Below are positions 1 to 64,000 of a DNA stretch of 64,000 nt, one piece after another. The position numbers were made by a program, and so were the translations under genes. The notes under the pieces are model-generated. The model ran no database searches. It worked only from the letters and a program-made list of their open reading frames with translations, and was not told the DNA's origin. Location: assembly GCF_024169515.1 (NCBI RefSeq), contig NZ_JAMKCQ010000001.1, positions 4,673,077 to 4,737,076 on the forward strand. Reading direction: 5' to 3'. The stretch's first letter is position 1. Each line of letters opens with the position of its first letter. This stretch comes from Erwinia aphidicola. Lineage in GTDB: Bacteria > Pseudomonadota > Gammaproteobacteria > Enterobacterales > Enterobacteriaceae.

Positions 1-21
1 CATCAAAAACAGGAGTGACCT

Positions 22-1032
22 ATGAAACCCCGTTCCGTGACGCTGGAAGATGTCGCCCGTGCCGCTGGCGTCTCGTATCAAACCGTCTCCAGAGTGCTGA
101 ACCATTCGCAGCAGGTCTCCGGAAAGACCCGCCAGCGGGTTGAGGCAGCGATGCAGGCGCTTAACTATGTGCCAAACCGGGTGGCACAGCAGCTGGCGGG
201 CAAGAATACGCGCACGCTCGGCCTCGCCACCAGCGACCTCGCGCTGCTGGCTCCGGCGCAGATTGCCTCCGCCATTCAGCAGCGCGCCAGCCAGCTGGAC
301 TACCACCTGGTGATAGCGATGGCGGGCAGCGGCGGCGCACGCCAGGCGGTCAGCGACCTGCTGGCACAGCGCGTCGACGCGCTGATAATCAATATTCCGC
401 TTGATGCCTCTGCCGCCAGCCAGATTGAGCAGATGGCGGGATCCCTGCCCTGCATCTTTCTGGATGTGGCGGAGGATGCCGCGGTGGCGATATGCAGCTT
501 CAGCGCACAGACTGGCGCACGCCAGGGGGCCGAGCATCTTTTGCAGCTGGGGCATCGGCGAATCGCGTTATTGAACGGGCCGGCGGACTCGGTGGCGGCG
601 CAGGCGCGCAGCAAGGCGTGGCTGGCGGTGCTGAGGGAACGGGATCTGGCGCCCACACAGCAGCTAAGCGGCGACTGGAGCGCAGAGTCCGGCTACCGGG
701 CGGTGATGCAGCTGGAGGGTCAGGCACGCCCTACGGCGCTGTTAGTGGCTAACGATCAGATGGCACTCGGTGCGATGCAGGCGCTGCACCAGCTTGGCGT
801 GGCGGTACCTGCGCAGATGTCGGTGGTGGGCTATGATGATACCGCCGACAGCGCCTGGTATCAGCCGCCGCTGACCACGGTGCGCCAGGATATGCGCCAG
901 CTAGGTGAATGCAGCGTGAACTCGCTGGTGGCTAAGCTGGAAAACCCCGCTGCCGGTGAGGCGCTGACGCCTTTTGCCACCACGCTGGTGGTGCGCGCCA
1001 GCACCCGTCAGGCTCCGGAACAGCAGGCATAA
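22..1032 (+). CDS. lacI: LacI-family transcriptional repressor, close to LacI
   Basis: A 336-residue sugar-responsive DNA-binding repressor. Residues about 6-27 form the LacI helix-turn-helix (VTLEDVARAAG, VSYQTVSRVLN) and residues about 51-61 the hinge helix NRVAQQLAGK, nearly identical to E. coli LacI. The periplasmic-binding-protein-like core also keeps LacI stretches such as LLAQRVDALIINIPLD, LLVANDQMALGAMQ and SVVGYDDTADS. The ATG at 22 has AGGAG about 7 bases upstream. E. coli LacI is 360 residues; here the C-terminus stops shortly after the core, so the leucine-heptad tetramerisation helix is missing and the protein is probably dimeric. The regulated genes are not in this window; they may lie upstream of position 1. 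It converges on tmaR with a terminator between them. Identity as a galactoside repressor is inferred from similarity; another sugar is possible. Confidence 0.85.
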   Translation: MKPRSVTLEDVARAAGVSYQTVSRVLNHSQQVSGKTRQRVEAAMQALNYVPNRVAQQLAGKNTRTLGLATSDLALLAPAQIASAIQQRASQLDYHLVIAMAGSGGARQAVSDLLAQRVDALIINIPLDASAASQIEQMAGSLPCIFLDVAEDAAVAICSFSAQTGARQGAEHLLQLGHRRIALLNGPADSVAAQARSKAWLAVLRERDLAPTQQLSGDWSAESGYRAVMQLEGQARPTALLVANDQMALGAMQALHQLGVAVPAQMSVVGYDDTADSAWYQPPLTTVRQDMRQLGECSVNSLVAKLENPAAGEALTPFATTLVVRASTRQAPEQQA

Positions 1033-1060
1033 AAAAGCCGGACAGATTGCCCGGCCTTTA
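1031..1060. terminator. Bidirectional intrinsic terminator between lacI-like gene and tmaR
   Basis: GCCGG and CCGGC arms around a short loop, preceded by a run of A and followed by CTTTAT. It lies between the converging 3' ends and can serve both strands. Confidence 0.6.
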
Positions 1061-1078
1061 TCATGCTGGCGTTCGCCG

Positions 1079-1396
1079 TTACGCTTTCGGCTCGCCCATC
1101 GCTTTCAGCTTCTTCGACAGATCGCGACGCTCTTTAGAGAGGTCGGCATTTTTGATGATGTAATCATCCACGCGATCTTCGTAATCGCTGCGCATGCTGG
1201 AGATAATCTCCTGGATAGCTTCCACGCTCATGCCGGGTTTAATGTACTCACCCAGGTTGTCGAGCAGCAGAACACGCTTCTGGTTATCACGGATTTTCTT
1301 TTCGTTGTCGTGAATTTCACGTTGCAGCTTGTTCTTACGACGAAACATACGCACGAACTCCAGTACGTCCTGAAATGATTGCTTTGCATTTTCCAT
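1079..1396 (-). CDS. tmaR: TmaR/YeeX family protein (DUF496), PTS polar-localisation factor
   Basis: A 105-residue charged protein almost collinear with E. coli YeeX/Tma[20 protein letters not shown] at the N-terminus, then [20 protein letters not shown] and [20 protein letters not shown]. The many heptad-like charged and leucine positions predict coiled coil. TmaR in E. coli gathers at the cell pole and controls the localisation and activity of PTS Enzyme I. The ATG at 1396 was preferred over one five codons upstream because it matches the family start (MEN/MET) and has AAAGGTG about 7 bases before it. It is the first gene of the yeeX-yeeA-dacD order shared with E. coli. Confidence 0.9.
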
Positions 1397-1557
1397 GAAG
1401 ACACCTTTCATTTGGGCCTGCTTACACAGGCATCATTGTCGTAGCCATCAGATTAGCGGCGCGCCGCTGGCGATGGCAATTTTAAACTTGCAGAATCGGA
1501 TTGGGCCTATCTTACCCTGAAGCGACCCGCCTCGCAGTAAGTTGTTGCTGGATCATT

Positions 1558-2652
1558 CTATTTTCGCAGCGCCAGGCGAATAAGTTCCGATAACCGCTCC
1601 AGCTGCCGGACCATCTCCAGACTGAGCCAGACGTAGCCGTGAATGGGGGTTTCCACCAGTTCGTCACTGTCAGACTCGGCGATCAGCTGGCGCAGTTCCC
1701 GCGTAATCTCCACCAGTTCTTCACTGTTGGCTCCAATCTTGTCGGTATTCCCCTCCACGATAGCCTGCGACAGCGCCCGCAGCGTATTTTCGGTCATCTG
1801 CTGGGTGCGGCGCAGCGCCGGGGCGTTCAGCATAATCAGGTGGCTCTGGCGCGACGCCCACCAGGCATTGAGCTGCAGCTCCAGCGTGCAGACCAGATTG
1901 CGGTTCAGCGTCTGTATCCCTTCAAATACCGAGCGCGGCGTGCGCGTCTCTTTACTGGAAGGCTCGATCAGCGCGCGCATCTTAATCACATTACTGAGCA
2001 GGCGCTGTAACGGGCGCGTCAGGCGCGGTTTTTCAACCAGGTTGGGAGAGAAACCGGCGTGATAAACCCGCGCGGTTTCCAGCAGCAGATCGGACAGCTG
2101 AATGCGCCAGTGGGTGTAGGCTTTTTGCGGCCAGATGCTGGTGAACAGCAGCGCCAGCAGCGAGCCGAGGATCACATCACCGCCGCGCCACAGGGCGGTG
2201 GTCATATCCCCCGGGATCCCGCCGCAGATCACCGCCAGGGTGATGCCAATCAGCAGCGCCATATAGGGCTGTTTGCCCAGCGTCAGAAAGCCGCTGATAA
2301 ACATGATCGCCGCGCACCACAGCAGCATGCCCGGCAGCGAGATCAGCTCCAGCCTGAGCGCGATCAGCCCGGAGATAGAGCCATACAGGGTGCCGCCAAT
2401 GCGCTGCAGCGCGCGCGGGAAGACATTGCCCCAGAAGGATATCGGCCCCATCACCACCACCAGCGTGATCAGCGGCCAGCTGCCCTCGGGGATCTCCATC
2501 AGCCTGACCAGCAGGAAGGTAAGCACGAAAGCCAGCGCGATACGCACGCCGTGCACTGTGCGGTAATTACGATATACGTTGAACTGCAGGGCCGAAATCG
2601 GCTTGTCCGGTCGCAAAACAGGCTCCGAAAGATGGGGGTCTCTGCGCGCCAT
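1558..2652 (-). CDS. yeeA: FUSC-family inner membrane protein YeeA
   Basis: A membrane protein with about six hydrophobic segments in its N-terminal half (for example VRIALAFVLTFLLVRLM and LITLVVVMGPISFWGN), followed by a cytoplasmic helical half ending in SLEMVRQLERLSELIRLALRK. It matches E. coli YeeA along its length (RIGGTLYGSISGLIALRLEL, GDVILGSLLALLFTSIWPQ). FUSC proteins resemble aromatic-acid efflux components (AaeB) but YeeA has no firmly assigned substrate. The start is uncertain: ATG at 2652 has AGG six bases upstream and gives 364 residues; a GTG at 2712 would add 20 residues with a poor ribosome site. It lies between tmaR and dacD as in E. coli. Confidence 0.85.
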   Translation of the reverse strand: MARRDPHLSEPVLRPDKPISALQFNVYRNYRTVHGVRIALAFVLTFLLVRLMEIPEGSWPLITLVVVMGPISFWGNVFPRALQRIGGTLYGSISGLIALRLELISLPGMLLWCAAIMFISGFLTLGKQPYMALLIGITLAVICGGIPGDMTTALWRGGDVILGSLLALLFTSIWPQKAYTHWRIQLSDLLLETARVYHAGFSPNLVEKPRLTRPLQRLLSNVIKMRALIEPSSKETRTPRSVFEGIQTLNRNLVCTLELQLNAWWASRQSHLIMLNAPALRRTQQMTENTLRALSQAIVEGNTDKIGANSEELVEITRELRQLIAESDSDELVETPIHGYVWLSLEMVRQLERLSELIRLALRK

Positions 2653-2851
2653 GATACCTGAAGTCGGGGTCGGGAAAAGGCGTAGAGCGACGCTTTTCAG
2701 ATGTTTTTTCACTCATTTATGGCGAGTTAACGGCAGAAAACATTGAATTTACCGGGGAGATACAGCCCGTTAATAATCCATTACCTTGCCGATGAATTTA
2801 TTAACTTTTAAATAACATGGCCGCAGGAAGGCGGCCATGGAAAAATCAGCC

Positions 2852-4036
2852 TTACAGCTTGCGCTTGATATAGTCTGAAATGCGCGTGATAACGCCTGCC
2901 TCTTCTATCGGCTGCAGCGCCACCAGCGGGTAGCTGGCCAGCTGCTTATCGCCCTCAACCAGTTGAATAGTGCCGACCTGCTCGTGCAGCTTAATCGGTG
3001 CTTCCAGATCCTTGCGGTCGATGACGTACTTGGCTTTGACCTTCTGCACTGCATCGCGTGGCAGGGTAAGATAGACGTCATTTTCACTGCCCAGAGAAAT
3101 GCGGTGCGGGTTGCCGTACCAGACATTTTCATGGCCAATCTCTTTGCCCGCGTGGAACAGCTGGACGGTATCGAAATTGCTCTGGCCCCAGATCAGCAGT
3201 TTGCGCGCCTGCTCTTCACGCCCTTTCGGGCTTTTACCCCCCATCACCACGGCAATAAGGCGGCGCTGACCGTCCACGCTGGAGGCAATGATATTAAAGC
3301 CGGCGCTTTCGGTGTGGCCGGTCTTCAGCCCGTCGACGTGCAGGGTTTTGTCCCACAGCAGGCCGTTGCGGTTCTGCTGGGTAATGCCGTTCCAGGTGAG
3401 CGACTTCTCGCTGTACATTTGGTAGAAGTCCGGCTCGCCGCTGATGATCGCCCGTGACAGCTTCGCCAGGTCGCGCGCGGTGGTGAACTGGCCCGGTGCA
3501 TCAAGCCCGTGAACGGTTTCAAAGTGGGTATTAGCCAGGCCAAGCTTTTCAACATACTGATTCATCATGGTGACAAAGTTTGCCTCGCTGCCCGCCACAT
3601 AATCGGCGAGCGCCACGCAGGCATCATTACCTGAATCGATAATCACACCGCGGCTTAAATCGCGCACCGAGACCTTCTCCCCCGGCTTAAGGAACATCAG
3701 CGAAGAACCTTTAAATACCGGGTTGCCTGCTCCCCAGGCATCCTGCCCGACGGTGACCATGTCATCACGGCTAATCCGCTTTTTATCAATAGCGCGGTCA
3801 ACCACATAGCCGGTCATCAGCTTGGTCAGGCTGGCCGGATTGCGGCGCTCATCCGGGTTGCCGGAGGTGAGGATCTGCCCGGTAGTGGCATCCATCAGTA
3901 CCCAGGAAGCGGCATCAATCGCCGGGGCAGTCATTGGGAACGCCAGTGCGTCAACGCCCGGGTTGTTTTCGGCATGGGCTACGGTACTCAGGGCCATAAC
4001 CACGGTTAAACTTGCAAGCTGACGCTTTTTCAACAC
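2852..4036 (-). CDS. dacD: D-alanyl-D-alanine carboxypeptidase (PBP6b)
   Basis: A 394-residue low-molecular-weight penicillin-binding protein that trims the terminal D-Ala from peptidoglycan pentapeptides in the periplasm. It has a Sec signal peptide (about residues 1-22, cut after VAHA), the serine-enzyme motifs SLTK, SGN and KTG (within ASLTKLMTGYVVDRA, IIDSGNDACVALADY and VDGLKTGHTESAGFN), and the C-terminal PBP5_C beta domain with a final amphipathic helix (ISDYIKRKL) for membrane attachment. Similarity is strongest to E. coli DacD rather than DacA or DacC, and its place upstream of sbcB agrees. The start is GTG at 4036 (or TTG at 4033), with AGGA a few bases upstream. Confidence 0.9.
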   Translation of the reverse strand: MLKKRQLASLTVVMALSTVAHAENNPGVDALAFPMTAPAIDAASWVLMDATTGQILTSGNPDERRNPASLTKLMTGYVVDRAIDKKRISRDDMVTVGQDAWGAGNPVFKGSSLMFLKPGEKVSVRDLSRGVIIDSGNDACVALADYVAGSEANFVTMMNQYVEKLGLANTHFETVHGLDAPGQFTTARDLAKLSRAIISGEPDFYQMYSEKSLTWNGITQQNRNGLLWDKTLHVDGLKTGHTESAGFNIIASSVDGQRRLIAVVMGGKSPKGREEQARKLLIWGQSNFDTVQLFHAGKEIGHENVWYGNPHRISLGSENDVYLTLPRDAVQKVKAKYVIDRKDLEAPIKLHEQVGTIQLVEGDKQLASYPLVALQPIEEAGVITRISDYIKRKL

Positions 4037-4271
4037 TCAATCCTCAATACGGTAACAGATAAAAAATTGCGCATGTTGTACGGGATCCTTTGGCATTTTG
4101 TGCGAATAAATTGCAAGAAAATATGAATAAATCAGCCGATTAGCTGATGGAGCTGCACCTGGTGTGGCGCTGAAATTTTTCCACAGGGAAATGCCCTCTT
4201 CTGGATATCGCCACTGCCGCGGCCTGATGTAGTTTTACGTCGACACTTTAATGACAGGAGCGTGATTAAAA

Positions 4272-4520
4272 ATGAAGTTAATACCCTTTGCCTTACTTGC
4301 ACTTTGCCTGAACGGCTGTGCCGATAGCGCAGACCCCCTTGATAGCCGCCAGGGCGCGGTCATTTGTCAGGGTTTCGGCTGTAACACCCCGCCCGGTAAA
4401 CACTCATCCTCATCAGCTACCCACAAGCCAACCCGGGATGAAAAAATTCGCGCGCGCCAGGGGCTGCCGCCGGACTTTGGCAGCGATGAAAGTCGGGTCT
4501 CATTTCCGATAAAATTTTAA
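4272..4520 (+). CDS. Small predicted lipoprotein, unknown function
   Basis: An 82-residue protein that I do not recognise. The N-terminus is a lipoprotein signal: hydrophobic stretch LIPFALLALCLNGC, with lipobox L-N-G-C and the lipidated cysteine at residue 16. The mature part is hydrophilic, with a short CQGFGC pair of cysteines, a Ser/Thr/His/Lys-rich stretch and a tail containing GLPPDFGSDES. Residue 17 is alanine and residue 18 aspartate, so sorting to the outer membrane is likely but not certain. The ATG at 4272 follows AGGAG about 12 bases upstream. It stands alone between divergent dacD and kbp on the same strand, 84 bases before kbp. Confidence 0.65.
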   Translation: MKLIPFALLALCLNGCADSADPLDSRQGAVICQGFGCNTPPGKHSSSSATHKPTRDEKIRARQGLPPDFGSDESRVSFPIKF

Positions 4521-4604
4521 CCGGGTCGGGCATCTGCTGCGCAAAAAGTGCCGGGGCGTCTAAACTTAAGCTGCTCTACTCACCTACTAACAGGAGTTAT
4601 AGAC

Positions 4605-5045
4605 ATGGGACTGCTTGATTTCGTTAAAGAGGCCGGGAGCAAAGTTATTGAGGCCTTCTCCGGCAATGCACACGCGCAGGCGACTGCAATTGAAGATGAC
4701 CTGAAAAAATCGGGGATCCCCGGTGCTGATAAGGTCAAGGTTGAGGTCAATGGTGACAAGGTCGTGGTTACCGGTGATGGCCTGACGCAGGAGGAGAAAG
4801 AGAAGATCATTGTCGCCGCCGGCAACGTGAAGGGTATCGGCAGCGTAGATGACAAGATTACCGTCACCTCGGTAGCCGTTGAGGCCAGATTCTATACCGT
4901 TGTTTCCGGTGATACCCTGAGTGCCATCGCTAAAAAAGAGTATGGCAACGCCAACGACTACAACAAAATTTTCGAAGCCAACAAGCCGATGCTGAGCCAT
5001 CCGGACAAGATCTACCCGGGCCAGAAACTGCGCATACCGCAGTAA
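4605..5045 (+). CDS. kbp: Potassium-binding protein Kbp (YgaU), BON plus LysM
   Basis: A 146-residue protein matching E. coli Kbp (149 residues): N-terminal [14 protein letters not shown], a BON domain (about residues 25-90) with [19 protein letters not shown] and [14 protein letters not shown], and a C-terminal LysM domain (about residues 95-145) with [20 protein letters not shown] and [11 protein letters not shown]. Kbp is a cytoplasmic K+-binding protein. The ATG at 4605 was chosen because CAGGAG lies 9 bases upstream and it equals the family start. A 600-base stretch around this gene has a decayed second copy at 6885-7500. Confidence 0.92.
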
Positions 5046-5066
5046 TCCTGCGCCTGACCTTACCTG

Positions 5067-5090
5067 ACCGGCGAAATGCCGGTTTTTTTT
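5067..5090 (+). terminator. Intrinsic terminator of kbp
   Basis: Perfect ACCGGC / GCCGGT stem with a five-base loop followed by eight T. A worn version of the same hairpin follows the second kbp copy near 7389-7410. Confidence 0.8.
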
Positions 5091-5265
5091 CGTCTGACAC
5101 CGCTGCTGCGACGCTTCAGCCTGTAGGGGATATGGTTTACCATAAGGCATATCACTAAAACGCATCGCTCAGGAGAGAGCTCAGGATGAAGGTAGAGGGA
5201 TTTTCCCGCCCGACTCAATGCTGCGTTTTCAGGAAGTTAATTATTAAGTGGACCGCCATAACATC

Positions 5266-5403
5266 ATGAAAAACGCCACCAGCCAGCCCACCTTCCTTTT
5301 TCACGATTACGAAACCTTTGGTAAAAGTCCGTCGCTGGACCGCCACTTAAAATCCCTAACATGGAGTAAATCACCCCCCCTAAAATTACAAAATATTTTT
5401 TAG
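5266..5403 (+). pseudogene. sbcB: Severed 5' end of a second sbcB copy
   Basis: From the ATG at 5266 the frame reads MKNATSQPTFLFHDYETFGK then SPSLDR, which is the start of exonuclease I (compare QPTFLFHDYETFGKSPSLDR in the intact gene at 9490). Homology stops at about 5342; the frame then runs into AT-rich DNA and ends at 5403. The 55 bases shared with the intact gene differ only at a few third-codon positions, so this is a related but diverged allele. The ten bases TGGACCGCCA occur at both edges (5249-5258 and 5336-5345), and TTAAGTGG (5244-5251) is mirrored by CCACTTAA (5343-5350). The fragment holds the first catalytic acidic residues but cannot encode an enzyme. Confidence 0.85.
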
Positions 5404-5686
5404 TCATCACCAACACTTATCAACCAGAGGATAATAAAATAACAACTACAGCCCTCTATCAATAATATAAAAGAAAAAATAAGTAGATATTTAAAACCAG
5501 TATAGAACAAAAGAAATTTATTAATTAAATGAATGGTATTGAGTAATGAAATTCAAACCATTCAGTCACAACGGATAACATCTTATTTCCAAAACCATTT
5601 TTTTGTGGGAAAGGTATGGTAAAACAGTTATAATAGGATATCTCCGAAAACACAATAAGTCAGATAAAACCACCTGGATTTAAGTA
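5404..5686. other. AT-rich gap without a gene
   Basis: Strongly AT-rich, with no reading frame I would support. It marks the left edge of the acquired acyltransferase block and presumably holds the promoter of the gene at 5687. Confidence 0.5.
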
Positions 5687-6787
5687 ATGAATATAGATAA
5701 AAATAAAATAAATTACCTTGAAGGATTACGTGGACTCAGTTGCATGGTGGTTTTATTTGACCACTGTGTAAATCAGTTTTATCCTTCACTTAGACTTACA
5801 AACCAAAGTGGATTTACCGGAACTGTAAAAGACATTATTGCATGGTCCCCTCTTAACATAATTTACAGTGGCCTTATTTCCGTATTTATTTTCTTTATAC
5901 TAAGCGGATTCGTTCTGTCCCACAAATATCATCTTACCAGAAACTTCAAAGACATAATAAATGCATCTAGGAAAAGATACTTCCGTTTACTAATACCAGT
6001 TTTTTTCTCACTTATATTTTTTTGGATTTGCAAGGAAATAATTGAAATTCTTTTCAAAAAGGAAAACAACATTTCTTTCTTTCAAATAATAAAATCCTCA
6101 TTTTTCGATATATTCTTTACTGGCGAAAATATCATAAACGGTCCATTATGGACTATGCATGCAGAACTAGTAGGTTCCTTCATCGTATTTGGAATATTAG
6201 CCGTAAGCCATGAGATGAGATTTAGATGGTTAGTATACCTCACTGCATTGATTTACACATTCAATACTTTTTACTTTCTCTTTATATTAGGTGCTTTACT
6301 ATCTGATCTTTATACATCTCAATATCACTCATGGATAAAATTTTTAAATAAAAAAACAATAAACACCCCCCTACTAATACTCTCACTTTTATTTGTCTCC
6401 TACCCAACAATAAGACCAGGCGTAGAGATAGGTGGTATCTACACCTACTTAACATTCCCAGCAGACTTTAGCATTCATACCTTCTGGCATATTATCGGCG
6501 TAAGCATTATTTTTTTAGTTATTTTAAACACTCCTTCACTGCAAAAAATATTCAATCATAATCTGTCACTTTTTTTAGGTAAATTATCCTTTTCTGCTTA
6601 TGTCTTACACTTCCCGATTTTATTAGTAGTGAGAGAGTTCAATATAAAATTCAATTCTGCATCATTAACTCTACTTGTTAACTCAATAATTGTATTTTCG
6701 TTGACACTGATAATTTCAATTGCATTTGAAAAATACATTGACAAGAATGCCGTGATAATATCAAACAAAATAGCCAAGAATGCATAA
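5687..6787 (+). CDS. Acyltransferase-3 family membrane O-acyltransferase (OafA/NolL type)
   Basis: A 366-residue integral membrane protein with about ten hydrophobic segments. The N-terminus NYLEGLRGLSCMVVLFDHCV is the acyltransferase-3 signature with the conserved His at residue 26; RKRYFRLLIPVFF and GPLWTMHAELVGSF are two further family motifs. Proteins of this type usually move acetyl or other acyl groups onto sugars of O-antigen, exopolysaccharide or lipid-linked intermediates at the inner membrane. The exact substrate cannot be read from sequence. The gene is far more AT-rich than kbp or sbcB and uses A/T-ending codons, a sign of transfer. It lies between an sbcB fragment and a broken kbp copy. 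The start ATG at 5687 is supported by the motif position; upstream TAAG gives only a weak ribosome site. Confidence 0.8.
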   Translation: MNIDKNKINYLEGLRGLSCMVVLFDHCVNQFYPSLRLTNQSGFTGTVKDIIAWSPLNIIYSGLISVFIFFILSGFVLSHKYHLTRNFKDIINASRKRYFRLLIPVFFSLIFFWICKEIIEILFKKENNISFFQIIKSSFFDIFFTGENIINGPLWTMHAELVGSFIVFGILAVSHEMRFRWLVYLTALIYTFNTFYFLFILGALLSDLYTSQYHSWIKFLNKKTINTPLLILSLLFVSYPTIRPGVEIGGIYTYLTFPADFSIHTFWHIIGVSIIFLVILNTPSLQKIFNHNLSLFLGKLSFSAYVLHFPILLVVREFNIKFNSASLTLLVNSIIVFSLTLIISIAFEKYIDKNAVIISNKIAKNA

Positions 6788-6929
6788 ATATGGTTTAAAG
6801 CAATAATTTTATCTAGGCCAGGGTAATATTACTGTTTAACTCTGGCAATGTTCTCAACCAACCAGACAGAACTTAATTCTCAGTCTAAACTTAAGTTGCT
6901 GTACTCACCTACTAACAGGAGTTTTAGAC

Positions 6930-7366
6930 ATGGGACTGCTTGATTTCGTTAAAGAGGAGAGCAAAATTTTGAGGCCTTCTCCGGCAATGAACACGCGCAG
7001 GCGACTGCGATTAAAGATAACCTGAAAAAATCGGGCATCCCGGGCGCAGACAAAGTTAAAGTCGAGGTCAATGGCGACAAAGTGGTCGTCGCTGGCGACG
7101 GGCTGACGCAGGAGGAGAAAGAGAAGATCATGGTCGCCGCAGGCATTGTGAAGGGTATCAGTAGCGTGGATGACAAGATTATCGTCACCTCGGTAGCCGT
7201 TGAGGCTAAGTTCTTTACCGCTGTCTCCGGTGATACCCCGGGTGCTATCGCGAGGAAAAAGTATGGCAACGCCAACGACTACAACAAAATTTTCGAAGCC
7301 AACAATCCGATGCAGAGCCATCCGGACAAGATCTATCCGGGCCAGAAGTTGCGTATACCTCAGTAA
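6930..7366 (+). pseudogene. kbp: Frameshifted second copy of kbp
   Basis: The copy begins [11 protein letters not shown] and includes the same upstream CTACTAACAGGAGTTxTAGAC block as intact kbp. Between codons 9 and 16 it has lost a net four bases relative to the copy at 4605, so translation from the ATG at 6930 leaves frame and stops after 32 codons. Beyond the shift the kbp frame is open again from about 7082 to 7366 ([39 protein letters not shown]), with substitutions at LysM positions such as SGDTPGAIARKKYG. Similarity to the first copy runs on into the terminator and about 120 bases beyond. A short LysM-only protein from 7082 is conceivable but has no clear ribosome site. Confidence 0.85.
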
Positions 7367-7410
7367 TCCTTGGCCTGAGCGTACCTGATCGGCTAAATGC
7401 CGGATTTTTT

Positions 7411-7836
7411 CGTCTGTAATCATGCCGCGAAGTTTCAGAATCAGAGGGATACGCTTTATCAACAAGGATATGATTACAACGCAATGCTCAAGGTAGTTCA
7501 TCACAGAAACTTTGAATGATTCTTCGCCTTCAGATAGTTAGTCATTCAATAGACCGTAATAACAACACTAAAGTGCCTTAAACAAATCAATCTTCCTCTT
7601 ACTTGATAAATTCACTTCGATCGGACAGGCAATAATAGAGTGAAAAATTATTTTTACGCAGTTTTTTGTACTGTTTAGGTATACAGCCTAACGCATTAGG
7701 TAAGTAGCGTGATAAGCATATTTATCCAGAATAAAGGCTATGAAAGAAACTTTAATGACTTCGCGCAATATAGCACTGTTAAACTATTTATTGTGGTGAT
7801 ATTATATTGAAATAATTTATGAATGGCGTATGACGC
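7411..7836. other. Gap with decayed kbp downstream sequence, then AT-rich DNA
   Basis: The first part, to about 7500, still resembles the region downstream of intact kbp (GCxTTATCAACAAGGATATGATTAC against GGTTTACCATAAGGCATATCAC). The rest is AT-rich with no supportable gene and likely holds the promoter of the next acyltransferase. Confidence 0.5.
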
Positions 7837-8985
7837 ATGATGGCACAATACTTGATAATTCTTTCACTCTCATTTATTTTTCTGAGCACACTATATTTCA
7901 TAGCTGAAAAAAGTGGACTTAAAAACGATTTAAAAAAAACCTCAAAATTTAAAACCATTGACGGATTAAGAGGTCTGGCAGCAATTTTAGTTGTCTTCCA
8001 TCATTCAATCCTGGCAAATATAAATGCAATTAGTGGAAACTGGAATTTTTCTAATGAAAAATTTATAAGCGAAAATGAACACCTCCAAAGTTTTTATCAT
8101 AACGCTGGACCAGTTGGAGTTATTTTATTCTTTATGATAACTGGATTTTTATTCTCTAATAAACTAATCACCAGTAAAGGCAACATTAGTTACACCGACT
8201 TCTACAAAAAGAGAATACTTAGGATTGCTCCTCTTTACTATTTCAGCGTGCTTGTTATATTTATCATATCTATGTCTATGCCCATCAATACACCTTCAGA
8301 TTTTTTGGATGGGGTCAAGAAATTTTTCGGATGGTTAAGTTTTTACTTCATTGGATATGAAGGGTTTACAACTAATTATCCATATAGTAGGTTAAATGCA
8401 GGAGTTTTTTGGACGTTGGCGGTAGAATGGAAATTCTATTTTTTAATCCCTTTTTTAGGTCTCTTTGCAGGCTCACTGAGAAATGTAATAATATTTTCCA
8501 CCTCAGCCGCCTTAACTATTATCACCTTAAACAATGCCGGCTTGATAATAAATACGGATAGCGCAATTATACTATCTTTTTTATTTGGTTCACTTTCCTC
8601 TATAATACAAAACAGCCAACTAAACCTTAAACTTCTAACTCTCAAACCTTTATCTATTTTAACTATAGCTTGTATAACCTACGCTTTATTATCCCCACCG
8701 GAGGTCTATAATAATTTAACCGTAAGCGTTATAGGCGTTGCATTTATTATCATTAGTGGTGGGAACAGCATTTTAGGGTTATTAACATCAAAGCCACTCA
8801 AGGCTGCTGGGGTTATAAGTTATAGCATTTACCTGCTTCACGGAATAACACTTAACGTCTGCAACTTTTTCCTTGCAAAAAACATTAGTTACCTTTCAAT
8901 TACTGCCATTTCATTAATAATCATACCTTTAATATGTACAGCCACCTATTTATACATTGAGAAGCCTTTTATATCAAAAAATTAG
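7837..8985 (+). CDS. Second acyltransferase-3 family membrane O-acyltransferase
   Basis: A 382-residue membrane protein with about ten hydrophobic segments. Family signatures are FKTIDGLRGLAAILVVFHHS (residues about 41-60, conserved His pair), FYKKRILRIAPLYYF and GVFWTLAVEWKFYFLIPFLG. This is closer to the common OafA/YrhL type than the gene at 5687, to which it is not an obvious duplicate. The first segment (YLIILSLSFIFLSTLYFIAE) precedes the signature and may act as an uncleaved signal anchor. It is AT-rich like its neighbour and unlike sbcB, which follows after a 504-base gap. The likely role is O-acylation of surface polysaccharide; the O-antigen at 28-40 kb and the exopolysaccharide at 41-59 kb are both possible targets. 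ATG at 7837 is the first of two adjacent ATG codons. Confidence 0.82.
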   Translation: MMAQYLIILSLSFIFLSTLYFIAEKSGLKNDLKKTSKFKTIDGLRGLAAILVVFHHSILANINAISGNWNFSNEKFISENEHLQSFYHNAGPVGVILFFMITGFLFSNKLITSKGNISYTDFYKKRILRIAPLYYFSVLVIFIISMSMPINTPSDFLDGVKKFFGWLSFYFIGYEGFTTNYPYSRLNAGVFWTLAVEWKFYFLIPFLGLFAGSLRNVIIFSTSAALTIITLNNAGLIINTDSAIILSFLFGSLSSIIQNSQLNLKLLTLKPLSILTIACITYALLSPPEVYNNLTVSVIGVAFIIISGGNSILGLLTSKPLKAAGVISYSIYLLHGITLNVCNFFLAKNISYLSITAISLIIIPLICTATYLYIEKPFISKN

Positions 8986-9489
8986 CCTTTATTAGCCAGT
9001 TCAGAAATAAGTTCTGGCAATTTAAAAATTAAGTCAGCACACATAATAGAAAACAACTTCTCTTTCAATAAAAATTAATTATTCTACTTTTTCGTTAAAA
9101 CTTCGCAATTACCGTTTCACTAATAATTAAATTTTCTATAAAAATTGGTTTTGCAAAGAAGTAAAATTTTAGTCCATACAACGCATGCAACCCCCATGTC
9201 GATTCCTTCGAATCCTCAACTCTAGCTGTCTAACATCGGCCAGTGCTTTCTCCATCCCGAAAATGAAAGATAATTGCGCCCTGAATGATATGTGAATGCC
9301 AAACCCATTGCGATATGCCCCTTCAGGACTTGCCGATTATGGTTTACCATGAGTGGAGATAAGTTTAGCGTAGCTAAGCGTCATGATAATTTTCTGTGCG
9401 CATGGCTATAGAGGTTTTGTATCATTTTGGTAAGAAATGCTCCTCTTACTAAGCAAAACGTACTGATTCAGAAGTGAAAAGAGAAAATA
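8986..9489. other. Gap upstream of sbcB, right edge of the AT-rich block
   Basis: AT-rich to about 9180, then shifting to backbone composition. Around 9330-9355 a GATTATGGTTTACCATGAG stretch resembles the DNA just downstream of intact kbp (GATATGGTTTACCATAAGG near 5130), so this is probably the original kbp-sbcB spacer. I see no gene. Confidence 0.5.
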
Positions 9490-10917
9490 GTGAAAGACAA
9501 AGCTAATCAACCCACCTTCCTCTTCCACGACTACGAGACCTTCGGTAAAAGTCCGTCGCTGGACCGCCCTGCGCAGTTTGCCGGCATCCGTACCGATATG
9601 GACTTCAACATCATCGGCGAGCCGGAGGTGTTTTACTGCCAGCCTGCGGATGACTATCTGCCGCAGCCGGAAGCGGTGATGATCACCGGGATTACCCCGC
9701 AGATTGCCCGTGCCCGCGGGGTGCCGGAAGTGGAGTTCACCCGCCGCATTCATCAGCTGTTCAGCGAGCCGAACACCTGCATAGTGGGCTACAACAACGT
9801 GCGTTTTGACGACGAAGTCAGCCGTAACCTGTTTTATCGCAACTTTTACGACCCCTACGCCTGGAGCTGGCAGCACGGTAACAGCCGCTGGGATCTGCTG
9901 GACGTGATGCGCGCCTGCTATGCCCTGCGCCCGGACGGGATTGCGTGGCCGGAAAATGATGATGGCTTCCCCAGCTTCCGCCTTGAGCACCTGACCAAAG
10001 CCAACGGCGTGGCGCATGAAAACGCTCACGATGCGATGTCGGACGTGTATGCCACCATTGCCATGGCGAAGCTGGTCAAAGAGAAGCAGCCGCGGCTGTA
10101 TGACTTCCTGTTCAGCCATCGCAATAAGCAGAAGATAACCGCGCTGGTCGATATTCCGCAGATGAAACCGCTGGTGCATATCTCCGGCATGTTTGGCGCG
10201 GCGCGCGGCAATACCAGCTGGATCGCCCCGCTCGCCTGGCACCCGGATAACCGTAACGCGCTGATTACCTGCGATCTCGGCGGTGATATGTCGCCGCTGC
10301 TGGAGCTGGACGCCGACGCGCTGCGCGAACGCCTGTATACCCGCCGCGACGAGCTGGGGGATGCCTCCCCGGTACCGCTCAAGCTGGTACATATTAATAA
10401 ATGCCCGGTGGTCGCCCCGGCGAATACCCTGCGCCCTGAAGATGCCGAGCGCATCGGCATTGACCGCCAGCGCTGCCTGGATAATCTCGCCCTGCTGCGT
10501 CAGCATCCGGAGGTGCGCGAAAAAGTGGTGGCGCTGTTTGCGGAAGCCGAACCCTTTACCCCGTCGGAGGATGTCGATGCGCAGATCTATAACGGCTTCT
10601 TCAGCGATGCCGATCGCAACGCGATGAATATACTTCGCCAGACTGCCGCGGAAAATCTGCCGGCGCTGGATCTGAGCTTTAACGATGCGCGTATTGATAA
10701 GCTGCTGTTCCGCTACCGCGCGCGCAACTTCTTCGGCACGCTGGATGACGCCGAGCAGAAGCGCTGGCTGCAGCACCGCCGTGAGATGCTGAACCCTGAG
10801 CGGGTGCAAAGCTATGTGCAGGAGCTGGAGATGCTGTTTAATCAGTACGAAGGGGAGCAGGAGAAGCTGGATCAGCTGAAGGCGTTGTTTGAGTATGCGC
10901 GGGAGTTGGTGTCCTGA
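9490..10917 (+). CDS. sbcB: Exodeoxyribonuclease I
   Basis: A 475-residue single-strand-specific 3'-5' exonuclease of the DEDD family, used in recombination and mismatch repair. The first catalytic pair is D14/E16 in FLFHDYETFG; later conserved blocks are GYNNVRFDDE, WDLLDVMRACYALRPDGIAW, NAHDAMSDVYATIAMAKLVK and YNGFFSDAD. It aligns with E. coli SbcB over the full length. The start is GTG at 9490 with a purine-rich AAGAGA just upstream; the severed copy at 5266 starts with ATG at the equivalent place. The last 26 bases of the gene are repeated 76 bases downstream together with a palindromic element. Confidence 0.95.
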   Translation: MKDKANQPTFLFHDYETFGKSPSLDRPAQFAGIRTDMDFNIIGEPEVFYCQPADDYLPQPEAVMITGITPQIARARGVPEVEFTRRIHQLFSEPNTCIVGYNNVRFDDEVSRNLFYRNFYDPYAWSWQHGNSRWDLLDVMRACYALRPDGIAWPENDDGFPSFRLEHLTKANGVAHENAHDAMSDVYATIAMAKLVKEKQPRLYDFLFSHRNKQKITALVDIPQMKPLVHISGMFGAARGNTSWIAPLAWHPDNRNALITCDLGGDMSPLLELDADALRERLYTRRDELGDASPVPLKLVHINKCPVVAPANTLRPEDAERIGIDRQRCLDNLALLRQHPEVREKVVALFAEAEPFTPSEDVDAQIYNGFFSDADRNAMNILRQTAAENLPALDLSFNDARIDKLLFRYRARNFFGTLDDAEQKRWLQHRREMLNPERVQSYVQELEMLFNQYEGEQEKLDQLKALFEYARELVS

Positions 10918-11032
10918 TATCACAAGGGCTGACCGAAAAAGAGGGTCAGCCCCTACAAAATAGTTCGAGTATGCGCGGGAATTAGCGTTCTGATATCACA
11001 AGGGCTGACCGAAAAGAGGGTCAGCCCCTACA
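10891..11032. repeat. Two tandem palindromic elements, unit 76 bp, carrying the sbcB tail
   Basis: The palindrome GGGCTGACCG-AAAAGAGGG-TCAGCCCC-TACA occurs at 10926-10956 and 11002-11032. The DNA before each copy is also shared: GAGTATGCGCGGGA starts at 10891 (inside sbcB) and again at 10967. So a 76-base unit made of the gene's final codons plus the palindrome has been duplicated. The same element family lies in the puuB-yeeZ and yegH-asmA gaps. Confidence 0.8.
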
Positions 11033-11049
11033 AAAATGGCTGTGAATCA

Positions 11050-11090
11050 CCCGCAGGGGGCGACCATGTGTACCGGTCGCCCCCTGCGGG
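11050..11090. terminator. Long perfect hairpin between converging sbcB and plaP
   Basis: A 16-base perfect stem (11050-11065 with 11075-11090, arms CCCGCAGGGGGCGACC) around a nine-base loop. There is no T-run, so it may be a diverged member of the palindrome family acting as a transcription barrier or RNA 3'-end stabiliser rather than a classic terminator. Confidence 0.55.
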
Positions 11091-11092
11091 AA

Positions 11093-12460
11093 TTACAGCC
11101 CTTCTTCGCTCCACTGCGGCACCGGGTTACGGAAGCTGCGGGTGACGAACGCCAGGTAGATCAGGCCGATTGCGGCCCACACCAGCCCCAGCACCATCGA
11201 GCTCTCTTCCAGGTTCGCCCACAGAGCGCCTACGGTCAGTGCGCCCAGCAGCGGCAGGATCAGGAACTTGAAGTTGTCCTTCAGGGTCTTGTTGCGCTTC
11301 TCGCGGATCCAGAACTGCGAGATCACCGACAGGTTAACGAAGGTAAACGCCACCAGCGCACCGAAGTTAATCAGCGCCGTAGCGGTCACCAGGTCGAAGG
11401 TGATCGACGACAGGGCAATCGCACCAACCAGCAGCACGTTCAGCGCCGGGGTGCGCCACTTCGGATGGATATAGCCGAAGAAACGCTCCGGGAACACGCC
11501 GTCACGACCCATCACGTACATCAGACGCGACACGCCCGCATGGGCAGCCATACCGGATGCCAGCACGGTAACGCAGGAGAAGATCAGGATACCGAACTGG
11601 AAGGCTTTGCCCGCCACGTATAGCATTATTTCCGGCTGCGACGCGTCCGGATCTTTAAAGCGCGAGATATCCGGGAAGTACAGCTGCAGGAAATAGGAGA
11701 CCACGACAAAGATCACCCCACCAATAAGGGCGGTGAGGAAAATCGCTTTCGGGATCACGCGCTCTGCGTCTTTGGTCTCTTCCGACAGTGAGCTGATACC
11801 GTCAAAGCCGAGGAACGAGAAGCAGAGTATTGTCGCCCCGGTGATCATCGGCACTACGTGAGCATTCTCCGACCAGAAGGGTTTGCTGCTGACCAGCGTT
11901 CCGGCACCTTCGCCGTGCGCCACGCCATACACTACCATCCCCATGATCACCACCATCACCGCCACCTGCAGCACCACGATCACGCTGTTAAAGTTGGCTA
12001 CGGTTTTGATGCCTTTGAGGTTGGAGAGCGTCATAAAGCCCACCAGCAGTACCACAAAGATCCACGAAGGAATGCCGGGAACCAAAGCTTCCCAGTAAAT
12101 TTTCGCCAGCAGAATGTTGATCATCGGCATAAACAGATAATCAAGCAGCGAAGACCAGCCGACCATAAAGCCGACGTGCGGGCTGATGGCTTTCTGCGCA
12201 TAGGTATAGGCCGAACCCGCAGACGGGAAACGGCGCACCAGCTGGCCGTAGCTCAGCGCGGTAAACAGAATAGCAATCAGCGCGAATGCGTATGCGGTCG
12301 CGACGTGGCCGTCAGTCAGGCCGGAAACAATGCCGAAAGTATCGAACAGTGTCATCGGCTGCATATAAGCCAGACCCATCATAACAACAGGCAGTAACGT
12401 CAGCGTTTTTTTCAGATGTGCACGCGGCTGTGCGGCTGGAGTAGCGGTACTATGCGACAT
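11093..12460 (-). CDS. plaP: Putrescine importer PlaP (APC superfamily)
   Basis: A 455-residue amino-acid/polyamine permease with about twelve membrane segments. It is close to E. coli PlaP (YeeF) throughout: [20 protein letters not shown] at the N-terminus, [30 protein letters not shown] in the middle and the C-terminal SFRNPVPQ. PlaP brings in putrescine by proton symport. Its place next to sbcB is the E. coli plaP position, while being downstream of puuA on the same strand mirrors puuP in E. coli; the sequence favours PlaP over PuuP. ATG at 12460 has GGGAGG eight bases before it. An upstream reading frame (12647-12450) overlaps this start. Confidence 0.9.
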
Positions 12461-12647
12461 GGTTCAGCCTCCCCATAGCGTCAACCTTTCTGGGTTGAAC
12501 CACAGGGAAACTTCGCATTATGCGAGAGCTTTTCGAAAGAGGATTCATGGAACGACAGGCAGGCGTGAAGGTGTAACCTGCTGTGGCGCCGTAGTCATCG
12601 CGCTGGCGGATCCCAGGCGATACCGGAGTAAGAAGATGTTGCCCCAT
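12450..12647 (-). CDS. Possible leader ORF overlapping the plaP start
   Basis: A 65-codon frame beginning [20 protein letters not shown] has a strong ribosome site (GAGGAA about 6 bases before ATG at 12647) and ends with TAG at 12450-12452, just inside plaP, whose ATG is 12460-12458. Its 3' part covers the plaP ribosome site, and a TCAACC/GGTTGA hairpin lies just ahead of that site. This is the layout of a leader peptide or translationally coupled ORF. The peptide is rich in Arg, Pro and Ser with no recognised domain. It could also be chance in untranslated leader. Confidence 0.35.
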
Positions 12648-12880
12648 GTTTATTTCCTCAATGTACACGTCACCGTGTTTTTAAAAGCGTATATCCATCC
12701 GGTTCTGGACCGGCCTCATTAGAATGCGAAAGTCCTGCGCTTTGCATACAGATAAAAAAATACCGCCGCCGGGGTAAATCCAGCGTCGGTTTTATGTTGC
12801 AAATTGCAAGGCGCATATTTTGCACCATAACAAAGCAGTATGACAAGTGTTGGAGACCTTCTCTTACATATTTTTGCCTG
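12648..12880. other. plaP upstream region
   Basis: Gap between puuA and plaP, both on the minus strand. It holds a possible imperfect terminator-like hairpin at about 12758-12788 (A-run, ACCGCCGC / GCGTCGGT, T-run) and presumably the plaP promoter. No further gene is supported. Confidence 0.4.
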
Positions 12881-12907
12881 AAAAGAGCGGGCGAGGCGTG
12901 CCTCGCC
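12881..12907 (-). terminator. Intrinsic terminator of puuA
   Basis: GGCGAGG / CCTCGCC stem with a four-base loop immediately after the puuA stop; on the minus strand it is followed by CGCTCTTTT. Confidence 0.6.
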
Positions 12908-12916
12908 GCTGCGCGC

Positions 12917-14332
12917 TTAGGCGTTTTTCAGCATCCAGTCGATTTCGGTGGCGGTAACCAGGCGCTCAAAGTGCATCAGTTCGTGATGCTTGCAGCTGTG
13001 CCAGACAAAACCGAAGCGCTTGCCGAGCAGTTTCTGCAGGGCATGATTCTGCTCAAACTCGTACAGCGCATCACTCTGGCGGATCGGCAGCGGGTTGCCC
13101 TCGGCCTCGTGGCCGTTGCCTTTTACCGCGGGCGGCAGCGGCAGCTGATTATCGATGCCGTGCAGGATCCCGGCGAGAATGGCCGCCATCACCAGATAAG
13201 GATTGGCGTCGGCCCCCGCTACGCGATACTCCACGCGGTGATTATCACTATCGCCACAGGGAATGCGCAGCGCGACGGTGCGGTTATTGTGCCCCCAGGA
13301 AGCCTGAAGCGGGACGAAAGCATCCGGCAGAAAGCGGCGGTAGGCGTTGACGTTAGGGGCCAGCAGCGCCATCGAAGCGGGCATCAGGTCGATCATCCCG
13401 GCCAGCGCTCGCTTCAGCAGCGGCGAGTCGCTGCCGTCATCGCAGGCAAAAGCATTGTGGTCGGCGGCATCCAGCATGCTGATATGCACGTGCATGCCGC
13501 TGCCCGCGTACTCCTCATACGGCTTCGCCATAAAGGTGGCGTTCATGCCGTGCTGCTCGGCCACCTGGCGCACCAGGCGTTTCAGCTGCACGGCATGGTC
13601 GCAGGCGCTTAATACGTTGCGGGTGTGGTGCAGGTTAATCTCAAACTGGCCTGGCGAAGCCTCCGCCAGCGCCCCGTCGGCGGGGATGCCCTGCTGACGG
13701 GCAATCGAGTCAATATCCCCCAATACCTCAGAGAAGTGGTCAAGATTGTCGACGGAGTAAACCTGGCTTTGCATATTACGTTCGTCGCTACCCGGCGCGC
13801 ACGGCGGCTGGATATAGCCCTCTGCATCGCGCTGCTTATCGACCAGATAGAACTCCAGCTCTACCGCTACCACCGGGAACAGTCCTCGGTTGCGCAGCTG
13901 TTGCCACAGCTGATTGAGGACATTACGGGGTTCAACGTCAAAGGGAGTGCCATCTTGATTGCACATGGTCAGCAGAAGCTGTGCCAGATGTTGCGGGTCA
14001 GCCGCAGAGGGGATGAGAGTGCCGTCAACCGGCATGCAGATATTATCAGGTTCGCCCAGCGCCTGACCGAGCCCCGCCTCTTCCACCGTATTGCCCAGAA
14101 TGTCCATGGCGAACACCGAAGCCGGGAAGTAGCAGCCTTTGTCGAGCTTAAGCAGGCTGGCGATGGGAATGCGCTTACCGCGAAAAACACCGTTTAAATC
14201 ATTAAGCAGAATATCGACGTACTGAGTTTCAGGATGGCGTTCCAGATAAGCTTTCACTTCATTCCGGAACGCGCTGGTTCGTTTCTCTTCACTGTGCCGC
14301 GTGAAGTCTTCTACTTCGACGATATTAGTCAT
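12917..14332 (-). CDS. puuA: Gamma-glutamylputrescine synthetase
   Basis: A 471-residue glutamine-synthetase-family enzyme that ligates glutamate to putrescine with ATP, the first step of the Puu pathway. It follows E. coli PuuA (472 residues) closely: KGCYFPASVFAMDILGN, VVAVELEFYLVDKQRDAEGY, FMAKPYEEYAGSGMHVHISM (metal and nucleotide-binding region of the GS fold) and SWGHNNRTVALRIPCGD, ending TEIDWMLKNA. ATG at 14332 was chosen because it gives the family start MTNIVEVE and has AGGTG upstream; an in-frame start 19 codons earlier would add an unrelated extension. It is divergent from puuD across a 231-base control region. Confidence 0.93.
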   Translation of the reverse strand: MTNIVEVEDFTRHSEEKRTSAFRNEVKAYLERHPETQYVDILLNDLNGVFRGKRIPIASLLKLDKGCYFPASVFAMDILGNTVEEAGLGQALGEPDNICMPVDGTLIPSAADPQHLAQLLLTMCNQDGTPFDVEPRNVLNQLWQQLRNRGLFPVVAVELEFYLVDKQRDAEGYIQPPCAPGSDERNMQSQVYSVDNLDHFSEVLGDIDSIARQQGIPADGALAEASPGQFEINLHHTRNVLSACDHAVQLKRLVRQVAEQHGMNATFMAKPYEEYAGSGMHVHISMLDAADHNAFACDDGSDSPLLKRALAGMIDLMPASMALLAPNVNAYRRFLPDAFVPLQASWGHNNRTVALRIPCGDSDNHRVEYRVAGADANPYLVMAAILAGILHGIDNQLPLPPAVKGNGHEAEGNPLPIRQSDALYEFEQNHALQKLLGKRFGFVWHSCKHHELMHFERLVTATEIDWMLKNA

Positions 14333-14412
14333 GATGCACCTGCCCGCATGAGGTTTATGTAGTCGGCGCCCGCTCAAAATAACGGCCACTCCCTTAACAT
14401 AGCGTCAACATA

Positions 14413-14424
14413 AAAAGTGTGCAA
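14413..14424. promoter_or_regulatory. Left arm of a 12-base inverted repeat in the puuA-puuD control region
   Basis: AAAAGTGTGCAA here is the exact reverse complement of TTGCACACTTTT at 14499-14510. The pair spans the divergent promoter region and is a candidate operator pair for PuuR, encoded nearby. Confidence 0.45.
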
Positions 14425-14490
14425 ATGTTACTGACAGCTTTATTTTTGCCCGCATTGCGTTTGAATATTCACCAACTGATTGCTAGATTG

Positions 14491-14510
14491 AAAATATATT
14501 GCACACTTTT
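14491..14510. promoter_or_regulatory. Candidate PuuR operator
   Basis: AAAATATATTGCACA at 14491-14505 matches 13 of 15 positions of the PuuR-binding sequence I recall from E. coli (AAAATATAATGAACA). It overlaps the right arm of the inverted repeat that begins at 14413. Confidence 0.5.
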
Positions 14511-14563
14511 GCGCCATTTTGCGCGATACCGGCTGATATTTTTAACAGTATGACGGGGGGTGA

Positions 14564-15328
14564 ATGGGCATTATTTTTGACAAGCCTTTGATTGGCGTAG
14601 TGATGTGTCAGACAGAAATGGGCGGGCACCCCACGCAGATGGTGCATAACAAATATCTGGAAGCGGTGCTCGGCGCTGGCGGTGTGCCATTCGCCCTGCC
14701 CCACGGCCTGATGTCGGCCCCTCATCTATTAGAAAATGCTATGGCTGTCCTCGACGGCATTCTGCTTACCGGCAGCCCGAGTAATATCGAACCGCACCAC
14801 TACGGTGAGCCGGGGCACGAGCCGCTGGCCGATCCGGGGCGCGATCGTCTCTCTTTTGCGCTGATTGCTTATGCGGTAGAGAAACAGCTGCCGCTGCTGG
14901 CGATCTGCCGTGGCCTGCAGGAGCTGGTGGTCGCTACCAGCGGTAAGCTGCACCGCCAGCTGCATCAGATCCCCGGCCTGCAGGAACACCGGGAGGATGA
15001 AGCGCTAACGCTGGATGAGCAGTACGCTCCGGCTCACGAGGTGTGGCTGGAACCCGGCGGGCTGCTGGCCCCACTGGTCAATTACGCTGAGAAATTTTGG
15101 GTCAACTCGCTGCATGGTCAGGGCATTCGCGAAACGGGCAGCGCGCTGCGGGTTGAAGCGCGTGCCGCAGATGGTTTAATCGAAGCCGTCAGCCATCGCC
15201 AGCATCCCTTCGCACTGGCGGTGCAGTGGCACCCGGAATGGCACAGTGACAGCTCCGCGCTCTCGCGCCAGCTGTTTGATGGGTTTATTCACGCCTGTCA
15301 GCAGTTTCAGAAAGGATCGCGGCTGTGA
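14564..15328 (+). CDS. puuD: Gamma-glutamyl-GABA hydrolase
   Basis: A 254-residue class I glutamine-amidotransferase-like hydrolase that releases GABA from gamma-glutamyl-GABA in the cytoplasm. The catalytic cysteine is C115 in LLAICRGLQELVVA; the His/Glu of the triad are in QWHPEW. Other PuuD hallmarks are LTGSPSNIEPHHYGE and NSLHGQG. The ATG at 14564 is preceded by GGGGGGTGA. Its stop overlaps the puuR start by three bases, which argues for one puuD-puuR-puuB transcript. Confidence 0.92.
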   Translation: MGIIFDKPLIGVVMCQTEMGGHPTQMVHNKYLEAVLGAGGVPFALPHGLMSAPHLLENAMAVLDGILLTGSPSNIEPHHYGEPGHEPLADPGRDRLSFALIAYAVEKQLPLLAICRGLQELVVATSGKLHRQLHQIPGLQEHREDEALTLDEQYAPAHEVWLEPGGLLAPLVNYAEKFWVNSLHGQGIRETGSALRVEARAADGLIEAVSHRQHPFALAVQWHPEWHSDSSALSRQLFDGFIHACQQFQKGSRL

Positions 15329-15882
15329 GCGAAACCCTGCTGGCACCGGGAAGGCGCCTGGCGGAAATCCGCCAGCAGATGGGCCTGTCTCAGCGGCGCG
15401 TCGCCGAGCTTTCCGGCCTGACGCACAGCGCCATCAGCACCATTGAGCAGGACAAGGTCAGCCCGGCCGTCAGCACCCTGCAAAAACTGCTGAAGGTTTA
15501 CGGCCTGTCGCTGTCCGAATTTTTTGCCGAGAAGGTGCAGGATGAGCCGCCGAAAGTGGTGATCGATGCGCACGAGCTGATCGATATTGGCAGCCAGGGC
15601 GTTTCACTGCGGCTAATCCACAACGGTAATCCGCAGCGCACGCTGGCGATGCTGCTGGAGACCTATGAACCCGGCGCGACCACCGGTGAAAAAATTCGTC
15701 ATCAGGGCGAAGAGACCGGCACGCTGCTGGAGGGGGAGATCATCCTGACCATCAGCGGCCAGAGTTATCCGCTGCACGCCGGGCAGAGCTACGTGATTAA
15801 TACCAGCCACCCGCACAGCTTTACCAATACGTCGACCCGGCCCTGCCGCATTATCAGCGCACATACGCCGGCCACGTTTTAA
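15325..15882 (+). CDS. puuR: Transcriptional repressor of the puu genes
   Basis: A 185-residue regulator with an N-terminal XRE helix-turn-helix (about residues 10-65, RLAEIRQQMGLSQRRVAELS and SAISTIEQDKVSP) and a C-terminal cupin (about residues 105-182, TTGEKIRHQGEETGTLLEGE, then GQSYVINTSHPHSF). This matches E. coli PuuR, which represses the puu genes and is relieved by putrescine. Translation starts at GTG 15325, overlapping the puuD stop; AAAGGA at 15311-15316 is the ribosome site. Probable targets are the sites near 14413-14510. Confidence 0.92.
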   Translation: MSETLLAPGRRLAEIRQQMGLSQRRVAELSGLTHSAISTIEQDKVSPAVSTLQKLLKVYGLSLSEFFAEKVQDEPPKVVIDAHELIDIGSQGVSLRLIHNGNPQRTLAMLLETYEPGATTGEKIRHQGEETGTLLEGEIILTISGQSYPLHAGQSYVINTSHPHSFTNTSTRPCRIISAHTPATF

Positions 15883-15894
15883 CAGGGAGACTGC

Positions 15895-17172
15895 ATGGAA
15901 CATATCAACAGCTACTATTCGGCAACCACCAATGCACACGATCCCTGGCCACGGCTCGAAGGGGCAATAGAGTGCGATGTTTGCGTGATTGGCGGCGGCT
16001 TTACCGGGCTGTCGTCCGCGCTGTTTCTCACCGAGGCGGGATACGACGTGGTGCTGCTGGAAGCCGCGCGCGTCGGGTTTGGCGCCAGCGGGCGCAACGG
16101 CGGCCAGGTGGTGAACTCCTACAGTCGCGACGTTGATGTGATTGAGCAGCGCTACGGCAAAGAGACCGCGCGCCTGCTCGGCAGCATGATGTTCGAGGGG
16201 GCAGCGATTATCCGTGACCGCATCGACCGCTACGCCATCCGTTGTGATTACCGCCCCGGCGGTATTTTTGCCGCGTTAAACAACCGACAAATGCAGCACC
16301 TTAGCAGCCAGCACAAGCTGTGGCAGCGCTACGGCAATCATGACCTTGAACTGCTCGACCAGACCGGTATTCGCCGGGAAGTGGGCAGCGATCGTTATGT
16401 CGGTGGCCTGTTGGACAAGCGCGGCGGCCATATTCACCCGCTCAATCTGGCGCTGGGTGAAGCCGAAGCCATTCGTCGCCACGGCGGGCGCATCTATGAG
16501 AACTCGGCGGTCACCGCGGTGAACTACGGCAACCCGCATCTGATCCGCACGGAGCAGGGCGAAGTGAAAGCCCGCTTTGTGATTTTTGCCGGCAATGCCT
16601 ATCTGGCCCCGCATCTGGAACCCCGGCTGGCGAACAAAAGCCTGCCCTGCGGCTCGCAGATTGTCGCCACCGAGCCGCTGTCTGCGGACCAGGCGCTATC
16701 GCTGCTGCCGAACAACTGCTGCGTCGAGGACTGTAACTACCTGCTGGACTACTTCCGCCTGACCGCCGATAACCGCCTGCTGTACGGCGGCGGGGTAATC
16801 TACGGCGCGCGCGATCCGGGCGATATTGATGCCCTGATCCGCCCGAAGCTGCTGAAAACCTTCCCGCAGCTGGCAGGGGTAAAATTTGACTTTGCGTGGA
16901 GCGGCAATTTTCTGTTGACCCTGTCGCGCATGCCGCAGTTCGGACGGCTGGAGAGCGGCGTTTACTATATGCAGGGTGACAGCGGGCACGGCGTGACCTG
17001 CACCCACCTGGCCGGGAAATTGGTTGCAGAGGCGATGCGCGGCGATGCGGAGCGCTTTGATGCCTTTGCCAAACTGCCGCATCTGCCCTTCCCGGGCGGA
17101 CGGCGGCTGCGCGTGCCGCTAACCGCAATAGGTGCCGCATGGTATGCGTTGCGCGACAGGCTGGGGGTTTAA
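15895..17172 (+). CDS. puuB: Gamma-glutamylputrescine oxidase
   Basis: A 425-residue FAD-dependent oxidoreductase of the DAO family that oxidises gamma-glutamylputrescine to the aldehyde with release of ammonia and H2O2. The dinucleotide-binding motif is CVIGGGFTGLSSALFLTEAG near residue 30; GFGASGRNGGQVVNSYSRD and SGHGVTCTHLAGKLV are family blocks, and the end PFPGGRRLRVP is close to E. coli PuuB. It begins 12 bases after puuR. In E. coli puuC separates puuR and puuB; here that gene is missing, so the aldehyde dehydrogenase step must be supplied from elsewhere. Confidence 0.92.
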   Translation: MEHINSYYSATTNAHDPWPRLEGAIECDVCVIGGGFTGLSSALFLTEAGYDVVLLEAARVGFGASGRNGGQVVNSYSRDVDVIEQRYGKETARLLGSMMFEGAAIIRDRIDRYAIRCDYRPGGIFAALNNRQMQHLSSQHKLWQRYGNHDLELLDQTGIRREVGSDRYVGGLLDKRGGHIHPLNLALGEAEAIRRHGGRIYENSAVTAVNYGNPHLIRTEQGEVKARFVIFAGNAYLAPHLEPRLANKSLPCGSQIVATEPLSADQALSLLPNNCCVEDCNYLLDYFRLTADNRLLYGGGVIYGARDPGDIDALIRPKLLKTFPQLAGVKFDFAWSGNFLLTLSRMPQFGRLESGVYYMQGDSGHGVTCTHLAGKLVAEAMRGDAERFDAFAKLPHLPFPGGRRLRVPLTAIGAAWYALRDRLGV

Positions 17173-17192
17173 GGGGCAACGTGGAAGTTTAT

Positions 17193-17275
17193 GGGTCGAT
17201 CGGAAAAGAAGATCGACCCCTACGGTTTGGAACCCGATCGCCTGTAGGGGCTGACCCTCTTTTCCGGTCAGCCCG
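17193..17275. repeat. Pair of inverted palindromic elements between puuB and yeeZ
   Basis: One element at 17193-17223 (GGGTCGATCGG-AAAAGAA-GATCGACCCC-TAC) and one in the opposite orientation at 17233-17275 (TGTAGGGGCTGACCC-TCTTTTCC-GGTCAGCCCG). They belong to the same family as the elements after sbcB and asmA and again sit between converging genes. Confidence 0.75.
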
Positions 17276-17298
17276 TTGTTTTCAGTCAGCCCGTAATT

Positions 17299-18129
17299 TT
17301 ACGCTAACGGCATCTTGTTCGGGTCGGGGTAGCGGTACTCGAAGCCCAGCTCGCGGCAGATTTTACTGCCGTCGATCAGCTTGCCCTTATTGCTGCTGTC
17401 ATCGGCGAGGAAGGTCGGTGCTTCCAGCCCCAGCTGACGCGCCACCTGCGGGTAAAACTGCGCGCGCGCCGGATGCTGCGGTGCGCTGAGGTTGTAAATA
17501 TGCCCGCCCTTCGGCGTTTGCAGCAGCAGTGTAATCGCCTCGATCACATCTTCCAGATGCACCAGGTTAACGCCCTGTGACCCGTTCGCCAGCCCGGTTT
17601 TTCCCGCGAGGAAACGTCCCGGATGGCGGTTAGGCCCCACCAGCCCGGCAAGGCGCAAAATATCCACCGAGGTATTAGGCAGATGGTGCAGCCAGCTCTC
17701 CAGGTCCTGTAAGGTGCGCCCGGCAACGCTCACCGGCTCAAGCGGCGTGCTCTCTTTGGTGTTACCCACGCTGTCGCCGTAGACAGAGGTAGAGCTGGTG
17801 AAAATAATGCGCGGCACGCTGAAGGCCAGCGCGCTGTCCACCAGCTGCTGTACTGCCAACTGATAGCTCTCACCACCTGACGCGGTTCTGCTGGCCGGTA
17901 ACGTAATCACCAGGGCATCAACGTGGCTGAGCAGTGACTCCAGATCCTCAGACTCGCAGATAAGCTCCGGCGTCAGCTCCAGCAGATAGCTGTCGATACC
18001 GCTCATCCGTGCCGCCGCTACCCCGTCCTGGGTGGTTTTCGTGCCGGTCACCTGCCAGCCAGCCGCCGTCAGCGACATGGCCAGCGGCATGCCCAGCCAC
18101 CCCAGCCCGACTATCGCAACTTTTTTCAT
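17299..18129 (-). CDS. yeeZ: YeeZ, NAD(P)-binding epimerase/dehydratase-like protein
   Basis: A 276-residue Rossmann-fold protein beginning MKKVAIVGLGWLGMPLAMSL (GxGxxG). It aligns with E. coli YeeZ over its length: TTQDGVAAARMSGIDSYLLE, IIFTSSTSVYGD, DILRLAGLVGPNRHPGRFLA and VNLVHLEDVIEAI. The substrate is not established. In the extended SDR family the usual YxxxK is expected after the TSSTSVYGD block, but I do not see a clear K four residues after Tyr, as in other YeeZ proteins. It is divergent from the his operon, as in E. coli. Confidence 0.9.
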   Translation of the reverse strand: MKKVAIVGLGWLGMPLAMSLTAAGWQVTGTKTTQDGVAAARMSGIDSYLLELTPELICESEDLESLLSHVDALVITLPASRTASGGESYQLAVQQLVDSALAFSVPRIIFTSSTSVYGDSVGNTKESTPLEPVSVAGRTLQDLESWLHHLPNTSVDILRLAGLVGPNRHPGRFLAGKTGLANGSQGVNLVHLEDVIEAITLLLQTPKGGHIYNLSAPQHPARAQFYPQVARQLGLEAPTFLADDSSNKGKLIDGSKICRELGFEYRYPDPNKMPLA

Positions 18130-18237
18130 CCCTTTACTCCTTTGAACTCACACCGTCAGAGCTTCAGGCTACGCCAGCCTGAAGTCAGTGACAACTGCCG
18201 GTTGATAAGAGAATCTTTCAACATTGACAAAAAAGGG

Positions 18238-18266
18238 TTGCGCCACGCGCCCATTCTGGTTAGGTT
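18238..18266 (+). promoter_or_regulatory. Probable his operon promoter
   Basis: TTGCGC at 18238-18243 and TAGGTT at 18261-18266 are separated by 17 bases, and the -10 hexamer is the one I recall for the enteric his promoter. The hisL start lies 41 bases downstream. Confidence 0.5.
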
Positions 18267-18307
18267 ATTTGTCACGATATGAATATCCATTCATCCAAGA
18301 GAATTTT

Positions 18308-18355
18308 ATGACACGCGTTCAGTTCAATCACCATCATCACCATCACCCTGACTAG
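18308..18355 (+). CDS. hisL: his operon leader peptide
   Basis: A 15-residue leader, MTRVQFN, six histidines, PD. The run of His codons lets ribosome stalling report charged tRNA-His and control the attenuator downstream. E. coli has seven His codons in an otherwise near-identical peptide. Confidence 0.95.
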   Translation: MTRVQFNHHHHHHPD

Positions 18356-18418
18356 TCTTTCAGGCGATGTGTGCTGGAAGACGATCAGGATCTTCCAGTG
18401 GTGCAGAACGCGAAATCA

Positions 18419-18453
18419 GCCCCCGGAAGATCGCCTTCCGGGGGCTTTTTTTT
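18419..18453 (+). terminator. his attenuator
   Basis: GCCCCCGGAAG / CTTCCGGGGGC stem followed by eight T. An upstream hairpin (GTGCTGGAAGA / TCTTCCAGTGGTGC, about 18370-18403) provides the alternative pairings expected of a His attenuator. Confidence 0.9.
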
Positions 18454-18518
18454 GGCCCGATGAAATTGAAACGCTGGCATAGTGAACTTAAGCAGACAGG
18501 AAAAGAGGATTATCCCCG

Positions 18519-19418
18519 ATGTTAGATAACACCCGTTTACGCATAGCTATGCAGAAATCAGGCCGTTTAAGCGATGAATCACGCGAATTGCTCGCGCGCT
18601 GCGGCATCAAAATCAATCTGCAGCAGCAGCGCCTGATCGCGTTTGCCGAGAACATGCCGATTGATATTCTGCGCGTGCGCGATGACGATATCCCGGGCCT
18701 GGTGATGGATGGTGTGGTTGACCTCGGCATCATTGGTGAAAACGTGCTGGAAGAAGAGCTGCTGACCCGTCGTGCTCAGGGCGAAGACCCGCGCTATTTC
18801 ACCCTGCGCCGTCTGGACTTCGGCGGCTGCCGCCTGTCGCTGGCGATGTCGGTTGATGACGAATATACCGGCCCGCAGTGTTTACAAAACTCCCGCATTG
18901 CCACCTCTTACCCGCACCTGCTGAAAAAGTACCTCGACAAGCAGGGCGTCAGCTTCAAATCCTGCCTGTTGAACGGTTCTGTTGAAGTGGCTCCGCGCGC
19001 CGGTCTGGCCGATGCCATCTGTGACCTGGTATCAACCGGCGCCACGCTGGAAGCCAACGGTCTGCGCGAAGTGGAAGTCATTTACCGCTCGAAGGCCTGC
19101 CTGATCCAGCGCGATGGCGAAATGCCGGCTGCCAAGCAGGAGCTGATCGACAAACTAATGACGCGTATTCAGGGTGTGATCCAGGCGCGTGAATCGAAGT
19201 ACATCATGCTGCACGCGCCGGGCGAACGTCTGGAAGACATCATTGCCCTGCTGCCGGGGGCCGAGCGCCCTACCGTACTGCCGCTGGCGGGTGATAAGAG
19301 CCGCGTGGCGATGCACATGGTCAGCAGCGAAACGCTGTTCTGGGAAACCATGGAAAAACTCAAAGCCCTGGGTGCCAGCTCGATTCTGGTGCTGCCGATT
19401 GAGAAGATGATGGAGTAA
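18519..19418 (+). CDS. hisG: ATP phosphoribosyltransferase
   Basis: A 299-residue long-form HisG, catalysing ATP plus PRPP to phosphoribosyl-ATP, the committed and feedback-inhibited step of histidine synthesis. N-terminal [40 protein letters not shown] and the PRPP-binding [20 protein letters not shown] are characteristic; the C-terminal regulatory ACT-like domain (about residues 225-299) is present. It is the first structural gene after the attenuator. Confidence 0.96.
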
Positions 19419-19422
19419 TTCG

Positions 19423-22878
<3,456 letters not shown>

Positions 22879-22879
<1 letters not shown>

Positions 22880-23469
22880 TGGATGTGGTGATCCTCGATA
22901 CCGGCTGCGCCAACCTCTCTTCAGTGAAGTGGGCGGTGCAGCGCCTCGGCTATCAGCCGCAGGTCAGTAAGGAAGCCGATATTGTCCTGAATGCCGACAA
23001 GCTGTTTTTACCGGGCGTCGGCACCGCACAGGCGGCGATGGACCAGCTGCGCGAGCGCGAGCTGATTGAGCTGATCAAAGCCTGTACTCAGCCCGTGCTG
23101 GGTATCTGCCTCGGCATGCAGCTGCTCGGCTCACAGAGCGACGAGAGCGGCGGCATCTCTACGCTGAATATCATCGAACACCCGGTTGAGCGTATGCAGG
23201 ATCTCGGCCTGCCGCTGCCGCATATGGGCTGGAACCAGATCGCCTCGCAGGCGGGCAATCACCTGTTTCGCGGCATCGACGACGGCGCCTACTTCTACTT
23301 TGTGCACGGCTACGCCATGCCGGTGAATGAATTCACCATCGCGCAGTGCCACTACGGCGCAGCGTTTACCGCAGCGGTACAGAAAGATAACTTCTTCGGC
23401 GTGCAGTTCCACCCCGAGCGTTCCGGTGCCGCTGGCGCGCAGCTGTTGAAAAATTTCCTGGAGATGTAA
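22879..23469 (+). CDS. hisH: Imidazole glycerol phosphate synthase, glutaminase subunit
   Basis: A 196-residue class I amidotransferase that supplies ammonia to HisF. The nucleophile is in [12 protein letters not shown], and the His/Glu pair in [13 protein letters not shown] at 22879 ([13 protein letters not shown]) was preferred over GTG at 22876 because it equals the usual 196-residue form; it overlaps the last base of hisB. AAAGGAG lies just upstream. Confidence 0.95.
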
Positions 23470-24961
<1,492 letters not shown>

Positions 24962-24968
<7 letters not shown>

Positions 24969-25573
24969 CAGAACAACAGCTCGCCCAGCTGGACTGGGTA
25001 AAAACCGACGGTATGATGCCGGCCATAGTTCAGCACGCCGTTTCTGGCGAAGTGCTGATGCACGGCTATATGAACCAGCAAGCGCTGGATAAGACGCTGG
25101 CAACGGGTAAGGTGACCTTCTGGTCGCGCACCAAACAGCGCCTGTGGACCAAGGGGGAAAGCTCTGAGCACTTCCTTAACGTGGTCAGCATCACCCCTGA
25201 CTGTGATAACGACACGCTGCTGGTGCTGGCCAACCCGGTTGGCCCGACCTGCCACCTTGGCACCTCCAGCTGCTTCTCACCTGCCGCATCTGACTGGACA
25301 TTCCTCTATCAGCTGGAGCAGGTGCTGGCAGAGCGCAAGCACGCCGACCCGAAAAGCTCCTATACCGCCAGCCTGTATGCCAGCGGCACTAAGCGCATTG
25401 CGCAGAAAGTCGGTGAGGAAGGCGTTGAGGTTGCGCTGGCCGCCACCGTCAACGATCGCCACGAGCTGACCAACGAAGCGTCGGACCTGGTCTATCATCT
25501 TCTGGTGCTGCTGCAGGACCAGGATCTTAACCTGTCGACGGTAATTGAGAACCTGCGCCAGCGCCATAAGTAG
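24962..25573 (+). CDS. hisI: Bifunctional phosphoribosyl-AMP cyclohydrolase / phosphoribosyl-ATP pyrophosphatase
   Basis: A 203-residue HisIE fusion. The cyclohydrolase half (residues 1 to about 115) has [17 protein letters not shown], the metal-binding [20 protein letters not shown] and HLGTSSCF; the pyrophosphatase half has [20 protein letters not shown] and [15 protein letters not shown]. It starts at GTG 24962 within the end of hisF, and closes the operon. Confidence 0.95.
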
Positions 25574-25596
25574 GCTGCCGCAGTTGTGACATCAAT

Positions 25597-25622
25597 AAAA
25601 AAGGCCGGGAATTCCCGGCCTT
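25597..25622. terminator. Bidirectional terminator between hisI and wzz
   Basis: AAGGCCGGGAA / TTCCCGGCCTT palindrome with an A-run before and TTCT after, between converging genes. Confidence 0.8.
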
Positions 25623-25640
25623 CTGCTAGATGCTTAAGAG

Positions 25641-26654
25641 TTAGCTGCCTTTCCGCAGGCGGTAGCTGGCGCTGACATTGCGGCCAATCACCACGGCGGC
25701 ACCCACTACCCCACCGAGAATAATCGCCAGCACCATCACCAGCGTCTTTTTCGGGCTATCGCGGCGGATAGGCAAATCGGCGGTAGAGATGTATCGGTAC
25801 GACTGCAGATGCGACAGGTCTATTTTCATATGCGTCACGGCCAGCAAAGCGCTCTGCGTGTCGTAATAAGACTGATCGTACACTAATGGTTTAGTCGCCT
25901 CGTTCTGAATCATTGACTGCAGTGCGCTGCTGCCCAGCAGGTAGAGGGTATCGTCAGAGAGACGTTCAGCCTGATTCAGCTGTGCACTCTTCACCCCGGA
26001 GGCTTCTGCAATCGTCAGCGCCTGTTTGATGGCGTCCATACGCTGCTGTTTTTTATCGATCGCCACCTGCTTCAGCGTATCCAGCGCGCTGGAAAGCTCA
26101 TTGGTTTTCACACTCAGCGTACGGCGAAGATCGGCGGTGTAGCCGTCGACGATTTTATCGTTGATCTGCTCGATATACTTGGTCAGCTGCGCCTGTGCAT
26201 CTTTGGCAGTGGGCGCGGTGTAAGCAATGCTGAGCTGGTCATTACTGCCCTTCACCACCTGATCCACTTTCAGCATCTGGGGTTCTTCCAGATTACGCAA
26301 CGCTGATGACAGCGCCGCCATAGATGCAGCAAAGCGACCGAAGAACTGGTTTTGCAGATCGGGAAGTGACGGTTTATCACCTGGCGTTTGCGTATACAGC
26401 ACGCTGAGAGAGGCGTTGTAGTTAGCAATCATACCTGACGTTGGAGTAGCAACAATGGCGGTGGAGGTCCATTTTTCTTTCGCGACAAACAGGTAGATGC
26501 CTGCCAGCACCATGGCCACGATCACACTGATGATAATGGTTTTTTTGCCGTTCCATAGCTGAGCAATAACTTCCAGTAAATCGATTTCATCGGCTGTGTT
26601 GGAAAAGTTCTGGTGACGCGAGGACAGCTCAACATTTTTATTATCGGGGTTCAT
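25641..26654 (-). CDS. wzz: O-antigen chain-length regulator Wzz
   Basis: A 337-residue class 1 polysaccharide co-polymerase of the inner membrane. It has an N-terminal membrane segment (TIIISVIVAMVLAGIYLFVAKEKW), a long periplasmic coiled-coil domain, and a C-terminal segment (about residues 300-325) preceded by the Wzz proline/glycine motif in PIRRDSPKKTLVMVLAIILG. It matches E. coli WzzB at both ends. Wzz sets the modal length of O-antigen made by Wzy, so the Wzy at 33078 is the likely partner. In E. coli ugd lies between wzz and gnd; it is not present here. Confidence 0.9.
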   Translation of the reverse strand: MNPDNKNVELSSRHQNFSNTADEIDLLEVIAQLWNGKKTIIISVIVAMVLAGIYLFVAKEKWTSTAIVATPTSGMIANYNASLSVLYTQTPGDKPSLPDLQNQFFGRFAASMAALSSALRNLEEPQMLKVDQVVKGSNDQLSIAYTAPTAKDAQAQLTKYIEQINDKIVDGYTADLRRTLSVKTNELSSALDTLKQVAIDKKQQRMDAIKQALTIAEASGVKSAQLNQAERLSDDTLYLLGSSALQSMIQNEATKPLVYDQSYYDTQSALLAVTHMKIDLSHLQSYRYISTADLPIRRDSPKKTLVMVLAIILGGVVGAAVVIGRNVSASYRLRKGS

Positions 26655-26768
26655 ATAATCAGTAAACTCTGCGCAAAAGAAAATAAGATAAAACTCAGGC
26701 GATAGCTGACTAAATGTAGAGGAGTTTGGCGGGAAACGCTATGGATAGATTCTTAAAACGAGGTAAGA

Positions 26769-26791
26769 AACCTCCCGCATTGCGGGAGGTT
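26769..26791 (-). terminator. Hairpin after gnd
   Basis: AACCTCCCGC / GCGGGAGGTT stem with a three-base loop directly after the gnd stop; the following minus-strand sequence is TTCTTACC, so the T-run is short. Confidence 0.6.
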
Positions 26792-26801
26792 AGAGCAAAA
26801 C

Positions 26802-28208
26802 TTAATCGAGCCACTCAGTGTGGAACACACCGTCTTTATCAGTACGCTTATAAGTATGCGCACCGAAGTAGTCACGCTGCGCCTGGATCAGGTTTGCCGG
26901 CAGTACCGCTGAACGGTAGCTGTCATAGTAAGCGATAGCCGCAGAGAAGGTCGGAGTCGGGATACCGTTCTGCACAGCATAAGCTACCACGTCACGCAGT
27001 GCCTGCTGGTACTCATCCGCGATGTTCTTGAAGTACGGCGCCAGCAGCAGGTTCGCGATGTCCGCATCTTCAGCATAAGCATCGGTGATTTTCTGCAGGA
27101 ACTGGGCACGGATGATGCAGCCCGCACGGAAGATCTTAGCAATCTCACCGTAGTGCAGGTTCCAGTTGTTCTCGGTAGACGCCGCTTTCAGCTGGGAGAA
27201 GCCCTGAGCGTAAGAGACGATTTTACCCAGATACAGGGCGCGACGTACCTTCTCAACGAACTCCGCTTTATCACCGCTTACCGCCTGAACTTTCGGACCG
27301 CTCAGTACTTTGGAAGCCGCAACGCGCTGGGTTTTCAGGGAAGAGAGGTAACGAGCGAATACGGACTCGGTGATCAGCGACAGCGGCTCGCCAAGGTCCA
27401 GAGAGCTCTGGCTGGTCCACTTACCGGTCCCTTTATTCGCGGCTTCATCCAGAATCACATCAACCAGGTAGTTACCTTCTTCATCTTTCTTGGTGAAGAT
27501 ATCTTTGGTGATGTCGATCAGGTAGCTGCTCAGCTCGCCTTCGTTCCACTCGCTGAAGGTCTTAGCCAACTCTTCGTTGCTCAGGTTCAGCGCACCTTTC
27601 AGCAGTGAGTAGGCTTCAGCAATCAGCTGCATGTCGCCGTACTCAATACCGTTGTGCACCATTTTCACATAGTGACCAGCACCGTCCGGCCCCATGTAAG
27701 CGACGCAGGCTTCACCTTCTGCAACCGCCGCGATCTCGGTCAGGATTGGCGCAACCAGCTCGTAAGCTTCTTTCTGACCACCAGGCATGATGGAAGGACC
27801 TTTCAGAGCGCCCTCCTCGCCACCGGACACGCCGGTGCCGATGAAGTTGAAGCCCTGCTCAGACAGTTCGCGGTTACGGCGAATGGTGTCTTTATAGAAG
27901 GTGTTACCACCATCAATCAGGATGTCACCTTTATCGAGGTGCGGAGTCAGGGAGGCGATGGTTTTGTCGGTGGCTTCACCGGCCTGCACCATCAGAAGGA
28001 TACGACGAGGTTTTTCCAGAGAGTCAACAAACTCTTCGATGCTGTAGTGCGGAACCAGTTTCTTACCTGGGTTCTCTGCCACGACTTCATCGGTTTTTTC
28101 ACGCGAGCGGTTGAAGATAGAAACTGTGTAGCCACGGCTCTCAATGTTGAGTGCCAGATTACGGCCCATCACAGCCATACCTACAACGCCGATCTGTTGC
28201 TTGGACAT
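26802..28208 (-). CDS. gnd: 6-phosphogluconate dehydrogenase, decarboxylating
   Basis: A 468-residue enzyme of the oxidative pentose phosphate pathway, producing ribulose-5-phosphate, CO2 and NADPH. NADP binding is by [21 protein letters not shown], substrate and catalytic residues by [11 protein letters not shown] and [17 protein letters not shown] (catalytic Lys), and the tail [14 protein letters not shown] and [10 protein letters not shown] are diagnostic. It flanks the O-antigen locus as in most enteric bacteria and is GC-rich, in contrast to the AT-rich genes immediately upstream of it. Confidence 0.96.
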
Positions 28209-28393
28209 ACCTACTCCTGTCTAGGTGAGAAAACCAGCAGTTCTGTGACTGCGGTCAATGTTCTGAACATGTTAACTCAGGTTTAGGGGGGGATGGTAGT
28301 GATTGGTGCGATAGCTTACTGAGGGTTGTCCTAAGAAGTTTAGGGCCACTAAAGCTGTTTAAGATTGTTTGTGACGGAAAATACTTTCCAAAA

Positions 28394-28933
28394 TCACTTA
28401 CCGAAAAGTTGCTTTAGCGTTTTGCCAGATTGGTCTTTTGCCGAGAGAACAGGAGCCTGACAAGGCCACTCGATCCCTACATCTAAATCATTCCATATCA
28501 AAGAAGCTTCGAATTCAGGATGATAATAATCCGTACATTTATATTCAAAATCTGCAACGTCGCTTAAAACAACAAAACCATGGGCCAAGCCAGGTGGAAT
28601 CCAGAACTGTTTTTTATTATTTTCATTGAGTATGACACCGTACCACTCGCCAAAAGTTTTTGAGTCTGGACGTATATCAACTGCAACATCAAAAACTTCC
28701 CCCCGAACGACTCTGACCAACTTCCCTTGGGGGTGTGAGGTTTGAAAGTGCATACCTCGCAAGACATTTTGGCAAGATCTTGAGGAATTGTCCTGAACAA
28801 AATCGAAATCAATTTCCAACATATCACTATAACGTTTTTTTTCAAAAGTTTCGAAAAAAAAACCTCGTTCATCGCCATAAACTTTAGGCTCGATAATTTT
28901 TACACCACTAATTGAAGTGTTATGCACCTTCAT
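28394..28933 (-). CDS. rfbC: dTDP-4-dehydrorhamnose 3,5-epimerase
   Basis: A 179-residue cupin-fold epimerase, third step of dTDP-L-rhamnose synthesis. Family blocks: DERGFFFETF, QDNSSRSCQNVLRGMHFQ (catalytic His), GKLVRVVRGEVFDVAVDIR and WIPPGLAHGFVVLSD. Its ATG overlaps the end of wzx by 14 bases. The gene is AT-rich like the middle of the locus, unlike its pathway partners rfbBDA about 7.5 kb upstream, so the dTDP-rhamnose set looks assembled from two sources. Confidence 0.93.
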   Translation of the reverse strand: MKVHNTSISGVKIIEPKVYGDERGFFFETFEKKRYSDMLEIDFDFVQDNSSRSCQNVLRGMHFQTSHPQGKLVRVVRGEVFDVAVDIRPDSKTFGEWYGVILNENNKKQFWIPPGLAHGFVVLSDVADFEYKCTDYYHPEFEASLIWNDLDVGIEWPCQAPVLSAKDQSGKTLKQLFGK

Positions 28934-30197
28934 AGATCTTTTCTCCGTCTTTAAGATCCAATCGACTCCATAGCAATTGAAACTTACAGATAATACAAAT
29001 TGTGATTAGAAACTCTGTGAATATCACTGACCAAATAAGCCCATCATAGCTATAAAAGTAAACCAATGGAATAGCATAGCAAAGATGTAGAAGTGAAAAG
29101 CATACATAAAGTTTTGTTAAATAACTCGCATAGCCTAATGTAATTAGACCCCAGTTCCCAAAACAAACAGCGACACAAACAATAAATACCAACAAGGACA
29201 TTTCTTTGAAGATGTGACCTGAAACGGTGAATTCCTTGCCGAGATACATTATCGCCAATTGTTGGCCAAAGAGAAAGATGAATAGCGATACGAAAAATGC
29301 GAGAGACAAGTATAAAACCGAGTATATTTTAAAACGATGTTTAAAATTTCTTATCTCTTTATTTATTCTCGGAAAAATAACCTGCTGAATAGGTACAAAG
29401 CAAGATTGAACGGCAGATCTCATCCTTTCAGCTGCTGAGAAATAACCGACTATTGCAGGCGAATAGAAAAACCCAAGAAGAATAACATTAAATGTAGTAT
29501 AGAAACTAATCGAGATTTGGGATATAAAAATTGCACTCCCTCTTTTCAAGGAAATCTTAACTTGTGAAAAAGGGGCTAGTTCAAAAGATACTAACTTCCT
29601 AAAATAGATATAGAAAATTGAAAAGATTGATGGGAGAAATGCATTTAAACCATAGAAAAAGGCCGCATTAAATACGTCCCCACTGTTTTTAACCATCGTA
29701 AAAAGCCAGATAGTGCATAAACATTTTGAAAGTATAGTTAATGTTGCTATCACTTTCATTTTTTCTATAGCCTGAAAGAAAAAAAGTGGAAAATAACAGT
29801 TACCGATGATAACTAAAGCAAAAGAAAAAGTTACCCAAGCATTACCTTCTTTAACGAAAAAAACACAATATAGTGAATATAACGCCAAGCTTATAAATAA
29901 CAAAAATGTTTTTGCGAGAATTGTCCTTGAAAAAAGAGAGTTGATTTCCTTTTGATTCTCGGCGACAGCTATATCTCTTGTTGCTGAATAGTTAAACCCG
30001 TAGTCAACCACGAGAGAAAAATACTGTACTATAGCAAGGCTAAGCATGATACTTCCGAAATCCGACACACCTAGCGTACGAACAAGATATGGAAGTGTAA
30101 CCACAGGAAAGACAAAATTACTTACCTGAACAAGACCAAGATATGCTATATTTTTAAACATTGTGCTTTTTGATAGCTTCGAGAAGTTTTCTTCCAT
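28920..30197 (-). CDS. wzx: O-antigen flippase Wzx
   Basis: An approximately 425-residue membrane protein with 11-12 hydrophobic segments, of the RfbX/Wzx (MOP) type: IAYLGLVQVSNFVFPVVTLPYLVRTLGVSDFG at its start, then DYGFNYSATRDIA and FSAAERMRSAVQSCFVPIQQ, are typical. It would flip undecaprenyl-linked O-units to the periplasm. The start is uncertain: ATG at 30197 is used; ATG at 30161 (MFKNIAYLG) would shorten it by 12 residues and reduce the overlap with the WbsX-like gene from 44 to 8 bases. The gene is AT-rich. Confidence 0.88.
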   Translation of the reverse strand: MEENFSKLSKSTMFKNIAYLGLVQVSNFVFPVVTLPYLVRTLGVSDFGSIMLSLAIVQYFSLVVDYGFNYSATRDIAVAENQKEINSLFSRTILAKTFLLFISLALYSLYCVFFVKEGNAWVTFSFALVIIGNCYFPLFFFQAIEKMKVIATLTILSKCLCTIWLFTMVKNSGDVFNAAFFYGLNAFLPSIFSIFYIYFRKLVSFELAPFSQVKISLKRGSAIFISQISISFYTTFNVILLGFFYSPAIVGYFSAAERMRSAVQSCFVPIQQVIFPRINKEIRNFKHRFKIYSVLYLSLAFFVSLFIFLFGQQLAIMYLGKEFTVSGHIFKEMSLLVFIVCVAVCFGNWGLITLGYASYLTKLYVCFSLLHLCYAIPLVYFYSYDGLIWSVIFTEFLITICIICKFQLLWSRLDLKDGEKIYEGA

Positions 30198-31185
30198 ATA
30201 TAGTGTCCGGTTCAACAGTGTTACCTTCCGCCCACTCGTTCCATGATTTTAAAAAAACATATTGGTTATTTTCATTAAAATCAATTGCTTCTTTAACACT
30301 GGTTGTAAAAAGGTTCTCATTAAAACCTTCATATATAACGCCGAGTCGCTTATGCCTTGGCGTAGTGTCCCAACCAGAGATAATCACCGGAATTTCTTTA
30401 TCGTGCGGCTTTCTTTTCTTATTCCACAGGCCGAGTATATAATTTTTATAGCTATATTTTACAGGGCCTAACCATTTCCAACGATGACGTCGTACAAGTC
30501 GTTCACGTACTTTGTCCCAAAAGCCCCTTCTCGAATACATTAAAGAAGAATCTAAAAAAGCATCAACTTTTTCTACATATTCGTATTCAGGTATCGTGTA
30601 CTCGGTAATCAGGTAAATTCCGGGAAAGCCATTCTCTTGAGCTTTGCGGTTGAAAGTGTTTATAAAGACATTAAAATCTGGAATTGCGCGTGCTTCAAAC
30701 ACAACAACTATAGGTCGGCCGTTGTCCTTGATGTACTGCTCACGTTTAAAGTGTGGAAGCATATAATCAAAGAAATCTTCGTAATCTTTCTCACCGAGAT
30801 ATTTCTGTTCCTGAAGTAAAATACCTTTGGTTTTGTTTAACCAGCTATGGTTTGCCCATGCAACACAATAATCAACAGCTAAATCCTTTTCAAGCATCCA
30901 ACGCAGGGGGGCATCCAGGAGTTTTTTTCCTTCACCAAACCAGTACGTCCATAAGCAAAACCCACTAATGTTGTGCTCTTTTGCCAACTTAAACTGCTTT
31001 TCAATAATATCACATGAACTCAAATCATAATAACCCAACTCGGTTGGTTTTCTTATGGTTTGCTTTCTTGAGTATTGAACGGCATTCTTTATATTTGTCC
31101 ATTCGGTGAAACCTTGTCCCCACCATTTGTTATTTTCCGGCGTTTCATGATACTGAGGTAAATAGTAAGCTATAATTTTCTTCAT
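30154..31185 (-). CDS. WbsX/GH99-like protein of the O-antigen locus
   Basis: A 343-residue soluble protein of the WbsX type (glycoside hydrolase family 99-like). It begins KIIAYYLPQYHETPENNKWW and continues GFTEWTNIKNAV, then SGFCLWTYWFGEGKKLLDAP and WANHSWLNKT; the C-terminal half has IISGWDTTPRHKRLG and FLKSWNEWAEGNTVEPD, all family hallmarks. Such genes are common in O-antigen and capsule loci; related domains cut alpha-mannosides, but in this setting they are usually thought to act as or with glycosyltransferases. No signal peptide is visible, so action is cytoplasmic. Function here is inferred only. Confidence 0.8.
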   Translation of the reverse strand: MKKIIAYYLPQYHETPENNKWWGQGFTEWTNIKNAVQYSRKQTIRKPTELGYYDLSSCDIIEKQFKLAKEHNISGFCLWTYWFGEGKKLLDAPLRWMLEKDLAVDYCVAWANHSWLNKTKGILLQEQKYLGEKDYEDFFDYMLPHFKREQYIKDNGRPIVVVFEARAIPDFNVFINTFNRKAQENGFPGIYLITEYTIPEYEYVEKVDAFLDSSLMYSRRGFWDKVRERLVRRHRWKWLGPVKYSYKNYILGLWNKKRKPHDKEIPVIISGWDTTPRHKRLGVIYEGFNENLFTTSVKEAIDFNENNQYVFLKSWNEWAEGNTVEPDTIYGRKLLEAIKKHNV

Positions 31186-31187
31186 AA

Positions 31188-32093
31188 TCAGGGTTTATAC
31201 TTTTCATTTAAATTAAAATTCTTTGAAACACCATCTTTAAAAGATGAAAGCAGAATCTTTAAGTTTTTTATATCTAAGGTGCATATCTGATAAAGAGCGG
31301 CTCCAATAAGAACACCATACATACGTAGCCATATCAATGAGTTTTCTTTATACATTTTTTGGACACGGAAGTAATTTCTAAACATAAAATAAGACTTCCA
31401 AGTTTTTAAGGCCAGACTTTGTTCAAACTTAATTTTTCTGATAATTTTAGCATCTGCCAGACACTCTATTCCAAAGCCAGCTCTCAGTGCTCTAATTGAA
31501 AAATCGAGATCGTCGTTAAAAATAAAGAACCTTTCATCTGGGTAACCAATTTTCTTGAAAATTTCAGCAGGTATGACTGGCCCCTCAAAGGGAACAGAAA
31601 CAATATCATATTTTTTCTTCGATTCAATGTAAATGTCTGCGACAGTTTGTCGCTTGGGGCGAAGAAATAAAGGATTTGATAGATTATATACCGTGGCAGA
31701 AATTTCAGCACATGAACCGTCCGTATTAAAACGCATTGGTTGTGTGATTTTTCTCTGAGAAAGTTGTGGTGCTAAGCGTTCAAGGCAGTATTTGTCGAAG
31801 GCGATATCATCGTCCGCCATCCAGATATATTCATAGCCGGCAGCAACAGCCATTTTTGATCCAATCGCAAATCCACCTGCCCCACCTGAATTATAGCCGG
31901 TATTGTAGTATTCAAAAAGATTTTCGCTCTTGATAACAAAACTCTCAACAATTTTCTTTGTGTCATCTTGGCTATTATTATCAATAATAAATATCTTATC
32001 AGGCGTTAGGGTCATTTTGAGTACTGAATCAATCATCTCAGAAAGTAAATGACATCGATTGAAAGTAACTATCACCAAAGCTATTTTTTTCAC
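31188..32093 (-). CDS. GT2 glycosyltransferase, galactofuranosyltransferase-like
   Basis: A 301-residue GT-A glycosyltransferase. It opens KKIALVIVTFNRCHLLSEMI, has IFIIDNNSQDDT for nucleotide binding, the YNSGGAGGFAIG motif and the metal-binding WMADDDI, then FIFNDDLDFSIRALRAGFG. The N-S-G-G-A-G-G-F motif with W-x-x-D-D-D is typical of UDP-galactofuranosyltransferases (GlfT-like), which fits glf in the same operon. The C-terminus has a hydrophobic stretch that may hold it at the membrane. It ends 2 bases before the WbsX-like gene starts. AT-rich. Confidence 0.83.
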   Translation of the reverse strand: MKKIALVIVTFNRCHLLSEMIDSVLKMTLTPDKIFIIDNNSQDDTKKIVESFVIKSENLFEYYNTGYNSGGAGGFAIGSKMAVAAGYEYIWMADDDIAFDKYCLERLAPQLSQRKITQPMRFNTDGSCAEISATVYNLSNPLFLRPKRQTVADIYIESKKKYDIVSVPFEGPVIPAEIFKKIGYPDERFFIFNDDLDFSIRALRAGFGIECLADAKIIRKIKFEQSLALKTWKSYFMFRNYFRVQKMYKENSLIWLRMYGVLIGAALYQICTLDIKNLKILLSSFKDGVSKNFNLNEKYKP

Positions 32094-32094
32094 A

Positions 32095-33078
32095 TTAGAC
32101 CTTAACGAATTTTATCTTAAATAAATTAGAAAGGGTTTTTTTAGGGATTAATCTATATATTTTTATTAGAATAAAAGTATACAAACCAAATCTATTAAAT
32201 GGATATTCTATTTTTGAGTTTAAAATCAGATCATGTCTAAACAATTCATCAACAACAGCACTACTTTTAGCTTTGTTTTTGATTAATGAAAAAAACATGA
32301 GAATATAAATAGTCGCAAAGAAAAAATTAAATTTATTCACAAGAGAATTCCTGACTATAAATTCATTTCCCGCTAATTTTTTGAGCCCGTGGATTTTAGT
32401 CAAATGCTTTAAATCTAAAGAAGAATTGACTGCCGAACCAGCCCTTTTCCTGTAATTAAAACCCATAACGGAATCATAGCTTACTGCTTGAGATGCACAA
32501 AGAGTATCAATAATGAATGCAATATCTTCACAATGATGAAGGCTTTCATTAAATAACACATTTTTCTTTATTAATGTCTCTAACCTATAAAAGCCCGCAC
32601 AAATATTAAGGTTTATTTTCTTTTCAAACATCAACCTTAACATATTACAACCATCTATTATGGTTATATCCTTCTTCTTACTGTTATAGTTTTTTATAAC
32701 GCTATTATTGTAAGTAATAGTCCTGAGATTAAAAAAATAAACATCATTTAACTTATTTACCTTAGTAAAAAAAAGCCATATGTTATCATTATAATCATCA
32801 TCGCTATCGTGGAATAGGACATATTCTCCAGAAGCATTATTTATGCCTATGTTTCTTGCTGCCGATACCCCTGAGTTTTCCTGCCTCAACACTTTAATTG
32901 ATTGATAATGGATATTTGAAGGTAGTGAGTACGGTATTTCAGAGCCATCATCAACTATAATAATTTCAACACTAATTTTCTTATGAACGCTCTGCTTATT
33001 CAAAAGTATGTCGAGAGCTCTATCAACGTACTCTGATGAATTAAAGCATGGAATTATAATTGATAAGTCATAATTCAT
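32095..33078 (-). CDS. GT2 glycosyltransferase
   Basis: A 327-residue family 2 transferase, beginning NYDLSIIIPCFNSSEYVDRA, with VEIIIVDDGSEIPY, the acceptor/donor block ENSGVSAARNIGINNASGEY and the metal site VLFHDSDDDYN. The C-terminal part is AT-rich coded, with hydrophobic stretches near FFFATIYILMFFSL. It is likely to add one sugar of the O-unit on the cytoplasmic face; rhamnose or a hexose are possible. It overlaps wzy by one base and lies two bases from the next transferase. Confidence 0.82.
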   Translation of the reverse strand: MNYDLSIIIPCFNSSEYVDRALDILLNKQSVHKKISVEIIIVDDGSEIPYSLPSNIHYQSIKVLRQENSGVSAARNIGINNASGEYVLFHDSDDDYNDNIWLFFTKVNKLNDVYFFNLRTITYNNSVIKNYNSKKKDITIIDGCNMLRLMFEKKINLNICAGFYRLETLIKKNVLFNESLHHCEDIAFIIDTLCASQAVSYDSVMGFNYRKRAGSAVNSSLDLKHLTKIHGLKKLAGNEFIVRNSLVNKFNFFFATIYILMFFSLIKNKAKSSAVVDELFRHDLILNSKIEYPFNRFGLYTFILIKIYRLIPKKTLSNLFKIKFVKV

Positions 33079-34160
33079 TATAAAATACTCGTATAAGGAG
33101 ATATTCCCAGACCGCTATTTAATGACTTGTCTGAGACTTCTATATTTTTCTCAAAAGTTGCAGCGCTCACTAATATCATCAATGAGATGATTATAATTCT
33201 ATTCGACTTTTTATTGATTGCCGCAGCGAGATACATAGCTAATAAAGCGGGAACAAAAGAAAATAAATCGACTAATCTGTTGAATATTTGTATCTGAGAA
33301 GAAAATATTAATGAAATAACATAACTTAAACATAAAGCGTTAAGAATACGTCTTGTACTAAAATTAACAATCTTTTCTTGTAAGAAAATATAAAGTGTAG
33401 GTATACACATCCTTAAAATTATGCCTATACCAGATCCCTCTGTTACTTCGACATTAAATTTATTTGTGGCATAAGCTGCATATTTCGTTTCTAAGAAAAA
33501 AGAGTTATTGAAAATAATATTAATTAGACCAAGTTGTGTTATCAAAATGTAAAATATAATTATCAGCAACAACGATATATATCTATTTAGTTTTATTCTA
33601 TCTGAATAATAGAATGGCAAAAGGAGTAAACTCGATACGTGAAATCCTGCAGCTAATAACGTTATAAATAAGAAAGATTTTTTTTTGCTATTGAGTAGCT
33701 GGTATACTGCTATGATAAGCAGTGATACTGCTGTATATTGCCTAATAGATGAATATCCATTTAGATAACAAGAGAAGATAAATATACTAATAAAAACCCA
33801 ATATAATCTTTCTCTGGAGAGCTTTATTAGACATAAAAACATTATCAAACTTGTCGCTACAAATATCCATTGATATGATACATCTAATCCAATTACTAGG
33901 TAATTCAACCCTAAATAGATCGGCTCTAGCCTTTCACTACCGCCGTTTTTGAGTATATTATATATTTCGACATAGTTTTTATAATCAGTACCAATGTCGT
34001 ATCGTAATGCCGCAGGCAAAAACATTGTTAAAAACATTGCTGATAGGGCTACTACCCTAATTCCAGTATGATTATGTTTACCATGAGTACTGCTTATACT
34101 TGCAAATAAAGCACATAAAAAAGCGATCAGGTTATATATTATAAATGGATTAAACGTCAC
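33078..34160 (-). CDS. wzy: O-antigen polymerase Wzy (EpsG family)
   Basis: A 360-residue membrane protein with about ten hydrophobic segments. It shows the EpsG-type layout: ALRYDIGTDYKNYVEIYNIL, then ERLEPIYLGLNYLVI, the YSSIRQYTAVSLLIIAVYQL block and LAAGFHVSSLLLLPFYY. It would join O-units in the periplasm under Wzz control. AT-rich and little conserved, as usual for polymerases. Confidence 0.82.
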   Translation of the reverse strand: MTFNPFIIYNLIAFLCALFASISSTHGKHNHTGIRVVALSAMFLTMFLPAALRYDIGTDYKNYVEIYNILKNGGSERLEPIYLGLNYLVIGLDVSYQWIFVATSLIMFLCLIKLSRERLYWVFISIFIFSCYLNGYSSIRQYTAVSLLIIAVYQLLNSKKKSFLFITLLAAGFHVSSLLLLPFYYSDRIKLNRYISLLLIIIFYILITQLGLINIIFNNSFFLETKYAAYATNKFNVEVTEGSGIGIILRMCIPTLYIFLQEKIVNFSTRRILNALCLSYVISLIFSSQIQIFNRLVDLFSFVPALLAMYLAAAINKKSNRIIIISLMILVSAATFEKNIEVSDKSLNSGLGISPYTSIL

Positions 34161-34162
34161 AA

Positions 34163-35161
34163 TTAAACCTCGAATATGCTTTTTTCAGGAAAGCGAGTGT
34201 CTAAAGCGTCTATTATTTCTTTCTTACACTTAGCAAAATTACTGATATTTCCGCTATCATTTAAACAAAGCAATTTAAATTTATCATTGTTCTTTATTAT
34301 TGATATTGCTGAGTTTATATGATCGTCTTGCAAGGAAATAAAACATGTGAATTTCTTATTGTTCTTGTTGTAGAACTCACCTGAGCACAATCTCCAGTAC
34401 CGGAATAGATATTGATTCACATCAGTTAATTCACGATGTTTTGTAATGCAACTACCATCAAGAATGGAATACTCAAAGTCCCAAACGTCTTTAAATGTCG
34501 TTTTTTTATAAGGAAGTGGAGAGTGAGGGTCATAAAAACCCGTATATTTCTTCCATGGCATTAATGCCAAGTTGCGCATTAAATCCGCACCGTAATCTAA
34601 CCTAAAAAGATTTTTCAATGTATTTAAATGATATTTGTTATTAAATTTCCTGTTGATAACACAAATATTCCTTAATAAATGATGTTCAATCCCACCACCA
34701 TAAATAGGATTCATTATCATATAGTCTACTGGAAGATTATTCTTAAAGAAATATTCGCTTTCGATGCTGTTTAATGCAAAAGTGTCGTCATTGAAATAAA
34801 TAAAATTCTCGGATAAATCAGATATTCTATGAAAATTTAGTTCTATAGTGTGTGAATTAAACGTTGGCAGATATTCCTCTGGGATATAATCCGCATGTTT
34901 AACATGCACTAGCTTATTGCAGTTCAGATTCAAAAAATCAGGGATATGGCCAGCAGTGATAAAGTAAACCTTCCGAATCCACGGCATGTTCTTTTCTATA
35001 GATCTAAAGACATATTTTAAATTATCCCAGTCTCTAAATCTTTCAGCATCAAATTCTTTACTATTAGAGTGCTTCTGATATTCGATCTGCCATAATCTAT
35101 CAGAACCGTCAACCCAAGGTAGTACCACATCAATTGGATTTTCGCCGCTACTAATTTCCAT
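34163..35161 (-). CDS. Stealth-family sugar-phosphate transferase
   Basis: A 332-residue protein of the Stealth family. The CR1 motif is at the N-terminus (IDVVLPWVDGSDRLWQIEY), CR2 follows (RDWDNLKYVFRSIEKNMPWI, VYFITAGHIPDFLN, then LPTFNSHTIELNFHRI and FIYFNDDTF), and a CR3-like region with ALMPWKKYTGFYDPHSPLPY is present. Stealth proteins transfer hexose-1-phosphate to a sugar hydroxyl, giving phosphodiester links, in capsules and related polymers. In this O-antigen locus it suggests a sugar-phosphate branch or backbone phosphodiester. It overlaps glf by 11 bases. AT-rich. Confidence 0.83.
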   Translation of the reverse strand: MEISSGENPIDVVLPWVDGSDRLWQIEYQKHSNSKEFDAERFRDWDNLKYVFRSIEKNMPWIRKVYFITAGHIPDFLNLNCNKLVHVKHADYIPEEYLPTFNSHTIELNFHRISDLSENFIYFNDDTFALNSIESEYFFKNNLPVDYMIMNPIYGGGIEHHLLRNICVINRKFNNKYHLNTLKNLFRLDYGADLMRNLALMPWKKYTGFYDPHSPLPYKKTTFKDVWDFEYSILDGSCITKHRELTDVNQYLFRYWRLCSGEFYNKNNKKFTCFISLQDDHINSAISIIKNNDKFKLLCLNDSGNISNFAKCKKEIIDALDTRFPEKSIFEV

Positions 35162-36269
35162 TTTTTTCTTGCTCTACAGTATACAGCGCAGATTTTATAA
35201 CCTGATGCATATCATAATATTTGTACTCAGCCAAGCGGCCGCCAAAAACAATAGAGTCTAATTTTTTTGATAGATCTCTATATTTTTTGAAGAGTTCCAT
35301 GTTTTTATCGTCATTGATAGGATAATAGGGTTCGTTCTCTTCGTCAGCGGAAGCTGGATATTCTTTAGTAATAATAGTAAAGGCAGTTTTATTATCATCA
35401 AAATGTTTATGTTCAATAATTCTGGTGTAAGGCACTGATGATTCGGTATAATTAACAACCGCATTTCCCTGATAATCTTTAATTTCTATTCTTTCACTCT
35501 CAAATTTTAACGAACGATAATCAAGCTTTCCTAGACAAAACCCGAAATACTCATCAATTGCACCGGTGTAGATTACTCTATTAGCACTTTCTGACCATTT
35601 TTCTTTGTCACTTAGGTAATCGACGTTCAATATTATATCTATGCCATCAAGCATTTTTTCAATTATTTGAGTGTAACCACCAATGGGAATCCCTTGGTAA
35701 TTGTCATCAAAGTAATTATTATCGAAAGTAAATCGTACTGGTATGCGTTTTATAATATCAGCTGGCAACTCTTTTGCAGAACGCCCCCACTGTTTTTCTG
35801 TATAGCCTTTGATAAAAATCTCATAAACATCTCTACCAACCAAAGAAATTGCTTGCTCCTCTAAGTTAGCAGGTAGTTTGTTCTCTACTTCTTTGCGCTG
35901 AGCTTCAATTCTCAACTTTGCTTCGTCAGGTCGGGCTGTTCCCCATAACTGATAAAAAGTGTTCATATTGAACGGAAGATTATAAAGTTTCCCTTTGTAG
36001 TTAGCCAAAGGTGAATTTGTAAAGCGGTTGAAATCGGCGAACTGATTTATATATTCCCATATTTTTTTATCATTCGTATGAAATATATGAGCACCATATT
36101 TGTGTACATGAACCCCATCTTCATTCTTCGTATATACGTTTCCTGCTATGTGATCTCTTTTTTCCAGAACCAATACTGAAAATCCTTTTTTCCTAAGCTC
36201 ATACGCACACACTGAACCAAACAACCCTGCGCCTACGATTAAATAGTCATATTTTTTTTTAATGTTCAT
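35151..36269 (-). CDS. glf: UDP-galactopyranose mutase
   Basis: A 372-residue flavoenzyme that converts UDP-galactopyranose to UDP-galactofuranose. FAD binding is by YLIVGAGLFGSVCAYELRKK; further blocks are HIAGNVYTKNEDGVHVHKYGAHIFHT, NLPFNMNTFYQLWG, FIKGYTEKQWGRSAKELPA and GGRLAEYKYYDMHQVI. It would supply the donor for the Galf-transferase-like protein at 31188. This is the first AT-rich gene after the GC-rich rfbBDA block. Confidence 0.95.
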   Translation of the reverse strand: MNIKKKYDYLIVGAGLFGSVCAYELRKKGFSVLVLEKRDHIAGNVYTKNEDGVHVHKYGAHIFHTNDKKIWEYINQFADFNRFTNSPLANYKGKLYNLPFNMNTFYQLWGTARPDEAKLRIEAQRKEVENKLPANLEEQAISLVGRDVYEIFIKGYTEKQWGRSAKELPADIIKRIPVRFTFDNNYFDDNYQGIPIGGYTQIIEKMLDGIDIILNVDYLSDKEKWSESANRVIYTGAIDEYFGFCLGKLDYRSLKFESERIEIKDYQGNAVVNYTESSVPYTRIIEHKHFDDNKTAFTIITKEYPASADEENEPYYPINDDKNMELFKKYRDLSKKLDSIVFGGRLAEYKYYDMHQVIKSALYTVEQEKNGN

Positions 36270-36384
36270 TATTATTTCGGCACCTTATTACAAACTCAAA
36301 ATCTGGAGTATATTTAACTATCCATCACTAATAGATAGAAATATCTTTCTTAAAGAAAAAAAGCTCAAATTTTCATATCAGTGT

Positions 36385-37257
36385 TCAGTATCCTTTCACC
36401 ATCTTGAGCAGATACTGCCCATACTCATTCTTCGATAAAGGTGCAGCCAGTTTCTTAACCTGCTCTGCATCAATAAAACCTTTGCGATAGGCAATCTCTT
36501 CCGGGCAGGAGACTTTCAGGCCCTGTCGCTGTTCAATTGTTTGGATAAAATTACTCGCTTCAATCAGGCTGTGATGCGTACCGGTATCCAGCCACGCATA
36601 GCCGCGCCCCATCATCGCCACAGAGAGACTGCCCTGCTCCATATACAGGCGGTTGATATCGGTGATTTCCAACTCGCCGCGCGGTGAGGGTTTAAGGCTT
36701 TTAGCCATATTCACCACGCTGTTATCGTAGAAATATAGCCCGGTCACAGCATAGTTACTCTTCGGCTCCAGCGGTTTTTCTTCGAGGGAGACGGCGATGC
36801 CCTCTTTATCAAACTCAACTACGCCGTAGCGTTCTGGATCGTTGACGTGGTAAGCAAAGACCGTAGCACCAGATTTCTGGTTTACTGCAGCTTCCAGCTC
36901 TTTCGGCAGGTCGTGGCCGTAGAAAATGTTATCGCCCAGTACCAGCGCCACATTATCATCACCGATAAACTCTTCGCCGATAATAAAGGCCTGCGCCAGT
37001 CCGTCCGGGCTTTCCTGCACTTTATACTGCAGGTTCAGGCCCCACTGGCTGCCATCGCCCAGCAGTTGCTCAAAGCGCGGTGTATCCTGCGGGGTACTGA
37101 TAATCAATATATCGCGAATTCCCGCCAGCATCAGAGTACTGATCGGGTAATAGATCATCGGCTTGTCGTAGATAGGTAGCAGCTGTTTACTGACGGCCAT
37201 CGTGACCGGGTACAGGCGGGTACCGGAACCGCCCGCCAGAATAATTCCTTTACGCAT
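36385..37257 (-). CDS. rfbA: Glucose-1-phosphate thymidylyltransferase
   Basis: A 290-residue nucleotidyltransferase, first step of dTDP-L-rhamnose synthesis. [19 protein letters not shown] binds nucleotide; [45 protein letters not shown] and [17 protein letters not shown] are diagnostic. It is GC-rich like rfbB and rfbD and is preceded by an ordinary gap of 52 bases. A 115-base gap separates it from glf, where base composition falls sharply. Confidence 0.95.
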
Positions 37258-37309
37258 TGGGTATCTCTAATTTGTTATTCTGAGCAAATCTCAGAATTAG
37301 AATGTAGGG

Positions 37310-38209
37310 TTAAATTGCCTGTAACGCTGTGAGCTCTTCAAGCATGCGCCGAACGCCTGCCTGCCACTCTGGCAGGTTAAGTGCAAAAGTTTGCTGAAAC
37401 TTTGCGTTATCAAGGCGAGAATTTAATGGCCGCTGAGCCGGAGTGGGATAGCTGCTGGTCGGCAGAGGTTTCGCCTCAGTGAGCGCCAGCGCAACACCCG
37501 CCTTTCTTGCCTGAGTAAACACCAGGCTGGCGTAGTCGAACCATGTGGTGGTTCCTGAAGCAACCAGATGATAAAGACCAGCAACCGAAGAGTCACGCTG
37601 GGCAGAAGTAATGGCATGAGCAGTACAGTCAGCGAGCAAATCCGCACCGGTTGGTGCTCCGTACTGATCGTTTATAATCCCCAGTTCAGCCCGCTCTTTC
37701 GCCAGTCGTAACATTGTCTTAGCGAAATTATTACCTTTAGTGGCGTAAACCCAGCTGGTGCGGAAGATAAGATGCTTCTGGCAGTGCTGCTTAATTGCCT
37801 GCTCACCCGCCAGCTTGCTTGCGCCATAAACGTTGAGCGGCCCGGTGGCATCATCTTCTGCCCACGCCTGCTCTCCGTTACCGGGAAAAACGTAGTCAGT
37901 GGAGTAATGCACCAGCCATGCACCCAGCGCCTGAGCTTCTTTAGCGATGGCCTCGACGGTGACGGCATTAATTAAGCGTGCCTGTTCCGGCTCACTTTCC
38001 GCTTTATCAACGGCAGTGTAAGCGGCTGCATTTACGATGACGTCAGGTCGAAGGGCGCGGATGGTGGCAATGATGCCTGCAGTGTGAGTGAAGTCACCAC
38101 AGTAGTCAGTAGAGGATGTTGCCAGCGCGGTGACGTTACCCAGCGGCGCCAGGGAACGTTGTAACTCCCAGCCCACCTGTCCATTTTTCCCGAACAGCAG
38201 AATATTCAT
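37310..38209 (-). CDS. rfbD: dTDP-4-dehydrorhamnose reductase
   Basis: A 299-residue SDR enzyme, last step of dTDP-L-rhamnose synthesis. [19 protein letters not shown] is the cofactor motif, [17 protein letters not shown] and [11 protein letters not shown] are family blocks, and the YxxxK is in [13 protein letters not shown]. It overlaps rfbB by four bases. Confidence 0.95.
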
Positions 38210-39294
38210 GGCTGACGTTCACTATAGTTCTGCTCAATCCACGACTGGTAGGCGCCGCTCTTCACATTGCTAACCCACTCATTATGAGTTAGATACCACT
38301 GCACCGTTTTGCGGATCCCGCTTTCAAAGGTTTCCTGCGGTTGCCAGTTAAGTTCTGCTGCAATCTTAGCGGCATCGATGGCGTAGCGCCGATCGTGGCC
38401 CGGGCGGTCGGCAACATAGGTAATCTGCTGGCGGTAGCTGCACTCTTTAGGCACCAGTTCGTCCAGCAGGTCACAGATAGTTTCTACCACCTGCAGATTC
38501 TGCTTCTCATTGTGGCCGCCGATGTTATAGGTCTCACCTATCTGCCCCTGCGTCACCACGGTATAGAGCGCGCGCGCATGGTCTTCTACATACAGCCAGT
38601 CGCGGATTTGATCGCCTTTGCCGTATACCGGCAGCGCTTTGCCATCCAGCGCGTTAAGGATCACCAGCGGGATCAGTTTTTCCGGGAAGTGGTACGGGCC
38701 ATAATTATTGGAACAGTTGGTGACGATTGTCGGGAATCCGTAAGTACGCAGCCAGGCGCGAACCAGATGGTCGCTGGATGCTTTTGACGCGGAGTAAGGG
38801 CTGCTGGGTGCATACGGCGTGGTTTCAGTGAACAGTGGCAGTGCAGCACCCGCAGGCTCTTCATCAGGATGCGGCAGGTCACCATACACTTCATCCGTCG
38901 AGATATGGTGGAAGCAAAACGCCGCTTTACGGTCTGAATCTAATCCATTCCAGTAGCTACGCGCGGCTTCAAGCAGTACATAGGTACCGACAATATTGGT
39001 TTCAATAAATGCTGCCGGGCCGCTGATTGAGCGGTCGACATGGCTCTCCGCCGCCAGGTGCATTACCGCATCAGGCTGATGCTGGCTGAAAATGGCACTC
39101 ATTGCCGCGCTGTCGCAGATATCGGCCTGCACAAAGGCATAACGTTCACTGCTGCTGACATCCGCCAGAGATTCCAGATTGCCGGCGTAGGTTAATTTAT
39201 CGACATTGATGACGCTGTCAGAGGTGCTGTTAATAATATGGCGAACCACGGCCGAGCCGATAAATCCGGCTCCGCCCGTCACTAGAATTTTCAC
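38206..39294 (-). CDS. rfbB: dTDP-glucose 4,6-dehydratase
   Basis: A 362-residue SDR enzyme, second step of dTDP-L-rhamnose synthesis. [20 protein letters not shown] binds [38 protein letters not shown] and [20 protein letters not shown] (catalytic YxxxK) are diagnostic, as is [14 protein letters not shown]. It follows the WecA-like gene after a 48-base gap in the same operon. Confidence 0.95.
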
Positions 39295-39342
39295 GCTTAT
39301 ATTCTCTCTGTATTCAATTTTATTTCTGCATCAGATGAATTT

Positions 39343-40389
39343 CTATTTCACCGTCATAATAGTGTCAGCAGTGAGCTTTATTCTCGCCACCATGCGTACG
39401 CCATAAATAAACGAGATAAAACTCAGGCAGAAGATAGCAAACTGCCAGTTATCCGGCACGTGGCAACCTTCGAGGATAATGCCGAGCATGCCGCTAAACA
39501 GCTGGCCTGAAGTCATGATCGCTAAGGTCATACGACCGCTGAATCCGGCGCGCATCAGAATATGGTGCAGGTGCTCGCGATCGGGGCGGAACGGGCTGCT
39601 GCCGCGGCGTACGCGGGAGATCATCACGCGGATCATATCCATCAACGGCAGAGCAATAATCCACAGTGCGGTCACCGGTGCCATCACCGCGTCTTCGCCC
39701 TGAGAGGCAAGGATAAGTAACCAGATTACGGTGAAGCCGATCAGCATGCTGCCGGCATCACCCATAAATATTTTGAATTTCCGCCCCCACGGCACCCCGA
39801 GGTTGAGCAGAATGTACGGCATGCAGGCCACCACCAGCGCCAGGCACCACATCCCCAGCTCCGTCTGTCCGCCGAAGAAGAACAGCATGCTCAGGGTGGC
39901 AAAGGCCACGCTGGCCAGGGCACCAAGTAAGCCGTCGATACCGTCAACCATATTAAAGGCATTGATCGAACCGATCACGGCAAACAGCGTTACCAGATAT
40001 CCGAGCGCCCCCAACATCAGCGGGTAGCCAAACAGGAAGGTGCCCAGCGAGTCAATCGCCAGCCCCTGCCACATCATAATCCCCGCTACCCCGGCCTGTA
40101 CCAGCATGCGCGGCATCACCGGCAGGTCAAAGCGGTCGTCAATCACGCCGACCAGTAGCAGCAGCGTGATGCACAGCATATAGACCGGAAAACCCGGCAG
40201 CCAGCCAGGCTGCAGACTATACAGTAGCCATAACGAAAAATAGATAGAGACCCCACCCACCAGCGGGATGTGTCCGGAGTGATGCTTGCGCGCGTTCGGC
40301 TTGTCGACCAGGCCAACCCGACGGGCAATTTTTCGCGCGGCGAACAGCAGCGCCAGTGCGCCTATAAAGACAACAATGATATCTAGCAT
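39343..40389 (-). CDS. WecA-like undecaprenyl-phosphate sugar-1-phosphate transferase
   Basis: A 348-residue MraY/WecA-family membrane enzyme with about eleven hydrophobic segments. Motifs shared with WecA are GLVDKPNARKHHSGHIPLVGG, VGVIDDRFDLP, SINAFNMVDGIDGLLGALAS, FKIFMGDAGSMLIGFTVIW and the cytoplasmic FRPDREHLHHILMRAGF with the HIHH-like cluster. It would start O-units by moving a HexNAc-1-phosphate to undecaprenyl phosphate. It is the first gene after a JUMPstart element, so it seems dedicated to this locus rather than to enterobacterial common antigen, whose wecA normally lies elsewhere. ATG at 40389 is preferred to an in-frame GTG at 40407. Confidence 0.88.
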   Translation of the reverse strand: MLDIIVVFIGALALLFAARKIARRVGLVDKPNARKHHSGHIPLVGGVSIYFSLWLLYSLQPGWLPGFPVYMLCITLLLLVGVIDDRFDLPVMPRMLVQAGVAGIMMWQGLAIDSLGTFLFGYPLMLGALGYLVTLFAVIGSINAFNMVDGIDGLLGALASVAFATLSMLFFFGGQTELGMWCLALVVACMPYILLNLGVPWGRKFKIFMGDAGSMLIGFTVIWLLILASQGEDAVMAPVTALWIIALPLMDMIRVMISRVRRGSSPFRPDREHLHHILMRAGFSGRMTLAIMTSGQLFSGMLGIILEGCHVPDNWQFAIFCLSFISFIYGVRMVARIKLTADTIMTVK

Positions 40390-40436
40390 ATGTTTACCCG
40401 TGCCCACAAAATTTAAGCATCCTGACTAAATTTGAC

Positions 40437-40479
40437 CACGCTACCGCCCCTGGCTATAGCTACCAGTTGGCTGTCACTG
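40437..40479 (-). promoter_or_regulatory. JUMPstart/ops element of the O-antigen operon
   Basis: On the minus strand the sequence reads AGCCAGGGGCGGTAGCGTG, ending at 40437, with the ops core GGCGGTAGCGTG at 40448-40437. The upstream part (CAACTGGTAGCTATAGCC) completes the JUMPstart. Such sites load RfaH on RNA polymerase to prevent early termination of long polysaccharide operons. It lies 48 bases before the WecA-like start. Confidence 0.9.
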
Positions 40480-40768
40480 ATTCACCTACAAGCATAGCCA
40501 GTGAATTCCGGCCAGCTTTGTTTTTTTTTATTGGATTTATCCTGGAAACAAATCCACATGTCGCGTTACAAAATTGTGCGACAATTCTTATACTATTGGC
40601 GCGGTCACACAAGCTTAATCTACTGTCTTTTTTATGTAATTTACCATTCTCAACCACGTTGAACAATTAAGTATCACTGACCGGTTATTTTTTGACACGC
40701 CACTACTGTCATGACGCCAGCGCTTATCGGTTGCAGTCTCGTGCAAAATTTCGCTGCCCGCAGAAATG
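40480..40768. other. Promoter region of the O-antigen operon
   Basis: Between the galE terminator and the JUMPstart element. It should contain the operon promoter, but I cannot assign -35/-10 boxes with confidence. AT-rich in the middle, no gene. Confidence 0.4.
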
Positions 40769-40797
40769 AAAAAACTCCCAAATCAGGGAGTTTTTTT
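40769..40797 (-). terminator. Intrinsic terminator of galE
   Basis: AAACTCCC / GGGAGTTT stem, loop of six, T-run on both strands. It closes the exopolysaccharide operon (galF-galE end) ahead of the O-antigen promoter. Confidence 0.85.
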
Positions 40798-40820
40798 AAT
40801 CAATGCCAGTCATGTCTGAA

Positions 40821-41834
40821 CTATCGGTAACCGTTAGGATTGTTCGACTGCCAGTTCCAGGTATCGCGCATCATCTCATCGATACCGCGAGAGACGCGCC
40901 AGTTCAGCTCTTTGTCCGCCAGCGAGGCATCCGCCCAGAATGCCGGCAGGTCGCCAGCGCGGCGCGGTGAAATCTGATACGGCACCGGTTTACCCGCCGC
41001 TTTCTCAAAGGCTTTCACCATCTCCAGCACCGAGTAGCCAACGCCGGCACCGAGGTTATAGGCTTTATAGCCGTCAACCGCCGCGATATGGTCCAGCGCC
41101 TTCAGATGCCCTTCTGCCAGATCCATGACGTGGATATAGTCACGTTCACCCGTGCCGTCTTTTGTTGGGTAATCGCCACCAAAGATGCCGAGCTTTTCCA
41201 GGCGGCCGATGGCGACCTGCGCAATGTACGGCAGCAGGTTGTTCGGGATACCGTTCGGGTCTTCGCCAATCTGGCCAGACTCATGCGCGCCAACCGGGTT
41301 AAAGTAGCGCAGCGCGATGGTTTTGAACTCCGGGTTGGCTTTAGCGTAATCGCGCAGGATCAGCTCAACCATCAGCTTGGAGGTGCCGTAAGGGCTGGTG
41401 GTGCCGCCGATTGGCGTGGTTTCCACGTAGGGAACCGGGGCATCAGCGCCGTACACAGTGGCGGAGGAGCTGAAGATAAACTGGTTCACACCGGCACTGC
41501 GCATCTCTTCCAACAGCACCAGCGTACCGGTGACGTTGTTCTGGTAATACTCCAGCGGCATGCGGGTTGACTCCCCTACCGCCTTCAGGCCGGCAAAGTG
41601 GATCACCGCGCTGATGCTATTGCTGGCGAAGATATCACGCAGGCAGGCGCGATCGAGGATATCACCTTCGCAGAACACCGCTTTCCTGCCGGTCAGCTTC
41701 TCAACCCGGCTGATTGATTCACGTGATGCGTTGCTCAGGTTATCCAGTACTACAACGTCGTCGCCGCGCTCAAGCAGCGCCAGCACCGTGTGGGAACCGA
41801 TGTAGCCAGCTCCGCCCGTTACTAAAATAGCCAT
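40821..41834 (-). CDS. galE: UDP-glucose 4-epimerase
   Basis: A 337-residue SDR epimerase giving UDP-galactose for exopolysaccharide (and, through Glf, UDP-Galf). [20 protein letters not shown] binds [14 protein letters not shown] and [11 protein letters not shown] carry the catalytic Ser/Tyr/Lys, and [18 protein letters not shown] and [20 protein letters not shown] are diagnostic. ATG at 41834 has AAGGAG eight bases upstream; an in-frame start five codons earlier is less likely. It ends the ams-type operon, as galE does in E. amylovora. Confidence 0.95.
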
Positions 41835-41875
41835 GTTGACTCCTTGCAACCACGCCGGGCGTGGCCACGTTCGGG

Positions 41876-42778
41876 TTAAGGTTGTTTCGCTAAAATCTTC
41901 TGAATTTCTTCGCGGAAATCGCGGCCCTGGTCATGGTTACGCAGGCCCCAGGTCACGAAGGCTTTCATGTAACCCAGCTTACGACCACAGTCAAAGCTGT
42001 CGCCGCTCAGCAGGTGCGCGTCAACCGGCTGTTTTTTATTCAGGTTGGCAATGGCGTCGGTCAGCTGATAACGGCCCCAGGCACCCGGCTCAAGGTTTTC
42101 CAGCTCGGTCCAGATATCCGCAGACAGCACGTAGCGACCGACCGCAGCCAGATCGGAGTTCAGCGTCTGTGGGTTTTCAGGTTTCTCGACGAACTCAACA
42201 ATAGAGGCCACTTTACCGGCAAAATCCAGCGGCTCGTCGGTGGTGATCACCGAGTATTCGGAGAGATCGGCTTCCGGCATGTGGTGTGCCAGTACCTGGC
42301 TGCGGCCGGTCTCTTCGAAACGTGCCACCATGGCAGCCAGGTTATAGCGCAGTGGGTCGGCGCTGGCGTTGTCCAGCAGCACGTCCGGCAGTACCACAAC
42401 AAACGCTTCGTCATGCAGCATCGGGCGCGCACACAGTAGCGCATTCGCCAGGCCCAGCGGCTGAGGCTGGCGCACGTTCATAATGGTCACGCCCGGTGGG
42501 CAGATAGATTTCACTTCGCTCAGCAGGGAACGCTTAACGCGCGCTTCGAGCAGGGCTTCCAGTTCGTAGGAAGTATCAAAATGGTTTTCGACCGCATTCT
42601 TGGACGCGTGGGTGACCAGAACAATTTCCTTGATACCTGCTGCCACGCACTCGTCGATGATGTACTGAATCATCGGCTTATCGACTACCGGCAACATCTC
42701 TTTAGGAATGGCTTTTGTAGCAGGGAGCATATGCATACCGAGACCCGCAACCGGGATAACTGCTTTAAGCTTGGTCAT
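41876..42778 (-). CDS. galF: GalF, UTP-glucose-1-phosphate uridylyltransferase homologue
   Basis: A 300-residue GalU paralogue: [20 protein letters not shown] and [19 protein letters not shown] at the start. In active GalU the loop is G-T-R-M; here it is G-M-H-M as in E. coli GalF, which has little or no uridylyltransferase activity alone and modulates UDP-glucose levels. ATG at 42778 gives the family start [12 protein letters not shown]; an in-frame start 13 codons upstream is not supported. It lies 41 bases upstream of galE. Confidence 0.92.
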
Positions 42779-42883
42779 ATTTTTTCCATATAAATGAAGT
42801 AAAAAACGTTCACTCATTATGCATTAAAGGGATGATTCACAAGTATAATCTTAATCTGAAAAAATAGCGCCAGGGCCAGCTAT

Positions 42884-42912
42884 AAAAAAAAGGCCACCGC
42901 CAGGGTGACCTT
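42884..42912 (-). terminator. Intrinsic terminator after amsL
   Basis: On the minus strand AAGGTCACC pairs with GGTGGCCTT (one G-U) and is followed by seven T. It would separate the long ams transcript from galF-galE, unless antitermination via the upstream ops site carries transcription through. Confidence 0.75.
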
Positions 42913-42927
42913 ATATTTATTACCGGG

Positions 42928-44268
42928 TTACAGGATGCCGCTGAACCATTCGGGCATCACAAATAAATTATAATAACTGACCAGCGCCATGATCCCGACG
43001 AACACCACCGACACCGACACCCACTGGCGGGCGTACGGAATGAAGCGGATCCCAATCACTGGCTTAATAAAGAACGGATGCGCGAAGCCAGAAATCAGCA
43101 CCTGGGAAATCGACAGCGTCAGCGCCACGTAAGCGACATTTGGCCAGATCCAGGTTGTCGCCAGCACCGCAACCACGATCAGACTGGCAACAATATTCCA
43201 GTAGAACTCGACGTTGGTGCGGCCATTGGCCTGGGAGATCGCGCCGGTCAGCCCGCCCATCGGGCGCAGCATGCCGAACAGCAGCATCAGTGGGATCAGG
43301 TGCCCTACCGCCTCATGAGCCGTACCGTAAAGCACGCGAACAATCACCGGGGAGAGAATACCAATCGCCAGATACATCAGGCTGCTGAACAGCATAATCG
43401 CCAGCGTGCCCTTGAGGAACAGCTTCTGCAGCTGCGCAGGCTCATGCTGTTTTTCAGCAAAGCGTGGCAGTGCCAGGCGGTTAATGACCGGCGTCACCAG
43501 CTTCAGCGGTTGCAGCACCAGCTCTTTTGCCAGCGAGTAAACCCCGAGCATCTCGGCGCCCATCACCTTGCCGACAATCAGGGAGTCGGCCTGGGTGCGC
43601 AGCTGGTTAATGGTCTGCGAGCCGAGCTGATACACGCCGTACTTCATCGAACTGAAGAAGGTGCCTTTATCAAACTCAAAGGTTGGACGCCACGACTTCT
43701 CACCAAACCAGATCATGCAGAGAATACGCATGGCGGCATTGGCAAACAGGCCGAGGATCACCGCAGAAACGTTAAGCGGCGTGAGGTACAGCAGCGCGAC
43801 CGTCAGAGCGAAAGCGAGGAACTTAGTCACCATCTCTATCTTCGCCAGCAGCACCATGCGCTTGGCTTTGATAAAGTGCGCCTGATACTGCGACAGCGAG
43901 CCGAGCACCAGGAAGTTCAGGCTGGTCAGCATAATCAACCCGGTGAGCTGCGGCAGATGATAAAAGTACGCAATCGGCCAGGCAATGGCGATCAGCAGCA
44001 GCCCGGTTAGCAGGCTGAGCAGCACGTTCACCCAATAGATGGTGCTCTGCTCTTTGCGGGTAATGTTCTGGCGATGCACGATATAGCTGCTCATCCCCAT
44101 ATCCTGCAACACCATGGCCACCGCGAGGATGGCATTGATAATTGCCAGAATACCCAGTTCATGCGCTTCCAGTTTGCGCGCCAGTACGCCCAGCTGAACC
44201 ACTTGCAGTACCGCAGCAAAACAGGTACCACCAAACAGCCATACGGCCTGGTTTTTTAAACTACTCAC
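42928..44268 (-). CDS. amsL: Exopolysaccharide flippase (Wzx/AmsL type)
   Basis: A 446-residue MOP-superfamily membrane protein with about 12-14 hydrophobic segments (SSLKNQAVWLFGGTCFAAVL at the start). It resembles WzxC/AmsL-type exporters, with the family block LGVYSLAKELVLQPLKLVTPVINRLALPRFAE. It would flip the lipid-linked exopolysaccharide unit. It overlaps amsK by four bases. A different, AT-rich Wzx at 28920 serves the O-antigen. Confidence 0.9.
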   Translation of the reverse strand: MSSLKNQAVWLFGGTCFAAVLQVVQLGVLARKLEAHELGILAIINAILAVAMVLQDMGMSSYIVHRQNITRKEQSTIYWVNVLLSLLTGLLLIAIAWPIAYFYHLPQLTGLIMLTSLNFLVLGSLSQYQAHFIKAKRMVLLAKIEMVTKFLAFALTVALLYLTPLNVSAVILGLFANAAMRILCMIWFGEKSWRPTFEFDKGTFFSSMKYGVYQLGSQTINQLRTQADSLIVGKVMGAEMLGVYSLAKELVLQPLKLVTPVINRLALPRFAEKQHEPAQLQKLFLKGTLAIMLFSSLMYLAIGILSPVIVRVLYGTAHEAVGHLIPLMLLFGMLRPMGGLTGAISQANGRTNVEFYWNIVASLIVVAVLATTWIWPNVAYVALTLSISQVLISGFAHPFFIKPVIGIRFIPYARQWVSVSVVFVGIMALVSYYNLFVMPEWFSGIL

Positions 44269-45488
44269 GCTAATTGCTCCAGAATTTCGGCCAGCCTGCG
44301 GTAGGCAATATGCTGGTTAAACTCGGTTTCAACCTTAAGACGGGCTGCGGCCACCACCGGGGCTACATCGGCCTCGCCCTTCGACAATTTCAGCAGGATG
44401 TCGGCCAGCGCTTCGGCGTCGCCCTCTGGCGCCAGCCAGCCGGAGACATTGTGCTCGATCAGCTCAGGAATACCGCTGTGCTCGCTCGACACCACCGGCA
44501 GCCCGACGGCCATCGCCTCCATCAGCGCGACGGGGATCCCTTCCATATCGCCATCGGCAGCGGTCAGCGACGGCAGCAGGAAGATATCGGCTTCATCCAG
44601 ATAGCGTTTAATCTCCTCCTGCGGTTTGAAGCCAACCATCTTCACGCACTCTTCCAACTTGGCGTTGGTGATGGTGGCACGCAGCTCATCTTCAAGGTCG
44701 CCGTTACCGACGATGCTGTACTCGAAGTGACCGCCCTGCGCTTTGAGGATTTTGCAGGCATCAATCGCCACGCCCAGCCCTTTTTTCTCGGTCAGGCGAG
44801 CCACGGAGAGAATGCGCAGCGGCTGGTGAAGCGAATCACGGGCCTGCAGATTAAATTTCTCCGGCTCGATCCCCATGCGCGTCACGTGGATCTTCTCCGG
44901 CGGGCAGCCCATCTCGATCAGCTTGCGCTCCCACAGATGACTGATCGGCAACAGCAGTTCGCTCTGGGTAAACAGGCGCGCGTAATCCTCTTTGTGCTCT
45001 TCAAGGATATGGCGGCGGGAGATATCCGCCCCGTGGAATACGGTGGCCTGCTTGCCCTGCAGTACGCCAAGCTCGCGCAGCTTGTTCGCCAGCGCCCCGG
45101 CGTAGCCGAAGTGCACCAGGAACACGTCCGCGACAAACGGCGTCTTGTTGGCGGCAACAATCGCCGGCAACAGCAGCTTGCTCGACTGCGCGCCGTAGCG
45201 CCCGATATTGAATGATTTCAGGGTGGCGGAGCTAAGAATTTTAGGCAACACGATCTGCAGACGCTGCTTCAGCTTGTCCGCATTGGTCACCTTCTCTTCC
45301 GGCAGCAGATAGTGGGTTTTTTCCGCCAGATTATAGCGGTCAAAGGCCCCGTGCCGGTTTACCAGATCGCCCGGGAACACCGAGATAATCTCAACGTCAT
45401 AGCCGATATCAATAAAATGCGTCACCTGGTTCAGCACGAAAGTTTCAGAGCTGACCGGAAAACGCATCGTGAAAAATGTTAATTTCAT
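44265..45488 (-). CDS. amsK: Exopolysaccharide glycosyltransferase AmsK (GT4)
   Basis: A 407-residue GT-B transferase. The N-terminus KLTFFTMRFPVSSETFVLNQ is typical of the WcaL/AmsK group; the donor-binding half has RILSVARLTEKKGLGVAIDA, VGFKPQEEIKRYLDEADIFLLPS and the E-x7-E motif in DMEGIPVALMEAMAVGLPVV. Adds a sugar to the repeat unit on the cytoplasmic side. It starts 4 bases after the amsJ stop. Confidence 0.9.
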   Translation of the reverse strand: MKLTFFTMRFPVSSETFVLNQVTHFIDIGYDVEIISVFPGDLVNRHGAFDRYNLAEKTHYLLPEEKVTNADKLKQRLQIVLPKILSSATLKSFNIGRYGAQSSKLLLPAIVAANKTPFVADVFLVHFGYAGALANKLRELGVLQGKQATVFHGADISRRHILEEHKEDYARLFTQSELLLPISHLWERKLIEMGCPPEKIHVTRMGIEPEKFNLQARDSLHQPLRILSVARLTEKKGLGVAIDACKILKAQGGHFEYSIVGNGDLEDELRATITNAKLEECVKMVGFKPQEEIKRYLDEADIFLLPSLTAADGDMEGIPVALMEAMAVGLPVVSSEHSGIPELIEHNVSGWLAPEGDAEALADILLKLSKGEADVAPVVAAARLKVETEFNQHIAYRRLAEILEQLA

Positions 45489-45492
45489 TGGT

Positions 45493-46743
45493 TCACCCTA
45501 AGAGTTTAACCACGTCGTCAGTGATCCGGTTACCCAGCATCCGTTCCTGTTCCACAGCGCTGTCTACCTGCTGTTTCACCGCATCGTAGTTATCCAGTAC
45601 GGTATTCACTTTCGTGATAATGCTGCCGTCCATCAGGCTCTTCACATCGCTGGCCATCTCTGGCAGGCCCAGCTGGTTCATCACCCCAAGGGATTTGTGC
45701 TCATAGTTGATCGCCACGGCTGGCGTACCAAAGTTCATTGAGATAATCGCCGAGTGCAGGCGTGTACCAATCGTCAGGTGGCACTGACCCAGCAGGATAC
45801 CCAGCTCAAGGTCGTTAAACTCATCCATGATGACGTGGTACTTATCTTTCTGTTCGATATGGTCGCTCAGGGTCATCGCCACCATACGGTCATCTTTGTT
45901 GTAGCTGTCGATGCCGGTACAGGTCGAGAACGCCACCACCTGGTAGCCGCGGGCGATCATGGCGTTGATCACTTTGCCAAAGGCTTCTTCATACTGCTGC
46001 TGCGTTACGCCCAGTCGCTTGTCGAACGGGGCCAGTTCACGCACGGTAATGGCAATGGTCTTTTGCTGGCCGATAACCTGCTGCCAGTGCAGCAGGTTAT
46101 GGCCCGGCTCCGCCACTTCACGTGCGCGCACCAGAAAGGCGGTATCAGCACCTTTTACCACTTTCCCGGTGGTGATACCGCCCTGCTTCATCATCTCCAG
46201 GCTGACGCTTTCACGCAGCACCAGGCTGTTTACGCGGTCAAAGACAAAATTGGCGATTTCATTAAAACGCGGCTTCTGGAAAGGACCCACGCTGTGCCCA
46301 ATCATATGAATCGGCTTGCCGGCCAGCAGCGCACAGAGCGAGTGTTCAAACTGCAGCGGGCCGTAAAGGTCAACGAAGAACGAGCCACCGACCTGAATAA
46401 TCGCGTCATACTGCTTCAGATTGTCGCTGAACTCCTGCAGATACTGCGGCACAGGAAACAGCTTAAACACGCCGCGTTTGGCGATATGCGCCATCATGAT
46501 TTTCGGCATCAGACGGCGCTTAATTTTATCTACCAGCTTGTTTTTGCCCTTTTTAGTCTGCAAAAAGAGCGCATCTGGCAGAATATCTTGCTGGAGCAGG
46601 TAACCAGAACTGGTTGGATAACGGCTAATAACGTCAATATCGAGGTCGTTCCTTGCCAGGTTTAACGAATCAATAATCCCGCGTAAAATAGCGCCATCAC
46701 CACGATTTCCACATGTATGATTGCCAACTAACAAAATCTTCAT
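45493..46743 (-). CDS. amsJ: Polysaccharide pyruvyl transferase
   Basis: A 416-residue enzyme of the pyruvyl transferase family (WcaK/AmsJ): ILLVGNHTCGNRGDGAILRG at the N-terminus, QVGGSFFVDLYGP in the middle and IGTRLHSAIISMNFGTPAVA near the C-terminus. It would add a pyruvate ketal, using phosphoenolpyruvate, to a sugar of the exopolysaccharide, which is a known decoration of amylovoran and related polymers. Confidence 0.9.
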   Translation of the reverse strand: MKILLVGNHTCGNRGDGAILRGIIDSLNLARNDLDIDVISRYPTSSGYLLQQDILPDALFLQTKKGKNKLVDKIKRRLMPKIMMAHIAKRGVFKLFPVPQYLQEFSDNLKQYDAIIQVGGSFFVDLYGPLQFEHSLCALLAGKPIHMIGHSVGPFQKPRFNEIANFVFDRVNSLVLRESVSLEMMKQGGITTGKVVKGADTAFLVRAREVAEPGHNLLHWQQVIGQQKTIAITVRELAPFDKRLGVTQQQYEEAFGKVINAMIARGYQVVAFSTCTGIDSYNKDDRMVAMTLSDHIEQKDKYHVIMDEFNDLELGILLGQCHLTIGTRLHSAIISMNFGTPAVAINYEHKSLGVMNQLGLPEMASDVKSLMDGSIITKVNTVLDNYDAVKQQVDSAVEQERMLGNRITDDVVKLLG

Positions 46744-46937
46744 AACTACTCCAGAAAAAATTTTATAATTCTTACAGGCCTAAATGACCTTAAGTGGTTA
46801 ATTAATAAGTCTTATTGTTTAAAAACTGCCAAACACCCATCAATACGTCTTAACCGCTTAAAACAGGCTGCCTTTCCAGGCATCAGAAAAACAGCCTGAT
46901 AACTCTGAAAAACCGTGGTCTTAACGAAAAACTGACA
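46744..46937. other. Gap between amsF and amsJ
   Basis: A 194-base gap in an otherwise tightly packed operon. It holds short AT-rich sequence and no clear hairpin; a weak internal promoter is possible but not shown. Confidence 0.35.
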
Positions 46938-49151
46938 CTATTTCAGTGCGAAGTAGGGAATAGCTACCTGCTTGCCGTTCAGAACAATCGAGACAAACCC
47001 CTCGGGATGGTCGGTATTAACCTGATCGGCGCTCAGCGGGCGGGAAGCCATCAGCAAATCGCCATTTTCATTAGCGCCAATGCCCGCTTTACCGTTGTGC
47101 AGGCTGAAGCGCTGCACCGCACGGCTGGCGTCTTTGCCCGTTGGCGCCGCGCCAAATTTCATGCTGCTGTCGAAGCGCGCGCAGCGTCCGGTCTTGAAGC
47201 GGTCTTTAGCCGTGGTTTTGATCAGCACCCCGGCAGAAGCAACCCAGCCGTCAATTTTGACGAAGATCCGCACATCGGTGTCGTGCGGCGTCACGATCAT
47301 CACGTCGAGCACCGGACTGGCACCTTCCGCATGCCATGAGGCTTCAAACTTGTGGGTTTTGCGCTGCAGGCTGACGATCGCCCGCCCGCCGGTAGTCTTA
47401 TCGCCGACCACCTTATTGAGCGGCGCGCTGCTGCTGCCGTTACTGAATGAGGACTGGCCGAAGATTTCAATCTCCCACGCATCGCCGACATCCGGGGTAT
47501 AGATGTTGCCCAGCTCAACCCATTTCTGCTGATTGCTGTTATTTTCGATGCGGAAACGCGAAGTCAGGTAGTTGTACTTCATGCTGCCGTCGACCGCGAT
47601 ACCGTAGGATTCCACGCGGGTTGAACCGCGCTCCCAGGCGCCCAGCCACTCACCTTCCGCCAGCGAGTTATCGATCCAGCTGCCGGCCTGCAGATTCGTC
47701 TGGCGCGTATTCAGGCGCGAGTTATGGGCGATCAGCGGGTTCTTACAGGTTTCCAGGCTCAGGGCATCGATAATCCACTGGCCGTTGGAGATGTCGCCGG
47801 GGAATTCGGTATGCTCGATCCAGCCGTTGTGGATCAGCGACTGACCGCAGCGCTGCAGGTTAAGGACTTTCCCTTCGGTGCAGTACTGCGCGTTAAAGTT
47901 AGACAGCTCGATGGCGGTGCTGTGGTCCCACTTGCCCTGCGGCGCGTTCGACCAGACAGATTTGATCACGTCGCCGCTGCAGCGCAGCGCATACCACTGG
48001 TCAATTTTACAGTCGAGGGTGTCCATCAGGCTGAGCGAGGTGCCGCCAACGCGCACGAAGCGCAGGCAGGCGCCGCGGAAATACTGGCCGCCGGCGCATT
48101 TGTTGTCGAAAAAACCCTGCCTGTTCGGGCGCTCGTCGGTGCGGCCGTTGAACTGCAGGTTGCTGACTTCCACCCAGCGGGTGTTAACCTTAAAGACAAA
48201 GTCTGAATCGCCGTCGGAAACAATGGTGGTGGCCGGGAAGTAGCCAAAGTTGACCATCGCACCAGAGATGCGGAAGAAGCGCGTTTGCTGTGCAGAGAAG
48301 TCACAGGCGCTGACGAAGAACGTCCCCGCCGGGAACTGCAGGCAGATCTGCTGATTGGCATCCTGCGCCCACTGGTACATGGCCTTGATTGCCGGTGCAC
48401 TGTCGGTTTTGCCATCGTCAATCGCCCCGAAGTCAAACAGGGTCAGGCGGTTGAAGTCCTCAACCACGCGGCGCCAGTGGAAGTCGCCGTTGCCTGCGAT
48501 AATCACCCCGCCATCATCTTTGGCGGCGCTGAGGTTACCGACAAACTCACCGCCGCCGACCTCCAGCCCGTCATGCCAGCTTTTCAGCTTAATCTTGGCG
48601 CCGCTGAACAGCGGGCGGGTTTTACGCAAGTCATCTACCGAGGCAATTTCACCGATCAGCTGGTAACCGGCGGGCTGTGCCAGGCGCTGGCTGAAGTTGT
48701 TACTGCCGCGCGTCACGTCAGGGATGTTAAACAGCGTTTGTCCGCCGTCATCCACCACCGCCATTGAGTGCGACGGGTCAGCAATCAGCGCGGCATTATC
48801 GGCAATAAACTGCTCGAAGCTGCCTTTATTCAGCGCCACCGGCTGCTGCACTTCAGACACGTTGCCTTTGGCATCGCGCAGGTAGAGGCTAATCAGATTG
48901 CCCGCTTGGGTCGGGTCGCTGCCGGCTTTACCGATATAGAGTTTGCCGCTGAAATTTTTCCAGAACTGATCCGGCATGGTATAGACATTTTCCGGCGTCA
49001 GAATAGGCACATCACCCTTCGGCAGATCGCCAGGATTGACACTTTTCAGGGCCAGTGTGGGGTTACTTTTGGCCGCATTAGCGGTGAATGAGCTTACAGT
49101 GAACCCTGCAAGAATCGATGAGAACGCAGTGAGTAATTCTCTTCTTTTCAT
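46938..49151 (-). CDS. amsF: AmsF/WceF-like exported tailspike-type beta-helix protein
   Basis: A 737-residue exported protein. The signal peptide is MKRRELLTAFSSILAGF to about residue 27 (TANAA), with a twin Arg before the hydrophobic core. The N-terminal part (about residues 40-210) resembles phage tailspike head-binding regions (TPENVYTMPDQFWKNFSGKL YIGKAGSDP, in two pieces). Then comes a pectate-lyase-fold domain (LFDFGAIDDGKTDSAPAIKA, NNSRLN-type turns), and a C-terminal beta domain. AmsF/WceF proteins act on their own exopolysaccharide, as depolymerase or processing enzyme, in the periplasm or at the surface. It is GC-rich like the rest of the operon. Confidence 0.88.
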   Translation of the reverse strand: MKRRELLTAFSSILAGFTVSSFTANAAKSNPTLALKSVNPGDLPKGDVPILTPENVYTMPDQFWKNFSGKLYIGKAGSDPTQAGNLISLYLRDAKGNVSEVQQPVALNKGSFEQFIADNAALIADPSHSMAVVDDGGQTLFNIPDVTRGSNNFSQRLAQPAGYQLIGEIASVDDLRKTRPLFSGAKIKLKSWHDGLEVGGGEFVGNLSAAKDDGGVIIAGNGDFHWRRVVEDFNRLTLFDFGAIDDGKTDSAPAIKAMYQWAQDANQQICLQFPAGTFFVSACDFSAQQTRFFRISGAMVNFGYFPATTIVSDGDSDFVFKVNTRWVEVSNLQFNGRTDERPNRQGFFDNKCAGGQYFRGACLRFVRVGGTSLSLMDTLDCKIDQWYALRCSGDVIKSVWSNAPQGKWDHSTAIELSNFNAQYCTEGKVLNLQRCGQSLIHNGWIEHTEFPGDISNGQWIIDALSLETCKNPLIAHNSRLNTRQTNLQAGSWIDNSLAEGEWLGAWERGSTRVESYGIAVDGSMKYNYLTSRFRIENNSNQQKWVELGNIYTPDVGDAWEIEIFGQSSFSNGSSSAPLNKVVGDKTTGGRAIVSLQRKTHKFEASWHAEGASPVLDVMIVTPHDTDVRIFVKIDGWVASAGVLIKTTAKDRFKTGRCARFDSSMKFGAAPTGKDASRAVQRFSLHNGKAGIGANENGDLLMASRPLSADQVNTDHPEGFVSIVLNGKQVAIPYFALK

Positions 49152-49238
49152 GATGTTGTCCCGTGGTCAATTTTTGGTCCTGCAGCACAGCAGGTATGAA
49201 ACAGACTTCCAGAGGTCAGGCGCGAGCCCGTGCCGTCG

Positions 49239-50273
49239 TTAAATCAGCGACAGCCAGGCTTCTTTGATGACCTTGCCGTCAAACTTGAGGGCGGTCGTTT
49301 GAGTACTGGCGCTCATGGCGTAAAACAGCTCATCGTCATGGGCCAGCTGATTCATGCTTTCGATAAAGCGCGCTTTATCGTTCATCGCCACCAGGAATCC
49401 ATCCTGCTGATGATTAACGATCTCCTGCGGCCCGGTCGGGCAGTCATACGCCACCACCGGCAGGGACCAGGATTTCGCTTCCAGCAGCACCAGCGGCAAG
49501 CCTTCATAGCGCGAGGTCATCAGCGCCATATCGCTGTCGCGATAGTAGTCGTTGATGTTGCTGACGCGGCCGACAAAATTGACGCTGTTGCTGATATTCA
49601 GGCGCGCCGCCTGGGCTATCAGCTGCTCTTTCAACTCACCGTCACCGGCAATCACCAGCTTCCAGTCCGGATTGGTCGCCACAAAGCCCTGCCAGACATC
49701 CAGCAGCAGATCGAAACCTTTCTGATGATCCAGGCGGCCGACGGCCAGCGCCTGGTAGTGGCGCTGAGTGCGGTGATGATTTTTGTACACCACAGGATTG
49801 GGGATGGTTTTGCTGGCGATATTCCAGCCGTTGAACACCTGATGGTCTTTATCCGTCAGCACAATTACGCGGTCGTAATAGCGCAGCATCAGGTACTTGA
49901 GGAGTTTGATCGGTTTACTGAAGGAGTTAATCGCCACGTGCTCGCAGGCGTACACTTTGGCCGTTTTCTTTTTCAGCGTCATCATGCTGTACAGGGCAAA
50001 CATCACGCTGAGGCGCCCCATGCTGATCAGAAACACTGCGTCAAACTGCTCCTGATGAATACGTTTCACCACGCTTTTCAGCGGCTGCTTTTCACCGGCA
50101 AAACTGACAATTTGCTGCACATGCTCAAAGGGATAGAACGGCTGACCCGAGCCTTCCAGCGAATAGACGGTAACCTCATGCTGCGGGCCTAAACACTCCG
50201 ACATAAAGTTACAGATATTCTCGGTTCCGGCATAGGAATAGGCATCTTTGATAACCAGCACGATTTTTTTCAT
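49239..50273 (-). CDS. amsD: Exopolysaccharide glycosyltransferase, GT4 (AmsD-like)
   Basis: A 344-residue GT-B transferase: KKIVLVIKDAYSYAGTENIC at the N-terminus and the donor-site region AVGRLDHQKGFDLLLDVWQG, FVGRVSNINDYYRDSDMALM and the E-x7-E motif in RYEGLPLVLLEAKSWSLPVV. ATG at 50273 has GAGGTGG upstream; an in-frame start four codons earlier is weaker. The symbol is given by position and family and is less sure than the class. Confidence 0.82.
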   Translation of the reverse strand: MKKIVLVIKDAYSYAGTENICNFMSECLGPQHEVTVYSLEGSGQPFYPFEHVQQIVSFAGEKQPLKSVVKRIHQEQFDAVFLISMGRLSVMFALYSMMTLKKKTAKVYACEHVAINSFSKPIKLLKYLMLRYYDRVIVLTDKDHQVFNGWNIASKTIPNPVVYKNHHRTQRHYQALAVGRLDHQKGFDLLLDVWQGFVATNPDWKLVIAGDGELKEQLIAQAARLNISNSVNFVGRVSNINDYYRDSDMALMTSRYEGLPLVLLEAKSWSLPVVAYDCPTGPQEIVNHQQDGFLVAMNDKARFIESMNQLAHDDELFYAMSASTQTTALKFDGKVIKEAWLSLI

Positions 50274-50302
50274 GATTAAAACCACCTCAAAAACATCAAA
50301 TA

Positions 50303-51055
50303 TTAACGGTGCTTCAAAGTAAACAACACGCCATTAACCATGTACCAGACATAGTAGTAATAGACTTTCAGCGGGTTATTTTTAAAAATGAACTTCAACA
50401 GGTCGAGATGCCATTTGGCCGCTTTATTTTTATTGCGCGACAGCGAGTCACCCATCTCGTAATAGGTCACCAGATTTTTATCGATCACCCGCGCCTGCTT
50501 ATATTGTTCAAACAGCTCGTACAGGAACAGGAAGTCTTCGTGGCCCTTTTTCTTAAACAGCACCGTTTTCGCCGGGCGGCGATAGCAGACGGAAGAGAAG
50601 CAGATACGGAACTGCTTTTTCACGAAGCTATCCTGCATCAGATAGGGTTTACCGTAGCGCACGTCATAGGATTTGGTGCGCGAACGGTAGCTGTAATCGC
50701 TGATCACCAGATCGTCGCCGGAGGCCAGCGCGCGCGTTTGCAGCATCAGCTTGTCACTGAACCACTCATCATCACTGTCGAGGAAAGCAATAAACGGTTC
50801 GCGCGCCGCTTTCAGGCCGACATTGCGGGTTTCCGCCGCGCCGAGGTTGACCTCATTACTGAGGATCGTGATGCGCTCGTCGGTGCAGTGCTGGCGCACG
50901 AACTCCAGTGAATCATCGGTAGATTTATCGTTAATCAGGTAGATCCGCCAGTCAGTATAGGTCTGATCAATCACCGACTGCACCGCCCGCAAAATGGTCG
51001 CGCGCGCGTTGTACATGGGGATAATAATCCCGACCGTGCCGATTTGATTATTCAT
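50303..51055 (-). CDS. Exopolysaccharide glycosyltransferase, GT2
   Basis: A 250-residue GT-A transferase with VGIIIPMYNARATILRAVQS, IYLINDKSTDDSLEF, the AETRNVGLKAAREPFIAFLD block and DSDDEW as metal site. The C-terminus is positively charged with aromatic residues (YYYYVWYMVNGVLF), suggesting membrane contact. It probably corresponds to AmsE/WceN by family, but sits before rather than after the GT4 gene if I recall the reference order correctly. Confidence 0.8.
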   Translation of the reverse strand: MNNQIGTVGIIIPMYNARATILRAVQSVIDQTYTDWRIYLINDKSTDDSLEFVRQHCTDERITILSNEVNLGAAETRNVGLKAAREPFIAFLDSDDEWFSDKLMLQTRALASGDDLVISDYSYRSRTKSYDVRYGKPYLMQDSFVKKQFRICFSSVCYRRPAKTVLFKKKGHEDFLFLYELFEQYKQARVIDKNLVTYYEMGDSLSRNKNKAAKWHLDLLKFIFKNNPLKVYYYYVWYMVNGVLFTLKHR

Positions 51056-51126
51056 CTGATACCCTGAATCTGAGGTTTATAAATTATTAAATTTTCAGGG
51101 CCGGGTATGCCCGGCCGCGACGTTAA

Positions 51127-52251
51127 TTAAAACAATCTGAATATTGGCGCGATGCTGTAACCGTTAATCGACTGCACCGACAGGATGGTGTTGTAAGCCA
51201 GGTAATAAGACGTCATGGCAAACAGCAGCCCAAAGTTCAGCAGCACGTTACGGATGCGCATCATCAGGAAGGCCAGCAGCAACGGCTCGCAGTGCAGGAA
51301 CAGGTTACCCACGCGCCCACCCAGGATTGAGAAGTCTGAGAAGACAATACGCACCGCCGCACCCGCCGAATAGGCGATAAACAGAATATAGGCGATGCGA
51401 TCTTCTTCTTTAATCGGCTGGCGGAAGTAGACCACGGTGAAGAAGGCAATAAAGGCGATGTTTTTCAGGTTCGCCAGGCCAAACACCGGCGAGGCAGCAT
51501 CAAACACCGTACCGCTATAGCCCATGGCGCGGTCGCCGATCACCGGCACAATACCCAGCGAGTCAAGGAACAGCTTTTTACCGCCGACCAGGCCTAATGG
51601 GATAGCGGCAAACACCATCGCCAGACCGAAGTACTTACGCTCTTTCAGGAACAGGAACGGCAGCACCATCAGCACCGCATAGCCAGTGGAGTGCGACTGA
51701 GTACTAAATGCCAGGAAGACAAACGCCATGAAGTACTTGCGCCCGGCCGCCGAACAGATACAGGCCACGGCGAAAGCACTCGACAGGCCGAAACGGATCT
51801 GGTTCATATCCTTGTTGATAAACAGGTGCGCTGAGTACAGGCACAGCGAACAGAGGATCAACGGCGAATACTTCTTATAAATCCAGGCGTTGGTCGATAC
51901 GGCAATAAATGCGACAAACAGCAGGAAGTAGTAGCTTTCATGCGTGAACCAGCCCAGCACCCATGCCAGCAGCATAAACAGGTTTTCATAGCGGTAAATA
52001 TCCGCCACGGTGGCGTAGCCACTGATAGTGGTCTGCCGCGAGAAATCGTGGAAGAAGCCAAGATACTGCCAGTCATCAATACCCGAATTTGGCCCCCTGA
52101 AACCGGCAAACATGATCAGCGCCACCGTACCAATAAAGAAGAAGTAGGTCAGCACGCGCTTCATTTTTGGTTCATTGGCCTGGTTAATCGATGCCAGTTC
52201 AAAAAAACAGAAAACGAGAATGGTGTAGCTAATTATCCAATATATTGCCAT
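51127..52251 (-). CDS. amsC: Exopolysaccharide polymerase (AmsC/Wzy type)
   Basis: A 374-residue membrane protein with about ten hydrophobic segments and an EpsG-like layout: FAGFRGPNSGIDDWQYLGFF, NKDMNQIRFGLSSAFAVACI and AFVFLAFSTQSHSTGYAVLM. It should polymerise repeat units in the periplasm, with Wzc as co-polymerase. It sits between the two GT2 genes. Confidence 0.85.
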   Translation of the reverse strand: MAIYWIISYTILVFCFFELASINQANEPKMKRVLTYFFFIGTVALIMFAGFRGPNSGIDDWQYLGFFHDFSRQTTISGYATVADIYRYENLFMLLAWVLGWFTHESYYFLLFVAFIAVSTNAWIYKKYSPLILCSLCLYSAHLFINKDMNQIRFGLSSAFAVACICSAAGRKYFMAFVFLAFSTQSHSTGYAVLMVLPFLFLKERKYFGLAMVFAAIPLGLVGGKKLFLDSLGIVPVIGDRAMGYSGTVFDAASPVFGLANLKNIAFIAFFTVVYFRQPIKEEDRIAYILFIAYSAGAAVRIVFSDFSILGGRVGNLFLHCEPLLLAFLMMRIRNVLLNFGLLFAMTSYYLAYNTILSVQSINGYSIAPIFRLF

Positions 52252-52287
52252 GTTCTAATCCGCCCGTTCTTTATAATTCTTATAGTG

Positions 52288-53193
52288 CTACTTCCCCCCT
52301 AAACGCGCCCTGAATTTATCTTTCAGACGATTAAGGAAGTAAGTGCGGTTATCTTTATTGGTTAAGAAAAAGTAGCGGGCAAAGCTGAGGCTGGCCTGGA
52401 ATGACTTGCCATCCATCTTATAACGTAACGGCAGCTTGTACGCTTTATAGGTGTGGATATCACGGCGCGTCAGGTACGGCTTCATATTATCGAGCCAGAA
52501 GTAAGAGTACTTCACCGACTCACCCTTATGCTTGGAGCCAAACTTGGTCACCAGATGATAGTTCGCCAGCGGCTGCGCAATCATCACGAACTCATAGCCA
52601 AGACGATCGGCGCGGATGCAGAAATCGTAATCCTGATGGCGGATGTACTTCTGATCAAAGCGGATCTCCTGCGCATATTCGCGCTTCAGCACAATGGTGC
52701 TGGTCTGGATAAAGCCGTAGCAGCCAAACAGATATTCGGCCACGGTTTCAGTGCGCGACACCTGCTGTAGCGGCAGCACTTTCAGGAAGTGACCGTCCTG
52801 AATAATGTTAACCTGGCTATAGATAATAAACTTCTGCTTACCCTGCCCTTCCAGCTGCTGGATGAGCTTCAGGCTCTCCTGCAGCTTGTCCTTGTGCCAT
52901 TCGTCATCGGCATCGAGGAAGCTGATATAGTCGCCGGTCGCCAGTTCGATGCCTTTATTGCGCGCGCCGGAGCCGTTGAGCTTCTCCTGCGACAGCACCA
53001 GGTTGATCTTCAGCTGCGCGTAACGCTCTGACTGCACCACCGCAGCCAGCTGTTCGGCATCGGCGGATTTATCATCAATGATGATCACTTCAAAATTCTG
53101 GTAACTCTGCGCTGCCACACAATCCAGGGTGGTCACGATAGATTCGGATGCATTATATGCAGGAATGACGATGGAAAATAAAATATCCTTCAT
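52288..53193 (-). CDS. amsB: Exopolysaccharide glycosyltransferase, GT2 (AmsB-like)
   Basis: A 301-residue GT-A transferase, beginning MKDILFSIVIPAYNASESIV, with VIIIDDKSADAEQL, NGSGARNKGIELATGDYISF and the metal site LDADDEW. The ATG at 53193 is preceded by AAAGGTG with eight bases of spacing and gives the same length as AmsB of E. amylovora as I recall it; an in-frame start 19 codons upstream lies in the spacer after wzc. First transferase gene after wzc. Confidence 0.85.
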   Translation of the reverse strand: MKDILFSIVIPAYNASESIVTTLDCVAAQSYQNFEVIIIDDKSADAEQLAAVVQSERYAQLKINLVLSQEKLNGSGARNKGIELATGDYISFLDADDEWHKDKLQESLKLIQQLEGQGKQKFIIYSQVNIIQDGHFLKVLPLQQVSRTETVAEYLFGCYGFIQTSTIVLKREYAQEIRFDQKYIRHQDYDFCIRADRLGYEFVMIAQPLANYHLVTKFGSKHKGESVKYSYFWLDNMKPYLTRRDIHTYKAYKLPLRYKMDGKSFQASLSFARYFFLTNKDNRTYFLNRLKDKFRARLGGK

Positions 53194-53271
53194 TGTCAGG
53201 CACCTTTTAATCGTCCAAAACAACATTCTAAAAAATAAAGGAACCTTCAAAGAAGGTTCCTCAGGGTTTAC

Positions 53272-55452
53272 TTAGCTTTTCGCATCCTGCTTGTAGCTGT
53301 AGTCGTAATAGTCATAGCCGTAACCATGAGAATTAGCGGCCTTACGCACTACGGCATTGAGGATCACCCCTTTAATATCGATACCATTCTGGGCGAAGCG
53401 CTTGTAGCTGAACTCGACCTCTTTCACGGTGTTGGTTTCGAAACGCGCCACCATCAGTGACGTCCCTGCCATCTTGCCGATGATGGAGGCATCGGTTACA
53501 GCCAGAATCGGTGGCGTATCGATCAGCACCAGATCGTAGTTCTTGCTGGCCCAGTCGAGCAGCTCGCTCATGCGGTTATGCATTAACAGTTCGGACGGAT
53601 TCGGTGGCACCTGGCCGCGGGCGATAAAGTCAAAGCCGTACGGACCGTGCTGCACCAGTTCACTGCTGAGCGGTGTTTTGCCGGACAGGATGTTCGACAA
53701 ACCGCTTTTGGTTTCCGCACCCAGCAGGTCGTGGGTGTAACCCCGGCGCATATCACCATCGATGAACAGCACTTTCTGACCGGCCTGAGCCACCAGTGTC
53801 GCCAGGTTGGTACTGATAAAGGTTTTACCAATCCCCGGGCTGGCACCGGTAATCATCAGAATGTTGTTTTTCGCTTCCATCATCGCAAAGTGCAGGCTGG
53901 TACGCAGGCTGCGGATCGCTTCGATAGAGAGGTCGGTCGGGTTACCCAGCGCCAGCAGCGTGTTGTGCGGGTCAGCTTTGGCTTTCAGGCCGCGTTTGGC
54001 CAGCGCTTCAGCATCTTTCTTACGCTGCCAGTCGGAGAGCGGCACGCTGGCGTAAACGCTCAGGCCCAGCTCTTCCAGCTGCTCAGGGTTGTCGATACCG
54101 TGGTGGAACAGTGCCTTCAGCAGAATCACGCCTACAGAGACCACCAGGCCAACAATCAGGCTGGCGGCAATCAGCAGCAGTTTCTTCGGTGCCACAGGCG
54201 TACCGGCAGTTTCCGCATGGTCGATAATACGCACATCACCGACGGTGCTGGCTTTGCTGATGTTCAGCTCCTGCTGACGGTTCAGCAGCTGCATGTAGAT
54301 CTCCTGCCCGGCCTGCACATCACGCGTCAGACGCACGATTTCCTGCTGGGTTTGCGGCATCTGGCTGATTTTGCCGTTCAGCTTTTTCTGCTGATCTTCC
54401 AGCGTCTGGCGTTTTTCCAGCAGCGCACGGTAGGTTGGGTGATCTTTCTTGAACAGCTGGGACACTTCTGCTTCACGGAAGGTCAGCTCGTTCAGCTGGC
54501 TCTGGATGCTGACGGAAGAGTCGAGCGCCGACTTGGCTTCCAGCGACATATCCACCGAGTCATTCTGGCGACGGTAGCTGTTGAGCTTATCTTCAGCCTG
54601 GTCCAGCTTAGCGCGCACTTCCGGCAGCTGGTGCTTAAGGAACTCGAGGCTCTTCTCGGCTTCTTCAGATTTACGCTCAACGTTCTGATACAGATAGTTG
54701 TTAATAATCTGGTTCAGGACCAGGCTGATCTGCTGCGGATCCTCACCGTTATAGGTCAGGCCCAGCACGCCGGTGTCTTTACCCATATCGGCCACGGTCA
54801 GGTTGCTGCTGACCAGTTTGATCGCCTGCAGGTCGCTGAGTTTGGTCACGGTGAAGCTGGTACCCTCATCCGCTTTAATGTCGCTGACCAGCATGGTGAC
54901 ATCGCCGTGCTGCTCGAACTGACCCACTTTACCTTTAAACAGCTCATCACCATCTTTACTGACGGTGTAGCTGTCCGGGCCATCAACTTCAACGGTCAGC
55001 TGACGCTTTTCCCACACCGCCGGCACTTTCATGCGCGAAATGGCGATCTGCGCCGGTTTGTTGCCCATCATGCGCGACAAACCTTTACCGATCAGCGGGA
55101 AGAAATCTTCCTGCACCAGCACGTCGAGGCCAAGGTCCTGAACCGTTTTGCCCAGCACCATACGCGAGGTAACGATTTCCACTTCGGTCGCTGAGGCCGG
55201 CTGTGAATTCGGCATCATCTGCGTTAAGTCATTCAATACGGTGTTGGCGTTTTTCGACTCCACCTGCACCATCGCATCGGCGCTATAAATCGGTGTTGCG
55301 AACAGGCTGTACAGCGTGCCCATCAGCATAAACAGCGCTGTGACAGCCACAATGATCCAGCGATGGTCAATAAGTTGTCCCACAAGGTGCGCCAGATCGA
55401 ATCCGCTAGAATCGTCTTTAGGCGCTGACGGTGCCTTACTTTTTATTTTCAT
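53272..55452 (-). CDS. wzc: Tyrosine autokinase and polysaccharide co-polymerase Wzc (AmsA)
   Basis: A 726-residue inner-membrane PCP-2a protein. N-terminal Wzz domain with membrane segment WIIVAVTALFMLMGTLYSLF, a long periplasmic coiled-coil region (about residues 240-390), a second membrane segment LLLIAASLIVGLVVSVGVIL, then the BY-kinase: Walker A GASPGIGKTFISTNLA, Walker A' FIDGDMRRGY, Walker B LVLIDTPPILAVTDA, and the tyrosine-rich tail HGYGYDYYDYSYK. It drives chain growth and export with Wza and is reset by Wzb. ATG at 55452 gives the AmsA length (726); an upstream in-frame start overlaps wzb. Confidence 0.94.
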   Translation of the reverse strand: MKIKSKAPSAPKDDSSGFDLAHLVGQLIDHRWIIVAVTALFMLMGTLYSLFATPIYSADAMVQVESKNANTVLNDLTQMMPNSQPASATEVEIVTSRMVLGKTVQDLGLDVLVQEDFFPLIGKGLSRMMGNKPAQIAISRMKVPAVWEKRQLTVEVDGPDSYTVSKDGDELFKGKVGQFEQHGDVTMLVSDIKADEGTSFTVTKLSDLQAIKLVSSNLTVADMGKDTGVLGLTYNGEDPQQISLVLNQIINNYLYQNVERKSEEAEKSLEFLKHQLPEVRAKLDQAEDKLNSYRRQNDSVDMSLEAKSALDSSVSIQSQLNELTFREAEVSQLFKKDHPTYRALLEKRQTLEDQQKKLNGKISQMPQTQQEIVRLTRDVQAGQEIYMQLLNRQQELNISKASTVGDVRIIDHAETAGTPVAPKKLLLIAASLIVGLVVSVGVILLKALFHHGIDNPEQLEELGLSVYASVPLSDWQRKKDAEALAKRGLKAKADPHNTLLALGNPTDLSIEAIRSLRTSLHFAMMEAKNNILMITGASPGIGKTFISTNLATLVAQAGQKVLFIDGDMRRGYTHDLLGAETKSGLSNILSGKTPLSSELVQHGPYGFDFIARGQVPPNPSELLMHNRMSELLDWASKNYDLVLIDTPPILAVTDASIIGKMAGTSLMVARFETNTVKEVEFSYKRFAQNGIDIKGVILNAVVRKAANSHGYGYDYYDYSYKQDAKS

Positions 55453-55463
55453 GGAGGTCCCAA

Positions 55464-55898
55464 CTATCGGCTTAATGCGTTGACCCATTTCTGGGCAGCG
55501 TTTTCAAGGATTCCGTACACGGCTTCAAAGGCATCGCGGCTTTTCTTATACGGGTCCGCTATTTCCTGCTGATTGATCCAGTGTCCAAACAGCATAGTTT
55601 TGCCACGTACGGAGGGGTTGATGCGGCACACCTGGTCGACATGTTTTTTTTCCATCACCAGGATCAGGTCATAATCCCGGCACATGTTCGAGGTGAGCTG
55701 CTGTGCCGCATGACCTTCCAGCGACACACCATGCTCACCGGCCACGCTGCTGGCGGTTTCGTCAGCAGCGTGATCAACCAGAGCGCCCAGCCCTGCGGAA
55801 GCGATATTCTTCTCAGGCAGTGCGGTTTTCAGCAGCCGTTCCCCGGTCGGGGAGCGGCAGATGTTGCCTACACAAACGACTAAGATTGAATTAATCAT
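55464..55898 (-). CDS. wzb: Low-molecular-weight protein-tyrosine phosphatase Wzb (AmsI)
   Basis: A 144-residue phosphatase. The active site C-x5-R is C9-R15 in ILVVCVGNICRSPTGERLL and the general acid is in DPYKK near the C-terminus. It dephosphorylates the Wzc tyrosine cluster. It starts 15 bases after wza and ends 11 bases before wzc. Confidence 0.94.
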   Translation of the reverse strand: MINSILVVCVGNICRSPTGERLLKTALPEKNIASAGLGALVDHAADETASSVAGEHGVSLEGHAAQQLTSNMCRDYDLILVMEKKHVDQVCRINPSVRGKTMLFGHWINQQEIADPYKKSRDAFEAVYGILENAAQKWVNALSR

Positions 55899-55913
55899 AA
55901 TGATCCCCGAGGG

Positions 55914-57047
55914 TTACCAGTTATGAAGCGTCTGCACGGTTCGTGTCGCATCGTAAACACCACTGATGGTTGGGACCAGCTGTGAAATCACGCGGTTCCA
56001 ACGTGCCAGAGGCGTCGAGGTGACATAAACGATGTCATAAGGTTCTAGCTGGAACTCAGTTCCCATTACCATCGCGGCGGCATCTTTAGTATTAAGCTGA
56101 TAGATGTTGGCGATTTTACTGCGGTTTTGTCCACGAATTGGACGGATAACGAAGACGCCCGTTGCATCTGCCACGGTCTGATCCATACCCTGTGCATTAC
56201 CCAGCGCTTCCGACAGCGTCATACCGCTGCGGTCCATTTTCAGCGTGGCCTGCTGCTTGACTTCACCCATCACAAACACTTTGAGATCGTCATTACGCGG
56301 CACATAGAGAATGTCGCCCGGGTAGAGCAGGTGGTTTTGCGACAGGTCGCCATTCTGCATCAGCGCCTGCAGCGAGATCGGCTGCTCCTGGCCGTTGTGC
56401 GTCAGCACCACGTTGCGCCAGTCGGCGTTGGCAGTCAGACCGCCCGCGGCATTGATCGCATCCAGAATCGTCAACGGCACGTTAGTGATTGGCTGCTGGC
56501 CAGAGGTGGTCACTTCCCCGGTCACGTAAGTTTTTTGCGATTTGAACGAGGCGATGCTGACATCCACCTGCGGGCTTTCGATGTACTGCGCCAGACGGCG
56601 GGCAATCTCATCGCGCACTTCCTGCACGGTACGGCCGGCAACGCGCACGCGGCCGATGTACGGATAGAAGATGGTGCCGTCGGAATGTACCCAGTTACCG
56701 GTGTCGCTGGCGCTACGGTACTGACCGGCTGGCGTGGTCAGTTCCGGGTGATCCCAGACGGTCACGGTCAGGACATCGCCCACACCAACGCGGTATTCAT
56801 AGTTCTGCACCTCGCGCTGCAGACCGGCATTGGCCTGCGCCACAACGGGCTTCGGCTTCATGCGTTCTACCAGGCTTGGCGTCAGCGGGTAGACATTGAC
56901 GTATTTATCAATATCGAAGTCGCTGTCCTGTTGCTTGACGACATCTTTCCCCATGGTGGAGAGATGACTGCCCGGCTCGATAGTACAGCCGGAAAGGAGT
57001 GCTGCCGATACCAGCAGGGGTATCAATTTAGTTTTGATTGTAATCAT
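55914..57047 (-). CDS. wza: Outer-membrane polysaccharide export lipoprotein Wza (AmsH)
   Basis: A 377-residue lipoprotein: signal [16 protein letters not shown] with lipid-bearing C21. The mature part has the polysaccharide export motif [24 protein letters not shown] repeats ([20 protein letters not shown] and VFVMGEV-type), and a C-terminal amphipathic helix ([15 protein letters not shown]) that forms the outer-membrane pore in E. coli Wza. It is the export channel for the exopolysaccharide. Confidence 0.94.
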
Positions 57048-57176
57048 CTAGTTCATCGCTATCAGTAATTTGAATGATAGTGGCGAGACCGCCGCTGTGT
57101 AGCGTCTAAAAGTAGCTAATTGCTCAAATCAGGCACTGGTACTGTTGGTCATTATCTTTAGCCCCCTGGCTTCGTT

Positions 57177-58610
57177 TTAATAAGCCCCATCGCGTTTCAA
57201 CACGACGCCGACGGTTTTAAATAAGATGGCGATATCGTTCCACAGTGACCAGTTCTTCACGTACCAGGAGTCGAAGTAAACACGGGTTTCATAGTCCACG
57301 TCGTTACGCCCACTCACCTGCCACAATCCAGTCATGCCTGGTTTAGCCATAAAGTAGTAATCAACATCCCCCGCATAACGCTCCAGTTCGGCTTCGATCA
57401 CCGGACGTGGACCCACCAGGCTCATCTCACCGCGCACCACGTTCCACAGCTGCGGCAGTTCATCAAGGCTGGTTTTGCGGATGAAATGGCCAACGCGGGT
57501 AATGCGCGGGTCATTTTTCAGCTTAAAGTCTTTATCCCATTCTTCACGCGCTGCCGGATCGGTTCGCAGCACCTCCTCCAGAACCTCCTTGGAGTTCACT
57601 ACCATTGAGCGGAACTTTAGACATTTGAATTTGCGGCCGTTAAGGCCCACGCGTTCGTGACCGTAGATAGGTGCCCCACCATCGCGGGAGACCATAAAGA
57701 TCAGGACAGCCAATGCGGGCATCAGCATGGTGATAATGCTCAGCGCACCCACAATATCGAAGCTGCGTTTCAGGAAACGCGAAGTGCGCTTGGCGAGATT
57801 GTTATTTACGCGCAGGATCATCACTTCATGACTGAAGATATATGCCATATCCGTGCCATAAAGCGGAACGCCGCGTAAAGAAGGAATGACCGAAACAGAA
57901 CGGCAGTTATGTTTAGCCAGATTTTTCAGCCACAGATCGCGTGACTGGCTCTGCTCATATTCCACGGCCACGATAAACTGCGTTTCGCTGTTTACCAGTG
58001 ACCATAGCTGCTGCTCATCTTTGAGTACCGGAATACCAAACAGCTCCAGAGCGGGCTGGCTACCGTCAACATCAAAGAATGCCACCACGTCGAAGCCCAT
58101 CACTTCTTCGCTTTGCAGCGCTTTATACGCCTCTTCCGCATTCTTACCGCTGCCAAGAATAATGGACTGTTTCTTCCATAACTTGTTGCGGTTAAGCACG
58201 CGTTTCACTATCGAGCGCCCAATTGGAATCATCACCATCGCCAGCAGCCAGGTTAATACCCAGATCCAGCGGGAGAGTTCCCATTTGGACAGTGCGCTAA
58301 TTGACAGGTCAACAATGGAGAATACCAAAATTGTTCTGAAGACTTCTTTTAACTCAAACCAGAACGGTTTGCGGTATGTGTAATGGCGTAATCTCACCCA
58401 GAACCAGCCAACACAAACTACAGAAAGTAAAATATGTGTTGCTATTTTCAGGTTTAGATCGTGAGCCGGTATTTCTGACAGAATATCACCAGGCAAACTA
58501 TTAATCAGCATAATGGCAATTGCCAGTGCCGCATTAAAACAGATGAGATCTGAAAGAGCCAATGACAGTTTTATTAACAACCCTTTAAAGGTAAATTCAA
58601 TATCGCGCAT
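57177..58610 (-). CDS. amsG: Undecaprenyl-phosphate galactose phosphotransferase (AmsG)
   Basis: A 477-residue polyisoprenyl-phosphate hexose-1-phosphate transferase that starts exopolysaccharide units by adding galactose-1-phosphate to undecaprenyl phosphate. Four N-terminal membrane segments (for example ICFNAALAIAIMLINSLPGD), a Rossmann-like middle domain (QSIILGSGKNAEEAYKALQS) and the C-terminal catalytic domain from about residue 280: KRSFDIVGALSIITMLMPAL, KFRSMVVNS, RKTSLDELPQLWNVVRGEMS and LVGPRPVIEAELERY. Length and first-gene position agree with AmsG/WceG. It follows the second JUMPstart element. Confidence 0.93.
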   Translation of the reverse strand: MRDIEFTFKGLLIKLSLALSDLICFNAALAIAIMLINSLPGDILSEIPAHDLNLKIATHILLSVVCVGWFWVRLRHYTYRKPFWFELKEVFRTILVFSIVDLSISALSKWELSRWIWVLTWLLAMVMIPIGRSIVKRVLNRNKLWKKQSIILGSGKNAEEAYKALQSEEVMGFDVVAFFDVDGSQPALELFGIPVLKDEQQLWSLVNSETQFIVAVEYEQSQSRDLWLKNLAKHNCRSVSVIPSLRGVPLYGTDMAYIFSHEVMILRVNNNLAKRTSRFLKRSFDIVGALSIITMLMPALAVLIFMVSRDGGAPIYGHERVGLNGRKFKCLKFRSMVVNSKEVLEEVLRTDPAAREEWDKDFKLKNDPRITRVGHFIRKTSLDELPQLWNVVRGEMSLVGPRPVIEAELERYAGDVDYYFMAKPGMTGLWQVSGRNDVDYETRVYFDSWYVKNWSLWNDIAILFKTVGVVLKRDGAY

Positions 58611-58832
58611 AGTTAACTCGTAATTTTTATCTTAGGAAGCCTGTGTTTTATTGGTTTCAAACCTGGAGATGCGTGTCTTAGCAACACGGCGGTTATTTCA
58701 CAGGAAACTTATTTAGGGAGTCTGGCAAAAAAGTCATTATAGCTGCATAGCGGCAAGAGATTTTGGCAATAAAATCAACATAAACGTTTACTGTCCGCGG
58801 CGCTTCCTGAACAGTCTCAAGACTCGTCAGGA

Positions 58833-58870
58833 CACGCTACCGCCCCTGGCTTGTAGCTGCCAATGCGCTG
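58833..58870 (-). promoter_or_regulatory. JUMPstart/ops element of the exopolysaccharide operon
   Basis: On the minus strand CAGCGCATTGGCAGCTACAA leads into GCCAGGGGCGGTAGCGTG, with the ops core GGCGGTAGCGTG at 58844-58833. It shares AGCCAGGGGCGGTAGCGTG exactly with the element at 40437. It lies about 220 bases before amsG and should recruit RfaH to the 18-kb operon. Confidence 0.9.
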
Positions 58871-59170
58871 TAAATGTTTCCGTATCATGTCGTCCACCCG
58901 TCATCTCTTACGGCAGGCCTTAGCGTTTACCAGCAAGTTGCGTGTCGAATCACGTAAATCAACATCCAACCGCTTAGCACTGCGCTAAATACAACATCCA
59001 CGCAGACATTCAGTAACACGTTGCTATACTAGTTATAACTGGCCTGTTTACAAGAGGCTCCCTGCGCCCGTACCTTCTTTTCGGAATAAGACTACCTTAC
59101 GACTGTGTCAGTACCACTCATAGCCCCACCCCTTACACAGTAAAATTCGGAATTAGCTTATATTGTAATT

Positions 59171-59184
59171 TAAGACTAATCCTG
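59171..59184. promoter_or_regulatory. Probable RcsAB box of the amsG promoter
   Basis: TAAGACTAATCCTG matches 11 of 14 positions of the RcsAB consensus TRVGAAWAWTSYGA. It lies about 560-575 bases upstream of the amsG ATG, close to where the RcsA/RcsB site of E. amylovora amsG is located, which supports the call. Confidence 0.55.
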
Positions 59185-59421
59185 CTCGGTGCGTTATTAC
59201 CCGTTAAGTATCACGCTTTAATCAGATAGGCCCTATACGATTATTCCTGAAAGCCATCAGATTAAGAATTTCGGAAGTAATGGGTTAATAACATAGCGTG
59301 ATTGCTGTTTTTTTGTTCGCCAGCCTGCTAAGCAAAAGGCGCAGAAGTGCCGTTGCAGGTTGAAATGCCGGACAAAGCGTCCCATCATTGAAATATTGCA
59401 AATGCTGTTCAGGTGAAAACA

Positions 59422-60987
59422 ATGTTCGAATGGATCGCCGACCCGTCAATATGGGCTGGCCTGGTCACGTTAGTGGTACTGGAACTGGTGCTGGGCATTG
59501 ACAACCTGGTGTTCATTGCCATTCTGGCGGAAAAACTCCCCCCTGCCCTGCGCGATCGAGCGCGCGTAACCGGATTACTGTTGGCGCTGGTGATGCGCCT
59601 GCTGCTGCTGGCTTCAATTTCCTGGCTCTCTTCACTGACCGCACCATTATTCAGCGTGGGCGCGCACCCCTTTAGTGCACGCGATTTAATCATGCTGGTC
59701 GGCGGAATATTCCTGCTTTTTAAGGCCACCATGGAGTTGAATGAGCGGCTGGAAGGCAAGGATGAAGACGAGGGGCCGCAGAAGCGTGGCGCCCGTTTCT
59801 GGCCGGTGGTGGCGCAAATCGTGGTGCTGGATGCGGTATTCTCACTCGACTCGGTGATCACTGCCGTCGGAATGGTGGACCACCTGGCCGTGATGATGGC
59901 CGCGGTCATTATTGCTATCCTGCTGATGCTGCTGGCCAGTAAGCCGCTGACCCGCTTCGTTAACGGCCACCCCACGATTATTATTCTCTGCCTGAGCTTC
60001 CTGCTGATGATTGGCTTTAGCCTGGTGGCTGACGGCTTTGGCTACGCGATCCCAAAAGGCTATCTGTACGCGGCGATTGGCTTCTCGGTGATTATTGAAG
60101 CGCTTAACCAGCTGGCGCACTTTAACCGCCGACGTTTCCTGTCAGGCAATGCCCCGCTGCGCAAACGCACCGCAGAAGCCGTCCTGCGCCTGCTGCGCGG
60201 GCATCATGAAGAGTCAGAGCTGGATGCTGAGACCGCCTCGCTGGTGGCCGATAATCCGGGGCGTAAAGCGATCTTTAATAAGCAGGAGCGCATGATGATT
60301 GCACGCGTGCTGGCCATGGGCCAGCGTAGCGTCAGCAGCATCATGACCTCACGCCACGATATTGAGCATATTGATCTGGCCGAATCGCCGCAGCAGATTA
60401 TGGCGTTGCTGGATAGTAACCAGCACACGCGATTAATTATTACCGAGGGCAATGATGACCCGCTCGGCGTGGTGCATGTCATTGACCTGCTGAAGCAGGC
60501 ACTGCACGGCAACGATCTCGACCTGCGGGGGTTAATTCGCCAGCCGCTGGTGTTCCCGGAGCAGCTCTCCCTGCTGCCCGCGCTGGAGCAGTTTCGCCAC
60601 GCGCGCACCCACTTTGCCTTTGTGGTCGACGAGTTTGGTTCGGTCGAGGGCGTGGTCACGCTGAGTGACGTCATGGAAACCATTGCCGGTAATCTGCCCA
60701 ATGAGGGGGAGAAGACCGACCCGCGCTATGATATTGAGCAGCACAGTGACGGCAGCTGGATCGCCAACGGCCACATGCCGCTGGATGATTTAGCCATGCA
60801 TCTGCCGCTGGAACTGGATGATAAGCGTGAGTACCACACCCTGGCGGGCCTGCTGATGGAACATTTGCAGCACGTGCCGCAGGAGGGAGAAGAGGTGGAG
60901 GTCGGCCAGTATCTGTTCCGTACCCTGCAGGTGGACAGCCACCGGGTGCAGAAAGTGCAGATTATCCCGTTAAATATCAATCCGTAA
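59422..60987 (+). CDS. yegH: TerC-family membrane protein with CBS and CorC-type domains (YegH)
   Basis: A 521-residue protein: TerC domain with about seven membrane segments (residues about 1-235; [20 protein letters not shown] with the acidic E/D pair, and [20 protein letters not shown]), two CBS domains (about 290-410; [38 protein letters not shown]) and a C-terminal CorC_HlyC domain (about 430-520; [12 protein letters not shown]). It matches E. coli YegH along its length. TerC proteins are linked to metal handling; the substrate here is not known. ATG at 59422 has AGG at good spacing; a GTG three codons earlier is less likely. Confidence 0.9.
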
Positions 60988-60994
60988 TGCTAAC

Positions 60995-61307
60995 TGTAGG
61001 GGCGGACCCTCTTTTTCGCTCCGCCCGGTGCAAATCATCAGCGCGGGTCGACCGGAAAAAAGGGTCGACCCCTACAGGTTTCACATATCCTGCAGAAAGT
61101 GCATGCTGACTGTAGGGGCGGACCCTCTTTTTCGCTCCGCCCGGTGCATATCATCAGCGCGGGTCGACCGGAAAAAAGGGTCGATCCCTACAGGTTCCAC
61201 ATATCCTGCAGAAAGTGCATGCTGACTGTAGGGGCGGACCCTCTTTTTCGGTCCGCCCGGTGCATATCATCAGCGCGGGTCGACCGGAAAAAAGGGTCGC
61301 CCCCTAC
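60995..61307. repeat. Three tandem 116-bp units, each with two inverted palindromic elements
   Basis: Units start at TGTAGGGG at 60995, 61111 and 61227. Each holds one element in plus orientation (TGTAGGGGCGGACCC, loop with T-run, CTCCGCCCG) and one in minus orientation (GGGTCGACCGG, A-run, GGTCGACCCCTACA). The joints between units contain TCACATATCC, which is also the final asmA sequence at 61309-61318, so the tail of asmA was copied with the elements. Both genes converge here; the last palindrome ends a base before the asmA stop. Confidence 0.85.
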
Positions 61308-61308
61308 A

Positions 61309-63156
61309 TCACATATCCTTGAGTAACTTTTTCGCATCGCTGTTTTTGTCACTGTCCGGGTTGCGGCCAATCCACTCTTTCAGGCGTTGGCGCGCTTCGT
61401 CACGCAGCTGCTGGCGCAGCACATCATCCACCTTCAGGTTGTAGTTAATCGCTGACCACGGACCGTAAATGCGCAGCGGCACCGGCGTCTGCTGCAGGCG
61501 TTTAACCAGCGTGTCGTCGCCGCTCCAGCCCGCCGTCACCGTGACGCCAAAGCGCACATCCAGCGCCCGCTTAACCAAATCAACGCTGCCCGCACCGGTA
61601 TAGTTCAGCAGGTTCGAGCGGGCATCCAGCGTGCCGAAATCAATCACCCCATTGTTCAAGCTGGCGCTGCCGGTAATTGACTGCAGGTCCGGAATATTCT
61701 CATCGCCCTGGCCGTGCACTTTGCTGCTGCTATTTTCCACCGCACGCTGAATCAGCTGCTGGAAGTTCAGCCCGGCGAACTGGGCATTCTCCACACTGAG
61801 CTGGGCTTTGCCCCGCCACTGGCGTTTAAAGTCATCCACGCTCAGGCCGCTGCCGGTAAAATTGCCGTTGAGCGACAGAACGCCGCTGACGGTGTCCGGC
61901 ATGGCGAAACTTTTCAGCAGCGGTGGCAGATTGATTTGATGCAGTTCAGGAGCCAGCGTCACGCGCGTCGTGGCGGTACGCACATCAACGGTCCCGGGCA
62001 GCGAGAAACTGCCGTTTTCAGACTGCCCTTTAAAGTTGTCCACCGTCAGCAGCCCGTCTTTACTCACGCCATGCACCGCAACCTTGCTGAACGGCATACC
62101 GCGCCAGCGCAGCTGATCCACCGCCAGCGTCAGTTCACCGTCCATCGCGTTCAACACCGAATCGGCATTATCAGATTCAGGAGTGCTGGAGATCACCGGC
62201 CCGCGCCCGCTGCGCTGATCTGACCCGCTGGTGCTGTCCTCGGCATCGGCGACAAATCCGAACAGCGAGTCAAGATTCAGGCTGGGCGAGTGCAGATCGG
62301 CCAACAGCTGTGGCCGCTGGCCGAGGGTGCCCGAAAGGGTACCGGCCAGCGTGCTGTCGTTGGCGCTGAGGCTGAAATCGCTCAGTTCGAAACGCTGAGC
62401 GGTTGCCGCCCAGCGCGCTTTCATCTGCCCTTTACCCTTGATGCCCTCCTGCGGCAGATCGGCCCCTTTCAGCTGGTAATCAAGCTGGTTAACCAGCGCG
62501 CTGAGATGCTTCGGGTAATCGGTGATATCGAGATCGGCATCAAAGTGCAGCTGCAGTTCACGCTGATCGCGGTTGATGCGGCTGCTGAATTCAATGTGTG
62601 CCTGGCGCGGCTGAGTTTGATCGAGCGACAGATTAAAATCGCGCACGTTAAGCTGCTCGCCGTTATTTTGCTGCCAGACCAGCAGGCTGTCGTTGATACG
62701 CAGGCGGGAGATATCAAAGCGCCAGCCGCGCGTCACCTCATCCACCGACAGCTCGCTGTTGTCGCTGGCCGGGCCAATCGGTGCATCTGCCGGGCGCTGG
62801 CTTTCGCTGTCCGGCGTCAGGCGCACCACCGCCCCTTTCAGCATCACCTGCTTAACGGAAAGCTGATGGGAGAGCAGCGGCAGTAAGTTGACGTCGAGAC
62901 GCATATTGTCTGCGTGGACAATCGGCTGGGCCGCACCGGGTGCGGTCAGGGTGATCGGGCCGGAAAGAATGCTGAGCTGCGGCCAGACGTGCCAGCGCAG
63001 CTCACCGTTTAGCGCCAGCTGATAGCCGCTGCGCTGCTCGACCTGACGGATCATATAGGCGCGAAAATCATTCGGATTGACCAGCACCACTAACGCAGTC
63101 ATTCCTGCCACCATCACCACCAGGAGGATGGCCAGTGTGGTTATCAATCTTTTCAT
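61309..63156 (-). CDS. asmA: AsmA, outer-membrane biogenesis protein
   Basis: A 615-residue inner-membrane-anchored periplasmic protein of the AsmA family, thought to take part in phospholipid transport to or turnover in the outer membrane. It has one N-terminal membrane segment (TLAILLVVMVAGMTALVVLV), the conserved NPNDFRAYMIRQVEQRSGYQ, LRWHVWPQLSILSGPITLTA, and a C-terminal AsmA_2 domain (GLNFQQLIQRAVENSS, VPLRIYGPWSAINYNLKVDD). It matches E. coli AsmA at both ends. ATG at 63156 follows AAGGAG by seven bases. Confidence 0.93.
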   Translation of the reverse strand: MKRLITTLAILLVVMVAGMTALVVLVNPNDFRAYMIRQVEQRSGYQLALNGELRWHVWPQLSILSGPITLTAPGAAQPIVHADNMRLDVNLLPLLSHQLSVKQVMLKGAVVRLTPDSESQRPADAPIGPASDNSELSVDEVTRGWRFDISRLRINDSLLVWQQNNGEQLNVRDFNLSLDQTQPRQAHIEFSSRINRDQRELQLHFDADLDITDYPKHLSALVNQLDYQLKGADLPQEGIKGKGQMKARWAATAQRFELSDFSLSANDSTLAGTLSGTLGQRPQLLADLHSPSLNLDSLFGFVADAEDSTSGSDQRSGRGPVISSTPESDNADSVLNAMDGELTLAVDQLRWRGMPFSKVAVHGVSKDGLLTVDNFKGQSENGSFSLPGTVDVRTATTRVTLAPELHQINLPPLLKSFAMPDTVSGVLSLNGNFTGSGLSVDDFKRQWRGKAQLSVENAQFAGLNFQQLIQRAVENSSSKVHGQGDENIPDLQSITGSASLNNGVIDFGTLDARSNLLNYTGAGSVDLVKRALDVRFGVTVTAGWSGDDTLVKRLQQTPVPLRIYGPWSAINYNLKVDDVLRQQLRDEARQRLKEWIGRNPDSDKNSDAKKLLKDM

Positions 63157-63246
63157 GCCTACTCCTTAAACCCTTCATCGTTCAAATTGCAGGTGTATTG
63201 GCTGCCTTCCTGCAACCTGAAATCTCTTGGGCCTGACATCTGTCCG

Positions 63247-63828
63247 CTAGTCTTTATCTATCCGGCTGGCGTCGGCACCCTGCTGACCCTTGTACTTGGC
63301 ATCCTGGCGGCTGTTATAAGGACGAGCAGCCGGCCCGGAAAGTGGCTCAAAACTGAGTGCGCCAATCAGCATCCCGGGGCGCAGCGCCAGCGGTAGCTTA
63401 CCTGAATTATAGAACTCCAGCACGATGCGACCCTGCCAGCCAGGGTCGATGCGGTGCGCCGTAACGTGCACCATCAGGCCAAGGCGCGCCAGCGAAGAGC
63501 GCCCGTCCAGCCAGCCGACTAGATCGTCAGGCAGCGTGACGGATTCAAACGTCACCGCCAGCGCCAGCTCGCCAGGATGAAGATAAAAAGCATCTCCTTC
63601 CGGCAGCACAATCTCGTCGCTCATCACGCGGTCAAGCGCTGCGCTGACTTCATCCTTAGGACCGCTTAAATCGATAAAGGGGGCCGTATGGCCGCGAAAG
63701 GTGCGGAACTGGTTGCCCAGACGCACATCCACGGTTGCGCCATTGATACGCTCAATCGGCGGGCGCGGCTCAATGCCCAGCTTGCCGTTGTCGAGCCAGG
63801 CTTCTATATCGCGGTCACATAATCTCAT
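63247..63828 (-). CDS. dcd: dCTP deaminase
   Basis: A 193-residue trimeric dUTPase-fold enzyme that deaminates dCTP to dUTP, feeding thymidylate synthesis. [19 protein letters not shown] at the start, [20 protein letters not shown] (nucleotide and catalytic region in [10 protein letters not shown] with the Glu in GRIVLEFYN) and the end of the family are present. It lies between asmA and udk as in E. coli. Confidence 0.95.
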
Positions 63829-63853
63829 TGCGCTACTCCAGCTGACGCTTCGA

Positions 63854-64000
63854 TCATTCGAAGAACTGATTAATTTTTGCTTTCAGGATATCGATAGCAA
63901 TGCGGTTTTTACCGCCGCGCGGCACGATGATATCGGCGTACTGTTTGGACGGTTCGATAAACTGCAGGAACATCGGGCGCACTGTCTTCTGATACTGTGC
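63854..64000 (-). CDS. udk: Uridine kinase, C-terminal 48 residues (partial)
   Basis: The gene runs off the right edge of the window. The visible 48 residues read [40 protein letters not shown] and AKINQFFE, which is the C-terminus of E. coli Udk with a single-residue difference near the end. Udk phosphorylates uridine and cytidine in pyrimidine salvage. Confidence 0.93.

Follow-up and report, generated by a model that had tools for sequence, protein, structure and literature searches.

Two acyltransferase genes in front of sbcB in Erwinia aphidicola: probable leftovers of decayed phages that docked at the sbcB 5' end

How did two acyltransferase genes come to lie between kbp and sbcB in Erwinia aphidicola? 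We asked this question for a stretch of 64,000 nucleotides (contig NZ_JAMKCQ010000001.1, positions 4,673,077 to 4,737,076 of the forward strand), hereafter the window, whose relevant features are collected in the table below. The original prediction had read the gene order as kbp, sbcB stub, acyltransferase, broken kbp, acyltransferase and intact sbcB, and both the coordinates and the alignments of the gene copies bear it out. It had also taken the acyltransferases for AT-rich foreign genes; indeed, the GC content in windows inside them is 0.30-0.34 versus 0.50-0.62 in the backbone. We consider it quite likely that the island consists of the acyltransferase leftovers of decayed phages that docked at sbcB.

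Table. Features of the kbp-sbcB interval (positions in the window)
Feature	Position	Strand	Profile or remark
Resident kbp (kbp1; BON + LysM)	4593..5045	+	NCBIfam PRK11198.1 equivalog, E 7e-59
Resident sbcB 5' stub (stub1), 79 nt, with 13-bp phage core TTTCACGATTACG	5266..5344	+	
25-bp exact direct repeat	5320..5344 (left copy, at left joint); 9544-9568 (right copy)	+	
AT-rich non-coding leader of acyl1	5345..5686	+	
acyl1, Acyl_transf_3, 366 aa	5687..6787	+	PF01757
kbp2, broken foreign kbp allele	6930..7366	+	
Spacer following kbp2, with a probable second, decayed sbcB 5' stub (stub2)	7370..7607	+	stub2 = 7580-7607, ends near phage core
Possible decayed pair of integrase arm-type repeats, 3' of stub2	7652..7674	+	
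acyl2, Acyl_transf_3, 382 aa, OacB-like	7837..8985	+	PF01757
Relic of tyrosine integrase N-terminus (Arm-DNA-bind_3 part), internal stop	9259..9459	-	
Foreign replacement sbcB 5' end, including right copy of 25-bp repeat	9490..9568	+	
Intact sbcB (exonuclease I)	9490..10917	+	NCBIfam PRK11779.1, E 1e-241

Comparison with E. aphidicola JCM 21238 separates the resident from the foreign parts. In this strain of the same species, kbp-sbcB is unbroken through the stub region, which makes it an empty site; stub1 and the first kbp are therefore resident. Window positions 1-5342 are 98.3% identical to JCM 21238, and stub1 matches it at 100% from -25 to +45, its only mismatches lying at 5328 and 5343. 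The intact sbcB, by contrast, is 57% identical over -25 to +45, versus 95% over the gene body. The two sbcB starts of the window still align with each other over 85 nt at 80%, far above chance. The foreign stretch is 5345-9568 and holds acyl1, the broken kbp copy (kbp2), acyl2 and a new sbcB 5' end that replaces the resident one. As with prophages at the sbcB site, the insertion lies inside the gene and has left the resident 5' end behind as a stub, and the element has supplied the foreign start of the intact copy. The island is present in the window genome and absent from the one other genome of the species compared. The suggestion that the stub and the broken kbp are both alleles from a relative thus holds for kbp2 and fails for the stub, which matches JCM 21238. 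The kbp copies align over 300 nt at 85% and 75 nt at 96%, far above chance; kbp2 is broken relative to kbp1 by deletions of 3 nt and 1 nt near its start, and the differences between them number 8, 10 and 35 at the first, second and third codon positions. Within the genus, the next best long match to kbp2 after the resident gene (85%) is at 74%, and a single 106-bp match in genome G027 also reaches 85%.

The island was thought to hold no mobile-element gene, a view contradicted by the remains of an integrase adjoining intact sbcB. A tblastn search with the integrase of a related insertion (G032, described below) aligned its residues 5-71 with the relic at 45% (E 4e-9, 48.5 bits), and none of 200 shuffles scored as well. 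Integrases from Erwinia-group insertions (L113 and L035, reference proteins in which we verified the Arm-DNA-bind_3 and Phage_integrase domains) detected the relic at 9259-9459, and those of Sf101, mEp234 and PA-1 gave nothing below E 0.3. The tyrosine integrase antisense beside sbcB is represented here by this N-terminal relic alone. No integrase relic was found beside acyl1. Separately, a suggestive YGKPY stretch in the resident kbp1 spacer was considered as an older integrase relic and dropped, as 41 of 200 shuffles scored equally. The listed open reading frames and ten scanned frames compared with PHROGs showed no phage structural, repressor or replication gene; eight frames besides the acyltransferases had no PHROG match (one came at E 0.084 to a family of unknown function). 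Because it is without phage structural and replication genes, we class the island as a relic and not a prophage.

Phages are known to use the same site. The sbcB 5' end is the known attachment site of Stx phage 2851 and of the Shigella flexneri phage Sf101 (PMC4159516), which integrates there and carries the O-antigen acyltransferase gene oacB. Read directly, the Sf101 attP region contains sbcB codons 1-15 up to the core, and with them a substitute 5' end for the gene; oacB is placed on the attP side that corresponds to acyl2. Sf101 and the island are thus alike in the attachment gene and its end, in the replacement 5' end carried by the phage, in an Acyl_transf_3 gene that lies on the side of the stub and is read in the same direction as sbcB, and in an antisense integrase on the sbcB side. 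They differ in that Sf101 is a complete active phage, whereas the Erwinia island comprises acyltransferases, an integrase fragment and a 5' end, and also has another kbp allele and one acyltransferase more. Stx phage 2851 and mEp234 of E. coli have the site and the 13-bp core in common with the island; these two, HK140 and the Stx2c prophages at sbcB are intact phages with other cargo. For mEp234 and HK140, short matches to the SbcB N-terminus fall on the annotated attP at E 2 to 9; they are weak by E-value, and their weight therefore rests on annotation and place. In a published PCR survey (PMC8309913), sbcB was occupied in 93 of 346 O157 strains.

The two enzymes themselves point towards phages. 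Both are full-length Acyl_transf_3 proteins (E 1e-29 for acyl1 and 1.9e-29 for acyl2). acyl1 falls in the phage O-acetyltransferase family phrog_3333 (E 2e-24) and is 27% identical over 99% to an acyltransferase of Pantoea phage PA-1 (E 4e-17). acyl2 matches phrog_3333 at E 6e-49 and the O-antigen acetylase family phrog_6705 at E 9e-21, and is 34% identical to Sf101 OacB over 46% of its own length (E 2e-18). Seven critical residues of OacB (R47, H58, W71, F98, R116, R119 and S146) are given in passages of PMC8952252. By our reading of the alignment, in which W71 and S146 fall in poorly aligned loops, acyl2 keeps R47, H58, F98 and the R116/R119 pair, and acyl1 keeps R47, H58 and the arginine pair but not F98. 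Both enzymes would transfer acetyl or a related acyl group to a glycan of the cell surface, for instance O-antigen. The closest proteins, at 83% to acyl1 and 98% to acyl2, are both on short contigs. Among viral contigs, acyl2 has relatives at two loci, one at 59% and one at 27%, and no close relative of acyl1 was found. The neighbours of the 59% relative look, on reading, like genes for a tail spike and for lysis.

We propose the following scenario. A phage whose attP bears a copy of the first sbcB codons would, on integration, turn the resident sbcB 5' end into an upstream stub, place its O-antigen modification gene directly after this stub and set its integrase antisense directly before the regenerated sbcB. 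Later deletion would then have stripped away nearly everything else, sparing the modification gene, part of the integrase and the newly acquired sbcB 5' end. The succession of kbp2, stub2, acyl2, integrase relic and new sbcB 5' end fits such a decay, though stub2 is weak, and a serotype-converting prophage is the most likely source of acyl2. The kbp2 spacer together with the sbcB start gives an alignment score of 49 (0 of 500 shuffles as good); the coding part of stub2 against stub1 alone is not significant (1253 of 2000), and against all sbcB starts the match is weak (10 of 300). The candidate arm-type repeats after stub2 have 4 mismatches of 18 (25 of 1000 shuffles as good, again weak) and lie about 46 nt past the core position with a spacing of 14; in 11 of 13 reference sites the repeats lie 61-63 nt past the core with a spacing of 12. 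Stub2 and its repeats are thus each weakly significant, with the arm spacing off. The stretch from kbp2 to the sbcB 5' end would have arisen in a relative that also has kbp before sbcB, and would later have been added, together with acyl1, to the resident kbp-sbcB. acyl1 is probably also a phage leftover, brought in as cargo by another phage of this kind. At its left joint, stub1 overruns the core by about 30 bp and is without arm repeats (973 of 1000 shuffles are as good in the acyl1 leader), so that this joint is not a standard attL. At E 0.01, blastn matched the leader to nothing in the fetched loci besides the window's own.

Relatives display other stages of such a process. Among 100 sbcB loci, integrase genes or relics occur at the site in 20, compared with none of 45 empty sites, and acyltransferase or GtrB genes stand upstream of sbcB in 21 and downstream in 3. 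Integrase and cargo co-occur over these loci (p = 0.0011), although in 10 of the 20 integrase loci the searched stretch shows neither acyltransferase nor GtrB, and 11 of the 21 loci with cargo show no integrase. Two insertions are of prophage size by the distance from stub to sbcB (G032, 50.8 kb; G345, 49.9 kb; interiors not read), each with an integrase antisense beside sbcB; in G006, G132 and G198, the stub falls on a different contig from sbcB. Stubs also lie upstream of sbcB in L040, L054, L106, L111, L196, L197 and L198, that of L196 extending to about nt 68 with a 139-bp repeat at 97%. Serotype-conversion cassettes of the gtrABC type are carried, as a class, by lambdoid and P22-like phages. 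Genes of gtr type are found at the sbcB site in L046, L196, L197 and a phage contig (L207) in attP form, which reads integrase, attP with the sbcB 5' end, then gtrA-, gtrB- and gtr-like genes; one of these proteins was checked by Pfam (Glycos_transf_2), the others by profile or reading. Such cassettes serve glycosyl transfer, as opposed to the acyl transfer expected here, and gtr genes are absent from the window island. The expectation of a strain-variable site is upheld, since it differs within the species (island versus empty JCM 21238) and across the genus, and surface-sugar cargo is often what it holds. The kbp-sbcB junction is, however, not the special site that had been supposed: the actual site is the first ~50 nt of sbcB, already described as an attachment site for Sf101.

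The strongest alternative, to which we give about an even chance, is that the block from acyl1 through kbp2 and acyl2 to the sbcB 5' end came in one step from the chromosome of a relative, by homologous or homology-facilitated illegitimate recombination. The right-hand crossover, within sbcB or past it, would have been homologous, and the left-hand joint at sbcB nt 79 illegitimate or based on short homology. The acyl1 left joint devoid of att features, the 25-bp exact repeat at both island ends and the foreign kbp2, whose differences are mostly at third codon positions, all speak for such an import. So does the substitution density relative to JCM 21238: it is 1.70% left of the island, 4.46% in the sbcB body and 2.93% further right, where it stays at about 4.2% up to 14051 and is 1.9% beyond, as if an import tract extended rightward. 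Yet the step in divergence is gradual, no single sharp recombination edge was found right of the island in this profile, and the left flank shows a separate peak (21 substitutions in 401-800). Moreover, the extended stub of L196 suggests a recurrent process, and a single import accounts for the arrival of the integrase relic and the new 5' end but not for their origin. The prophage history would then be the donor's, which is compatible with a prophage origin of the acyl2 layer; the two explanations compete only on the block's arrival here and on acyl1. Homologous or illegitimate recombination may lie behind both this arrival and the acyl1 left joint, the latter perhaps a scar of such an event. 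The originally predicted course, in which homologous recombination struck the kbp-sbcB junction twice and delivered one acyltransferase each time without a mobile element, would suit the foreign kbp allele and the variable site; we regard it as very unlikely given the integrase relic, the placement of the insertion within sbcB and not at the junction, and the presence of kbp here in only one of the 100 fetched loci, JCM 21238 itself, the site varying without it. Least probable of all is a tandem kbp-sbcB duplication that decayed and later received the acyltransferases: it would yield two kbp and two sbcB starts, but a recent one is contradicted by the divergence (kbp copies 85% identical, mostly third-position differences; sbcB starts differing by 20% beside a body 95% identical to JCM 21238) and an old one predicts two kbp in relatives, whereas JCM 21238 has one.

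If the island indeed stems from decayed phages, two surface-sugar genes that stand alone, without an evident mobile element, are explained as prophage leftovers. This would also connect a site known from phages of E. coli and Shigella with the variation seen among Erwinia, Pantoea and relatives associated with plants and insects. A practical rule follows: O-antigen modification genes should be sought directly upstream of sbcB, with a replaced sbcB start as the scar. More broadly, the first ~50 nt of sbcB could be a serotype-conversion dock across the Enterobacterales, at which a stack of acyltransferase and gtr genes, in this strain two acyltransferases together with a foreign kbp, builds up strain by strain, a generalization whose chances we judge evenly balanced. 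Successive phages would use the codons for the conserved HDYETFG motif as their attachment point, each swapping the upstream region and the exonuclease I N-terminus before being pruned to its O-antigen modification genes. Should this be true, each strain would obtain its own surface chemistry from one chromosomal address.

On re-reading of the window, the gene order of the original prediction (kbp, a 5' stub of sbcB, an acyltransferase gene, a broken kbp, a second acyltransferase gene, sbcB) proved correct. The amino-acid permease gene downstream of sbcB reached no curated cut-off; we take it to be plaP, from the gene order in E. coli.

Features of the dacD-sbcB interval (window coordinates)
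Feature	Position	Strand	Remark
dacD	upstream of island		named DacD
kbp1	4593-5045
sbcB stub (stub1)	5266-5344		resident
acyl1	5687-6787
kbp2	6930-7366		broken
acyl2	7837-8985
integrase relic	9259-9459	minus	tblastn with the G032 integrase
sbcB, intact	9490-10917		named exodeoxyribonuclease I

The resident state was read from Erwinia aphidicola JCM 21238 (NZ_JACXBP010000003.1; locus L032, G060:C18; hereafter JCM), which is of the same species as the window genome and whose locus consists of dacD, a gene for an 82-aa protein, kbp and sbcB and lacks the island. Window positions 1-5342 match JCM at 98.3%, which makes kbp1 and the stub resident; positions 9508-10913 match at 95.2%. Between -25 and +45 of sbcB, the stub is 100% identical to JCM whereas the intact gene is only 57% identical, which indicates that 4224 bp (5345-9568) were put inside the resident sbcB, supplying a replacement gene start. 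An exact 25-bp repeat is found at both joints (5320-5344 and 9544-9568). The broken copy, kbp2, is 85% identical to kbp1; the differences fall 8, 10 and 35 by codon position, the differing codons are 29 synonymous and 19 nonsynonymous, and the start has deletions of 3 and 1 nt. By these counts, kbp2 reads as an allele that diverged mostly under constraint and was broken afterwards. The proposal that stub and broken kbp are both alleles from a relative thus stands for kbp2 (85%, third positions) and fails for the stub, given its JCM start. The kbp2 stretch was matched in 17 of 37 genus genomes, the best long match beyond the two same-species copies being 74%; G027 has one 106-bp match at 85%. 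Past sbcB (10887-11015), a 53-nt repeat in two copies (91%) holds the palindromes GGGCTGACC...GGTCAGCCC; it is perhaps a REP-like element, and a similar one lies at another place in the JCM locus.

The sbcB 5' end is a known phage attachment site. According to the accessible text of PMC4159516, Shigella phage Sf101, the carrier of the O-antigen acyltransferase gene oacB, integrates there through a 13-bp attP, CGTAATCGTGAAA, and the attP of Stx phage 2851 is the same 13 bp. The reverse complement of this core falls in the sbcB codons for FHDY, and the attP regions of Sf101 and phage mEp234, read directly, contain the sbcB start up to the core. The SbcB N-terminus found seven phage records; the matches in mEp234 and HK140 were weak (E 2 to 9), yet they lie at the record end or at the annotated attP. 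From its attP order, integrated Sf101 would read stub, small ORF, oacB, remaining genes, antisense integrase and new sbcB start. Another report gives sbcB as an occupied site in 93 of 346 strains of E. coli O157 (PMC8309913). Both the attachment site and the oacB of Sf101 are already published. No description of sbcB as an insertion site in Erwinia or Pantoea was found among the papers listed by the literature searches, and term searches of the accessible text of two Erwinia prophage papers (PMC9866893, PMC7317114) gave no match for sbcB, exodeoxyribonuclease or acyltransferase.

The island had been thought to lack any mobile-element gene, a view that the integrase relic contradicts. Residues 5-71 of the integrase from the genus genome G032 match it at 45% (E 4e-9), scoring 48.5 bits where the best of 200 shuffles reached 19.6. 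The relic contains a stop codon and lies where the integrase begins in full-length cases, oriented alike and somewhat closer to sbcB; similar relics occupy the same place in many of 23 other loci picked by hand for the test. In the kbp1-sbcB spacer (5046-5265), a YGKPY-like stretch resembles an integrase N-terminus. It was not significant, as 41 of 200 shuffles scored as well, and the older relic beneath the resident kbp-sbcB at which it hints is not claimed.

Taken together, kbp2 with its spacer, a probable decayed sbcB start (stub2), an arm-repeat pair, acyl2, the integrase relic and the replaced sbcB start have the look of a single collapsed prophage. The alignment of the kbp2 spacer plus sbcB start was reached by none of 500 shuffles. 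The stub2 match (7580-7607, near the core) is weak, with 10 of 300 shuffles as good against all sbcB starts, and is not significant against stub1 alone. The arm-repeat pair at 7652-7674 is also weak (25 of 1000 shuffles as good), and its offset of about 46 and spacing of 14 compare with 61-63 and 12 in the reference sequences. Over 46% of its length, acyl2 shares 34% identity with Sf101 OacB; among phage families it matches the O-acetyltransferases of phrog_3333 (E 6e-49) and the O-antigen acetylases of phrog_6705 (E 9e-21). Mutagenesis of OacB, in the accessible part of PMC8952252, showed seven residues to be needed; as read from the alignment, acyl2 keeps five of the seven (R47, H58, F98, R116 and R119), while W71 and S146 fall in loops that align poorly.

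Acyl1 matches phrog_3333 (E 2e-24) and is 27% identical to the acyltransferase of Pantoea phage PA-1 over 99%. Its left joint lies at sbcB nt 79, beyond the core, and the arm repeats are missing there (973 of 1000 shuffles scored as well); no integrase relic was found after acyl1 in the window. The whole block may have been spliced by recombination into the resident sbcB. Divergence from JCM is 1.70% left of the island, 4.46% in the sbcB body and about 4.2% on to 14051, then 1.9%. This rise above the left flank as a whole, in sbcB and some kb beyond it, leans towards such an imported tract, although the change has no sharp edge and a local peak (21 substitutions in 401-800) occurs in the left flank too. 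Alternatively, acyl1 could have arrived with a phage of different specificity.

Do relatives carry the same scars? An sbcB-start profile, run against upstream stretches of the window and 100 loci, found stubs in the window and in L106 (E 5.6e-9), L040 (9e-7), L054 (0.0033) and L111 (0.0043), all remaining rows having E above 1; these four stubs end at the core or at most about 5 nt beyond. A motif search of the 37 genus genomes (control with the pattern reversed: 3 matches, in 2 genomes) located a second collinear sbcB-start copy in G000, G012 and G032, and one in G006 close to a contig end; one-mismatch copies in G031 and G006 look like chance. In G032 the stub lies 50.8 kb upstream of sbcB (ends of the insertion read), an antisense gene with Arm-DNA-bind_3 and Phage_integrase adjoins sbcB, and the sbcB start is of a different type. 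The motif was matched in 154 of 295 family genomes. Seven two-match genomes (10 stretches) were taken among the matches listed, G313, G316 and G341 being among those left out, and all seven have a stub. In six (L197, L198, L199, L201, L203, L205) it stops at the core itself or a few nt later; that of L196 extends to about nt 68, past the core, like the window stub. In L196, stub and intact start have 139 bp in common at 97%. Two arm-type repeats with 12 nt spacing follow 61-63 nt on in 11 of 13 attL or attP sequences (exceptions L205 and L054), with 0-5 mismatches per 18 when scored with variants from these same 13. The sbcB motif was seen in 8 of 80 integrase loci. The IMG/VR contig L207, whose integrase is 88% identical to that of G032, carries the sbcB start in its attP, followed by three genes reading like gtrA, gtrB and a third gtr gene; the gtrB-like gene matches a three-protein GtrB profile at E 1.5e-166.

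The survey covered 100 distinct loci, counting the window and after removal of one duplicate from 101; they were drawn from 80 with record titles and 20 from genus genomes, a few of which overlap in origin. The suggestion of a strain-variable site is borne out: in loci that show dacD, the gap between it and sbcB varies from less than 200 bp to some 9 kb, and the island is absent from JCM. Within the stretches fetched, only JCM has kbp between dacD and sbcB. In 20 of the 100, an integrase gene or relic is found in the 1.5 kb preceding sbcB. Among the 80 loci with dacD in view, none of the 45 gaps below 400 bp has an integrase; 11 of the 35 larger gaps do, and 15 of the 35 hold Acyl_transf_3 or GtrB genes. 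Such cargo lies upstream of sbcB in 21 of 100 loci and downstream (within 9 kb) in 3, all GtrB-profile matches. Integrase and cargo coincide in 10 loci, with integrase alone in 10, cargo alone in 11 and neither in 69; the p of 0.0011 is a guide only, because the acyltransferase profile came partly from surveyed loci (12 Pfam-checked proteins of 10 loci, together with both proteins of the window and two of phages), the upstream stretches were of unequal lengths and related genomes do not count as independent. Where the gap is near 200 bp, Pantoea loci have one common kind of sbcB start, read from the start alignment and gap lengths; eight of ten with larger gaps (L054, L063, L065, L066, L068, L071, L073, L075) have a different one, and L055 and L069 retain the short-gap kind. 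Between L064 and L066, identity is 95% over the sbcB body and 44% over the start; between L106 and L111, it is 94% over the start and 73% over the body. In L065 (Candidatus Pantoea gossypiicola), Tlde1-domain and T6SS Hcp genes (7153-8411) lie between dacD and sbcB beside an integrase relic. Six loci (L038, L041, L103, L120, L123, L126) have acyltransferase genes of about 380-410 aa directly after dacD, three Pfam-checked and the others found by profile, with a backbone-like GC of 0.52-0.54; an integrase relic is present in L038 and absent from the other five. These genes may be older, settled residents. Between dacD and the stub of G032 (L193), outside the 50.8-kb insertion, lies a further AT-rich 366-aa gene with partial likeness to acyl2 (31% over 124 aa). 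Because this gene is outside the insertion, older relics may pile up next to newer phages at sbcB.
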